From a virus: 40,905 bases of DNA. The first letter of the stretch is position 1; each line of letters begins with the position of its first letter. The notes under the pieces are model-generated. The model did not search any database. It worked only from the letters and a program-made list of their open reading frames with translations, and had not been told where the DNA came from. This document shows positions 1 through 40,905 of the stretch, one piece after another. The DNA lies in the IMG/VR virus record IMGVR_UViG_3300025108_000127, positions 1-40,905 of that record; one strand, given 5' to 3'. The position numbers and the translations under genes were made by a program.

Positions 1-1
1 G

Positions 2-943
2 ACAATCAAAGGCGGCATCTCTACCAACGTCACAGGACTCACGCCTAACGCACTTTATTACGTGCAGGGTGATGGGTCTATAAGTTCACCTACTGCCCCG
101 GACCCGTACAATCTTTCTGGGGCGGTTTACGACAACATAAGCCTCAGTGTCGCTTCGGAAGCAACTGACCCCCAAGGGATTGCTTTTAACGCCGATGGAA
201 CAAAAATCTTTGTCGTAGATGCTTCCGGTGACGATGTAAACGAGTACAGTTTATCAACAGCATATAATGTATCGACAGGGTCATTTGTTAGAAACTTTTC
301 TTTGGCCTCTCAAGACTCCAATCCTCAAGATATAGCCTTCAACACTAACGGCACCAAAATGTTCGTTGTTGGTTATACTGGGCAAGACGTAAACGAATAT
401 ACACTAAGTACGGGTTTTGACATAAGCACCGCTTCATACTCCCAAAACTTTTCTGTTGCTTCACAAGACACCGGCCCGGCAGGTTTGGCGTTTAACACTG
501 ACGGCACTAAGATGTTTATTAGTGGGATTACTAACGATAATGTTTATGAGTACACGCTATCTACTGGCTTTGATGTTTCTACAGCGTCTTTTGTAGATAG
601 TTTTTCTTTTTCTGCACAAGTCACAGACCCAAGAGGCATAGAATTTAATTCTGACGGGACAATTCTATACCTTGTTGATAGGTCTACGGATTCTGTATAT
701 CAATACAATTTAACAGTTGGGTTTGACATTTCTACCGCGTCATATTCCGGCGCTAGTTTTTCAGTGGCATCTCAGGATACCAACCCACACTGTGCAATTT
801 TTAACGGCACAGGCTCAAAAATGTATGTGACAGGAAGAGGAACCGACATAATATATCAATATAGTTTAAACGGATCGACATCTACCGTACTAGCAGGCAA
901 AGCCCTGTCCTCCACTAGCATTAACTTGGATTACACAACATGA
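2..943 (+). CDS. Tail fibre/adhesin-like beta-propeller protein (5'-partial)
   Basis: The reading frame is open from the left edge, so the N-terminus lies outside the window; a GTG at 62 is only an internal candidate. The visible part has five repeats of about 52 residues built on the pattern P-x-x-IAFN-DGTK-hFVV...V-EY-LSTGFD-STAS. This is typical of 40-60 residue beta-propeller blades of the NHL/YncE kind. The segment before the repeats (NALYYVQGDGS) and the C-terminal AGKALSSTSI motif resemble the C-terminus of the next gene, so the two are related modules. Its place upstream of lysis genes in the late block suggests a virion surface or receptor-binding protein. Function is inferred from architecture; no catalytic motif is seen. 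The stop overlaps the next start (ATGA at 940-943). Confidence 0.75.
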   Translation, partial: TIKGGISTNVTGLTPNALYYVQGDGSISSPTAPDPYNLSGAVYDNISLSVASEATDPQGIAFNADGTKIFVVDASGDDVNEYSLSTAYNVSTGSFVRNFSLASQDSNPQDIAFNTNGTKMFVVGYTGQDVNEYTLSTGFDISTASYSQNFSVASQDTGPAGLAFNTDGTKMFISGITNDNVYEYTLSTGFDVSTASFVDSFSFSAQVTDPRGIEFNSDGTILYLVDRSTDSVYQYNLTVGFDISTASYSGASFSVASQDTNPHCAIFNGTGSKMYVTGRGTDIIYQYSLNGSTSTVLAGKALSSTSINLDYTT

Positions 944-3474
944 GCAATTTGAGTGAATTACTACCTGCCGGAGCAGGGGCAAAAAGTGCGGACTTCGTGG
1001 CTAGTGGTACGTTAGGGTCTGGGGCTACTGTCGGGCTTAACTCTGATGGGACTGTGAGTTCAATAGGTTTGGCTTCGGGGGCAATGGTTGAATTTTCTAG
1101 CAATCAAGTACGGTACGTTGCTTCTGCATATGACTCTACAAACGATAAAATTGTTGTAGCGTATAGAGAAACCGCAGCAGGGCCGGATGTTGGTATGGCT
1201 GTAGTGGGTACGGTATCTGGTACGTCTATATCTTTTGGTACTCCCGTGCAGTTTGAAGCAGGAACTACAAACTATATAGATATTGTTTTTGACCCCGACA
1301 CAAGTAAAGTAATAATCGCTTACGAGGATGACACTAATTCCTCTTACGGCACTGCAATAGTAGGGACTGTTTCTGGAACAAGTATAAGTTTTGGTACTGC
1401 GGTTGTTTTTTCAAGTTTTAACACTCGTTATACGTCAATAATTTATGATACCAATGTAGATCGTATTGCCATAGCGTTTACTAAATATGATGGGTTTCAA
1501 CAAGGCTGGGGTATTGCGGGGCAAGTGTCCGGCACAAGCATATCGTTTGGCTCCGCGGTTCGGTTTGACACGGACAACAGCAGCTTCACGGTAGAAATGA
1601 TTGATTTAACCTTTGACTCGACAAACAATAAAGTTATTAACATTTATAAAGGTAACAATAACCGCTTTCAGGGGGTCATAGGGACAATTTCAGGTACGGC
1701 AATTAGTTGGGGCACACCTGTTGACGTTAATACTAGCACCGATAATAGATTCCCTTCCGGTTCATTTGACACAAACGCAGGTAAAATTTTTATAGCCTAC
1801 AAAGACAGCGCCACTGATTATGTTTTGGGCGTTGTCGGCACAGTTTCAGGCACATCTATTAGTTTTGGCACAGCGGTAACTTTAGCTAGTGTAGGAGTAA
1901 ACGGAGAAGTTTCAGCGGCATATAACCCCGACACCCAAAACCATAAAGTAATATATGGCAGTTTGGTTTCCCCGTTCCCAATCCGTCAATTTACGGCAAC
2001 GGTTTCTGGGACAAGCGTTTCTGCCTCTGGCGATAGGGCCGTTACAAGCGACCAAGGTCAAGTGTATCAAAGCGGGTTAACCTATGACACAAACACTAAC
2101 CAGTTTGTAAGCGCAAGTAGAACAACCTCCTCGGAAGTGGGTGGTGGGCTTGTTTATGTATCACCGGCAGGCGCTTCAAATACCGACTTCATAGGCATAA
2201 CAGACCAAGCCATAGCAGATACAGCCACAGGCGCAGTGATTGTGCAGGGTGGGGTTAGTAGCTCAGTTGCGGCCCCATATTTAACCAACAGTGTTGGAGC
2301 AGACTCTGTTTTTGAATCAGCAAACACAAGATTTATTAGTTTGAAGTACGACTCAAGCAACCAAAAAATTGTTATATCTTATTCTGATGTAGGCAATTCT
2401 TATTACGGTAATGTAGTTGTAGGAACTGTAAGTGGCGACTCTATAAGTTTTGGAACGCCTGTAATTTATTCTTCCTCCACTACATACCAACAAAACCTTC
2501 AATACGACTCTAACGCTCAAAAAATTGTCGTTGCTTACCGAAATGCTGGAGCTAGTAATGCGGGGACAGCTCTAGTTGGCACTGTGTCCGGCACATCCGT
2601 ATCTTTTGGATCACCTGTTGTCTTTCATAGCGGTGGAATAGTATATATGTCCGCTGGATTTGACACCACAAATAACAAACTTGTAGTAGCGTATTCTGAT
2701 AACGCAAATTCCAACTATGGCGCTGCTATAGTAGGAACTGTTTCAGGAACATCTATATCTTTCGGTAGTTCTACTGTACTTGCTGCTTCAACTTTAATCT
2801 TGTACCCCGAGTCAATAGCTTTTGATTCTGATAATAGTAAAGTGGTTATATGTAGAAGGGATACGGCGGACTCTAATTACGGAAAGGCTATAGTTGGAAC
2901 TATAAGCGGTACATCTATTTCTTTTGGAAGCGACACTACTTTCAATGCTAATGTTACTTATGAGATTAGCACTGCTTATGACAGCAACGAGAATAAAATA
3001 GTTGTGGCTTACAGGAACAATCTAACGAATTGCTTAGCTAAAGTTGGCACAGTATCTGGGACTTCTATATCTTTTGGAGGTGCTGGAACTATATCTGCCA
3101 CCGACGCAGTAGCTACTATAGTTTTTGATACAAACATAAACAAAATAATTTGTGCGTTTCATTACAGTACAATACAAGGCGCTGTTGGAGAAGTTTCAGG
3201 AACAAATATTACTTTTGGCCCCGCAACAGAATTGGCTGACGGTTCAATATCAGAGGCTGTAAGCACTTATGACGCCGCTAACAGTAAAATGGTAATAGCC
3301 TATAAAGACTCAACTAATTCAAGTTATGGCACGGCTAATGTTGTAAACGCTGGCGACGACCTAACCATAGGCTCTGATTACTACGTTCAAGACGATGGCA
3401 CTCTCTCAACAACAGCTTCCTCTGTCCCTGCGGGCAGGGCTTTATCATCAACCTCAATCCTATTGGAAGGATAA
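940..3474 (+). CDS. Tail fibre/adhesin-like protein with two seven-bladed propellers
   Basis: 844 residues. I count fourteen blade-like units of about 52 residues (core Y/F-D-S-x-N-x-K-h-V-h-A-Y, followed by a V-x-G-T-V-S-G-T-S-I-S-F-G hairpin). They fall in two blocks of seven, at about residues 45-405 and 450-800, separated by a non-repeat linker containing FIGITDQAIADTATGAV. Two seven-bladed beta-propellers in one chain is the simplest reading. The N-terminus (LLPAGAGAKSADFVASGTL) and C-terminus (YYVQDDGTLSTTASSVPAGR) are short motifs that I associate with marine phage tail proteins. It is translationally coupled to the upstream propeller gene by an ATGA overlap. Likely a virion surface protein that binds host polysaccharide or receptor; the ligand is unknown. 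Confidence 0.75.
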   Translation: MSNLSELLPAGAGAKSADFVASGTLGSGATVGLNSDGTVSSIGLASGAMVEFSSNQVRYVASAYDSTNDKIVVAYRETAAGPDVGMAVVGTVSGTSISFGTPVQFEAGTTNYIDIVFDPDTSKVIIAYEDDTNSSYGTAIVGTVSGTSISFGTAVVFSSFNTRYTSIIYDTNVDRIAIAFTKYDGFQQGWGIAGQVSGTSISFGSAVRFDTDNSSFTVEMIDLTFDSTNNKVINIYKGNNNRFQGVIGTISGTAISWGTPVDVNTSTDNRFPSGSFDTNAGKIFIAYKDSATDYVLGVVGTVSGTSISFGTAVTLASVGVNGEVSAAYNPDTQNHKVIYGSLVSPFPIRQFTATVSGTSVSASGDRAVTSDQGQVYQSGLTYDTNTNQFVSASRTTSSEVGGGLVYVSPAGASNTDFIGITDQAIADTATGAVIVQGGVSSSVAAPYLTNSVGADSVFESANTRFISLKYDSSNQKIVISYSDVGNSYYGNVVVGTVSGDSISFGTPVIYSSSTTYQQNLQYDSNAQKIVVAYRNAGASNAGTALVGTVSGTSVSFGSPVVFHSGGIVYMSAGFDTTNNKLVVAYSDNANSNYGAAIVGTVSGTSISFGSSTVLAASTLILYPESIAFDSDNSKVVICRRDTADSNYGKAIVGTISGTSISFGSDTTFNANVTYEISTAYDSNENKIVVAYRNNLTNCLAKVGTVSGTSISFGGAGTISATDAVATIVFDTNINKIICAFHYSTIQGAVGEVSGTNITFGPATELADGSISEAVSTYDAANSKMVIAYKDSTNSSYGTANVVNAGDDLTIGSDYYVQDDGTLSTTASSVPAGRALSSTSILLEG

Positions 3475-3476
3475 CC

Positions 3477-3746
3477 ATGAAAACTATTATTGAAAACGGT
3501 ACTAACTGCTCTAAGTATCTCTTTGCAGACGACAAGCAAGTCAACATGACAGCAGACCATATCGAAGTGGGCGACCCTGCTAACTTGGACTTCATCATTG
3601 GCGACCTAAACTCTGGCAACGCTACTCTGATCGAAGGCGTGACTGAGCCAGACGATTGGTACGGTTGTAAGTACAACTACGTCAATGGCGCTTGGGAGCT
3701 ATGCCCTGATTGGGTTGATCCACGTTTGGAAGAAAACGCGGCCTAA
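3477..3746 (+). CDS. Small tail-associated hypothetical protein
   Basis: 89 residues, starting three bases after the fibre gene stop with ATG in a CCATGA context. It is acidic, contains three Cys (residues 9, 63 and 75), and its C-terminal half has WYGCKYNYVNGAWELCPDW. Small proteins with a Y-x-x-x-x-W pattern like this often follow tail fibre genes and act as fibre assembly or attachment factors; here that is inferred only from position. No membrane segment or signal peptide is visible. Coding is supported by tight packing between neighbours and lack of any other plausible frame. Confidence 0.7.
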   Translation: MKTIIENGTNCSKYLFADDKQVNMTADHIEVGDPANLDFIIGDLNSGNATLIEGVTEPDDWYGCKYNYVNGAWELCPDWVDPRLEENAA

Positions 3747-3757
3747 GAGTATGACAA

Positions 3758-3970
3758 GTGACGCATCTATTTTTGCTTATGGTTTTGGTCAACGGCCAGA
3801 TACAGTCTTCGGACATGTACTTCTATGACATCAATAGGTGCAACTATTTTGCGAACGCAATTGTTAAGGGGAAGGTAGAACGGACACTTAATTACGAGCC
3901 GAGAGGCGTGGCCCTTGCAGCTTATTGTTTACCACGAAGGGCAGACCCCGAGGCAGTGAGGCCGTACTAA
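3758..3970 (+). CDS. Small protein with hydrophobic N-terminus, unknown function
   Basis: 70 residues from a GTG start at 3758; an in-frame ATG at 3779 is an alternative that would remove half of the hydrophobic N-terminus (MTHLFLLMVLVNGQ). That segment looks like a short signal peptide or membrane anchor. The remainder has two Cys (residues 28 and 57) and a YEPRGVALAAYCLPRR motif, which could form a disulphide if exported. The stop codon shares a base with the next start (TAATG at 3968-3972). It lies in the lysis/membrane gene group, so an envelope role is possible but not shown. Confidence 0.6.
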   Translation: MTHLFLLMVLVNGQIQSSDMYFYDINRCNYFANAIVKGKVERTLNYEPRGVALAAYCLPRRADPEAVRPY

Positions 3971-4437
3971 TGGACCCTATAACCGTAAGTGCTTGCATAG
4001 CAGGCGCAACCAGAGCCTACAACCTTGTAGCTAAGTGCGTTAACGCAGGTCGTGAGATAGAGGACACGGCTCAGTATATAGGTAAATTCTTTGATTCTAA
4101 GGAAAAAATCTTAGAGATAGAAAAAGAAAACCAGTACGGCCCTAAGTTCCTGCGAGGCTCGTCGGTAGAAGCCCAAGCCTTAGAAATACAGATGGCAAAG
4201 CATAAAACGCAGCAGATGGAAAAGAACCTGCGAGAAGTCATCGTACTGCATGGCCCCGGCGAAGCGTTTTACAACGAAATGATGAAGACACGACGCACTA
4301 TACGCGCCCAACGCCTAGCTGCTGCTGAAGCACGGGCTAAAAAGAAACGGCTAATGATCGACGGTGCTCTTCTTCTCCTGATGACCGGAGCGACGGTAGG
4401 CATACTTTTCTGGATGGTAAGTCTAGTCACAAACTAA
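3970..4437 (+). CDS. Coiled-coil protein with C-terminal membrane anchor
   Basis: 155 residues from the ATG at 3970, chosen because it overlaps the previous stop; a longer in-frame version would need a TTG at 3925 and would run over the upstream gene. The centre (about residues 40-130) is charged and helical, rich in E, K, R and Q, with a coiled-coil look. Residues about 130-152 (ALLLLMTGATVGILFWMVSL) form one clear transmembrane helix after an RAKKKR stretch, so the bulk should face the cytoplasm (positive-inside rule). It is next to another coiled-coil/TM protein, a lipase, a lipoprotein and a lysozyme, suggesting a role in lysis or at the host membrane. No family is recognised with certainty. 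Confidence 0.65.
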   Translation: MDPITVSACIAGATRAYNLVAKCVNAGREIEDTAQYIGKFFDSKEKILEIEKENQYGPKFLRGSSVEAQALEIQMAKHKTQQMEKNLREVIVLHGPGEAFYNEMMKTRRTIRAQRLAAAEARAKKKRLMIDGALLLLMTGATVGILFWMVSLVTN

Positions 4438-4448
4438 CGGGTAACACT

Positions 4449-4736
4449 ATGCCACGCACAATAGCGAAAAAACCGGCAGCAGCGAAGAGGAAAGCCGCAG
4501 TGCCCGATACTACTCCTAAGCGGCTGGACCGTATTGAAGAAAAGCTAGAGGAATCCCGTCTTGATCTAGCGCGCGTGGACGAGAAAATTACTACGATATT
4601 TAACAGGCAAGGCAGCATAGAGACTGACGTTAAATCGCTTACTGAGAAGATAGGTAACGGTTTTGTGGAAAAGATTTTTTGGGTTGTGCTTGCTTCGGCT
4701 GTAGGCTTCTTAGCCGCCCAAATAGGTGCTGTATGA
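4449..4736 (+). CDS. Holin-like small membrane protein (coiled coil plus one TM helix)
   Basis: 95 residues. The basic N-terminus (KKPAAAKRKAA) is followed by a heptad-patterned region (about residues 25-70) and a single C-terminal transmembrane helix (about 73-93, IFWVVLASAVGFLAAQIGAV). This layout resembles haemolysin XhlA-type and class III-like holin-associated proteins. It sits directly before the lipase and close to the lysozyme, so it is the best visible candidate for a holin or holin partner. The stop overlaps the lipase start (GTATGA). The assignment rests on topology and context, not on sequence identity. Confidence 0.55.
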   Translation: MPRTIAKKPAAAKRKAAVPDTTPKRLDRIEEKLEESRLDLARVDEKITTIFNRQGSIETDVKSLTEKIGNGFVEKIFWVVLASAVGFLAAQIGAV

Positions 4737-5434
4737 AACTTGACCCCGTACTGCTGAACATGGCCTGCTCGTGGTCCATGAAGGCATATAACGACAAGAA
4801 CAAAGATGCGATCAAGGTCGAGTCCGCCCTGACCTCGACTACAGCCTACGTAGTTAAGCGCAAGACCATCGACATTATAGTGTTCCGTGGTACGCAACAA
4901 ATGGGCGACTGGGCGTTTAACCTTTTCCCTATACCAGTGCCTTATGCCGGTCGGCTTTGCCACGGTGGGTTTGTCGCTGCTCACGCCTCAGTATGGGACG
5001 AAATCGAAGAGCATATAGACTACAGTAAGCGTACGCTAATCTGTGGACACAGCCTTGGTGGGGCACTAGCAGAACTGACAGCAGCCAAGCTAAACGGAAA
5101 GCACGACAACCTGAGCCTGATTACGTTCGGCAAGCCCAATACGTTCTTCAAAGGCTTTAAGCGTCGTATGAAGCTAGACGACCAGATTTCAGTAGTTAAC
5201 GGCAGTGACTCAGTGCCGCGCGTACCGCGCCTGTGCTACGGCCCAAGTAAGTCACAAAACATGCTGTACTTCTCCAACGGCGGCGTAGACTATATTAACC
5301 CCAGTAAGTACCTACGCAGGAAAGACAGGGGTATAAAGGATAGAGTCTCAGACCACTTTATGGACGGATACAAAGACAGACTAACGCAATTCCTAGAGGA
5401 TCAGAAAAATGGTAAGACTGGCGTTGATATTTAG
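4733..5434 (+). CDS. Class 3 lipase-like alpha/beta hydrolase
   Basis: 233 residues from ATG 4733, which overlaps the upstream stop; a longer frame from 4679 would read through the neighbouring gene. The fold markers of Lipase_3 (PF01764) are present: IIVFRGTQ strand (about 48-55), nucleophile elbow GHSLGGAL with Ser107, catalytic Asp in NGSDSVPRVP (Asp159), and His208 in SDHFMDGY. Length is normal for a minimal lipase domain, and no signal peptide is seen. In a lysis-type neighbourhood it may hydrolyse phospholipids or other esters to help membrane disruption at lysis, or act on storage lipids; the substrate cannot be told from sequence. Its 3' end overlaps the lipoprotein gene by 26 bases. 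Confidence 0.85.
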   Translation: MKLDPVLLNMACSWSMKAYNDKNKDAIKVESALTSTTAYVVKRKTIDIIVFRGTQQMGDWAFNLFPIPVPYAGRLCHGGFVAAHASVWDEIEEHIDYSKRTLICGHSLGGALAELTAAKLNGKHDNLSLITFGKPNTFFKGFKRRMKLDDQISVVNGSDSVPRVPRLCYGPSKSQNMLYFSNGGVDYINPSKYLRRKDRGIKDRVSDHFMDGYKDRLTQFLEDQKNGKTGVDI

Positions 5435-5660
5435 TGTAGCCCTGCTTATGGCGTCGTGCGCCTCTGTAGAGCAAGTTATCCAAAGCAAAGAAATTTACTG
5501 TTCTGGTATGTATAAAGGCATCCGAGCAGTAGGGCGTGGCGCGCTTACAATGACTACAGGTGCTGTAGTAGAAGATGTTTGTGACACGATAGATGACATC
5601 GTAGCTGAAGAAGAAGTCGAGGAAAACGCCGCTGACGGCGTAATCAAAAGTGCTGACTAA
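5409..5660 (+). CDS. Small lipoprotein, possible outer-membrane spanin
   Basis: 83 residues with an N-terminal signal sequence (MVRLALIFSVALLMASC) ending in a lipobox-like LMAS-C, so Cys17 would be lipidated. The mature part is short and strongly acidic at its end (IVAEEEVEENAADG) with two further Cys. It starts inside the lipase gene, a nesting often seen for spanin pairs, and the lysozyme follows. An o-spanin role is therefore reasonable, but the usual proline-rich body is absent, so it may simply be an envelope lipoprotein. Confidence 0.65.
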   Translation: MVRLALIFSVALLMASCASVEQVIQSKEIYCSGMYKGIRAVGRGALTMTTGAVVEDVCDTIDDIVAEEEVEENAADGVIKSAD

Positions 5661-5702
5661 TCTGTACGACTTTGCACAACTGCTACTATTGTTGAAACAG
5701 CT

Positions 5703-6125
5703 ATGACCGAAAGACTACTTGAAATGCTCAAGCGCCATGAAGGCGTACGGTCTACGGTGTATTTGTGTTCTGCGGGCTACGAAACCATTGGTGTGGGGCG
5801 AAATATCTCCAGTTCCGGTATGGGTCTGTCCGATGATGAAGTCAATTACCTGCTAGAAAACGACATCGAGCGTGTAATCAAAGAGCTAAGTACTGAATAT
5901 CCTTGGTTTAATAGCCTTGATGATGTACGAAAAGATGCTATGATTGACATTAGCTTTAACCTTGGTGCCACTAGACTTCGTGGTTTCAAGCGCGCATTGG
6001 CTGCTATGGAAGCAGCCGACTACAAATTGGCCGCTAAAGAGTTCTTAGATTCCAAGTGGAGTCGGGACGTAAAAGGCCGTAGCCATGAACTCGCAAGCAT
6101 GATCGAGACTGGCGAATACCTATGA
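5703..6125 (+). CDS. T4-type lysozyme (GH24 endolysin), Cys at the Asp position
   Basis: 140 residues, about the size of a minimal T4-like muramidase that cuts the MurNAc-GlcNAc bond. The catalytic signature E-8aa-D/C-5aa-T is complete: Glu13 (KRHEG), Cys22 (YLCSAGYETIG) and Thr28. The equivalent of T4 Asp20 is Cys here, an accepted variant of the signature. The rest matches the family (VGRN, residues 31-34; ISFNLGATRL, 84-93; SKWSRDVKGRS, 118-128). There is no signal peptide, so export would depend on a holin, a candidate for which lies at 4449-4736. The upstream spacer of 42 bases has only a weak Shine-Dalgarno. Confidence 0.92.
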   Translation: MTERLLEMLKRHEGVRSTVYLCSAGYETIGVGRNISSSGMGLSDDEVNYLLENDIERVIKELSTEYPWFNSLDDVRKDAMIDISFNLGATRLRGFKRALAAMEAADYKLAAKEFLDSKWSRDVKGRSHELASMIETGEYL

Positions 6126-6134
6126 GGTTTGTAA

Positions 6135-7982
6135 ATGCCGCTTCAGAAACTACAGTTCAAGCCCGGAGTTGACCGCGAGAATACTCGCTATGCAGCCGAA
6201 GGCGGTTGGTATGAGACCAACAAAGTGCGCTTCAGACGGGGTATGCCTCAGAAGATCGGTGGGTGGGTGCGCCTGTCCAATGAGTCTTTTCTTGGCATCT
6301 GCCGGTCTATGCTCAACTGGGTTACTCTCCAAGGCCAAAACCTCGTTTCTGTAGGCACTAACCTCAAGTACTATTTAGAGCGCGGTGGAGCATACTATGA
6401 CATCACGCCTATTCGGTCTACAGTATCTCTGACAGACCCCTTTGAGACTACCTCCGGCTCTGCCGTTGTTACGGTTACTGACCTTGCCCACGGTGCTTTG
6501 GAAGGCGACTTTGTGACGTTTAGCGGGGGGTCTGCGGTCGGTGGTCTTACCCTAAACAACGAGTACCAGATCAGCCTGATCGACGAAGATTCCTACACTA
6601 TTACTGCCGAGACTACGGCTTCTTCTACCGCTACAGGTGGGGGTTCTGTTACTGCGGCCTACCAAGTCAACACAGGTAACGAGATTGCTGTGCCCTTTAC
6701 TGGCTGGTCTGCGGGTACTTGGGGTGCAGGCACGTGGGGTTTTGGCGGTACTACTGATGCGCCTATTCGGCTCTGGAGCCAGTCTAACTTTGGCGAGGAC
6801 TTGTTTTTTACCTACAGAGGTGGCGAACCTTTCTATTGGGACGCTAGCAACGGGGTTACTACTCGTGCTGTGTATGTGTCTTCGCTGTCCGGTGCGTCAG
6901 ACGTTCCTGTCATAGTTAACAAGGCGTTTGTGTCGGACATCTTCCGTTTTGCGTTTTGCTTTGGTGCGAACGATCTGGGTACTAGCGTGCTTGACCCTAT
7001 GCTTATCCGCTGGTCTGACCAAGAAGACGTAGCTAACTGGACGCCAGAGGCTACTAACCAAGCAGGTAGTCTGCGGTTGTCACGGGGCAGTGAGATCATT
7101 ACCGCCATCCAAGCCCGTCAAGAGATTCTGGTCTGGACTGATACAGCCCTGTACGGTATGCAGTACTTAGGCGCTCCAGAGGTTTGGGGTGCGCAGCTTC
7201 TTGGCGACAACATCACCATAGCCAGTACTAACGCAGCGGTATACTCAGGCAACATTGCGTATTGGATGGGTACGGATAAGTTCTATATGTACGATGGTAC
7301 GGTTAAGACCCTACCCTGCTCTGTTCGTAGCTATGTGTTTAACGACTTCAACTTCTCTCAGTACGCCCAAGTTGTTGCCGGTACTAACGAGCGGTTCGAT
7401 GAGATTTGGTGGTTCTACTGCTCTGCTGAGTCTACTCAGAACGACCGCTACGTGGTCTATAACTACCTGCAAAACATCTGGTACTACGGCACGCTATCGC
7501 GCAGTGCTTGGATCGACGCTGACCTACGGGAAAACCCCATGGCGGCTACGTACAGCAACAACTTGGTCAACCACGAGATTGGCTACGATTGCCAAGAAGG
7601 TGTTAGCCCCAATCCGATTACAGCTACGCTAGTGTCCTCTGAATTTGATTTGGACGACGGCGATAAGTTTATGTTTGTTAAGAGAATGTTACCGGACGTA
7701 ACGTTTGATGGTTCTACGGCTGATAATCCTGCTGCTACTATGACGCTATCTCCTCTGGAGAACTCCGGTTCTGGGTACAACAACCCTCTATCGGAAGGCG
7801 GTAACAGCAGCGCTACGGTAACTCGTTCGGCCACGGTGCCTGTTGAACAGTTTACAGGGCAGGTCTTTGTGCGGGTACGTGGTAGACAGATGGCGTTTAA
7901 GATCGAGTCTACTGAGCTGGGTGTGGCTTGGAAACTAGGTATACCACGACTGGATATGCGGCCTGACGGCAGGAGAGGCTAG
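6135..7982 (+). CDS. Large virion structural protein (tail tube/DNA-stabilising type)
   Basis: 615 residues, mostly beta-rich, opening with KLQFKPGVDRENTRYAAEGG and WYETNKVRFRRGMPQKIGGW. This start is common in podovirus-like late proteins annotated as tail tubular or DNA-stabilisation proteins. Residues about 100-170 form a Ser/Thr/Gly-rich immunoglobulin-like insert (SGSAVVTVTDLAHGALEGD). The central part (about 300-420) is aromatic and neatly alternating, compatible with a beta-propeller or tail-knob fold as in P22 gp10. The exact role is inferred from the N-terminal motif and position between the lysis genes and ejection proteins. It ends by overlapping the next start by one base. Confidence 0.6.
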   Translation: MPLQKLQFKPGVDRENTRYAAEGGWYETNKVRFRRGMPQKIGGWVRLSNESFLGICRSMLNWVTLQGQNLVSVGTNLKYYLERGGAYYDITPIRSTVSLTDPFETTSGSAVVTVTDLAHGALEGDFVTFSGGSAVGGLTLNNEYQISLIDEDSYTITAETTASSTATGGGSVTAAYQVNTGNEIAVPFTGWSAGTWGAGTWGFGGTTDAPIRLWSQSNFGEDLFFTYRGGEPFYWDASNGVTTRAVYVSSLSGASDVPVIVNKAFVSDIFRFAFCFGANDLGTSVLDPMLIRWSDQEDVANWTPEATNQAGSLRLSRGSEIITAIQARQEILVWTDTALYGMQYLGAPEVWGAQLLGDNITIASTNAAVYSGNIAYWMGTDKFYMYDGTVKTLPCSVRSYVFNDFNFSQYAQVVAGTNERFDEIWWFYCSAESTQNDRYVVYNYLQNIWYYGTLSRSAWIDADLRENPMAATYSNNLVNHEIGYDCQEGVSPNPITATLVSSEFDLDDGDKFMFVKRMLPDVTFDGSTADNPAATMTLSPLENSGSGYNNPLSEGGNSSATVTRSATVPVEQFTGQVFVRVRGRQMAFKIESTELGVAWKLGIPRLDMRPDGRRG

Positions 7983-8644
7983 TGGCTGAGAGACTAGTAC
8001 AAAAGGTACAGCCACCTGCGCTACCAATACCCAAGGCTAGTCCACTCAAGCAGTATCTGGACGACCTGAACAACATCCTGCGTCTGTTTTTTAACCTGCT
8101 GGCGAACGCGGTTAACAACGTATTTGGAGAGCTAGGGGGCCGGTTTATCGACGTGCCCAATGCGTTATACTTCTCCATAGTAGATCAGCCAGTAGCAGTA
8201 GTAGATACACCGCAGGTAGTTACGTTTAACCAGACGTACTTAGAGAGCGGGTTTTCGATTAACGGTGCTAGCAATAGCCAGATAACTGCCACATACGGCG
8301 GGGTCTACAACTTTCAGTTTATTGGGCAGCTAGCTAGCGGCTCGGCTTCTGCTAAGAACATATACCTGTGGATTTCCCGTGATGGTACTAACTTAGGTTA
8401 TACGGCGAGAGAATTTGTACTAAAGGGTTCCGGTGAGATAGACGAGGTCATTTGGAACTTCAACTTGGATTTGGCAGCGGATGAGTACATAGAGATGGTG
8501 TGGGTGTCTGACGATATAGATGTCACTATGAAAACTGTGGCTCCTGCTGTATCTCCTGCAACCCCGCATCCGGGCGTAACATCTGCTGTACTAACAGTTA
8601 ACTTTATTTCGGCGCTACCTGAAACGCGCCCAACACCTCCGTAG
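7982..8644 (+). CDS. Virion protein with C1q-like jelly-roll domain
   Basis: 220 residues from GTG 7982, whose first base is the last base of the previous stop. Residues about 1-60 are helical ([18 protein letters not shown]). The remainder looks like a beta jelly roll: [20 protein letters not shown], then [15 protein letters not shown], then [15 protein letters not shown]. This is the C1q/TNF-like pattern common in marine phage structural proteins, which often trimerise and may contact the host surface. No enzymatic motif is seen. Confidence 0.6.
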
Positions 8645-8651
8645 GTGGGAT

Positions 8652-10655
8652 ATGAGTAACCAAACAGATACCATACGACAGATATTTGCTTTGCAGCCAG
8701 AGGGTGTGGTTGGTGGGGACATAAACCCGCTTAATATGGAGCTTATAAGAGGGGGCGGCAGCGACTCGTCTACTTTTTTCCGTGACCTTGACTACATGGA
8801 TATGCTTGAGGCTGCGGAAGACGAAGAGCTGTTTAGGATGTTGGGGGTTAAGGATTCTGGGCTGACTGGCACTTCTAAAGACGTATACGACGCTATATTA
8901 CAAGCCTCTGCTGCTACCGATACGGCCGGAGAGTATTTAGACGACGTAACCGCTGCACAGCAGGGTGTGGATATTGCTCTAGCGAATTTGAGCGCTAACA
9001 CCGGAACGGACGTTACCTCGTACGACCCTGCACAAGAGGCCGCAACAGCGGCAGCCATAGGCGACCTCACCACCGCAAAAGAAAACCTCAGAAACATACA
9101 ACAAGCCGCACTTGACTCTGGTTTAGTTTCCGAACAAGACCTAGGGGCTAATACCCTAACGCAAGACATACTTGATGAAGTTGGAGGGGTTTTAGGCGCA
9201 GGCACTCGGGGTTTATACGACGTAGCGTCAAACGTACCTGTAGTGGGAGATTTTCTTGGCGATGCTGTTGAGGGCGCAGCGGATTGGCTTAAGAATATGG
9301 AAGGAACGCTGACTGTTAACCCAATAACTGGAACGGTCCAAGGCACTTGGGGAGAAGTTCCCCCGTGGATGGAGAAGCAAACAGTTACCCAAGTCGGACA
9401 AATCCCCGGCTCTCAAACTATTGGGGGCGTTACTACGGGCACCATTTTGGATGACTTTATCTCTGTAGGTAGGGGTGAGCAAGACTTAGAAGACGTGTTT
9501 GAAGAAAGGGGTGGAGAGATTGCTTCCACCGTGGGGATAGACCCCGCAATAGTAGCTGCGGCCCAAGCAGCGGGTAAGACCGTAAAAGAATTCTTAGAAG
9601 ACCAAAACGCTAAAGAAACAGCCCTTGCTCCTACAACGGAAGAAGACCCAAAAGAAAAGGAAAAAGCACCGGCCGTAGTGGACCTTAGCGGAGGGCGGGA
9701 CGATGAAGAGCCTGCTGCACAAGAAGTGGCTACCATAACCCCAAGCACATCTGATGGCACATCTCTCCCCGAAGGCGTTGCGGGTCCTTTGTTTGTCCCC
9801 GATACAGAAGTAACGCTAGAGGAAGTGCTGGAAGACCCAATAGATCGCACTCCTACAGGCCGTGAAATAGTGCCCGGATTCCAGCTACCTGAAGAGCCAG
9901 TAGCTGAAGAAGTAGACATAGTAGAAGAAGTAATAAAACAAACCCCTACTGAGCGGGAAAGACTGCCCGGATTCCAGCTACCTGAAGAACCAGTAGCTGA
10001 GGAAGTAGACATAGTAGAAGAAGTAATAAAACAAACCCCTACAGGCCGTGAAATAGTGCCCGGATTCCAGCTACCTGAAGAACCAGTAGTTGAGCCACCT
10101 GTGCTTGAGCCACCTGTGCTTGAGGAAGAGCCAGTAGTTGAGCCACCTGTGCTTGAGGAAGAGCCAGTAGTTGAGCCACCTGTAGTTGAGGAAGAGCCAG
10201 TAGTTGAGCCACCTGTGCTTGAGGAAGAGCCAGTATTTGAGCCACCTGTAGTTGAGGAAGAGCCAGTAGTTGAGCCACCTGTGCTTGAAGAAGAACCAGT
10301 ATTTGAGCCGCCTGTGCTTGAGGAAGAGCCAGTATTTGAGCCGCCTGTGCTTGAGGAAGAGCCAGTAGTTGAACCGCCTGTGCTTGAGGAAGAGCCAGCA
10401 ACTCCCGAGGTGCCTGAAATACCTACTTCGCCTACGATGCAGGGCTACAGAGCTGTGCAAACAAAGCCGGGCGGGTTAGTAGATATAGACTACTTGTACG
10501 ACATAGCAGGTCCAAGCATATTTGCCCCTAAAATGCAGGGGGAGGCTGAAGAAGACGTACTTGCTTATCTATACTCTAACCTTGGAGATAGTGGTATAGT
10601 GCAGGACTATGATATTGAAGAACTTATTAGGCTACTAGAGAGCCAACGAGGTTAG
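8652..10655 (+). CDS. Virion-block protein with long Glu/Pro/Val repeat tract
   Basis: 667 residues. The N-terminal half (about 1-310) is Ala/Asp/Thr-rich and helical, with [20 protein letters not shown] as a hydrophobic stretch. Residues about 400-475 hold three 31-residue repeats ([20 protein letters not shown] core), and residues about 476-582 hold roughly ten 11-residue [11 protein letters not shown] repeats. The last 85 residues return to normal composition ([19 protein letters not shown]). The repeat tract should be an extended acidic spacer. Placement among ejection/structural genes suggests a virion or assembly protein; no enzymatic domain is recognised. Confidence 0.6.
9850..10398 (+). 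repeat. In-frame 93-bp and 33-bp coding repeats
   Basis: Inside the 667-aa gene a 93-bp unit begins at 9850, 9943 and 10036 (the third truncated), followed by about ten copies of a 33-bp unit encoding [11 protein letters not shown] to about 10398. All are multiples of three, so copy-number change would keep the frame. Confidence 0.9.
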
Positions 10656-10656
10656 T

Positions 10657-11331
10657 ATGGCAGACCCCGTAATACCCCAACGCACAGCAATACGTGGCAG
10701 AGTGCCGGGTACCTATGATCCTGACCGTCGTCCGGGCAGCAGTGGACAGCGCTACTTTAGCGACATAGAGTACGTTACTAATGTGGATAGCCCCGCTGCG
10801 CAAACAGCCGCTAACCTTGCCGCGCAAGGCCGAAGGAACGAGCAAGCCGCTGGGTTACAGGCACTCAACCTGTCTAACTTGGCTAGGCAACAGCGCCCTG
10901 CTACTTTCTTACCTCCCGCTGAAGAAGCAGGCATAGCTACGGTAGTCCCCAACCAAACTACGGGGGTTCAGCGCATATACGATTTGCTGGCTGAGTACAT
11001 TCAGGGCACGCAGTTGCAGCCATACGGCACTGGCGAAACCCAGATGATGGCCCAAGGCGGGCTTGCTAGTGTTGCCCCGAAAGGCATGTACTTAGGCGGC
11101 TCTACTGACGGTATGGCAGATCAAATCCCTGCCACAATAAACAACCAACAGCCCGCCGCCCTAAGCGATGGTGAGTTTGTAATTCCTGCTGACGTAGTAA
11201 GTCATTTGGGAAACGGTAATTCAGATGCCGGTGCTAAGCAGCTCTACGGCATGATGGACAGAATCCGCAAAGCCCGCACGGGCAGCACTGAACAGGGTAA
11301 GCAAATTAACCCTAATAAATTTTTAGCGTGA
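10657..11331 (+). CDS. Conserved phage virion-associated protein
   Basis: 224 residues, starting two bases after the upstream stop. The C-terminal third has the pattern MAQGGLAS ... GMADQIPATI ... ALSDGEFVIPADVVSHLGNG ... LYGMMDRIRKARTG. This Gly-rich, DGEFV-containing block recurs in many podovirus structural or internal-virion proteins (family resemblance from memory). The N-terminus is basic and Pro/Gly-rich and the middle is Ala/Gln-rich helix. A related MAMGG-x-V-x-YQEGG motif occurs twice in the transglycosylase two genes downstream, supporting a shared role in the ejection complex. Confidence 0.65.
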   Translation: MADPVIPQRTAIRGRVPGTYDPDRRPGSSGQRYFSDIEYVTNVDSPAAQTAANLAAQGRRNEQAAGLQALNLSNLARQQRPATFLPPAEEAGIATVVPNQTTGVQRIYDLLAEYIQGTQLQPYGTGETQMMAQGGLASVAPKGMYLGGSTDGMADQIPATINNQQPAALSDGEFVIPADVVSHLGNGNSDAGAKQLYGMMDRIRKARTGSTEQGKQINPNKFLA

Positions 11332-11341
11332 GGACACGACT

Positions 11342-12154
11342 ATGGCTGATCCAGTAGGACAACCAGCAAGCACTGAAGGTTCCTTAGCTAGTTGGGCCTC
11401 CCCCTATGTAACTAGCATGTTAGGTAAGGGCCAAGCGCTTTCCGAGATGCCTTATCAGGCGTACGAAGGACCCTTAACTGCAGGGCAATCTGAGCTTCAG
11501 ACCCAAGCCTTCCAAGGACTGGGTGCTTTGAACGTGCCTACTACCCAAATGGGAGCCTTTACTCCAACTAGCTTTACCTCTGGCACTACAGCACAAGACT
11601 TTATGTCTCCTTATATAAGTGCTGCACTTGAGCCACAGATAGCAGAAGCCCAGCGCCAAGCTGAAATACAGCGCGTGCAAAACGCTAGCCGACTGGGCAA
11701 AGCCGGTGCTTTCGGTGGGTCACGTCAGGCTATTATGGAGTCTGAAGGCCAGCGCAACCTGCTTAGAAACCTTGCCGATATATACGGTACAGGCATGCAG
11801 CAAGCGTACACCCAAGGTATGGGACAGTTTAATGTTGAGCAGCAGCGTGCTCAAACTGCACAAGACCTTACTAATCGTTATGGTCTATCTGCACTAGCGG
11901 CGCAGCAAGTGGGCGGTGGGATACAGCGTGACATCGAGCAGCAAGGCATTGCCGCAGACCTCGGCCAGTTCCGAGAAGAGCGAGACTACCCATACAAGCA
12001 GGTTCAGTACCAGCAGTCTCTGCTACAAGGACTGCCTATAGCGAAGCAAGAAACAAGCTATATTGAGCCTAGTGGTCTTTCTTCGTTGCTCGGGATAGGC
12101 GGTACGTTAGCAGAGATATACAAAACGATTGAAGAAGGCCGCGCGGCGCGGTAA
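11342..12154 (+). CDS. Putative internal virion/ejection protein
   Basis: 270 residues, helical and rich in Gln, Ala and Gly. It contains the pattern PYQAYEGPLTAGQSELQTQA at about 36-55, then AQRQAEIQRVQNASRLGKAG and GAFGGSRQAIMESEGQRNLL at about 104-146. This layout (a Pro-Tyr-x-G entry motif followed by a long helical AGAFGGSR segment) is shared by many podovirus proteins thought to be internal virion proteins. The next two genes encode a transglycosylase and a very large internal protein, so these three probably form the DNA ejection apparatus. Function is inferred. Confidence 0.6.
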   Translation: MADPVGQPASTEGSLASWASPYVTSMLGKGQALSEMPYQAYEGPLTAGQSELQTQAFQGLGALNVPTTQMGAFTPTSFTSGTTAQDFMSPYISAALEPQIAEAQRQAEIQRVQNASRLGKAGAFGGSRQAIMESEGQRNLLRNLADIYGTGMQQAYTQGMGQFNVEQQRAQTAQDLTNRYGLSALAAQQVGGGIQRDIEQQGIAADLGQFREERDYPYKQVQYQQSLLQGLPIAKQETSYIEPSGLSSLLGIGGTLAEIYKTIEEGRAAR

Positions 12155-12171
12155 CTAGAGAGATTATCATC

Positions 12172-14826
12172 ATGGCTATGACAGGCGGCATTGGATACGA
12201 AATTGACCAGCTAGCGGAGTTGGGCGTACCTGAACTCATGCGTAGGCAGCAGGTTGATCCTCAACTGAAGTACGCACTTGCTCTGCAGGAAGCTACTAAG
12301 ATGGTAGAGGCCGCCGCCCGTGAGCGTGATATGGCCCAGCCAATGCCTGCTCCTGCTAACGTAGTAGGTCAAATGGAAGCTAACCTTGCCAAACGCCTAG
12401 CTCCGGGCGTACAGCAACAAGGCCGCCGTAGCATGCAGATGAGAAACCGTGCCGCTATGGGACTCCCCGGACAGCCTGCCCCTAACATGGCCCGTATGGC
12501 TATGGGCGGTATTGTTGGCTACCAAGAAGGTGGCGACGTTATGGTAGGACCACCTGAGCCTAATATGCTGCAGCGTATGGGCCAAGGGCTTAAGAACATG
12601 GGCGGCAACATGGCGGAAAGCAGTGGCATACTGCGAGAAGCTAAAGCTGGCATTGGTGTGCCCTACGAGAAGCGAGCAGCAGTCATGCAACAGGTGCGTG
12701 AAGAGGTCGCAGCGGAGAGCCAAAACAGAGACCCTAACTTTGTAGAGCGCATGGGTCAGAAGCTTATGGACATGGGGCTTAACGTAGAAGAAAGCAAAGC
12801 TATCCTCAAAAAAGTCTACGACGATATGGGTAAGACCTACGAAGAGAAAGCCAAAGGCATGGCCATGGGCGGGGTTGTTAACTACCAAGAGGGCGGTGCT
12901 GTAGACATAGACGCACTGCTTGATTCTCTTATGATGGCAGAGAGCGGGGGCAACCCCCGTGCGGTAAGTGAGGTAGGCGCTGAGGGTGCGTATCAAATTA
13001 TGCCGTCGACAGCAGCTGATCCGGGGTTTGGTGTGTCTCCTATGGAAGGCAGTCGGTTTGACCCAGAAGCTAGCCGAAAGTTCGCCAAGCAATACCTACA
13101 AGCAATGATTGACCGCTACGATGGCGATATGGAAGCTGCCCTTGTTGCGTACAACGCCGGTCCGGGTAACGCTGATAAGTTTGTCGCTGCAGGTAAAGAC
13201 TACGATGTCCTTCCGCAGGCTATGCAGACTAAGCCTTACGTTGAGCGTGTTATGGGGCAGATTAGCCCGCAACGCTCTTACGAACGTGCTCCCGAAGGTG
13301 GCTTGTCAACCCTTGCGCTTGATCCAGTAAAACCCCGCCGCTTTGAGGCACCTGCACCAGTTACTGTGCGAGACACTAAAAAAGATGTAGATTCAATGCT
13401 GGAAAGAATAGACCCAGCAGCTGCGCCTAAAGAGGCGGATATGGTGCGTACAGTATCTAAGCGAGACGCAGAGAAGCAACGTGCCGTGAACTATTTACAA
13501 GGCATTGGTCGCGCCCAAGACTCACAAAGAGACAGAGAAGCAGCAGGCGGCTTGAGTTATATAAAGGCTTTAGCAGATGCAGAGGCTGCACAGAAAGCAA
13601 ACGCGCTAAGCTACTTGCAGCAGGCGGGTAAGTTCCAAGAAATGCAGGGCGATACAGAAAACATGCTTGCTGCTCTAGACCCTGCCGCAGAAGGTGTTAA
13701 AGGGTTCAACGAGGGTGGGGGCGTTACAGGGTTCCTTCGCGACTTGATAGCGCCGGAGCGTGAGTCTTTGGAAGGTGTCGATCTTTCTGTAGTCAGTGAA
13801 GAAAATCCTTTGTTAGACGCTGGTATGTCTCCTAGCGAGGTTATAGAGCCGTTTAAAGAAGACCCAGTGGGGGCGACGGCAAACCTTATTTTAGGTGCGT
13901 ACGGTGGGGCTAAACTACTAAACTTGTCGAGTAAAGCTCTAAAGCCTGTGATTAAACAATATGGCCCGGCAGCGGTACAGAGGGCTAGGGACCTAGCTGC
14001 AAAAGCTGTAACTACTCCTAAAATGTCTGGGCCGGGCAGTGCAGTGCGGGGGCCGAAAGGTAGAATGATGTCCGCTGAAAAAGCGAAAAAAGAAGGTCTC
14101 CGTTTAAACCGAGAGTTTAGCCCCGGAAGAACAGCTGTTACTGGTGCACTTGCAGCGAAAGTAGCGGATGCCGTACTAGAAGACGAGCCAACTGGGCCTT
14201 TAGAAGAAATGACTGTACCAACTAGACAAGAAGCGTTTGCTGATATGTTCCCCGAAGCACTATCTGCTGCGCAAAGGTTTAAAGTACGCAAAGGACTAGG
14301 CACTGAGCAATACCCAGAAGGCGCACCGCTAAAGAATCCACCTAAGAAAGGGCTAGCTGGGCTTCTTAGCAGGATCGACATGGACAAGGTAGCCGACGTA
14401 GCCCAAGTACTGGGGCGAGGTGCTGGTGCGTCTAAAGGCTTTGAAGCTGCTAAGATTGTAGAGGAAAGCGCGAAGGCTAGGGCTATCCAAGAAGCACGTC
14501 AGGACCAACTCGACAAACTCCGTCAGCAACTTGAAGTTGAGCGTGAGAAGATTGATGCTACTAGGGGAGTGGCAGAGTCTAAGGCCCTAGCGGACTTAAG
14601 CGAAGAGCAGCGCGAAGCTGTAGGTAAGTTCCTAACGCTACCTGCTACTCAAACTCGTATGATGGAAATACAAGAGCAACTTGGAGCAGAAAGCGTTTAT
14701 GACCCACGCGTAATTGCGGCGATACAACCAGATATAAACGCGTATTTAAGCGCTATAGGTATGACAGGAAGCGTTGGCAATATGCCGGGACTGCCTGAAG
14801 GTGTAACAGTCAAAAGAGTAAACTAG
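12172..14826 (+). CDS. Internal virion protein with lytic transglycosylase (SLT) domain
   Basis: 884 residues. Residues about 245-365 are a soluble lytic transglycosylase domain: catalytic Glu257 in MMAESGGNPRAVS, then GAEGAYQIMPSTA, then AALVAYNAGPGNADKF and a closing YVERVMGQ. It should cleave peptidoglycan locally as the phage injects DNA, as known for T7 gp16 and related proteins. N-terminal to it are two copies of MAMGG-h-V-x-YQEGG (about residues 109-122 and 228-241) flanking similar helical segments. The C-terminal 500 residues are helical, with a hydrophobic stretch (about 565-590) and an Arg/Lys/Ala-rich coil. The gene ends immediately before the next ATG. Confidence 0.82.
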   Translation: MAMTGGIGYEIDQLAELGVPELMRRQQVDPQLKYALALQEATKMVEAAARERDMAQPMPAPANVVGQMEANLAKRLAPGVQQQGRRSMQMRNRAAMGLPGQPAPNMARMAMGGIVGYQEGGDVMVGPPEPNMLQRMGQGLKNMGGNMAESSGILREAKAGIGVPYEKRAAVMQQVREEVAAESQNRDPNFVERMGQKLMDMGLNVEESKAILKKVYDDMGKTYEEKAKGMAMGGVVNYQEGGAVDIDALLDSLMMAESGGNPRAVSEVGAEGAYQIMPSTAADPGFGVSPMEGSRFDPEASRKFAKQYLQAMIDRYDGDMEAALVAYNAGPGNADKFVAAGKDYDVLPQAMQTKPYVERVMGQISPQRSYERAPEGGLSTLALDPVKPRRFEAPAPVTVRDTKKDVDSMLERIDPAAAPKEADMVRTVSKRDAEKQRAVNYLQGIGRAQDSQRDREAAGGLSYIKALADAEAAQKANALSYLQQAGKFQEMQGDTENMLAALDPAAEGVKGFNEGGGVTGFLRDLIAPERESLEGVDLSVVSEENPLLDAGMSPSEVIEPFKEDPVGATANLILGAYGGAKLLNLSSKALKPVIKQYGPAAVQRARDLAAKAVTTPKMSGPGSAVRGPKGRMMSAEKAKKEGLRLNREFSPGRTAVTGALAAKVADAVLEDEPTGPLEEMTVPTRQEAFADMFPEALSAAQRFKVRKGLGTEQYPEGAPLKNPPKKGLAGLLSRIDMDKVADVAQVLGRGAGASKGFEAAKIVEESAKARAIQEARQDQLDKLRQQLEVEREKIDATRGVAESKALADLSEEQREAVGKFLTLPATQTRMMEIQEQLGAESVYDPRVIAAIQPDINAYLSAIGMTGSVGNMPGLPEGVTVKRVN

Positions 14827-17800
14827 ATGGCTACTTTTGAAATACAAATGCCCGATGGCGGCGTTTACCAAGTAGAAGCACCAGAAGGAACCACAGACGC
14901 ACAAGCATACCAATACGCACTAACCCAAGTACCACCACCCGAACCCGAAGTCGGCATAGGTGAAGCGTTTAGTACTGGCTTTGAGCGCGGTGTGGGTAGG
15001 CTTGGCTCTACTGTTACAGACATTATTCCCGCACTAGTGGGAAGTGCTGTAGGTGCTGATGAATACGCTCAGCGTCAATTCCAAGAGGCTGCCGAAAAAG
15101 AGGCGGCTTTGCCTGCTCCTATATTCCCAAGCTACAAAGATGTAGAGGGAGTAGGGGACTTTACCAAATTTGTTGCCGAAACTATCGGTGAACAGATTCC
15201 TAACCTTGGCGTAGCTCTTGGCACGGCTCTTACAGGCGGCGCGGCCGCTCCTGTTCTCGGTGCTACTCGTGCCGCAGGCCAGTTCGCTGGTGCTGCATTC
15301 GGGTCATACGCACTTAACGCTCCTGAAATATTCCAAAATATCTACCAAGAGACCGGAGAGACTGCACCCGGAACAGCCTTACTATTTGGTTCTGCTGCCG
15401 CTGCTCTCGACTCTGTCCTTCCTGCTGCTTTAGCTAGAAATATCTCTGGTCCTGTTAAAGCAGAAGTAACTAAGAAGCTGCTAGAAAGATCGGGCATGAA
15501 CCCCAGTGTGCTGCGGTCGGGTACTACGGGACTGCTTAAAGGGCTAGGCACCGAGGGCCTTACAGAGGGCGCGCAAGAATCTATTAGTATCGCCGCTGAA
15601 CGACTCATAGATGAGAACCCGGACATCTTTGGTAGCAGAGAGTTTGACCGCATCATGGAAGCAAGTGTCCGAGGTGCTGTAGCTGGCGGCGGCTTTGGTA
15701 CTGTTGGTGGGCTAACCGAAGGTGCTAGAGAAAAAGGCGAACAACGAAGAGAACTTCGTGAGCTAGAAGAAGCCAAGACGCTGCAAGAAAAAGCGGAAAA
15801 GCGCGAGGCAGAGTTAAACAGTATTGTAGATGAGGTTATCTTAGAGCAGGACGAGGCAGCTGCGGCTAGTTTCACAGTGCCTACACAGGCGGCGGCAGCG
15901 CAAACCCCAGAGCAGCAAATGCAAGAGTTTGCAGCGCAACAAGACGCGCTAGCCGCAGAAGCTGCAGAAGAAGCTAGGATAGGGCAGGTAGCAGTTGAGG
16001 CGCAGGAGGAAGCTGATACGGCTATTGCTAGGCAAGTCGAGGCGCTAGGGGCACAGCGAGACGCTAAAGCGCGAAGAGAAGAAGCCAAACGCCTAAGAGC
16101 TATTGGAAGACAAGCTCCTGCTGTAGTGGAGGATGCGCAAAGAGGGTTTCAAGCCGCCCAGTTGGAAACAGAAGTAGAGGTGGAGCAGCCTAGTGCAACG
16201 CAGATACCTGCTACCAAAAAAGAATTGCAGCAATGGGGCAGAGAGAATTTAGGAATAGGTCCAACTGCGGCAGTGCTAAGAGAAGATGGACCCCTTGCAG
16301 GTAAAGACCTAACGGACCCCGCGCAAGCTGCTGAAGTGCGGGAAGTGCTAACCTCAGTACAAGAGGCTAGTAAAAGCGCCACGGTGCCTGTAAGAATTGA
16401 CGACTATCTGAAGCAGGATGTGTTTGAAGCCGCACCTGCAACCGCACCTATCGCTGAAACTGTTACAGAAGAAGTAACGCAAGAAGAAGTAGTAGAGCCT
16501 GTAGCTGCGCCTGTCGAGCCTACCGGTGAAGCCGCTATAGCTTCGGAACAAGAACAAGCTGCTGAGCTAGCAGCGGCTGTAGAGACAGAAACTACGGATT
16601 TTATTAACCGAGAGATTTACGAAGCGAAACTAGCCGCAGGTCGTATCGCCAACGGCAGGAAGCTATCCGGGCTTACTGTAGAAGAGCAGCAGGAAGCGAT
16701 AGCCGGTAACGTATTCCCCGAAGACACAGAAGTAGTAAAGCAAGCTGATGGCCTGTCCCTAGGACTTTCTAGGCTGCTCAGTGCGTACAGAGGCTACGTT
16801 ACGGGGGATAACACACAAACGGCTAACCCCGAGGCTGCGCAAAAGTTAGTAGCTCCCATTGAAAAAATAATAGGGAAAGAGCAAGCCGACGCCCTGCTTC
16901 CTAGTATAGCCTCTGCCAACCCAGAAGCATTCGCTAACATGCTGTCTCAAATAAACAGCAGAGCAAAAACTTCGGTAAATACCGTAATACGCGAGGAAAT
17001 ACTCCCCAAGTACGGGCGTAAAAACGCGCCCGTCTACAAAGGTGCCGCATTCAGTCCAGAGGTAAGCCAGCTTGCAGAGCGTGGACGACTCGCACCTTTG
17101 CTTAATAAGTTGATCCCCAGTCAGTCGCCAGAGATACAACGCATACTACGTAAGATAGGCACGCAAAACCTGCGTACTCGTATTGTTGTTGGTGCTACTC
17201 CAGAAGGCACTAGCGGATTCTACGACGCGGCCGCCGACACAATTACGCTCGACCCGACTAACGGCATGAACGAGCACACTGCACTGCATGAGATTACGCA
17301 CGCTGCTCTGGCGCAGGCGCTTAACAACCCTGACCTACAGATCACCAAAGACTTCTTTGACTTCTACTCCCAGATCGTACCTACGATGGACGGGTTTTAT
17401 GGTGGGCAAGACTTACAAGAATTTACTGCTGAGTTGGTGGGTAACCCCGAGTTCCAAGCCCTGCTTAAACAAGTCAAAGCGCCGGAAGGCAGCAAGACAA
17501 TGTGGCAGACCATTATGGACGCCATTGCTAAATTCTTCGGGTTCCGCAAAGGCCAGAGTGCGTATGACAAGGGTCTAGACTTTATAGATAGCCTCCTTGA
17601 TGTGTCTCAGGGTGTAGAGCCTACGCTTACCGACCAGTTATTCCTCGGTACGCCTAAGATGGGCGTTAATGCTATTGGCGACATTATGACCAGTGGCAAA
17701 GAGCTAGCAGGAAAGAAAAAAGAAAGCTTGTTAGATGGGCTTTCTAAGCTTGGCACTACTAGCGGAGGCGGAAGAATACTTAGCAACGCCCTGCGTGCCC

Positions 17801-20301
17801 TTCGACTTAACGACTTAGTTAAACTATACGGCGATAAAATACCTGCTCTTGGAGGGCTGCGCGACGCTATCCTACAGCGACAAGGTGCTGTGGAGAAGGC
17901 TAGAAAAGCGGTGCAGCTTAAGTACATAAGCTTTAAAAAGATAGTTAAGAAGAAGCCTGAGCAAGCAGAAAAGCTAGCAGAGCTGGCCTCTGAGGCACGG
18001 CGGGAAGGCTTTGATCTTGTAGGTGTAGACCCCGAGTTCGATGTAAACGAGCTATCTACTGAGCAGAAAAGAAAGTTCAACGCTATGCAGCGCCGTTTGC
18101 AACGGTTGGACAGCGATGTGCAGGGCATGTACAAAGATATGCGCGAAGATTATCGGCGCATGTACGACCAGTACAAACAATATGTTTTAAGCCAAGTTAC
18201 CGACGGTAAGAAACGAGCGGAGCTAGAAGCTAGATTCCTACGAGAAGCATCGGCCCCCGGCTATGTGCCGTTCTTGCGGTTTGGCGATTACTTCCTAGAC
18301 TACACTGACCCTGCTACAGGTGAGCGAGCGTTTGAGGCGTTTGAATCCCCCCGCAAAAGGCAGCAGTTTATAGAAGCAAACAGAAACAGAATCCAAGACG
18401 AGAAGCAGTTTGACCGCACTGCTAATGCTGTGTTCAATAAGGCAGATTTTCCTCCTACTAGCTTTGTAGGACAACTGATGGACGCCCTCCCTGCGGAGCA
18501 ACAGTCTATCGTGTACGACCAACTTCTAAACCTGTACCCCGAAAACTCTTTTATCCAGCGTACCCGTAAAGCGGACCTGATAAAGGGGGAGACTAAAGAT
18601 TTAGTCCAAGGCTATGCGGATACGATGCTGAAGTGGGCTACGAAGCAAGGTAACTTGGAGTACTTGCCTGAAATACAAAAGAACATGAACGACATAAAGA
18701 GTGCAAAGGTTACCGGTGTTGAAGCATCAGTAGTTGAAGAAATAGGACGACGAGAAGGGTTTATTTCTAACCCCACTTACGGCCCAATGACTTCGTTCTT
18801 TGCCACTTCTGCCTACAACTTATTCCTGACAGGCAACGTTTCGTCAGCCATTGTTAACTTAAGCGCCGTGCCTTTGTTGTCTGGCCCTCTGCTTGTGGGT
18901 GTCTACGGATTTAGAAAAAGTAATGCTGCACTGCTACGCGCCATGCGTGTGACTAAGCCTAGTCTTAGTGAGTGGAACTCTGATACTCAGACCTTTGAGC
19001 CGGCATGGACTAAAGACCCTAAGTATGCAAGTTTGGTCGAGGGGTTAGACGCCATGGGGCAGCGTGAGCACACCATGCAGCGTGAGATACTGGAAGGCTC
19101 TAGGCAAAGTACCCAAGACTATGACGCCCTAGGCGCCAAGGTAATGAACATTGCTAGCTTGCCCTTTACAGAAGCGGAAAAGTACAGCCGTGCTACTACA
19201 GCAGTGGCAGCATACGATCTGGCTAAGGCAGCCGGCAAGTCGGACGCACAAGCGGTAGAGGAAGCAGTAAAGTTAACCATGGATGTACATACTTCTGGTA
19301 TGGCAGCTGAAGGCCCTAGCTTGATGCAAGGTAACCTTGGTCGTGTGATGTTTACGTTCAAGAGCTTCATATGGAACAGTGCTGTTATTACAGCCATGGC
19401 AACTAACAACGCGTTGCGCGGAGAAGGAGAGATACGCTCGATAGCGCGTAAACAAGTGCTTGGTATCTACGGCATGAGTGCAGCTATCGCGGGTATTAAC
19501 GGTCTGCCTTTCTACGGTGCGGCTGCTACGCTCGCAAACATGATGGCGGCTCTGCTCGGTGATGATGACGAACCGTTTAACGCAAAAGAGGAAATGCGTT
19601 CGTTTACTAATGAGTTCTTATACAAAGGCCCGCTGAACTACATAACTAACCTAGAAATATCTAACCGTGTCGGTCTGGCTAATGGATTGCTATTCCGAGA
19701 AGACCCGTACAGTATTGAGCAGAACGGTTACGTTATGACCGCCATCATGCAAGCTATGGGACCTGTGGGAAGCTACGCACTGAACATAGAGCGCAACGCA
19801 GGGCGGTTGCTAGAGCAAGGTGAGTATGGTCGATTCTTTGAATCTATTTCTCCTAGCGCCCTACGCAACATACTCAAGACCGGACGCTACATACAAGAAG
19901 GCGCACGTACTATAGATGGAAAGCCTATTGTTGAAGACTTGAACGGGTACAATCTAGCCTTACAAGCGTTTGGTTTTAGCCCCGCTGATTTGTCTAGCCT
20001 GTATGAGAACCGCGCTGCGGCCCTTAACTACCAGTCACAAGTGCGTAATAAGAAGCAAAAAATACTCAAGAAGTACTACATGGGTGTAACTACAGGCGAT
20101 AGTGGCCTAATGCGCGAAGCACTGCGTGAGTTTAGCGAGTTCTCCCGCAACTTCCCCGGACTTGTTGGGCCTGACACGCTAGAGCGGTCGTTTAAGTCTA
20201 GGCAGGCATACGAGAAAGACTTAGTACTGGGTATGAAGTTCGACAAGGGGCTGCAGAGCAGGCTTAACGATAAGTTCTTGTCTGAGTTTATCGAGCCTTA
20301 A
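14827..20301 (+). CDS. Giant internal virion protein with HExxH metallopeptidase-like centre
   Basis: 1824 residues, the largest gene in the window. It opens with a small domain (FEIQMPDGGVYQVEAPEGT) common at the N-terminus of phage ejection proteins. Residues about 120-200 are Gly/Ala-rich and hydrophobic, perhaps membrane-active; about 300-560 is a long charged coiled coil. Residues about 815-870 hold a zincin signature: HEITH (His821, Glu822, His825), then LQEFTAELVGNPEF where Glu865 or Glu869 could be the third ligand. The remainder (about 950-1824) is helical with hydrophobic segments near 1340-1370 and 1550-1580. Size, order and composition match podovirus ejectosome proteins (T7 gp16-like role, not homology). 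Whether the zincin is active is unknown. Confidence 0.72.
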   Translation: MATFEIQMPDGGVYQVEAPEGTTDAQAYQYALTQVPPPEPEVGIGEAFSTGFERGVGRLGSTVTDIIPALVGSAVGADEYAQRQFQEAAEKEAALPAPIFPSYKDVEGVGDFTKFVAETIGEQIPNLGVALGTALTGGAAAPVLGATRAAGQFAGAAFGSYALNAPEIFQNIYQETGETAPGTALLFGSAAAALDSVLPAALARNISGPVKAEVTKKLLERSGMNPSVLRSGTTGLLKGLGTEGLTEGAQESISIAAERLIDENPDIFGSREFDRIMEASVRGAVAGGGFGTVGGLTEGAREKGEQRRELRELEEAKTLQEKAEKREAELNSIVDEVILEQDEAAAASFTVPTQAAAAQTPEQQMQEFAAQQDALAAEAAEEARIGQVAVEAQEEADTAIARQVEALGAQRDAKARREEAKRLRAIGRQAPAVVEDAQRGFQAAQLETEVEVEQPSATQIPATKKELQQWGRENLGIGPTAAVLREDGPLAGKDLTDPAQAAEVREVLTSVQEASKSATVPVRIDDYLKQDVFEAAPATAPIAETVTEEVTQEEVVEPVAAPVEPTGEAAIASEQEQAAELAAAVETETTDFINREIYEAKLAAGRIANGRKLSGLTVEEQQEAIAGNVFPEDTEVVKQADGLSLGLSRLLSAYRGYVTGDNTQTANPEAAQKLVAPIEKIIGKEQADALLPSIASANPEAFANMLSQINSRAKTSVNTVIREEILPKYGRKNAPVYKGAAFSPEVSQLAERGRLAPLLNKLIPSQSPEIQRILRKIGTQNLRTRIVVGATPEGTSGFYDAAADTITLDPTNGMNEHTALHEITHAALAQALNNPDLQITKDFFDFYSQIVPTMDGFYGGQDLQEFTAELVGNPEFQALLKQVKAPEGSKTMWQTIMDAIAKFFGFRKGQSAYDKGLDFIDSLLDVSQGVEPTLTDQLFLGTPKMGVNAIGDIMTSGKELAGKKKESLLDGLSKLGTTSGGGRILSNALRALRLNDLVKLYGDKIPALGGLRDAILQRQGAVEKARKAVQLKYISFKKIVKKKPEQAEKLAELASEARREGFDLVGVDPEFDVNELSTEQKRKFNAMQRRLQRLDSDVQGMYKDMREDYRRMYDQYKQYVLSQVTDGKKRAELEARFLREASAPGYVPFLRFGDYFLDYTDPATGERAFEAFESPRKRQQFIEANRNRIQDEKQFDRTANAVFNKADFPPTSFVGQLMDALPAEQQSIVYDQLLNLYPENSFIQRTRKADLIKGETKDLVQGYADTMLKWATKQGNLEYLPEIQKNMNDIKSAKVTGVEASVVEEIGRREGFISNPTYGPMTSFFATSAYNLFLTGNVSSAIVNLSAVPLLSGPLLVGVYGFRKSNAALLRAMRVTKPSLSEWNSDTQTFEPAWTKDPKYASLVEGLDAMGQREHTMQREILEGSRQSTQDYDALGAKVMNIASLPFTEAEKYSRATTAVAAYDLAKAAGKSDAQAVEEAVKLTMDVHTSGMAAEGPSLMQGNLGRVMFTFKSFIWNSAVITAMATNNALRGEGEIRSIARKQVLGIYGMSAAIAGINGLPFYGAAATLANMMAALLGDDDEPFNAKEEMRSFTNEFLYKGPLNYITNLEISNRVGLANGLLFREDPYSIEQNGYVMTAIMQAMGPVGSYALNIERNAGRLLEQGEYGRFFESISPSALRNILKTGRYIQEGARTIDGKPIVEDLNGYNLALQAFGFSPADLSSLYENRAAALNYQSQVRNKKQKILKKYYMGVTTGDSGLMREALREFSEFSRNFPGLVGPDTLERSFKSRQAYEKDLVLGMKFDKGLQSRLNDKFLSEFIEP

Positions 20302-20492
20302 GCTCTCCATACCCGGATACCCCGCACCCCGTCCTCAATGACTACTTTAGTAACCACTTTAAACTTAAAACGTTTGGTTTCCTTTAGTATGTCTTTGCGG
20401 GCGGAGGGGGGATGCAGGCAGGGTATAAAGAACGACCACCCTGCCTTGAACTTGGTCCAGTTAATCTGGTAGTTCACTTTCTCCACTAGCAT
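20298..20492 (-). CDS. Small basic hypothetical protein at the convergence point
   Basis: 64 residues, rich in Lys and Phe, with NWTKFKAGWSFFIPCLHPP and a repeated FKVVTKVVIEDGVRGIRVWR ending. The two halves look like a helix followed by a beta-hairpin; I recall similar short phage proteins of unknown function. Its start lies inside the 3' end of the prim-pol/helicase gene (32-base overlap), so it is the last gene of the leftward replication block. Its TAA stop overlaps the TAA of the rightward giant virion gene within TTAA. No terminator is visible here. Confidence 0.6.
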   Translation of the reverse strand: MLVEKVNYQINWTKFKAGWSFFIPCLHPPSARKDILKETKRFKFKVVTKVVIEDGVRGIRVWRA

Positions 20493-23259
20493 CGTCTGCT
20501 TCCTTAGCTATAGCGTTCGTGCCAATGAACTCTGGGTGAGAAGAATCAAACCAGACACAGCGAGTAGCACTGGTTGTCATAGCCATACCCTTACCCATGT
20601 TCTTGTTGTGAGTCCGAATCACACAGCCTTTGTTAGCCAAGTCCTTAATAGTTGAGTCGTAGTTAACCTGCCGCTTGTTTAAGAAGTCTCTTAGCTTACC
20701 CGATGCTATGTAGATAATCTGCGCGTCTGGCTCTTCCCGAATATAAAGCGCACCGCGTGGCTCCAGATAAGGGCGCTTGCTTTTACCTGACCGTGCGTCT
20801 GCCTCTGCGTCAATAGACAATATGTTTTGCGTGTGCTCGTTGATGAACTCACCTATCAATGCAAAATTGTCGCTGACTGGAGCAATGGTAGTCTCTCGTA
20901 GCTTCTTAACCGCAGGGCCTGCTTTGCGGTAGATACGCCCCATATCAAGCTCGAAGATACCCGCCTCCATTGCAAGTACACCCCCCGCTAAGTTACAGGC
21001 TGTAGCTGCCGACCAGTTACGCTCTCTCTGAGTTAGGCTTAGCTCTTTGTCTAGCTTTGCCTGCGTTTCTAAAATAGTATTTTTGCAGTGCTCAGGGTTA
21101 GCCATGACGTATCGAACGAACGGCTCTACAGCGTGCCCGAAGTTTTGGCTGAGTTGATGGTCAAACATCTGCTTGCCTTCTTCGGTAGAAATAATGCTTG
21201 TGTCTTGATAGTCGATAGAAAACTCTAGTATTCGCATTAGCTCACCGTCAGGCGAGTTTTTTGTGTTCATCAGCTTTTGATAAAACGACGCATTCGAGGA
21301 TGACAAGGTTATGTTGCGCCACGTGATCTCGTTTTTGCGGTTGGCGTTCATGTGGAAGTGGGCTTTCTCTTTGCCCCTGCCTTGCGACGCAGCGTAGGCA
21401 AACTTGCCTATGTCCTTGTCTTCTATGTTTGTCATCTCGTCTATCGTGTTGACTATGTTGTTGAGCGTGCCTAGCTTGTTTATGCGGCCTGTAACCGTGT
21501 CGTCTGGCGTGCCTAGTAGCATCTCGGGGTCACCGGCTATGCTGTTTGCCATACGCAGGATGGTTGTCTTACCCGTACCTGCTTTGGGGTGTACCAAGTT
21601 TATGATCGCACCTTTCTGCCCCGTGAAGTTAAGCAAGATTGAGCCAAACCCGCTGAGCGCAGCGAAAGCGTGCATCTCAAGTCCCGGCCTGTTGTACAGC
21701 TCAAACACTTCCCGCCACTTTTCAAACGACCCACGTGGCTCTAGGTAGTCACTATAAGTAGATGTAACGGAGGAAGGCGGCGAGTGATATACACCGTCTA
21801 CACGTATCTCCCGTTCCCCCACAATAAAAGCTGTGTGGTTCTCTGCCCAACCAAATTGAACTCGCATTTTGTCTGCCTTGTTTTCTGTGGATAGCGCTTT
21901 AATAGAGTCGATTACATACTTATGCAAGTAGGGAGTAGTCTTCTTGTCTGATAAAACACCATTCTTTGCCAATACCTTAGTCAGCTCTCGTGAGTCTAAC
22001 TGCTCGTTTTTAATGGTAAACTTGCGCACCCCGTCTTTTGGAAGGTGTACTGCAGCAATAGCAACGTCGCCATCCGTCGGGTCAGTCATGCGCTGCTCTA
22101 TGTAAAAGTCGTACTCGTATACAAACTGGGCTTGCTCTCCGTCCTCAGACTGCACGTAGATGCCGCCATTCTCCCCCCAAACGTAAGGGTGCCGATACTT
22201 AATACCTTGCGGTGTGTTCTTTGCTTTCTTAAGAGTTTGCCCAAGAACTATGGGGCTTTTTACTTTTCCTTTGTGCGGACAGCCTTTACAACCTTCTGGG
22301 TTGTTAGCTTCAAACTCAGCACAAGAGTGCGGGCCTTTTATGCCCTTCATCTTTCTCTCAGTTGCTTCAGGGCTGTAGTCTGGGTGCCCCTGCGATATTA
22401 TGTTAGCCGCCTTAATATTGTCTTGGCAGAACTTAGCGACAGACAGTGCGTCAAACCAACGTGGCTCCGCAAGAGTTTCTCTGCTGCGTATGCAGTCCTG
22501 CAGCTGTAAGCAGCCGTCCGCACGTGTAACTATTTTCTTGAACACACTAGTGTAGTTCTTGCTTAGCAGCTCTTGCAGTGGGTCTTTGGCCAGCGGCTTT
22601 CTTTCTACTTCTTCTGCGTTTGGGTCTACCCCAAGTATCTCTCTGATCTCTTCGGGTGTAACCCGGTTGGTGCTTGGGCGTAATACAGATACTGGAGCAG
22701 GAGGATCGTACTTTTGATTGAAGGTCCCGGGCATCCGTAAAACACGGGATGCGTCGAACACTCGTTGGTCAGCGTAAAACTCTTGTGTGACACAGATTTG
22801 CTTTAAACGTTTGCAGATAGGCAGCCACTGTGACCGGGGTACTTCTTCGGTAAAAGCCCAGTACGCGTGTATGCCACCTCCAGAATCTATTACAGCGGGG
22901 AAAGGAAGACCTACGGTCTCACAAAACTTCTTAAGTGCTAGCTGCGCATCTTTCTTAGTTTCGTACCCTTGGGGCTGGCCAGTAGATGATTCTATGCTGT
23001 TGGCCTTCCCCTCTCCGCAGTCTATATCTACCCAAATAGACTGTAATGATTCTACGTTTGTTGCTTCTCTGCTTCCGGCTTTCTCTAATTTACCGAGCAT
23101 GAAGTAGACATCCTTACCTTGCTTAACAAACTTCTCAGCAAGAACATCTACCTGTGCCCTATCATCAGTAAATTCAGAGTGAAAGCCTGAGCCTGCGCCA
23201 ACCACACAGTAGTAGCCGCCCGTAGGGACAACATAGTCTATGAGGTTGAAGTCAGTCAT
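20461..23259 (-). CDS. Primase-polymerase/helicase fusion (replicative primase-helicase)
   Basis: 932 residues. The N-terminal 190 residues fit an archaeo-eukaryotic primase/prim-pol: metal-binding SIWVDID (Asp78, Asp80), VIDSGGGIHAYWAF with His131, and SRVLRMPGTFN (Arg172/175). Residues about 250-335 are Cys-rich (GPHSCAEF, PEGCKGCPHKGK), a probable zinc site. The C-terminal half is a P-loop helicase of the DUF927/D5-like type: Walker A HPKAGTGKTT (Lys564), Walker B NTIDEMT (Asp607, Glu608), then the hallmark ITLSSSNASFY. It should synthesise primers and unwind DNA at the fork with the family A polymerase at 31577-33430. The start overlaps the HTH gene stop (ATGA). Confidence 0.85.
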   Translation of the reverse strand: MTDFNLIDYVVPTGGYYCVVGAGSGFHSEFTDDRAQVDVLAEKFVKQGKDVYFMLGKLEKAGSREATNVESLQSIWVDIDCGEGKANSIESSTGQPQGYETKKDAQLALKKFCETVGLPFPAVIDSGGGIHAYWAFTEEVPRSQWLPICKRLKQICVTQEFYADQRVFDASRVLRMPGTFNQKYDPPAPVSVLRPSTNRVTPEEIREILGVDPNAEEVERKPLAKDPLQELLSKNYTSVFKKIVTRADGCLQLQDCIRSRETLAEPRWFDALSVAKFCQDNIKAANIISQGHPDYSPEATERKMKGIKGPHSCAEFEANNPEGCKGCPHKGKVKSPIVLGQTLKKAKNTPQGIKYRHPYVWGENGGIYVQSEDGEQAQFVYEYDFYIEQRMTDPTDGDVAIAAVHLPKDGVRKFTIKNEQLDSRELTKVLAKNGVLSDKKTTPYLHKYVIDSIKALSTENKADKMRVQFGWAENHTAFIVGEREIRVDGVYHSPPSSVTSTYSDYLEPRGSFEKWREVFELYNRPGLEMHAFAALSGFGSILLNFTGQKGAIINLVHPKAGTGKTTILRMANSIAGDPEMLLGTPDDTVTGRINKLGTLNNIVNTIDEMTNIEDKDIGKFAYAASQGRGKEKAHFHMNANRKNEITWRNITLSSSNASFYQKLMNTKNSPDGELMRILEFSIDYQDTSIISTEEGKQMFDHQLSQNFGHAVEPFVRYVMANPEHCKNTILETQAKLDKELSLTQRERNWSAATACNLAGGVLAMEAGIFELDMGRIYRKAGPAVKKLRETTIAPVSDNFALIGEFINEHTQNILSIDAEADARSGKSKRPYLEPRGALYIREEPDAQIIYIASGKLRDFLNKRQVNYDSTIKDLANKGCVIRTHNKNMGKGMAMTTSATRCVWFDSSHPEFIGTNAIAKEADDASGESELPD

Positions 23260-23489
23260 TTTTTATACTCTACTATTAGCTTCTTGATTATTTCTTCTAG
23301 TTCTTCGCTTGGCTCATGTATGCCGTTAAACCAGTTGTAGACAGCCTGCCGACTGACCCCCAGCCGGTGTGCAACTTCAGTAACGGACACTTCTTTTGAA
23401 ATGCACACGCGACCTAGTTTTACACCTAGCATGGAGCCGTCGGCCTGCTTGTTTAGACTACTGAGCCGTTTAGTGTAGCCATAGCTCAT
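23256..23489 (-). CDS. Helix-turn-helix DNA-binding protein (Cro/C1-like)
   Basis: 77 residues. Residues about 30-68 form an HTH_3-type fold: VTEVAHRLGVSRQAVYNWFN is a textbook helix-turn-recognition helix. The N-terminal 20 residues may be a poorly conserved extension; an alternative start is Met20. It overlaps both neighbours by a few bases (TAATG upstream, ATGA downstream) inside the replication operon, an odd place for a lysogeny repressor. It could regulate early genes, and is one candidate ligand for the palindromes in the right-hand cluster. No integrase or antirepressor is present, so I do not infer a temperate lifestyle. Confidence 0.8.
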   Translation of the reverse strand: MSYGYTKRLSSLNKQADGSMLGVKLGRVCISKEVSVTEVAHRLGVSRQAVYNWFNGIHEPSEELEEIIKKLIVEYKK

Positions 23490-24811
23490 TAGTCTTCGTC
23501 ACCCCATATGTCGATGATGTCAGCCATTTCTTCGTCGTCTGCCGGTGCAGCTTCTTTCTTTTTCTTACGCTTAACAGGCTCAGCGACTTCTTCAGCTTCG
23601 TCTTCTTCAAAAGGGTCAGCTTGCTTAGGGACTGCTGCCTCGGCTTCAAACACGTCGTCATCGTCGTCTGTTGCTGCAGTAAACATGCTCTTAGCGTCAT
23701 CGGCAGTGAAACCCTCAGCTTCCTCGAAGGGAGAAGCAGGCTTGTAGGGCAGATACTTGAGCACTTGTACACCGCGCAAGCGAAGTGAAACACCAGTAGT
23801 GGCCATCTTGAACGGGATCATCTCGACCGCTACATTTACTGTACTACCAGTAGTGAGCATAAAGTCCTCACCGAGGCGGTCGTTCTTCGCGTCAAACTGA
23901 GCAGGCGGCTCGGTTGCGTTGCCGCTGTACGCTGCCTTAAGGCTTGTCTTGCCTACAAAAGTGCCGTCTTCTTGCTTCTTGAAAGGCATCTCTAGTTTCT
24001 TGGGCCACGTCTTATCACGGCCTTTGGCATTGGTGTAAGCGTCCTGCATGATGCCGTACAGCTCTTTGGCTTGCGCTGCTGACATACAGAAGTCCAGCTC
24101 GTAACGTGCGCCGTCTTCGGTAGGGTCACAAGGTACGCTCTTGCCGTTCTTACCCGCCTTGTTGTCAAACCGGTAAGGCTTGTCCAGACGAGGGTAACGC
24201 GCTTCAACGCCTTTGATTATGTGAGATGGGTTAGCCATATACAGTTCCTCTATGTTTCCTATGAAAGGATTTGGTGGTTGCGATGCCGCTTCGATTTGCT
24301 GCGCCGCGATTGCAAGTTCTTCCTCGGCTAAAGGTCGAACTGGTTTAAAATATATCCGGTGCGAGTTGTACTGCTCGACTAGATATAATTCGGTTAAGAT
24401 TTCTTCTGGTTCTTCTCGGTTCTTTTCCAAGTACTCAATGTACTTATAGAAGCCAAGCTTGTTGGTCTCCTTGGAAAACAAACTACTTGCGCTTATGCGT
24501 AGCTCACAGACGATACCGTCTTCGGGCAATAGCACTTTGATAACTTGGTAAAACTTGCATGGAGCACTTCGGTTAAAGCCGCCACTCTTAATGCTTCGGG
24601 TGCAGTCTATACACCGGTTGGCTTGCACCTTGTGTTCGGGCACGTTGCTATCGGGGTAGTCGCATCCGGTGGACCAACAAACTAAACCGCTACTGTCGTA
24701 GTAGCCTCTAGACAGCTCACCTCTATCAACTATCATCACCTGTAGCGAATCTAGGGGGGAGTTGGTCCGTGGGTGTAAGAAACACCCATCTTCATTTTTG
24801 AGTCGAATCAT
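23489..24811 (-). CDS. ssDNA-binding protein fused to a Cys-rich N-terminal domain
   Basis: 440 residues. Residues about 1-185 are a separate domain with Cys45, Cys50, Cys67, Cys70 and Cys85 (VCWSTGCDYPDS, NRCIDCTRS, SAPCKF), a likely zinc site; I recall it as a stand-alone phage protein. Residues 192-440 look like a T7 gp2.5/DUF2815-type ssDNA-binding protein: ARYELDFCMSAAQAKELYGI, a beta-rich core, and a long acidic tail ending DIIDIWGDED, as used by phage SSBs to contact partners. Met192 is preceded by a strong internal Shine-Dalgarno (AGAGGA), so a separate 249-residue SSB may also be made. The gene sits between the helix-turn-helix and Gam-like genes. Confidence 0.75.
   Translation of the reverse strand: MIRLKNEDGCFLHPRTNSPLDSLQVMIVDRGELSRGYYDSSGLVCWSTGCDYPDSNVPEHKVQANRCIDCTRSIKSGGFNRSAPCKFYQVIKVLLPEDGIVCELRISASSLFSKETNKLGFYKYIEYLEKNREEPEEILTELYLVEQYNSHRIYFKPVRPLAEEELAIAAQQIEAASQPPNPFIGNIEELYMANPSHIIKGVEARYPRLDKPYRFDNKAGKNGKSVPCDPTEDGARYELDFCMSAAQAKELYGIMQDAYTNAKGRDKTWPKKLEMPFKKQEDGTFVGKTSLKAAYSGNATEPPAQFDAKNDRLGEDFMLTTGSTVNVAVEMIPFKMATTGVSLRLRGVQVLKYLPYKPASPFEEAEGFTADDAKSMFTAATDDDDDVFEAEAAVPKQADPFEEDEAEEVAEPVKRKKKKEAAPADDEEMADIIDIWGDED
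24230..24255 (-). promoter_or_regulatory. Internal ribosome binding site for a short SSB form
   Basis: On the minus strand the sequence reads ATAGAGGAACTGTATATG, placing GAGGA seven bases before an in-frame ATG (24236-24238, Met192 of the 440-residue protein). This is a better Shine-Dalgarno than the one at the gene's own start (24811), where none is obvious and coupling to the upstream stop is likely. Confidence 0.6.
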
Positions 24812-25194
24812 TTTTTACGCGGCTTTAAAACAGAAACAATATACTTACGGTTAACTTGTAATCCCGCAGGCATAACGTCGGGGTTGTCCTCAAGAAACTG
24901 CTTCATGGCGAGACCAGATATGCGTTTCTCAAGTAGGTGGAAAGCGTCGTGCTCCTTAAGGAAGTCGTACATTCTTTCCCAGTCGCTAGTCCAGTAGTGA
25001 GACTGCACTCTACGGCTTACTGTGCCAGAGGGCGTCCTTAGACTATCGAGGTCTTGCTCTTCGCAGAGCGCAAGCAACTTTTCTACTACCACTTCTTGTT
25101 GCTTTCTTATTTCTTTAGCTTCGTCTTCTTTCTCTTTAATAGCGTTCCGCATCTTTATATAGATTTTGGTTAGCTTGTCTGCTGAGTCTTTCAT
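24808..25194 (-). CDS. Conserved phage protein with N-terminal coiled coil (Gam-like?)
   Basis: 128 residues. The first 45 residues are a charged coiled coil (IKEKEDEAKEIRKQQEVVVE). The remainder has SLRTPSGTVSRRVQSHYWTS, then DWERMYDFLKEHDAFHLLEK and MKQFLEDNPDVMPAGLQVN, ending in a beta strand. This pattern recurs next to SSB and helicase genes in marine phages. It recalls host-nuclease inhibitors of the Gam type in its coiled coil, but homology is not certain. It has its own sigma70-like promoter (25222-25251) and an excellent Shine-Dalgarno (AGGAGGAG, eight bases upstream), so strong expression is expected. Confidence 0.75.
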   Translation of the reverse strand: MKDSADKLTKIYIKMRNAIKEKEDEAKEIRKQQEVVVEKLLALCEEQDLDSLRTPSGTVSRRVQSHYWTSDWERMYDFLKEHDAFHLLEKRISGLAMKQFLEDNPDVMPAGLQVNRKYIVSVLKPRKK

Positions 25195-25221
25195 GGCTCC
25201 TCCTAAATAGCAGGGATAGCC

Positions 25222-25251
25222 AGTGTAGAACAGTGAGATTTACATTGTCAA
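25222..25251 (-). promoter_or_regulatory. sigma70-type promoter for the SSB/primase genes
   Basis: Minus strand: -35 TTGACA (25246-25251), an 18-base spacer, -10 TACACT (25222-25227). The -35 overlaps the stop codon of the helicase gene. Predicted transcription starts near 25215, leaving a leader of about 20 bases with AGGAGGAG. It would drive leftward transcription of the genes at 24808-20298. Confidence 0.65.
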
Positions 25252-26801
25252 GCATCTATTTCTTGTTTGTACAAATCGACGATTTTAGTGTGGTTGTCTA
25301 TGTTAGACCGCAACATCTTGTATAGCTTGCGCTCTACTTCGCTGCCCTCTATGTGCACCACAGTCATTGGGTTGTGCTGCCCCGGCCTGTCGATACGTGC
25401 GTTGGCTTGTAGGTAAGTCTCCACGCTAGTTACGGGGGCGTACCATATTATTGTGTTAGCAGCGGTTAGCGTGAGGCCGTGCGAGGCTGCCTGTGGCTGA
25501 ATGATAAGCACTTTAATTTTATCTGTGGTCTGGAAGTCTTTGATTATCTCACTGCGTTTGTTCACCGACACCTTGCCTGAGATTACCTCTGCGCTGATCT
25601 TATGCTTTGCACAAAACTCTCTGAGCAATTCAATAGTGTGGGTGAAGGGCACGAATACAAGCACTTTGTGTGACGATTCATCTATTACTTCTCTAATAAC
25701 CTTTAGCCTGTTGCTAACGTCAAACTCAATAACCTCACGGTCGTCAGAGTACACAGCGCCACCTGATATTTGCAGGAGCTTGTTGAGGTTAGTTGCGGCA
25801 TTCACTGAAGTGACTTGCTCTCCGTCTGCCTCCATTATCATTCGGTCTTTTAACTGTTTGTAGTACGAAGCTTGCTGCTTAGTTAGCGGGGCTTCCCTGT
25901 CTACGAAAGTAACCTTTGGCAGGTCGAGGCACTCTTCCTTGCGGAACCTTATCGCCGGTTGCAACGCAGCGTGCACTGTTTCGCTAGCGTCAGGTTTAGG
26001 GCGCCAAGTATATTGTGATACTTTATACATCACCTTGTCTTTGAACTGCCCGAAGTACTGGGGTACGTTATTGGGTGCAACTAGCTTAGCTAGTCCGAAG
26101 GCATCGGTGGGCGCTTGTGCTGCGGGAGTACCAGTAAGCATCCATAACCAATCCACTCCCTTGCACAGATCGCGCAGTACCTTCCAACGGTTCGTCTGTG
26201 CATTCTTGTAGGCGCTAGCCTCATCCACCACAATTAGATCAAAGCCGCCTTTTTCTATCTCTTCTTTTACTACAGCCACGCCGTCGAAGTTTATGATGAC
26301 AAACTCTGACCCTGCGTTGATTATCTTCTTGCGTGTCGCAGAAGCGCCGTGCGCTACAGAACAAGAGCGGTGCATAGCAAACTTAAACAAATCTTCCTGC
26401 CATGCTGATTTCATAATAGACAGAGGGCATATAACCAGTACGCGGTTAATGACTCCTTGCTGCATCAGGTAGTCTGCTGCCCATATTACAGAAGCAGTTT
26501 TGCCTGTGCCCTGCTCGTTAAAACAAAACGCTTTCTTGTTTAGAGTAAGAAAGGAGGCTGTCTTCTTCTGGTGTGCAAACGGATCAAAGCGCCCCGACCA
26601 CTCGTACTCCCTGCCTATGGGCGACGGCACGTCTTTTACACCCAAACTGTTCAGAACTTGAGCTTCATGCAGCCTCCATGGCAGGGCTAGCTTAAAGTAG
26701 CCGTCGTCTTGCTCAGCTACTTTGTAGTTTTTTACGCGTTCGGTTATAAGGTGGGGGCGCTTAGTCTTTACCACCATCGCTCGGTTGTTTACTATCTTCA
26801 T
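25248..26801 (-). CDS. SNF2/superfamily 2 DNA helicase
   Basis: 517 residues with the complete SF2 set: Walker A NEQGTGKT (residues 95-102, Lys101), VLVICPLSIM (motif Ia, 121-130), VVDEAS (motif II, 191-196), MLTGTPAAQ (motif III, 221-229), VLVFVPFTHT (motif IV), and QANARIDRPGQ (motif VI, 465-475). The DEAS box and GQ-ending motif VI place it with the compact SNF2-like helicases common in phage replication operons. It probably translocates on dsDNA to remodel replication or recombination intermediates. It overlaps the HNH-like gene start by four bases, and its stop lies inside the next promoter. Confidence 0.9.
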   Translation of the reverse strand: MKIVNNRAMVVKTKRPHLITERVKNYKVAEQDDGYFKLALPWRLHEAQVLNSLGVKDVPSPIGREYEWSGRFDPFAHQKKTASFLTLNKKAFCFNEQGTGKTASVIWAADYLMQQGVINRVLVICPLSIMKSAWQEDLFKFAMHRSCSVAHGASATRKKIINAGSEFVIINFDGVAVVKEEIEKGGFDLIVVDEASAYKNAQTNRWKVLRDLCKGVDWLWMLTGTPAAQAPTDAFGLAKLVAPNNVPQYFGQFKDKVMYKVSQYTWRPKPDASETVHAALQPAIRFRKEECLDLPKVTFVDREAPLTKQQASYYKQLKDRMIMEADGEQVTSVNAATNLNKLLQISGGAVYSDDREVIEFDVSNRLKVIREVIDESSHKVLVFVPFTHTIELLREFCAKHKISAEVISGKVSVNKRSEIIKDFQTTDKIKVLIIQPQAASHGLTLTAANTIIWYAPVTSVETYLQANARIDRPGQHNPMTVVHIEGSEVERKLYKMLRSNIDNHTKIVDLYKQEIDA

Positions 26802-27103
26802 GCTTTAGAGGTCTTCTTTTTCTTGCGCTCGCGGTCGCTAGTTTCAGATACAAGGTTGCCTTTTGAGTCCCGCTTGAAAGAGCGGTTGCGGCTCGCTGTC
26901 TCTACCTTAGTACCGTCAGAGTTCTTGCCGCCTTTATCCATAGCCTTCTTGTGCGCTACGTCTTTGCCGTCACCCTTGCTAACCTTGCCTTCCCGCTCAG
27001 CCTTGCGGCGAGCAGCGTTGCGCGCGGCACGCTTTTTCTTTTGCTCTTCGGTGCCTTGGTACTTAGCATACTCGGCTTTGTAATCGCGTTTACTCTTCGT
27101 CAT
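26798..27103 (-). CDS. Basic HNH-like protein, His site partly degenerate
   Basis: 101 residues, about a third Lys/Arg. It starts YKAEYAKYQGTEEQKKKRAA and has a core GDGKDVAHKKAMDKGGKNSD followed by NRSFKRDS. In HNH nucleases of phage the corresponding core is D-V-D-H-K ... N ... L-R-V ... N-R-S-F, so this is an HNH relative in which the usual DVDH reads DVAH and the leucine-rich segment reads GTKVETAS. It may be a DNA-binding remnant or a divergent nuclease. Located between the SF2 helicase and a Cys/His protein in the replication operon, overlapping both. Confidence 0.6.
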   Translation of the reverse strand: MTKSKRDYKAEYAKYQGTEEQKKKRAARNAARRKAEREGKVSKGDGKDVAHKKAMDKGGKNSDGTKVETASRNRSFKRDSKGNLVSETSDRERKKKKTSKA

Positions 27104-27458
27104 GGTAATTCCAGTCCTTTTCTCTGTTACTTAACCGTCTACCCACCCTATGATTTGCTTCAAGGGCGTCTTTTATTAACTGCATGCCCCACTCGGCTGC
27201 GCACTCGGGATGAAAGTAAAAAGTTAGCATTCTGCTGGGATATTCTTTTCTATGATTAATGTTTTCTTGTATAGCTAATTTCACTACTGGCGGAAACATA
27301 GCATATATTGTTTGCAGGGGGAGGTGCGCGTCCCAAACTACATGCGCATCCCCTTGTTCTATTGCATGCCTAAACCCGCAGTTGGGGTAGAAGCATGTTT
27401 CTGATGTTGCTTTATCCCAAGGGACTAAGGTGTCAGCGTCTTTTTCACGTGCCGTCAT
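27090..27458 (-). CDS. Hypothetical Cys/His protein, possible zinc binding
   Basis: 122 residues. A possible zinc site is formed by ETCFYPNCGFRHAI (Cys22, Cys27 and His31) together with FYFHPECAAEWG later in the chain (about residues 80-91). The centre is hydrophobic and helical (LPLQTIYAMFPPVVKLAI). It overlaps the downstream HNH-like gene by 14 bases and follows a PD-(D/E)XK gene after four bases. No family recognised; an auxiliary role in DNA metabolism is suggested only by its neighbours. Confidence 0.65.
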   Translation of the reverse strand: MTAREKDADTLVPWDKATSETCFYPNCGFRHAIEQGDAHVVWDAHLPLQTIYAMFPPVVKLAIQENINHRKEYPSRMLTFYFHPECAAEWGMQLIKDALEANHRVGRRLSNREKDWNYHDEE

Positions 27459-27462
27459 TAGC

Positions 27463-27888
27463 TTACCCTTGACGTAATTTTTTAAACTTTTCCATAGGTA
27501 TGTACACGCATTCCTCTACATCAAGCGCGTCTCCTCTGTCGGTTCGTCCTCCTTCGCCTGATTCGTACGTGTCTTCAATCTTAGCTACCATAAGAACGTC
27601 AGTAAACTGTACGAACAGTAAGGCGGGTACTTTTAAAGCCGAGGACAACTCTAGCATCGCTCTGTGCTTTGCAGCGCTTAACATATAAGTCGGGTACTTA
27701 TCATGTGCGTTAGTGCGTACCTTAAGCTCTGCTACTGCGTAAAGCGTGTTGTTGGCGGTGCATATTAACCTATCAACCACACTTAACGGGGGCAATTTTA
27801 CACACACGGCTTTGTGTGTAGTCTCAAAAGTTTTAAACACTTCGTGCTCTTTCATTAAGTCTTCTTGCTTCTCGTATATAGGTCGCAT
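27463..27888 (-). CDS. PD-(D/E)XK-like nuclease
   Basis: 141 residues. The core VVDRLICTANNTLYAVAELK gives Asp39, then Glu54-Leu-Lys56, the spacing expected for a PD-(D/E)XK nuclease. It is followed by a helix (YPTYMLSAAKHRAMLELSSA) and strand (PALLFVQFTD) as in the Holliday-resolvase-like fold. It probably cuts branched or host DNA during replication and recombination. The ATG overlaps the stop of the Cas4-like nuclease upstream (TAATG at 27886-27890 on the minus strand), which suggests the two are made together. Confidence 0.72.
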   Translation of the reverse strand: MRPIYEKQEDLMKEHEVFKTFETTHKAVCVKLPPLSVVDRLICTANNTLYAVAELKVRTNAHDKYPTYMLSAAKHRAMLELSSALKVPALLFVQFTDVLMVAKIEDTYESGEGGRTDRGDALDVEECVYIPMEKFKKLRQG

Positions 27889-28553
27889 TATCTTCTCCTG
27901 TTATGCTCACAGCTAGTAACCGGACAGAACGCACACAGCGGCCCGTCGATTGCATTCCACACATCGTTTTCTTGTGCTACTTCTAGTCTTTCTAGCTCAT
28001 CATTGAACACACTTAAGTACGACTTATACATATCTACGGTGTGCTTTTTTTGTATGAACTCATTGCTTACTACATATGCTAACGCAGACTTAATGACTTT
28101 TACTTCGGGGTAATTAACAAACGTAGCGCCCGCCATTAAGTCAAGCTGTTTGGTGTCGGCGTACTTAGCGTTCTTACCTGTCTTGTAATCTATAAGGTAA
28201 GCCTTATCGCCGTTTACTATTAACAAGTCGACAATGCCGCGCCACCAAACGTCTTTGGCAAAGAACGTAGTAGGTTTGAAAGCGTTGTCCTCCTTAGCCA
28301 CAGCCATGCGTATTTCGCAATGCTTCTCGCCTTCGATACGGTTAAACGCATCTAGGATTTTCTTAACGTAGTCAAACTTAGCGGGGATAGGCTCGCCGTC
28401 TCTTATGTAGTGCTCGGCAGCTTTATGCACTTCGTTGCCATAGAAAGTCGCAGCGTTACCTTTATCTTTAACATCCTTAGCTACTTTTAGATGGTAGTAT
28501 TTCTTAGGACATTGCTTGAACGTGCTTATGCTGCTGTAAGACCAAGCTGTCAT
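27888..28553 (-). CDS. Cas4/RecB-like exonuclease with predicted Fe-S cluster
   Basis: 221 residues of the PD-(D/E)XK RecB/Cas4 superfamily (PF12705-like). Visible motifs: STFKQCPKKYY with Cys15, GNEVHKAAEHY with His43, RGIVDLL with Asp109, and LIDYKTGK with Asp122 and Lys124. Three C-terminal Cys (207, 210, 215; PLCAFCPVTSCEH) plus Cys15 match the four-Cys iron-sulphur arrangement of Cas4 and AddB. It is expected to be an ssDNA exonuclease acting in phage recombination or host DNA breakdown. There is no CRISPR array or cas1 nearby. The start overlaps the SNase-like gene stop (ATGA). Confidence 0.88.
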   Translation of the reverse strand: MTAWSYSSISTFKQCPKKYYHLKVAKDVKDKGNAATFYGNEVHKAAEHYIRDGEPIPAKFDYVKKILDAFNRIEGEKHCEIRMAVAKEDNAFKPTTFFAKDVWWRGIVDLLIVNGDKAYLIDYKTGKNAKYADTKQLDLMAGATFVNYPEVKVIKSALAYVVSNEFIQKKHTVDMYKSYLSVFNDELERLEVAQENDVWNAIDGPLCAFCPVTSCEHNRRR

Positions 28554-28957
28554 AGGAGACCCTTCTCTTTTAGAATTTCGTAGTTCGCTTCGTGCTGGGG
28601 CTTTGTAATGTACTTGCCCTCACCGTTATAAGTTATGGCTAGGTTTTCGCTTACTAAAGCAGCATTAATAGTTAGCGTGCCCTCTATAGTTATAACTCCG
28701 AGGTAGCGTCCGTACTTGCCCTTGTCTCTCGTGGAGAGTTTGTAGGTTCCCCCGACGTGTAAGGCTCTCTCGACAAACTCCTTCGCCAAGAATCCGGCTT
28801 TCTTTTCGAGAGCATTTCGTGTGCGGCACTCTGGAGTATCAATACCATACAGACGAATGCGCTCACCGCACTTCCAAGTATCAAAGCCAAGGTCAATATC
28901 CACATCGACTGTATCTCCGTCCACGACCCTTACGATCTTGCAGTTATACTCGTACAT
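28550..28957 (-). CDS. Thermonuclease-like (SNase fold) nuclease
   Basis: 135 residues, SNase domain (PF00565) over most of its length. Key residues appear in canonical order: VVDGDTV (Asp13, Asp15), RLYGIDTPE (Arg35, Asp40, Glu43) and KYGRYLG (Arg84). Both Arg and the Glu expected for catalysis are present. It has no signal peptide, so it should act in the cytoplasm, perhaps on host DNA or RNA. Encoded between a zinc-ribbon microgene (14-base overlap) and the Cas4-like nuclease (ATGA overlap). Confidence 0.9.
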   Translation of the reverse strand: MYEYNCKIVRVVDGDTVDVDIDLGFDTWKCGERIRLYGIDTPECRTRNALEKKAGFLAKEFVERALHVGGTYKLSTRDKGKYGRYLGVITIEGTLTINAALVSENLAITYNGEGKYITKPQHEANYEILKEKGLL

Positions 28958-29099
28958 TAGTTTGGCCTTTTGGTTTCTTCCACAACGTGCTGCACTTAAC
29001 TACTGTTTCTTTGCAGTCGGGGCAGAACATAGAAATCTTACTTGCCCCGTAGGAACCACACACATCACACCGTGGGCCATTCATTTTTTGTTTAGCCAT
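28944..29099 (-). CDS. 51-aa zinc-ribbon microprotein
   Basis: 51 residues. It has two CxxC knuckles (Cys11/Cys14 in RCDVCGSYGA and Cys26/Cys29 in MFCPDCKE) and a basic tail (TLWKKPKGQTN). This is a classic zinc ribbon. Its ATG overlaps the stop of the gene upstream (TAATG), and its 3' end overlaps the SNase gene by 14 bases, in keeping with a tightly coupled operon. It may bind nucleic acid or modify a host factor. Confidence 0.75.
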   Translation of the reverse strand: MAKQKMNGPRCDVCGSYGASKISMFCPDCKETVVKCSTLWKKPKGQTNVRV

Positions 29100-29320
29100 T
29101 AGAAAACTCTCCACAATATATAAGTGCCGTCTTTTTGTTTGCGCATCGTTGCGCCCATGTCGTGCCTACTAAGCAGCATCTGAGCCGCTTTAGCTGCTAA
29201 CAAGTTTTTCAGCTTTACGCTGTCGCCCTTTTTCATTTCAAGCAACGGTTCATACTTAGAAGTCGGCCCTGCTTTTAGAGTAGTAGGTACAGGCACATCG
29301 CTTCTTATTTCTAACTCCAT
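29099..29320 (-). CDS. Small conserved phage protein (GDS / WRV motif type)
   Basis: 73 residues with the order KYEPLLEMKKGDSVKLKN, a helical AAKAAQMLL, and a closing KDGTYILWRVF. This layout (P...Y...M..GDS ... helix ... DG...WRV) is shared by short phage proteins of unknown function, which I recall as DUF7303-like. It is translated just after the Lys/Glu-rich gene at 29323-29577 and its stop overlaps the zinc-ribbon start. Confidence 0.65.
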   Translation of the reverse strand: MELEIRSDVPVPTTLKAGPTSKYEPLLEMKKGDSVKLKNLLAAKAAQMLLSRHDMGATMRKQKDGTYILWRVF

Positions 29321-29322
29321 AT

Positions 29323-29577
29323 TTACTCCTCCCCTTTCTTGCGCGGCACGAACCCGCCTATTGTTCTTTTTATTGGGTCAGTTAGCGAGTCGGACGAAAA
29401 ACTTACTCCGTGCTTGCGCTTTTTCCTACCATCAACATCGGTTTCAGTGTAAGCATTGCGGGGGCACTGAGTTATCTTCCCACCTTTAGCCTCGAACTCT
29501 GCTATCTGTTTCTCTAACTCTTTGCGTAATCGCTCACGTTCTTCGGCGGTCATCACGTCGATTCTGGTAGTAGTCAT
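29323..29577 (-). CDS. Small charged protein with GGKI motif
   Basis: 84 residues: an N-terminal helix (TAEERERLRKELEKQIAEFE), then AKGGKITQCPRNAY, then a basic region (GRKKRKHG). Short phage proteins with a helix followed by a GGKI-x-x-x-P motif are sometimes labelled transcriptional regulators; the basis is weak. The start overlaps the SleB-like stop (TAATG). Confidence 0.6.
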   Translation of the reverse strand: MTTTRIDVMTAEERERLRKELEKQIAEFEAKGGKITQCPRNAYTETDVDGRKKRKHGVSFSSDSLTDPIKRTIGGFVPRKKGEE

Positions 29578-29981
29578 TAGTTAATGCCCTTGTAAAACAC
29601 ATGCTTGTGTATCTTGGTTGTTACTTCTCCGGTGTAAGCCCACTGGGGGAACACCTTTGTACTATGATAATGGGTCGCGCCATCTGTAACGTCATCCACC
29701 AAACCGCTTAGGTGCGCAATGTACAGCGCGTTAAACCAAGCCTGCCTGTTGTGTGGGTTGTCGCTCTTGCCGTCACAGTAAAAACTAAACTGGCATTTGT
29801 GCCGGATAGGAAACCCATTCCAGTAGTACCCTTGCTTAACCACGTCACACGCATTGTCTGGGTAACGTGGGTCTTCAATTCTGTTTTGTATTACTTGAGC
29901 AACTGCAATTTGTCCGGCATCGGGTTCGCCCCGGGCCTCAAAGTAAACTGCAAGTGCCACGCACATTAGGGAAGGCGTCAT
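29577..29981 (-). CDS. SleB-type cell wall hydrolase
   Basis: 134 residues covering a Hydrolase_2/SleB domain (PF07486), a lytic-transglycosylase-like peptidoglycan hydrolase. The signature is complete: catalytic Glu15 in VYFEARGEP, GQIAVAQVIQNRI, CQFSFYCDGKSD, DVTDGATHYHS and TKIHKHVFYKG. It has no signal peptide. It lies in the leftward replication block, far from the T4-type lysozyme, so the phage encodes two separate lysins plus a virion transglycosylase. It may act early or be exported differently; the arrangement is unusual but I cannot assign a stage. Confidence 0.88.
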   Translation of the reverse strand: MTPSLMCVALAVYFEARGEPDAGQIAVAQVIQNRIEDPRYPDNACDVVKQGYYWNGFPIRHKCQFSFYCDGKSDNPHNRQAWFNALYIAHLSGLVDDVTDGATHYHSTKVFPQWAYTGEVTTKIHKHVFYKGIN

Positions 29982-29993
29982 GGCTTCCTCCTA

Positions 29994-30509
29994 CTAGTGT
30001 ATTGTTTGTTCTTCTATCTCGTACTCGTAGTTAACGGTTTCTTCGTTAGTGGAAAACGGTCCTGCGCCGTTAGTTAAATGGAACTTCATAGCCACAGCCG
30101 TGTGCGGAGACATAGTTATTACTGCGTCTACTTCAGGGTGCATAACGGGCGTGGCTTCTAGTAAGTTACTAATCAACTGGCTGCCGTGCCCTCTCTGATA
30201 AGACCAGATTGAGTAAGGACATAGCACTGTACCTAATGCGCCGTGCATAGCCTCTCTTTCTTCTAGTGCTTCTTCTATATCAGTAAGCCTGCCTGCGGCT
30301 ATAAACTTTAACTGCGTCTCGGACTGCGGTACAAACCTACATACCACTACACAAACAACTGCGGCTATCTCACCTGTCTCGTCGTTCACTTCTGCGTAGA
30401 CATGAAACGGGTCTTCAAACCGCACGCTGTCGTCTTTAAACATGTTCGGCCTTACTGGGTCATCTTCTATTAAATACAGATGATCTGCGGCGTTACACTT
30501 TATCAGCAT
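29994..30509 (-). CDS. Malonyl-CoA decarboxylase/GNAT-like protein
   Basis: 171 residues from ATG 30509, chosen because AGGAG lies seven bases upstream; the TTG two codons earlier is less likely. Residues about 98-163 follow the C-terminal GNAT-fold domain of malonyl-CoA decarboxylase in order: PYSIWSYQRGHGSQLISNLL, then ITMSP, then VAMKFHLTNGA, then NEETVNYEYEIEE. In the enzyme the Ser of T-L-S-P and the His of F-H-L are catalytic; both have counterparts here (about Ser134, His144). The region between them is shortened by about 90 residues. Substrate is unknown, and an acyltransferase role is as likely as decarboxylation. Confidence 0.6.
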   Translation of the reverse strand: MLIKCNAADHLYLIEDDPVRPNMFKDDSVRFEDPFHVYAEVNDETGEIAAVVCVVVCRFVPQSETQLKFIAAGRLTDIEEALEEREAMHGALGTVLCPYSIWSYQRGHGSQLISNLLEATPVMHPEVDAVITMSPHTAVAMKFHLTNGAGPFSTNEETVNYEYEIEEQTIH

Positions 30510-30621
30510 CTTCAAACTCCTGAAGGATGGCTTCTAGCTTTTCTACTGCTTCGCTAGCTCGTTGCAACAAAGCCATAATCTCCTCTGCATCTGCGCCATC
30601 GACTTCGATTGTTATTTTCAT
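30493..30621 (-). CDS. 42-aa acidic helical microprotein
   Basis: 42 residues, mostly one amphipathic helix (AEEIMALLQRASEAVEKLEA) after a short strand (KITIEVDG). The ATG overlaps the DUF3310 stop (ATGA) and the 3' end carries the Shine-Dalgarno of the GNAT-like gene. Tight coupling on both sides supports translation. Confidence 0.6.
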   Translation of the reverse strand: MKITIEVDGADAEEIMALLQRASEAVEKLEAILQEFEDADKV

Positions 30622-30875
30622 TTGACGTTATGTATCTCAATTAGCAGGTCGATGCAGTGCTTCGCCTTTTCCAAGTCCGATAAGGGTTGCCCCTTTAACT
30701 TCCAACGCGTAATGTATTTCACTACGTTACCTTCTAGCAGGGACAAGCCGTTCTTCTCTGCGTACTCGGCAGGTTGGATCGCCATGTTCTTATAGTGAGT
30801 CCCGCCCGTCTGTTTTTGGAGCGGTGTCTGTTCCGGCATCGGGTCGGTCGGTTTTGCCATCTGTGCTGTCAGCAT
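30618..30875 (-). CDS. DUF3310 domain protein
   Basis: 85 residues from ATG 30875, which follows AGGAG by about ten bases; an upstream ATG (30977) would make the N-terminus an out-of-family basic extension overlapping another gene. The DUF3310 signature is clear: GGTHYKNMAIQPAEY, then LLEGNVVKYITRWKLKG, then LEKAKHCIDLLIEIH. DUF3310 is a short helical domain common in phage nucleotide-metabolism genes; its activity is not known to me. It overlaps the Lys-rich gene upstream in a different frame. Confidence 0.8.
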   Translation of the reverse strand: MLTAQMAKPTDPMPEQTPLQKQTGGTHYKNMAIQPAEYAEKNGLSLLEGNVVKYITRWKLKGQPLSDLEKAKHCIDLLIEIHNVK

Positions 30876-30981
30876 TCTTTTGCTTCTCCTGTTTTTGTTT
30901 CTCAAAGATTTTTGCCCAGTTCTCCCCGAAGTCTTTAGCAGGGATAAGGGATGGTCTACGTCTACTACCTTTGCCACTCAT
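30790..30981 (-). CDS. Small basic phage protein (MSGKGS type)
   Basis: 63 residues from ATG 30981. The first 33 residues (SGKGSRRRPSLIPAKDFGEN, then WAKIFEK) match a small phage protein type that begins [MS]-GKGS-x-x-R-P and has an x-F-x-x-x-W-x-x-I-F helix. The tail is polar and Asp/Thr-rich. It shares 86 bases with the DUF3310 gene in another frame, one of the larger overlaps in the window. A longer start with MGGRGL is possible but has no better ribosome site. Confidence 0.65.
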   Translation of the reverse strand: MSGKGSRRRPSLIPAKDFGENWAKIFEKQKQEKQKNADSTDGKTDRPDAGTDTAPKTDGRDSL

Positions 30982-31121
30982 TAGTCCTCGTCCTCCCAAT
31001 CCATCGAGTCAGCTAACCACTCTTTCCGCGCTTGCTCTTTATCAAACGGGTCTTCGTAGTCTTCTTCGAGCGTGGTCAGGTACCGATTGAGATCAGCTAT
31101 TACTGGGTCTTTATCATTCAT
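30981..31121 (-). CDS. 46-aa acidic microprotein
   Basis: 46 residues, strongly acidic (LEEDYEDPFDKEQARKEWLA, ending MDWEDED). The start lies inside the end of the upstream gene and the stop shares bases with the next ATG (TAATG at 30979-30983 on the minus strand). Acidic early phage proteins of this size often bind host enzymes, but nothing specific can be said. Confidence 0.6.
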   Translation of the reverse strand: MNDKDPVIADLNRYLTTLEEDYEDPFDKEQARKEWLADSMDWEDED

Positions 31122-31365
31122 TGGCGTGCCCCATGCTTTTCTGGCGTAACTTATTTATAAGTTCACTGTTGGTTGTTGAGCCTACGGTTGTTTTCCAATC
31201 TCCTTCGGGAGGAATAGTTTTGTGCATAATTACAAGAGTTGCTTCGTCCCCATCAAACGCGTCGAACAGTTCAAACCCATCGGCAGATTTTTTATTTAAG
31301 TAGTCTTGCAGCTCACTGGGAACGACATGTTGTACGCTCCATTCAACATTTTTAACTAAACTCAT
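31114..31365 (-). CDS. Hypothetical protein, one small alpha/beta domain
   Basis: 83 residues. The first 50 (VEWSVQHVVPSELQDYLNKK, then DGFELFDAF and ATLVIMHKT) form a strand-helix-strand-strand unit like the DUF4177 type of small fold. The remainder is polar. It opens the run of small genes downstream of the polymerase, with GGAG eight bases before the ATG (TTTTGGAGAATAGATATG). No motif gives a function. Confidence 0.6.
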   Translation of the reverse strand: MSLVKNVEWSVQHVVPSELQDYLNKKSADGFELFDAFDGDEATLVIMHKTIPPEGDWKTTVGSTTNSELINKLRQKSMGHANE

Positions 31366-31576
31366 ATCTATTCTCCAAAATTAATAAAGGCCCGTAGCGT
31401 GGGCTAGCCGGTGTACACACAGTGCGGAGAACGACGAACCAAGCGCGCTTCGCAGCGGGCTAGGACGAGTGATGATTGCTCCTGTTGTACACTGCGGGTG
31501 TTGTGGTCATGATGAAACCTACCCACCGCCCGCTGGGGTATGCGGGGGGAAAAACACACAAAAACCCCCGCGAAAC
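31366..31576 (-). ncRNA. Structured intergenic leader, candidate ncRNA
   Basis: 211 bases between the polymerase stop and the next gene, GC-richer than the surroundings and without a convincing ORF. Directly after the polymerase stop a 7-bp GC stem (31542-31548 with 31565-31571) encloses a U-rich 16-base loop. Further on, 31453-31460 and 31528-31535 are perfectly complementary over 8 bases (CAGCGGGC/GCCCGCTG), and GGCTAGCC and GTGTACAC palindromes follow. No tRNA signature and no Rho-independent U-tract. It could be a 3' stabiliser, a riboregulator or a processed small RNA; evidence is structural only. Confidence 0.35.
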
Positions 31577-33430
31577 TTAACACTCTCCGTATGAATTCCC
31601 GTAGCCGCCTTCGCAATCTAAAGGCAAGTCGGGCGCCCAAGTCGGTCGCACCTTCATTATTTCTTCAACGTGGTGCATCGCCTCTTCTACTTCATCTTCT
31701 GGGACGATACAGCCTATCGCATCGTGCACCGTCATAACAACTTTGTATTTCTTAGCAACTCTAAGAAGCTGCTCGCCAATCACAATCCTTGCCAATGCTT
31801 GACAAACGTTCTCAATAACCTTCCCACCGTAGATGCGGTTGGGGATTATAGCTCTACCCTTACGGGTGTCGTAAACCGTCTCGTCGTACCCGTCTTCCTC
31901 TTCTGCCTCCTGCACTCGCAGGTTGGGGTACTTTATGTACAGCCCGTTCGGTAGCCGTATACCTGTATCACCCTCAACTGTAAGGATACCTGAGCGGCCT
32001 AGCTCCTCCACCTCGTCGTCCATCATAGTCTTGAGCGCCTTGTTCGCAGCTCTCCAAAGGGCGGGTATCTCTGGGTATGTATCACGGTATACGTCGATGA
32101 TCCTTTGGCATTCTTCCTCTTCTAAGTAGACCCCGAAGTTTTTCAACTGTGCTTGGAACTTAGCGGCCCCCATGCCGTAGCCTGCTCCTAGTATCGTAGT
32201 CTTACCAACGAACCGCTCGTCCTTAGTTATCTCAGTCTCGGGCTTATCGTAGATAGCTGACGCCATGATCTTATACACGTCGTCCCCCCTGTCGAAAGCC
32301 TCTACTAAGTCCTCTTCCTCGGCTAGCCATGCTAGCGTACGTGCTTCGATCTGCGACAAGTCACAGTCGATAAACTTGTACCCGCGTGGTGCGCACATTG
32401 CCTTCTTCAACTGCGAGCCTCGGGGTAGGTTCTGCATGTTGATCTTATCGTCCCCACCCCACCGTCCGGTGTGCGCCGCGTAGTAACGCAAGGGGATAGG
32501 GAGTGTGCCACGTTCTGCAATGTCGATAAACCGCTGCGTGCGTGTCTCTTCAATGGTAGAGCGCACCCCAAGTCGGGCAGCAACTATAGCCTGTACCTCT
32601 GGGTTCTCGTGCTCTTGCAGTGCCTTGAATGCCTCGTCACTCTTAGCGAAGGCGAAGGTTTCCTTGCCCGTCGCGGGGCTTATCTTAGTCGGCGGCTCGA
32701 TTCCATACGAGCGCAGTAGCTCGGCAAATTGTGGGTTGCTTGTTAGCTTTTTCTTGTCGTGAGTGACCTTAGCCATTAGTGCTTCTTTAGTATCCTTAAC
32801 CTCCTTCAAGTGGGCCTCCAGTATGTCTTTATCTAGCACCAGACTAGGCTCGCTAAACATGCGGATGGTCAGGTCAATAAGGTTAAGCTCGAATACGGGG
32901 AAGTCTTTGACTAGCACTTTGAACAGTTTGTAGGTCAGCTCCACGTCCTGTTGGCAGTAGCCTCCGTAGGCTTCCATTTCTGCCTTGGTGAAGTCGAGGC
33001 GCCGCTTGCCTATTGCATCGTGAACCTCAGTTCCTTTTGCGCCAAGCTCGTAGTATTCAGAGAGGGCGGCCAGACTGCCACCTACTTCGATAGAGTGGAT
33101 AGCCCGTGCCATTGCTAGAGTATCTGCAATCTTCTTGGGCTTAATACCAAAGTGCCAGTTAAGAATTGCCATATCAAACATGGCATTATGAGCGAGAGCA
33201 ATTGAGTTCTCCCAGTCAAACTGAGAAAGGAATTCTGCTACCTGTTTCTTTGATCCTGTAAACCAAAGTGGGGCAGCAGCTTCTTGCTGTGCGGAGTGAT
33301 GATAGTTCTTGACCGCAACGCCAATCACCTCGAAGCGTGGGTCGCGTATGTATTCTTCTGTAGTTAGCTTGCGTAGTCCGTAGTCTTTCGCGTAGTAAGT
33401 CTCAAAGTCGACCACCAGTAAGTCCATCAT
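31577..33430 (-). CDS. Family A DNA polymerase with 3'-5' exonuclease
   Basis: 617 residues. Exonuclease: Exo I VVDFETY (Asp8, Glu10), Exo II AHNAMFDM (Asn82, Asp86), Exo III YCQQDVEL (Asp162). Polymerase: motif A FIDCDLSQIEAR (Asp357, Glu362), motif B/O-helix R406-x3-K410-x3-L414-x3-Y418 in VGKTTILGAGYGMG, motif C TVHDAIG (His569, Asp570). The position equal to E. coli Pol I Phe762 is Leu414. Motif C has Ala571 where Pol I has Glu. No 5'-3' nuclease is attached; the operon nucleases could supply it. The start overlaps the VRR-NUC gene by 29 bases. This is the phage replicase. Confidence 0.95.
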   Translation of the reverse strand: MMDLLVVDFETYYAKDYGLRKLTTEEYIRDPRFEVIGVAVKNYHHSAQQEAAAPLWFTGSKKQVAEFLSQFDWENSIALAHNAMFDMAILNWHFGIKPKKIADTLAMARAIHSIEVGGSLAALSEYYELGAKGTEVHDAIGKRRLDFTKAEMEAYGGYCQQDVELTYKLFKVLVKDFPVFELNLIDLTIRMFSEPSLVLDKDILEAHLKEVKDTKEALMAKVTHDKKKLTSNPQFAELLRSYGIEPPTKISPATGKETFAFAKSDEAFKALQEHENPEVQAIVAARLGVRSTIEETRTQRFIDIAERGTLPIPLRYYAAHTGRWGGDDKINMQNLPRGSQLKKAMCAPRGYKFIDCDLSQIEARTLAWLAEEEDLVEAFDRGDDVYKIMASAIYDKPETEITKDERFVGKTTILGAGYGMGAAKFQAQLKNFGVYLEEEECQRIIDVYRDTYPEIPALWRAANKALKTMMDDEVEELGRSGILTVEGDTGIRLPNGLYIKYPNLRVQEAEEEDGYDETVYDTRKGRAIIPNRIYGGKVIENVCQALARIVIGEQLLRVAKKYKVVMTVHDAIGCIVPEDEVEEAMHHVEEIMKVRPTWAPDLPLDCEGGYGNSYGEC

Positions 33431-33734
33431 TAGTATCCTTGCTCATCACTGTAGTTAAAATAGATTCAAGCTCGGCCATGTTGTCCTCGTTAATCACGCA
33501 GGATACGCCACCGGCTTTTATAATGTCTGCAAGTTCTTTCTCTTGCAAGGGGGTAGGTTTGTTCTTGCCTGCTTTGCACTCGATGCCAATGAAGCACCCG
33601 CGTAGGCAGCACACTATGTCAGGGACGCCGCTCCTGCCCATGCCGTACGATGCGGGGAAGAAGTAATACGCGCCGTACTCTTTGAGTAAGCGCACTACTT
33701 TGTTCTTAACTTTCTTCTCGGGAGTCATAGCCAT
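33402..33734 (-). CDS. VRR-NUC nuclease
   Basis: 110 residues with a clear VRR-NUC domain (PF08774): ASYGMGRSGVPDIVC (Pro38, Asp39) and FIGIECKAGKNKPTPLQ (Glu52, Lys54), a variant of the PD-(D/E)XK core. Such stand-alone phage VRR-NUC proteins act on branched DNA. Its ATG is only about seven bases past a sigma70-like -10 box (33741-33746), so the transcript may be nearly leaderless; Met3 (33728) is an alternative start. The 3' end overlaps the polymerase gene. Confidence 0.9.
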   Translation of the reverse strand: MAMTPEKKVKNKVVRLLKEYGAYYFFPASYGMGRSGVPDIVCCLRGCFIGIECKAGKNKPTPLQEKELADIIKAGGVSCVINEDNMAELESILTTVMSKDTNDGLTGGRL

Positions 33735-33740
33735 TCAAGA

Positions 33741-33769
33741 AGAATAGCGAATAGTTTGGACTTTGTAAA
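33741..33769 (-). promoter_or_regulatory. sigma70-like promoter for VRR-NUC/polymerase
   Basis: Minus strand: -35 TTTACA (33764-33769), 17-base spacer, -10 TATTCT (33741-33746). It lies just downstream of the terminator of the preceding transcript, as expected for the start of a new transcription unit reading into VRR-NUC and polymerase. Confidence 0.55.
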
Positions 33770-33774
33770 GGCAT

Positions 33775-33798
33775 AAAAAACCCCGCACTTGGCGGGGT
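33775..33798 (-). terminator. Rho-independent terminator of the AAA+/VWA cluster
   Basis: On the minus strand a CCCCGC/GCGGGG stem (33781-33786 with 33792-33797, five-base loop) is followed by six T (complement of 33775-33780). It ends leftward transcription after the ribbon-helix-helix gene. Confidence 0.88.
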
Positions 33799-33804
33799 CA
33801 GGGG

Positions 33805-33823
33805 AACCTACAAATTGTAGGTT
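33805..33823. repeat. 19-bp palindrome copy 1 (after the RHH gene)
   Basis: AACCTACAAATTGTAGGTT, arms of 9 with one central base. It overlaps the RHH gene stop codon and lies seven bases from the terminator stem. The only copy of seven not in a 5' leader. Confidence 0.95.
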
Positions 33824-34010
33824 AGTTGGCGGGTTCGTCTCCGAAAACTAATTCGTCATCTACGTGTGCTTCGAGCACCCTGCGTATCTCCGCAGTGTAG
33901 TTAGTGAAATTGTTTTTGAAGTAATCTACTACATGCTCTGGCAGGCGCACGTTGGTATGCACCATAGCGGGCTTAGTACCTGCGCCTCTGCGTCTAACTG
34001 TTGAATTCAT
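33822..34010 (-). CDS. Ribbon-helix-helix DNA-binding protein
   Basis: 62 residues from ATG 34010, which has GGAGG about nine bases upstream; the TTG two codons earlier is less likely. Residues about 18-50 form an Arc/MetJ-type ribbon-helix-helix: HTNVRLPEHVVDYFKN is the strand and first helix, NYTAEIRRVLEAHV the second helix. RHH dimers bind short palindromes through the strand, so this is the best local candidate to bind the 19-bp palindromes, or the 17-bp promoter palindromes, of its own cluster. The N-terminus (STVRRRGAGTKP) is basic. The gene overlaps the 314-aa gene by 17 bases. Confidence 0.75.
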   Translation of the reverse strand: MNSTVRRRGAGTKPAMVHTNVRLPEHVVDYFKNNFTNYTAEIRRVLEAHVDDELVFGDEPAN

Positions 34011-34938
34011 TTGCAATCCCCTCCATTACCCAAAATTTATCTGCTTCATATTTGAAGCCTACGTTATCTACAAAGCTGTTGTTCTCTGAGAGCTTAAGCA
34101 TACCCAAGGCGCCCCGTGCTTTGTCAGACAGTTGCTCACGTCTGAATGTGCGAACTCTGGTGTCGCCCTTGCGGTACACGTGGAACTCTTCTGGCTGCGC
34201 TAGTACATACAAGCCTGTTTCTCCGCCGCGCATGGCGTACGCTTCGGTCACTAGCTCGTGGGTATCTGAAGCATCTATGTACGCATCCAGTACGTGGGAT
34301 TTGCCTTGCTCTTGGAAAAACTGCGCCACTGCTTGTGATAGCTGCGAGTTGCTTGTGATAGCCTCCTCTAGTTGTTCCATCACAGCGCTCTTAGCTCTAC
34401 GCCGCTTGTACGAAGTGTCACTGTGCGCCGACGATATAGCCGAAGTTATCTTGGACGCTACTGAGCCAAGTTTTTCTATCTTAGTCATGCCATAGAAATA
34501 CTTACGTATTATAGCCGCGGCCTTGTTCACGCTAAGCGTTTTCATCGAGGTTCTGCGTAGCATGGTCTCTCCTATCCGTGCATTACGGAACTCAAGGGCG
34601 CCAGTGTCCGCAAAGTCTACGCGTCCCACGCACTCTAGTCCGTCATACACAAACATCTCTGAGAACCCAACGTCATAGTCGAGGTCGAGGCAAAAGTTTA
34701 AGTGCGGCATCTTCGGTGCGAGGCTTCGCAGTAAATTGTAGACCAGCTCCTGCGCCTTAGTACCTCCTGCGTAACCAAAGGTAGGACGCTTAGGTGAAAA
34801 CTCCACCGCAGTCTCAAAGGTGCGCCAATGAAAAACATTTGCAGGCATGTTGGTAAACCTGTGCATTGTGTTGTTTTTCAGCCGGTCACTGATAAGTGCT
34901 GCTGCTCCTCTTGCGATATATACTTCTGTAAAAGCCAT
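33994..34938 (-). CDS. Unknown protein of the AAA+/VWA cluster (314 aa)
   Basis: 314 residues, no recognised domain. It begins FTEVYIARGAAALISDRLKN, has an acidic beta-rich region (LNFCLDLDYDVGFSEMFVYD, about 80-100), a basic helical linker (YKRRRAKSAVMEQLEEAI, about 178-195), and a C-terminal part with two strands (TGLYVLAQPEEFHVYRKG). Unlike most genes of this cluster it lacks the palindrome in its leader; its Shine-Dalgarno GGAGAACAACATG follows the 284-aa gene closely. Its place directly between a possible DUF3150 protein and the RHH regulator suggests it belongs to the same system. Confidence 0.65.
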   Translation of the reverse strand: MAFTEVYIARGAAALISDRLKNNTMHRFTNMPANVFHWRTFETAVEFSPKRPTFGYAGGTKAQELVYNLLRSLAPKMPHLNFCLDLDYDVGFSEMFVYDGLECVGRVDFADTGALEFRNARIGETMLRRTSMKTLSVNKAAAIIRKYFYGMTKIEKLGSVASKITSAISSAHSDTSYKRRRAKSAVMEQLEEAITSNSQLSQAVAQFFQEQGKSHVLDAYIDASDTHELVTEAYAMRGGETGLYVLAQPEEFHVYRKGDTRVRTFRREQLSDKARGALGMLKLSENNSFVDNVGFKYEADKFWVMEGIANEFNS

Positions 34939-34948
34939 GTTGTTCTCC

Positions 34949-35800
34949 TTACCACTCGTAGGTTTTGATGATTTCGTCTACTTCTTTCTTAACTTCTTCA
35001 CGCACTTCGGGCTTATCCTTGAACATCTCCTTGGTCTTGCCCTCCATGATCTCCTCTAGCTTCTTGCGTGCCTCTTCTAGCTTGGGGTCTTTGGTAACAT
35101 TCATGTGCTTAAGCATGCGGCATAACTCCAATGGGTTAGATACAAAAGTATCATGCCACCGTTTGTCATCGTCGTCTGCCCCCGCGCACTTCTCGCTGAT
35201 GTGGTCGAGCTGCTTACGCAATCTGCGCTCACTCTCCTTCACCGCTTCCTGTACCCTGCGTTCTACCTCGTCATCACAGGCGGAGCGTAGCTCTTGCATC
35301 TCCTGCTCTGGCAGGTCTATGCACAAGTGGCCCCCAGACGGAACAGGTGCAACGGCAAAATTCCAAGCGTACTTGCCCATCACCTCCTCCACCGGAGGGT
35401 AGTCAGCCTCGTTGAATATGTCACCGCGATACTCTCTGGCCACCTCCCGATACACTGCGTACTTGTCTCTGAACTGATTGACCTGCCGCTCGAACTCTTG
35501 GCGCTTCCAGTTGTGCTGCTGCTTGTAGTCTATGAACAGACTAGTCGGGCATAGCCTCCACCCTTTGTCATCCCATGGCAGTGTCATTGCTGAATGCCAC
35601 AGTCGAGAGTTGCCTGCGTACTTCTGTATGTCCTTATGGCCCGACGAACCCACCATGAGTTCATCGTATGCACGCGTAGCTTTGGGGTCGGCGTTCTTAC
35701 TTGCTGCTATCTCCTGCTCTAGCTGCTTGTTGCGCCTAGTTGCGCCCCACACACTGATGTTTAACTTAACCAATACTGCACTGTTTGCTATTGCACTCAT
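34949..35800 (-). CDS. Coiled-coil protein of the AAA+/VWA cluster (possible DUF3150)
   Basis: 283 residues from ATG 35800 (GGAG seven bases upstream; the GTG one codon earlier is less likely). The N-terminus AVLVKLNISVWGATRRNKQL, then RLWHSAMTLPWDDKGWRLCP and a helical WKRQEFERQVNQFRDKYA, is like DUF3150 proteins that accompany MoxR-type ATPases in bacteria and some phages (recalled, not verified). The C-terminal third is a Glu/Lys-rich coiled coil (about 175-283). The palindrome lies 11 bases upstream of the start. It is probably a partner of the AAA+ and VWA proteins encoded next to it. Confidence 0.6.
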   Translation of the reverse strand: MSAIANSAVLVKLNISVWGATRRNKQLEQEIAASKNADPKATRAYDELMVGSSGHKDIQKYAGNSRLWHSAMTLPWDDKGWRLCPTSLFIDYKQQHNWKRQEFERQVNQFRDKYAVYREVAREYRGDIFNEADYPPVEEVMGKYAWNFAVAPVPSGGHLCIDLPEQEMQELRSACDDEVERRVQEAVKESERRLRKQLDHISEKCAGADDDDKRWHDTFVSNPLELCRMLKHMNVTKDPKLEEARKKLEEIMEGKTKEMFKDKPEVREEVKKEVDEIIKTYEW

Positions 35801-35811
35801 CACTCTTCTCC

Positions 35812-35830
35812 AACCTACAATTTGTAGGTT
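35812..35830. repeat. 19-bp palindrome copy 2
   Basis: AACCTACAATTTGTAGGTT, perfect arms of 9 around one base. In the leader of the coiled-coil gene, directly abutting GGAG. Confidence 0.95.
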
Positions 35831-37029
35831 TAATCAATTTGAATTGTCTTGCCCACAGGGGCGGTTATTTTCGTGTCGTTAGTTATTGCCCACAGAATTG
35901 GAACAGTCCAATTCCCCCAGTTGTAAATCTCACCATCGGTCAGCATGATTACACAGTCAGGCTTGATGCCCTTCTCTTTTAGGTAGTCGGATACACACGT
36001 CGGGTCTGTCCCGCCTCCACCCGTTGCAGTTTTCATAGCAGGTGCATTGTTCAGAGAGTCACTAGAATAAACCTCGTGGTTCTCCACCTGCCCGTCCCAA
36101 TCAATGAAGTGTATCTTGTCGATAGAGACTGCCTTAGCAATACCAATGATCTCACTGGTCACGTCTCGCAGTCGGTCTGCGAAGAACATCGAACCCGAAG
36201 TATCACGCGCAATCACCACCTCGTTGATGCTGTTACCTTGCAGTGTTGGCATCACAATGTCTTGGTGCAGAAACCTACGGCTTGGTCGGCGCCAAGTAGA
36301 CTGCTCCTTCTTTCTACATGTCGAGTTCATAAACATGCGCAGCAGTGTCCGCCAGCTCACCTTGGGTGTGACTAGCTCGCTTAGACCGAGAGCGTCCTGC
36401 AGGCTGTCTTGTCCTGCTTTAGCATCTGCATGGAGTCCTTGGCGGATAGCTTGCTTGATGTCCTCAGCAAGTTTCTCCTTCTCCTCAGTACCCATGTCCT
36501 TTGCACTCTCCCAGTCGTGGTTGTCGAACCCTGCGTCACCGTCGTCGCCCTCGCCACCACCGCCTTCCTCTTGCTCCTGCTCAAGGTCTCGGAAGATGCG
36601 TTTGACCGTCCACTCGTGATACTTCGGGTCGTACAGTCCTATCGCTTTGCCCGTCCCATCCACAGGCATTTCGGTCAGGGCGTGCTCGGGGTCAGCCACA
36701 ATGATGCGGTCGTTTATCCAATAGTCAGTCGCCATGTTGGTACGCATAGCGTGCTGCTCGGCAAGCCTACGGTAAGTCACCATGTGCATACCTGCCTTGT
36801 GCAGCCACTCGTGCACCATGATAAACGCCGCGCCCTTGTCGTCCTCATTCTTCACTGTGTTGAACAGGAAGTCTGGATTGAACCAACAGTCGCGCCCGTT
36901 AGTTGCTGCGGTAGGCACGTCAGTAGTCAGGTAAGTGTTACCGTGCATAGCCACACCGCGCAGTAGACCGAACTGTTTAGAGCGCATAAGCCCGATCTTG
37001 ATCGCTTTGAATTTTCTATCTACAAGCAT
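35830..37029 (-). CDS. HExxH plus VWA (MIDAS) protein, partner of the AAA+ ATPase
   Basis: 399 residues with two modules. Residues about 60-125 resemble a DUF2201_N metallopeptidase-like domain: FIMVHEWLHKAGMH with His73-Glu74-x-x-His77, then ATDYWIND. Residues about 270-399 are a von Willebrand A-like domain with a complete MIDAS: ARDTSGSM (Asp276, Ser278, Ser280), Thr341 in GGGGTDPT, Asp365 in MLTDGEI. Between them is a Gly/Asp/Glu-rich linker (155-175). MoxR ATPases and VWA proteins form chaperone-like pairs that insert or remodel metal centres or complexes. Whether the HExxH cuts protein is unknown. The palindrome is 11 bases upstream of the ATG. Confidence 0.82.
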   Translation of the reverse strand: MLVDRKFKAIKIGLMRSKQFGLLRGVAMHGNTYLTTDVPTAATNGRDCWFNPDFLFNTVKNEDDKGAAFIMVHEWLHKAGMHMVTYRRLAEQHAMRTNMATDYWINDRIIVADPEHALTEMPVDGTGKAIGLYDPKYHEWTVKRIFRDLEQEQEEGGGGEGDDGDAGFDNHDWESAKDMGTEEKEKLAEDIKQAIRQGLHADAKAGQDSLQDALGLSELVTPKVSWRTLLRMFMNSTCRKKEQSTWRRPSRRFLHQDIVMPTLQGNSINEVVIARDTSGSMFFADRLRDVTSEIIGIAKAVSIDKIHFIDWDGQVENHEVYSSDSLNNAPAMKTATGGGGTDPTCVSDYLKEKGIKPDCVIMLTDGEIYNWGNWTVPILWAITNDTKITAPVGKTIQID

Positions 37030-37040
37030 AGTTGTTCTCC

Positions 37041-37059
37041 AACCTACATATTGTAGGTT
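37041..37059. repeat. 19-bp palindrome copy 3
   Basis: AACCTACATATTGTAGGTT, arms of 8 with TAT in the centre, the most divergent copy. In the leader of the VWA gene; its right end touches the AAA+ gene stop. Confidence 0.93.
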
Positions 37060-38123
37060 TACAGTAGGTCTTCGTTGTCAGCCGCCCACAGTGCGAACTC
37101 GCTGTTAGTGAACGCAATCTGGCTCTTAGTCTTGTGGCGAGCCAGTGACACACAGAAAATCACTTGGAACTCCTCCTCCATGCGGCGCAGGTACTTGAGA
37201 ATATTACTCAGGTTGTCCTTCTCTACATGCTGTAGCAGTCCGAACGTAAGGACAGCCCGTGCACCGGCATCTTCTGGTATTAGCGCAGTGGCAGGCGTGG
37301 TAACAATAGAACTTACAGACGGCAGGCTTTCTTGGAATCTAATAAAGGAAGAGATAGATTCCGCAAACGACGCACCGGCTGCACCTGTCAGCGAAGCAGT
37401 AAGAGAGTCAGAGTCGAAGTGCTCCATCTGCCAGATGATGCGACTAGCTATCTCAAGCGTACGAGGCGAGACCACGTTGTCCTGCGGGTTGGCAGGGTGG
37501 AATATGAACTCGTTCTTAGCCCCGTCTAGGTATGACGCGAGCGCCTGCGGGTAACGATCTACCCATGCCATAACAACAGGATGGATGCCATTGCCCGCTG
37601 CCCACTGTAGCCACTCAGTAGAGTTAGGCTTGCGCATCACAAGCTCAACGACACGCTGCCTCGTATGCTGAGCGAGACCATCGCCCACACCGTCAGTGTC
37701 CATGTTGCCCGTCATAAAGATAATGCTTCCCTCGGGTATGTCGAGGTCACCTAGTCTAGGTCTAAATACTTCTAGCATAGGGTGAAGCATGTTCTTCACC
37801 GGCTCAGCGCCCTTGGTAAACTCATCGAGGCAGATCACCACAGGCTTACCTGTAGTCAGACCGAACCGTGCGTTGGGGTAGTAGCGTGTGACCTTCTCGG
37901 CATGGTCGATCACAGGCATAGCCACGTCACCGAGGTCTAGGTTGGGTACGTCAACCATTGATAGGTCGTAACCCGTTGCTGCTGCTATAGCCTCAGCAAT
38001 CATTGATTTACCCACCCCGGGTTCGCCGCGTAACATGTATCGCACGTTGGGGTTGGCGAGGATAAGTGCAGCCGCTTGCTTGTGGCTTACGGTGCGTGTT
38101 TCGTTCAATAAAGATTCACTCAT
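37059..38123 (-). CDS. MoxR-type AAA+ ATPase
   Basis: 354 residues, AAA_5/MoxR class. Walker A GEPGVGKS (residues 33-40, Lys39), a MoxR-like NLDLGDVAMPVI segment after it, Walker B VVICLDEF (Asp100, Glu101), sensor 1 FMTGN (Asn140), and arginine-finger candidates QHTRQR (Arg155, Arg157). It should form an ATP-driven hexameric ring working with the VWA protein encoded next. The overall sequence is closer to MoxR than to cobaltochelatase CobS as far as I can judge. The leader (about 100 bases) carries three tandem 19-bp repeats and a palindrome and is driven by the operator-type promoter at 38234-38263. Confidence 0.88.
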   Translation of the reverse strand: MSESLLNETRTVSHKQAAALILANPNVRYMLRGEPGVGKSMIAEAIAAATGYDLSMVDVPNLDLGDVAMPVIDHAEKVTRYYPNARFGLTTGKPVVICLDEFTKGAEPVKNMLHPMLEVFRPRLGDLDIPEGSIIFMTGNMDTDGVGDGLAQHTRQRVVELVMRKPNSTEWLQWAAGNGIHPVVMAWVDRYPQALASYLDGAKNEFIFHPANPQDNVVSPRTLEIASRIIWQMEHFDSDSLTASLTGAAGASFAESISSFIRFQESLPSVSSIVTTPATALIPEDAGARAVLTFGLLQHVEKDNLSNILKYLRRMEEEFQVIFCVSLARHKTKSQIAFTNSEFALWAADNEDLL

Positions 38124-38140
38124 GGTCGTTCTCCAGTTGT

Positions 38141-38159
38141 AACCTACAATTTGTAGGTT
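38141..38159. repeat. 19-bp palindrome copy 4
   Basis: AACCTACAATTTGTAGGTT, arms of 9. In the leader of the AAA+ gene, 17 bases from the ATG, between the tandem repeats and the Shine-Dalgarno. Confidence 0.95.
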
Positions 38160-38168
38160 GGTTAGTTG

Positions 38169-38225
38169 GTCTTACAGTTTTCAAAGAGTCTTACAGTTTT
38201 CAAAGAGTCTTACAGTTTTCAAACT
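38169..38225. repeat. Three tandem 19-bp iteron-like direct repeats
   Basis: GTCTTACAGTTTTCAAAGA occurs at 38169-38187 and 38188-38206; the third copy (38207-38225) differs only in its last two bases. On the coding strand it reads TTTGAAAACTGTAAGACTC-like units starting about two bases after the predicted transcription start. Perfect repeats with a two-turn period suggest binding sites for a regulator. Confidence 0.95.
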
Positions 38226-38233
38226 ACAGGTAC

Positions 38234-38263
38234 ATTGTACCACAGTGTGGTACAGAATGTCAA
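38234..38263 (-). promoter_or_regulatory. Operator-bearing sigma70 promoter of the AAA+ gene
   Basis: Minus strand: -35 TTGACA (38258-38263), 18-base spacer, -10 TACAAT (38234-38239). The spacer and the edge of the -10 hold the perfect palindrome GTACCACAGTGTGGTAC (38237-38253), 8-base arms around one base. The stop codon of the upstream 62-aa gene lies inside the -35 box. A bound protein here would block RNA polymerase. Confidence 0.8.
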
Positions 38264-38448
38264 GTTAACACCTCACACCCGAACTGCTCGGGCTTGGCTG
38301 TCATGTGTACCTTGCGCTCGTCCATCGAGACGACGAGCAGCTTGTTGTTGTGCATCCCTCGAAGGTACATCTTGCGACCACTTGCATCGCTTAGTATTTC
38401 TCCAGTAGTCACAAGGGTTTGAGTCTTAGCTTTGATTAGAGTGCTCAT
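38260..38448 (-). CDS. Small hypothetical protein (62 aa)
   Basis: 62 residues, probably a small beta-barrel: TLVTTGEILSDASGRKMYLR, then NKLLVVSMDERKVHMT and a short tail. Basic overall, with no motif I recognise. Its ATG overlaps the stop of the 306-aa gene (ATGA), so the two are coupled, and its TGA stop is part of the next promoter's -35. Confidence 0.65.
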   Translation of the reverse strand: MSTLIKAKTQTLVTTGEILSDASGRKMYLRGMHNNKLLVVSMDERKVHMTAKPEQFGCEVLT

Positions 38449-39365
38449 TCGATTACCGCCTCCGCACCGGTGAGATACTTGGCGTTGTCGTTAGATAGCG
38501 GGTTGTTAGTCTCCCGTTCCTCGAACAAGTCCTCCGCGAACATATACTTGAGCACGTCGTCGACCTTCTTGGTCAGCGTTGCAGGCTTTATTGATTTGAC
38601 GCGCTTATATGTGTTGGCCGGAGGCGCATACTGATACTCCGAGTGCAAGGCCATAGGTAGCAGGTAGTCTAGCGCCTCGTCCCACTGGGACTGGTCTAGC
38701 ATGAGGGCGTGCAGCTGCCCTGCGGTTATGGTCGTGCGCCCGTCGAACGTACTCCAAGTCTTATCCTCGTAAGTCTCTGGGTCGATCATCTTGGCCGCGG
38801 CTCGGGCGAACTTGGTGAACTTCTCCACCTCCTTGCGCCGCATCCCCATCTGGGCGCGCTTGAGGTAGTAGCCGTACTGCTTGGGTGCATCGACAAACTC
38901 GAAGTATTTACCCTGCGTGTCCGTCCCCTCGACCATGCGTATCTTCACGACGTTGTCGTCCTTAATCACTGTTGTAGCATTCTTAAGCTCAATGACGGTG
39001 TTGCCCTTGCGACTGTAAGCTCGCACTAATGAGCGGCTGTAGTAGGCGGTCGGCATGAATAGGCCATCGATGAAGCTATGCGTGGTGTTAGTGCTCCACC
39101 CTTCGAGGTTGATAATAATCTCCCCATTAGACAGGAAGGTCACCACGTCAGTGTCATACAATCTGCAAGCCACCGCATCAAGCGCACCCTGCTTCGACGG
39201 GTATGAGACTCTAACGATCTGCATGTGCTTCTTGCGCCTTCCGTTGGCCGTGTTGCATATAGGCCGTAGGTTGTCGCTGCCCCGTATCGGGGTGATTGAG
39301 TTGTAGTGCATCAGGGCTGCACGGTAGGTGTGCAGTTGGGGTAGATCAGTTACGTTTCCGAACAT
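38445..39365 (-). CDS. Unknown protein of the AAA+/VWA cluster (306 aa)
   Basis: 306 residues, no recognised domain. Features seen: LHTYRAALMHYNSITPIRGS at the start, beta-rich centre (DVVTFLSNGEIIINLEGWST and HSFIDGLFMPTAYYSR), a basic helical stretch (YLKRAQMGMRRKEVEKFTK, about 167-186), and a polar C-terminus. The strand-turn pattern with NGEIIINLEGW suggests a nucleic-acid or ligand-binding beta domain but this is weak. The leader carries the 19-bp palindrome 16 bases before the ATG with AGGAGAACGAC as Shine-Dalgarno. Coupled to the 62-aa gene downstream. Confidence 0.65.
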   Translation of the reverse strand: MFGNVTDLPQLHTYRAALMHYNSITPIRGSDNLRPICNTANGRRKKHMQIVRVSYPSKQGALDAVACRLYDTDVVTFLSNGEIIINLEGWSTNTTHSFIDGLFMPTAYYSRSLVRAYSRKGNTVIELKNATTVIKDDNVVKIRMVEGTDTQGKYFEFVDAPKQYGYYLKRAQMGMRRKEVEKFTKFARAAAKMIDPETYEDKTWSTFDGRTTITAGQLHALMLDQSQWDEALDYLLPMALHSEYQYAPPANTYKRVKSIKPATLTKKVDDVLKYMFAEDLFEERETNNPLSNDNAKYLTGAEAVIE

Positions 39366-39381
39366 TGTCGTTCTCCTGTTG

Positions 39382-39400
39382 AACCTACAAATTGTAGGTT
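39382..39400. repeat. 19-bp palindrome copy 5
   Basis: AACCTACAAATTGTAGGTT, arms of 9. In the leader of the 306-aa gene. Confidence 0.95.
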
Positions 39401-39411
39401 AGTTGGTTGGT

Positions 39412-39597
39412 TTACTTTCTTTTCTCTGGCACTTCCTGTGCCTTGTCTGCGGCATGTTGGTCTGCCGCCCACCGCTTGAGCACGCCTAAGTCGTACTCCG
39501 CCAGTAACTCACCTAGCGTTATGCCTGCTTTACTATTAGTAGCTACATCATCTGCTTCTGGCAGACTGTCAGCGTAGGTCTTGAATCCTTCTCTCAT
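39412..39597 (-). CDS. Small helical protein (61 aa)
   Basis: 61 residues from ATG 39597, which overlaps the upstream stop (ATGA); an in-frame start at 39708 would lie deep inside the neighbour and give a different, unlikely N-terminus. The sequence is mostly helical (TLGELLAEYDLGVLKRWAAD) and ends in a basic KAQEVPEKRK tail. No family recognised. Confidence 0.6.
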   Translation of the reverse strand: MREGFKTYADSLPEADDVATNSKAGITLGELLAEYDLGVLKRWAADQHAADKAQEVPEKRK

Positions 39598-39848
39598 AGC
39601 AACATCCCCAAAAACACTAGGCAGTAGATGCCTGTCAGAAAGCCAACGGTGAACAGTGCGCGGCCTGCCCATACCAAAGCAGGCACAGGTGCTGCCTCGT
39701 CTGCCCAACGGTAGCGGTTCTCTGGGTCGTGGATGTTAAGGTCACGCGGGAAACATATCTGGTCGGTGCGCCACTTGGTCATGCGCTCGTGTATCTTTTC
39801 CTTACCTTCAGCCATCTTTCGCAATTCTTCTACTTTCTTATTCATCAT
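39594..39848 (-). CDS. Small single-span membrane protein
   Basis: 84 residues. An N-terminal charged helix (VEELRKMAEGKEKIHERMTK) leads into an acidic linker and a C-terminal transmembrane helix (about residues 58-84, LVWAGRALFTVGFLTGIYCL). The ATG overlaps the zinc-ribbon gene stop. As the only membrane protein in this cluster, it could anchor the AAA+/VWA machine to the inner membrane; this is inference. Confidence 0.6.
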   Translation of the reverse strand: MMNKKVEELRKMAEGKEKIHERMTKWRTDQICFPRDLNIHDPENRYRWADEAAPVPALVWAGRALFTVGFLTGIYCLVFLGMLL

Positions 39849-40048
39849 GTCGTCCTCTTAGGGTTGGTTGTCTTAAGCGTATCTGGGTTGGTGATTAACT
39901 GGTAGTTACCCTTGCTGTACTCTTGGGCAACGCACCATCCCATCCGCGCTTGCTTTGCTGCACGCTCACCGCATGATAGGCAGGTTGTGAATCCCGCTGC
40001 TCTGCGCTGATCGTGGTACTGCTCACTGCACACTCTGCATGTCGCCAT
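39845..40048 (-). CDS. Zinc-ribbon protein
   Basis: 67 residues with two Cys pairs: Cys4/Cys7 (TCRVCSEQY) and Cys23/Cys26 (TTCLSCGERA), an archetypal zinc ribbon, then a tail with SKGNYQLITNPDTLKTTNPK. Small phage proteins with this order (ribbon followed by K-G-N-Y/V) are common, function unknown. The palindrome leader and AGGAGAACACTATG start are shared with cluster neighbours; it overlaps the membrane protein gene by four bases. Confidence 0.75.
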   Translation of the reverse strand: MATCRVCSEQYHDQRRAAGFTTCLSCGERAAKQARMGWCVAQEYSKGNYQLITNPDTLKTTNPKRTT

Positions 40049-40063
40049 AGTGTTCTCCTGTTT

Positions 40064-40082
40064 AACCTACAAGTTGTAGGTT
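40064..40082. repeat. 19-bp palindrome copy 6
   Basis: AACCTACAAGTTGTAGGTT, arms of 9, central G. In the leader of the zinc-ribbon gene. Confidence 0.95.
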
Positions 40083-40084
40083 GG

Positions 40085-40297
40085 TTACGCCTCTTCGACT
40101 TCCTCGAAGAAATAATAGTCGGCGGCGTAGTCATACCAAACCTGCACGCCATTGATTGGGTCGCCCTCAGCTCGAGAGTGGGTTGGCTTGGGTTGCTCGG
40201 TTACCTCGCTTTCGCTGAATATTGCGCCGTCCACACAGATAAGCTGTGCGTCTACTAGGCTCGGGTCGTTCTGCAAAATGAAATCAAATAACTTCAT
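40085..40297 (-). CDS. Small acidic protein, first gene of the leftward cluster
   Basis: 70 residues, acidic (VWYDYAADYYFFEEVEEA at the end), with LFDFILQNDPSLVDAQLI near the start and GDPINGVQVW in the middle. No recognised family. It is the first gene after the promoter at 40400-40428, so it should be the earliest product of the cluster; such first genes are often host takeover proteins. The leader holds one 19-bp palindrome and two GTACCAC half-sites. Confidence 0.65.
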   Translation of the reverse strand: MKLFDFILQNDPSLVDAQLICVDGAIFSESEVTEQPKPTHSRAEGDPINGVQVWYDYAADYYFFEEVEEA

Positions 40298-40313
40298 GGT
40301 CGTTCTCCTGTTG

Positions 40314-40332
40314 AACCTACAAATTGTAGGTT
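40314..40332. repeat. 19-bp palindrome copy 7
   Basis: AACCTACAAATTGTAGGTT, arms of 9. In the leader of the 70-aa gene, 16 bases from the ATG. Confidence 0.95.
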
Positions 40333-40340
40333 GGTTTTCT

Positions 40341-40786
40341 GTGGTACTGCTTAGGTATTGTTATACGAGAGCGTGGTACGATTCTCTAGTATTTAGTATA
40401 TTGTACCACAGTGTGGTACGTTTGTCAAGTCGGGCGGGGTATTGTTATAAATAAGCGGGTATTATTATACGATTATTACGAGGGGCTATAATAATGTGGT
40501 ACGTGAAGAGGCCGCGTAAACAAAGGGCTGTAGAGGGTTTTTCTTATATTATTATATTATTATGTAAAATAGAGAAGAGCACGACATAGTTTCATACTTA
40601 ATGGGTTTTCCGACTTATGCGAGAGAGGGGAAGAGACTAGGTATTTATGGGAGTACGCTCTAAAAACGCATAATAATGTAATAATACGACTTTCTCCTTG
40701 TACTTCAGCAACTTACAGGCGCAACTTAAACATAATGTTAGGATTACCGTGTAACATTGTGGTACAACAGCAGCAAACAGTGGTAC
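40341..40786 (+). repeat. Cluster of GTGGTAC half-sites
   Basis: GTGGTAC occurs at 40341-40347, 40373-40379, 40413-40419 (half of the promoter palindrome), 40496-40502, 40759-40765 and 40780-40786, all the same way round. I noted only a few scattered copies elsewhere in the window. They match the arms of the two promoter palindromes and are likely extra binding sites for the same regulator. Confidence 0.8.
40400..40428 (-). promoter_or_regulatory. Operator-bearing sigma70 promoter of the leftward cluster
   Basis: Minus strand: -35 TTGACA (40423-40428), 17-base spacer, -10 TACAAT (40400-40405). The spacer holds the identical palindrome GTACCACAGTGTGGTAC (40403-40419) seen at 38237-38253. Predicted start about 40393, giving a leader of about 95 bases to the 70-aa gene. 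Confidence 0.82.
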
Positions 40787-40830
40787 AGCAGCAGCTTCTA
40801 CCTGCAACAACTATCATCAACTACTATCAC

Positions 40831-40845
40831 CGCGAAAATTTCGCG
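40831..40845. repeat. 15-bp perfect palindrome
   Basis: CGCGAAAATTTCGCG, arms of 7 around one base, near the right end and 12 bases from the terminator T-tract. It could be a protein site or an extra hairpin ahead of the terminator. Single copy in the window. Confidence 0.8.
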
Positions 40846-40857
40846 AGAGCCAGACAC

Positions 40858-40887
40858 AAAAAAGCCCACCGTTTTACTGGTGGGCTT
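40858..40887 (-). terminator. Rho-independent terminator for leftward transcription from outside
   Basis: GCCCACC/GGTGGGC stem (40864-40870 with 40879-40885, eight-base loop, two more A-T pairs) followed on the minus strand by six T. It would end a transcript coming from the right of the window. Confidence 0.88.
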
Positions 40888-40905
40888 GGGTGGGCGAACA
40901 CTTAG

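Follow-up and report, generated by a model that had tools for sequence, protein, structure and literature searches.

The left end of the window analyzed here (a stretch of 40,905 nucleotides, positions 1 to 40,905 of virus record IMGVR_UViG_3300025108_000127) carries adjacent tail genes made up largely of repeated units, and these genes raise the question of how such arrays change: repeat by repeat, by divergence in place, or by the exchange of larger parts. The parts of the locus that enter the argument are the following.

2..943, + strand: 3' portion of tail gene B, which the window edge truncates, with the remainder of socket part 1, a five-unit ring (about 131-871) and the socket end ...AGKALSSTSINLDYTT
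940..3474, + strand: tail gene C, 844 aa, with cap, predicted seven-bladed ring 1, socket part 1, predicted seven-bladed ring 2 and socket part 2
940..1074, + strand: N-terminal cap (aa 1-45), specific to the gene slot; the model has low confidence here
1075..2172, + strand: ring 1 (aa ~46-411), seven predicted blades; DNA 96% identical to that of the first ring in L004 gene B (L004 being another contig)
2185..2271, + strand: socket part 1 (aa ~416-444; DFIGITDQAIADTATGAVIVQGGV...); the left edge of the replaced block is nt 2260
2272..3360, + strand: ring 2 (aa ~445-807), seven predicted blades; another ring is found at this place in contigs L164 and L087
3361..3474, + strand: socket part 2 (aa ~808-844; YYVQDDGTLSTT...AGRALSSTSILLEG) plus stop
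3477..3746, + strand: small gene, homologue of gene 48 of phage ICBM2 (annotated as tail assembly chaperone)
23489..24811, - strand: Gp2.5-like ssDNA-binding/annealing protein, candidate recombination helper (phrog_112, 4.9e-16; PF21265, 5.1e-05, under the family cut-off)
27888..28553, - strand: PD-(D/E)XK exonuclease, candidate recombination helper (phrog_69, 1.3e-23; PF12705, 1.6e-13)

Predicted propellers in genes B and C

Gene C begins with ATG and is the third in a row of tandem paralogous tail genes. The motif SG[TD]-[SAN][IV][ST] occurs in its product at 12 positions, 47-54 residues apart except for a single jump of 142 residues, and when the final, hairpin-less unit of each block is counted the total is 7+7, as a preliminary description of the sequence had proposed. 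The fuller hairpin pattern V[SNG]G[TD][SAN][IV][ST][FWA][GS] is present 10 times, and did not appear in 2000 shuffles of the protein. An AlphaFold2 model had a mean pLDDT of 78.9 and a pTM of 0.49, so that the relative placement of the parts is not fixed by the model; caps and sockets were modeled with low confidence (pLDDT blocks of 32-68). When the whole chain was submitted to Foldseek, large multi-propeller proteins came out on top with rmsd mostly >20, a consequence of aligning both rings simultaneously, and domain-wise alignment was therefore used instead. In that alignment both halves match propellers (Z 28.7-33.3): residues 58-411 match the propeller lectins of Photorhabdus and Burkholderia (best Z 30.9), and residues 445-807 match YncE (Z 33.3), a seven-bladed propeller. 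The strand pattern of the model repeats in each unit. Structure prediction and structural alignment support the two seven-bladed beta-propellers that had been predicted for gene C. The first long strands of the model, at 50-65 and 456-471, would fit an N-terminal closing strand, and the d hairpin is missing from the last unit of both blocks.

The preliminary description also noted a related five-repeat gene with the same C-terminal motif just upstream. The shared motif is real (AGKALSSTSINLDYTT in the upstream frame, AGRALSSTSILLEG in gene C), and so are the five FNxDGTK-like units, spaced 51-52 residues apart; the idea of a gene of separate design did not hold, since the frame is open at the first base of the window and the window edge simply cuts a two-ring gene. 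The complete homologue (L164:10247-12466, 740 aa) has a seven-unit ring preceding the five-unit ring. It lies on a contig (L003, L006 and L164 are one and the same) whose DNA is 99.8% identical to the window over 1-2260, and which also displays gene A, outside the window, and, upstream of the cluster, a gene that matches a tail-fibre family across 77 residues. The five-unit, or type-2, ring of gene B was modeled with 20 strands in five repeats (residues 468-716, pLDDT mostly 85-96), and 140 of 148 internal clusters have five units; it is accordingly predicted to consist of five blades of four strands. The domain-wise match list for gene B contained almost only the seven-bladed half.

Neither Pfam nor NCBIfam gave a family for gene C at E 0.01. 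Pfam Cyclophil_like2 matched 4 of 26 relatives (best 1.8e-09), exceeding the family cut-off in the two members inspected and covering there about 33 residues of one blade; we take this as the chance resemblance of a repeat. The analysis defines a previously unannotated family of seven-bladed rings, together with a holder domain in which rings of differing size are naturally accommodated.

Loop evolution and the function of the rings

Evolutionary rates within the blade were estimated from 23 ring pairs, with every ring used once. The loops joining strands d to a and b to c had dN of 0.150 and 0.103, against 0.025 for the c-d turn, with dS of 0.215-0.307, which bears out the earlier remark that the hairpin is nearly constant and the loops vary. 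The dN/dS of the loops (0.35-0.49) is higher than in the rest of the ring, yet does not exceed 1. The two fastest-changing loops sit on one propeller face, and it is chiefly the c-d hairpin that is conserved in the blades.

Receptor binding by the rings is plausible. It is unlikely, if by no means far-fetched, that the rings instead act as enzymes on glycans (as lyases or hydrolases) or decorate the virion passively: non-lectins are among the best structural matches, for example virginiamycin B lyase for ring 1 of gene B in L164 (Z 32), and the missing family assignment for gene C leaves room for such a role. The separation of a conserved hairpin from fast loops elsewhere argues weakly against it.

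Three gene slots with conserved ends

Of 52 uncut clusters, 40 contain a tandem row of exactly three ring genes, every one with a cap (N-terminal) and a socket (C-terminal) of its own, and in the other 12 fewer than three were found. Within the 40 three-gene clusters there are 16 ring combinations. A second ring, where present, is inserted into the socket, with seven-unit (type-1) rings at a first loop (59/61, the two outliers being at socket positions 47 and 56) and five-unit rings at a second (17/17); these counts are redundant apart from the removal of identical proteins. The relatives are IMG/VR contigs except for Lentibacter phage ICBM2 and one MAG, the latter the single contig with relatives found in a scan of bacterial genomes.

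Caps and sockets track the gene slot, and rings do so hardly or not at all. In a tree of caps plus sockets from 83 genes, built without the tail that defines the labels, the slot labels need only 4 changes; in the tree of the rings they need 37, compared to 38.3 +- 2.5 for shuffled labels. The nearest neighbor of a first ring came from the same slot in 28 of 83 cases (expected 28.2). These analyses left out 35 of 170 rings that have no slot label and 13 near-identical rings from the same slot and position. Because that last removal is one-sided, the test was repeated with slot-blind removal at 97, 90 and 80% identity, giving 28/82, 26/79 and 26/77 matches (expected 27.8, 25.8 and 26.0), and with nothing removed. 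In the latter case a weak slot signal appeared, both in nearest neighbors (39/90 versus 30.4 +- 5.7, reached by 37 of 500 shuffles) and in the ring tree (37 changes versus 41.4 +- 2.7, reached by 16 of 200 shuffles), as expected from close kinship among the phages. Mean ring identity is 0.37 whether or not two rings share a slot, a comparison from which 5 duplicate rings, and 4 genes whose slot was unclear, had been omitted. Position within the gene is not free: the nearest neighbor occupies the same position, first or second, in 103 of 122 cases (expected 68.9), and on the trimmed ring tree position needs 26 changes versus 33.0.

Replacement and transfer of rings

The exchange of whole rings between genes and viruses is well supported, and one example involves the window itself. 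The window is nearly identical to L164 and L087 up to nt 2260 and carries a different ring after that point; the small gene at 3477..3746 diverges along with ring 2, and near-identity with L087 resumes at about 3750 and continues to 5250. Rings also move between slots. Ten ring pairs with 81-96% DNA identity occupy different slots and have outer flanks that are just 36-60% identical, and in L004 the ring of window gene C stands in gene B, flanked by the cap and the socket typical of that slot. In one of the ten transfers (L274/L297) part of a ring was moved and not the whole.

Could such mosaics be chimeras produced by metagenome assembly at repeated blade and hairpin sequences? Nearly all relatives are indeed metagenomic contigs, and short repeats are common to the blades, but as a general explanation this is very improbable. 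From one context to another an exchanged ring differs by 4-19%, so these are not copies joined in one assembly, the ring-2 junction of L164 recurs in L087 from a separate metagenome (99.8% over 1641 nt), and the pairing of cap and socket by slot holds over 83 genes.

A broader measure of replacement comes from synonymous sites, with the lipase gene as reference. For 84 same-slot pairs of first rings with lipase dS of 0.05-1.2, ring dS exceeded lipase dS by >0.3 in 83 and was saturated in 79; in the one exception, L007/L256, the ring is common to both. Below a lipase dS of 0.05 both members of each pair have the same ring in 23 of 23 cases (several of these loci derive from a single contig or from contigs that overlap); exchange is therefore not visible in every comparison, and above 1.2 the comparison is uninformative. 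Redundancy was retained in the 84-pair and 23-pair comparisons, and some of their loci are fragments of one contig or of near-identical ones; in a smaller, reduced set with lipase dS of 0.05-1.2, ring dS was above lipase dS in 31 of 31 pairs, and cap and socket dS (0.63-0.82) was close to that of lipase (0.55).

These results make it very unlikely that the rings have merely diverged in place, very rapidly and under selection by host receptors, until the signal in the ring tree was lost. The ring tree is in fact poorly resolved because of the low mean identity of the rings, as that explanation would have it, but selection at the protein level would not saturate synonymous sites, nor would it yield the ten high-identity cross-slot pairs with unrelated flanks or the replacement of nt 2261 to about 3750 in otherwise near-identical phages.

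A dedicated phage system, such as a site-specific recombinase, an invertase or a diversity-generating retroelement, might be imagined to program the exchange, given that a single three-slot layout holds so many ring combinations. We give this similarly little credence: families of reverse transcriptases and site-specific recombinases were absent from the window proteins scanned (a subset of the ORFs), DNA-conserved recombination sites were sought in caps and sockets with none found (their synonymous conservation is not above that of the lipase gene), and ring identity between genes of one locus is never >0.57 among the kept rings. In a search for ring copying within genomes, none of the 45 pairs of first rings from the same genome exceeded 0.6 identity, which is uninformative given a baseline of 8 in 2214 for different-gene pairs across genomes.

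Arrays change ring by ring

The preliminary description had suggested that the array grows by blade duplication, and comparison of blade number across relatives speaks against this. Among first rings, 116 of 118 have a segment length within half a blade of the median, as do 63 of 65 seven-unit and 16 of 16 five-unit rings that are inserted into sockets. That the arrays grow by duplicating blades is hardly tenable, in spite of the blade identity of up to 0.69 within some rings and the published amplification of propellers from single blades (PMC9218822), because ring length is fixed with no 8-blade ring confirmed and mean blade identity is the same within a ring (0.404) as between rings when blades with matching numbers are compared (0.401). 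Arrays grow and change ring by ring, not blade by blade. The counts of 8 units that were inspected stem from spurious short matches. Whether the rings arose long ago by blade duplication is a separate matter, on which the fixed size of present rings has no bearing.

A model for interchangeable tail heads

The reading that we consider likely is that these genes provide a marine phage tail with interchangeable, putative receptor-binding heads, with whole rings moved by recombination. It builds on computed results, namely the fold, the fixed ring size, the conserved ends, ring replacement and cross-slot transfer. Each of genes A, B and C would encode a seven-bladed propeller between two slot-specific parts, an N-terminal cap and, at the C-terminus, a socket of about 69 residues. 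The socket can take an optional second propeller, seven-bladed near socket position 24-38 or five-bladed near 45-57. Caps and sockets are probably what docks each protein at its own site on the virion tail. The rings are probably lectin-like heads, which may contact the cell through the face that bears the d-a and b-c loops. Co-infecting phages would recombine whole rings at junctions in or beside cap and socket, perhaps helped by the phage's own annealing protein and exonuclease, and any of the three slots could receive a ring. A more specific version, which we put forward tentatively, has three position-coded carriers (cap plus socket) drawing on a population-wide pool of heads in two sizes with size-specific docking loops, such that one of up to six heads is changed per recombination event and the others are left undisturbed.

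If so, the virus can probably alter its attachment target in one step. A change of receptor that leaves tail assembly intact would be testable with natural pairs such as the window and L164/L087, which over the compared stretch differ essentially in one propeller, the socket end and the neighboring small gene.

Comparison with known systems

The exchange of adhesin modules is already known in phages; here the unit of exchange, its borders, the docking loops and the movement among neighboring genes can be read straight from the sequence. Among the open-access papers that our literature searches listed, judged by titles and the beginnings of abstracts, none describes the exchange of propeller cassettes from one tail gene to another.

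Propellers themselves occur in proven or putative phage adhesins, including the five-bladed propeller of the receptor-binding protein of Staphylococcus phage phi11, whose ring is closed by an N-terminal strand, and the seven-bladed one of PhiKZ gp131C (PMC4901313). The phi11 protein differs in having a single propeller per chain and forming a trimer, and tandem genes with exchangeable or loop-inserted rings are not mentioned in the available part of that report (PMC4901313). The seven-bladed lectins PLL, PHL and BP39L of Photorhabdus and Burkholderia (the PLL family is described as seven-bladed in the source available) resemble ring 1 in fold (Z about 29-31), but they share only 8-11% identity with it and are not phage proteins. 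A profile of 26 sequences run against the PDB gave 5 matches with E up to 1, and PLL-type lectin chains were absent from these.

In organization, the closest parallels may be drawn with systems that exchange other modules. The branched tailspike complex of the Ackermannviridae (TSP1-4), with its conserved N-terminal XD/TD docking domains, likewise involves multiple adhesin genes with constant docking parts, exchanged receptor-binding parts and recombination at conserved ends, but there the N-terminus is constant and the C-terminus variable (PMC11414711, available text), whereas here a ring is flanked on both sides by conserved parts, the cap and the socket, and a socket loop can hold a second ring; the word "propeller" is absent from the main text of that paper. 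Alteromonas phages V22 and A5 share with distantly related phages a host-recognition module that includes a chaperone (PMC10579305, PMC7289586); according to the accessible parts of these reports, what is exchanged is the fibre module and not rings among neighboring genes. Metaviromic islands are similar in that host-recognition genes vary between otherwise near-identical marine phages, but the available passages give no structural unit of exchange, and "propeller", "recombination" and "cassette" do not occur in the main text (PMC3909814).

When the phage collection was searched by tblastn with gene C and with gene B from L249, Lentibacter phage vB_LenP_ICBM2 was the only phage to show relatives. 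Its genes 49 and 51 resemble the genes described here: four type-1 units plus a socket were detected, and five type-2 units in a nearby gene. It differs in gene order and in showing 31.8% identity across 29% of the query. As a cultured relative, ICBM2 offers an experimental entry point to the exchange of heads proposed above.

Genes B and C, their repeats and their predicted fold

Three tandem paralogous tail genes (slots A, B and C) are each built from an N-terminal cap, a ring of repeat units or blades, and a C-terminal socket that may hold an inserted second ring; type-1 rings have seven units and type-2 rings five. The window (L001 among the related viral loci compared, all numbered L) contains two of these genes:

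2-943, + strand, gene B, a partial ORF that runs off the window's first base
940-3474, + strand, gene C, 844 aa

The preliminary description had read fourteen units, split 7+7, in gene C, and this count was recovered (spacing 47-54 aa); the hairpin pattern occurs 10 times in the protein, versus 0 in 2000 shuffles. L003, L006 and L164 proved to be one contig, with 99.8% identity to window positions 1-2260 (4 mismatches). Because its complete gene B (740 aa) has a seven-unit ring and then a five-unit ring, genes B and C are both two-ring proteins; in that contig a one-ring gene (A) lies upstream of them.

An AlphaFold2 model of gene C, built from 26 aligned sequences, has a mean pLDDT of 78.9 and a pTM of 0.49, with pLDDT mostly 70-94 in the rings and 32-68 in cap and socket. 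Domain-wise structural alignment of this model agrees with the earlier expectation of two seven-bladed propellers: residues 445-807 best match YncE (Z 33.3, rmsd 2.4, 305 residues), a seven-bladed protein, and the top matches of residues 58-411, at Z about 29-31, are lectins of Burkholderia and Photorhabdus, which are described as seven-bladed. A model of the complete gene B of L164 (pLDDT 83.3) gives the same kinds of match for its first ring and predicts 20 strands in five repeats for its second. Foldseek against viral models placed a protein of Lentibacter phage vB_LenP_ICBM2 (ICBM2) at rank 4, among many unnamed proteins.

Ring size is fixed. First rings, measured from 42 residues past the gene start up to the socket, are within 26 residues of the median of 373 in 116 of 118 genes, and inserted rings lie near their own medians (seven-unit, 63/65; five-unit, 16/16). 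Five units are found in 140 of 148 internal type-2 clusters, and the 265 uncut type-1 clusters comprise 206 with seven units, 34 with six, 9 with fourteen and 16 with other numbers; the six-unit counts are read as one blade under threshold, since segment length is unchanged. Elsewhere, type-2 units in larger proteins (up to about 1700 aa) mostly form groups of five, as chains of several five-unit rings (L009 and part of L016-L085).

Caps and sockets track the slot; rings do so barely, if at all

The rings form a mosaic over these genes. Slots were assigned from the last residues (A ...NMMDLT, B ...NLDYTT, C ...LLEG, plus variants). In a set of 42 genes whose rings are all distinct, the closest sequence at another locus was in the same slot for 40 caps, 42 socket starts and 41 socket ends, the last figure being partly a matter of definition as slots are defined from the gene tail; for rings it was 14, with 14 expected. 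On trees that exclude the label-defining tail, the slot label changes 8 times for the cap, 5 times for the socket's first 24 residues and 4 times for the two combined, versus 37 times for the ring (shuffled means 36.3-38.7 across the trees). Among 83 first rings, 28 had a same-slot neighbour (expected 28.2 +- 5.2). The test was repeated because this set had been thinned only of near-identical rings sharing a slot: with none removed, 39/90 had same-slot neighbours (expected 30.4 +- 5.7) and the tree 37 slot changes (shuffled 41.4 +- 2.7), and with thinning regardless of slot the counts were 28/82, 26/79 and 26/77, all at chance level. Second rings gave 22/39 (expected 18.1) and 12 slot changes versus 12.9 shuffled. 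First and second rings are distinct from each other, the nearest neighbour being in the same position for 103 of 122 (expected 68.9).

Insertions were located on a socket profile of 69 positions derived from 30 one-ring genes. They occupy two socket loops. The first socket part ends at position 24-38 in 59 of the 61 genes that carry a type-1 ring in the socket (the others at 47 and 56) and at 45-57 in the 17 that carry a type-2 ring there. Another seven genes (L254, L255, L260, L267, L268, L271 and L277) have a third insert, 98-111 aa long, in the first of these loops; it has a conserved His-Pro and, in 6/7 as cut, a C-terminal Cys-x2-His-x2-Met, which resembles a type-1 copper (cupredoxin) site. 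Three ring genes are present in 40 of 52 uncut clusters, arranged in 16 architectures; of the other clusters, eight carry a single ring gene and four carry two.

Across 1674 distinct blades, conservation is among the highest in the c-d hairpin and among the lowest ahead of strand a and within the b-c loop. Measured on 23 ring pairs, the d-a loop has a dN of 0.150 and a dN/dS of 0.49, the b-c loop 0.103 and 0.35, and the other blade regions 0.025-0.066 and 0.10-0.29; dS is 0.215-0.307 in all of them. The d-a and b-c loops of propellers lie on one common face. The rings probably bind receptors, and the caps and sockets probably dock the protein.

Replacement of rings

Divergence was gauged against a neighboring gene:

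4724-5434, + strand, class-3 lipase (PF01764, 2.2e-18)

Pooled over 31 same-slot gene pairs from 17 loci (thinned set), dS is 0.55 for the lipase, 0.82 for the cap, 0.63 for the socket start and 0.75 for the tail, and is saturated for the ring. Among 84 unthinned same-slot pairs with lipase dS of 0.05-1.2, ring dS is more than 0.3 above lipase dS in 83 and saturated in 79; the sole exception, L007/L256, has a ring common to both. Below a lipase dS of 0.05 the ring is the same in 23/23 pairs. Fast drift of rings in place was rejected, as the saturation of synonymous sites goes beyond what protein-level selection alone would do; in related phages, then, the majority of rings in the same slot are replacements and not orthologues.

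Transfers between slots can be seen directly. Rings from different loci reach 80% DNA identity or more across 350 nt in 64 pairs, and ten of these are cross-slot pairs with unrelated flanks, their slots assigned by tail and gene order (L001/L004, L249/L262, L285/L293, L254/L268, L253/L285, L294/L307, L007/L011, L170/L242, L274/L297 and L253/L275). In change-point fits the cores are 81-96% identical and the outer flanks 36-60%. The right border falls at socket position -6 to +7 in the eight first-ring pairs, and the left border at gene residue 21-71 in 7/8, two of these (63, 71) within the first blade; the left break of L274/L297 is within the ring, next to an ISFGTPV hairpin. Both borders of the two inserted-ring transfers lie in the socket (positions 32 and 28; 37 and 53). 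The clearest transfer is gene B of L004, whose ring is 96% identical to that of window gene C; over its first 60-90 nt the cap matches the B genes of L177, L117 and L169 at 93-100% identity (67-97% for L094), and the socket start matches these B genes at 73-100%.

A natural pair shows a replaced block. The window and L164 are alike up to nt 2260, past which L164 and L087 have another ring 2 in common (99.8% over 1641 nt). L087 is near-identical to the window again from about 3750 to about 5250; the L164 contig stops before about nt 3750 (window numbering). The replaced block therefore spans ring 2, the end of the socket and a small gene at 3477-3746. Across 82 residues the product of this small gene is 37% identical to that of ICBM2 gene 48, which carries the annotation tail assembly chaperone. 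Recombination between co-infecting phages probably generates the ring mosaic, perhaps aided by a phage-encoded annealing protein and exonuclease.

Other features of the window

The lipase gene lies close to an endolysin-like gene (5703-6125), and lipase relatives are encoded in 286 viral stretches. Two further features were recorded:

14827-20301, + strand, 1824-aa protein with PHROG matches
33805, 35812, 37041, 38141, 39382, 40064 and 40314, copies of palindrome AACCTACAANTTGTAGGTT

Residues 1129-1813 of the 1824-aa protein match a PHROG named DarB-like antirestriction (2.8e-65), and there is a weak match to one named virion RNA polymerase. Six of the seven palindrome copies are exact and one has a mismatch (shuffled mean 0.01); several are located immediately 5' of the start of a minus-strand ORF, as in a shared operator or leader hairpin.

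Relation to known phages

For gene C, tblastn at 1e-5 found 2 matches among 50,697 phage records, both ICBM2, and a scan of 84,980 species genomes matched one MAG contig. A 615-aa virion protein has 39% identity to its counterpart in phage DSL-LC04 and about 34% to those of Roseobacter phages CRP-901/902. Within the ICBM2 group, the region past the terminase gene is reported to be variable and to code for tail fibers (PMC6775973). We found no report of whole-propeller exchange between tandem tail genes in the open-access literature searched. Related phenomena have been published: host-recognition genes are variable in marine phages (PMC3909814), a fiber and its chaperone are shared between Alteromonas phages (PMC10579305), propellers occur in the adhesins of phi11, PRD1 (P2) and PhiKZ (gp131C) (PMC4901313), and recombining tailspike sets are known (PMC11414711).
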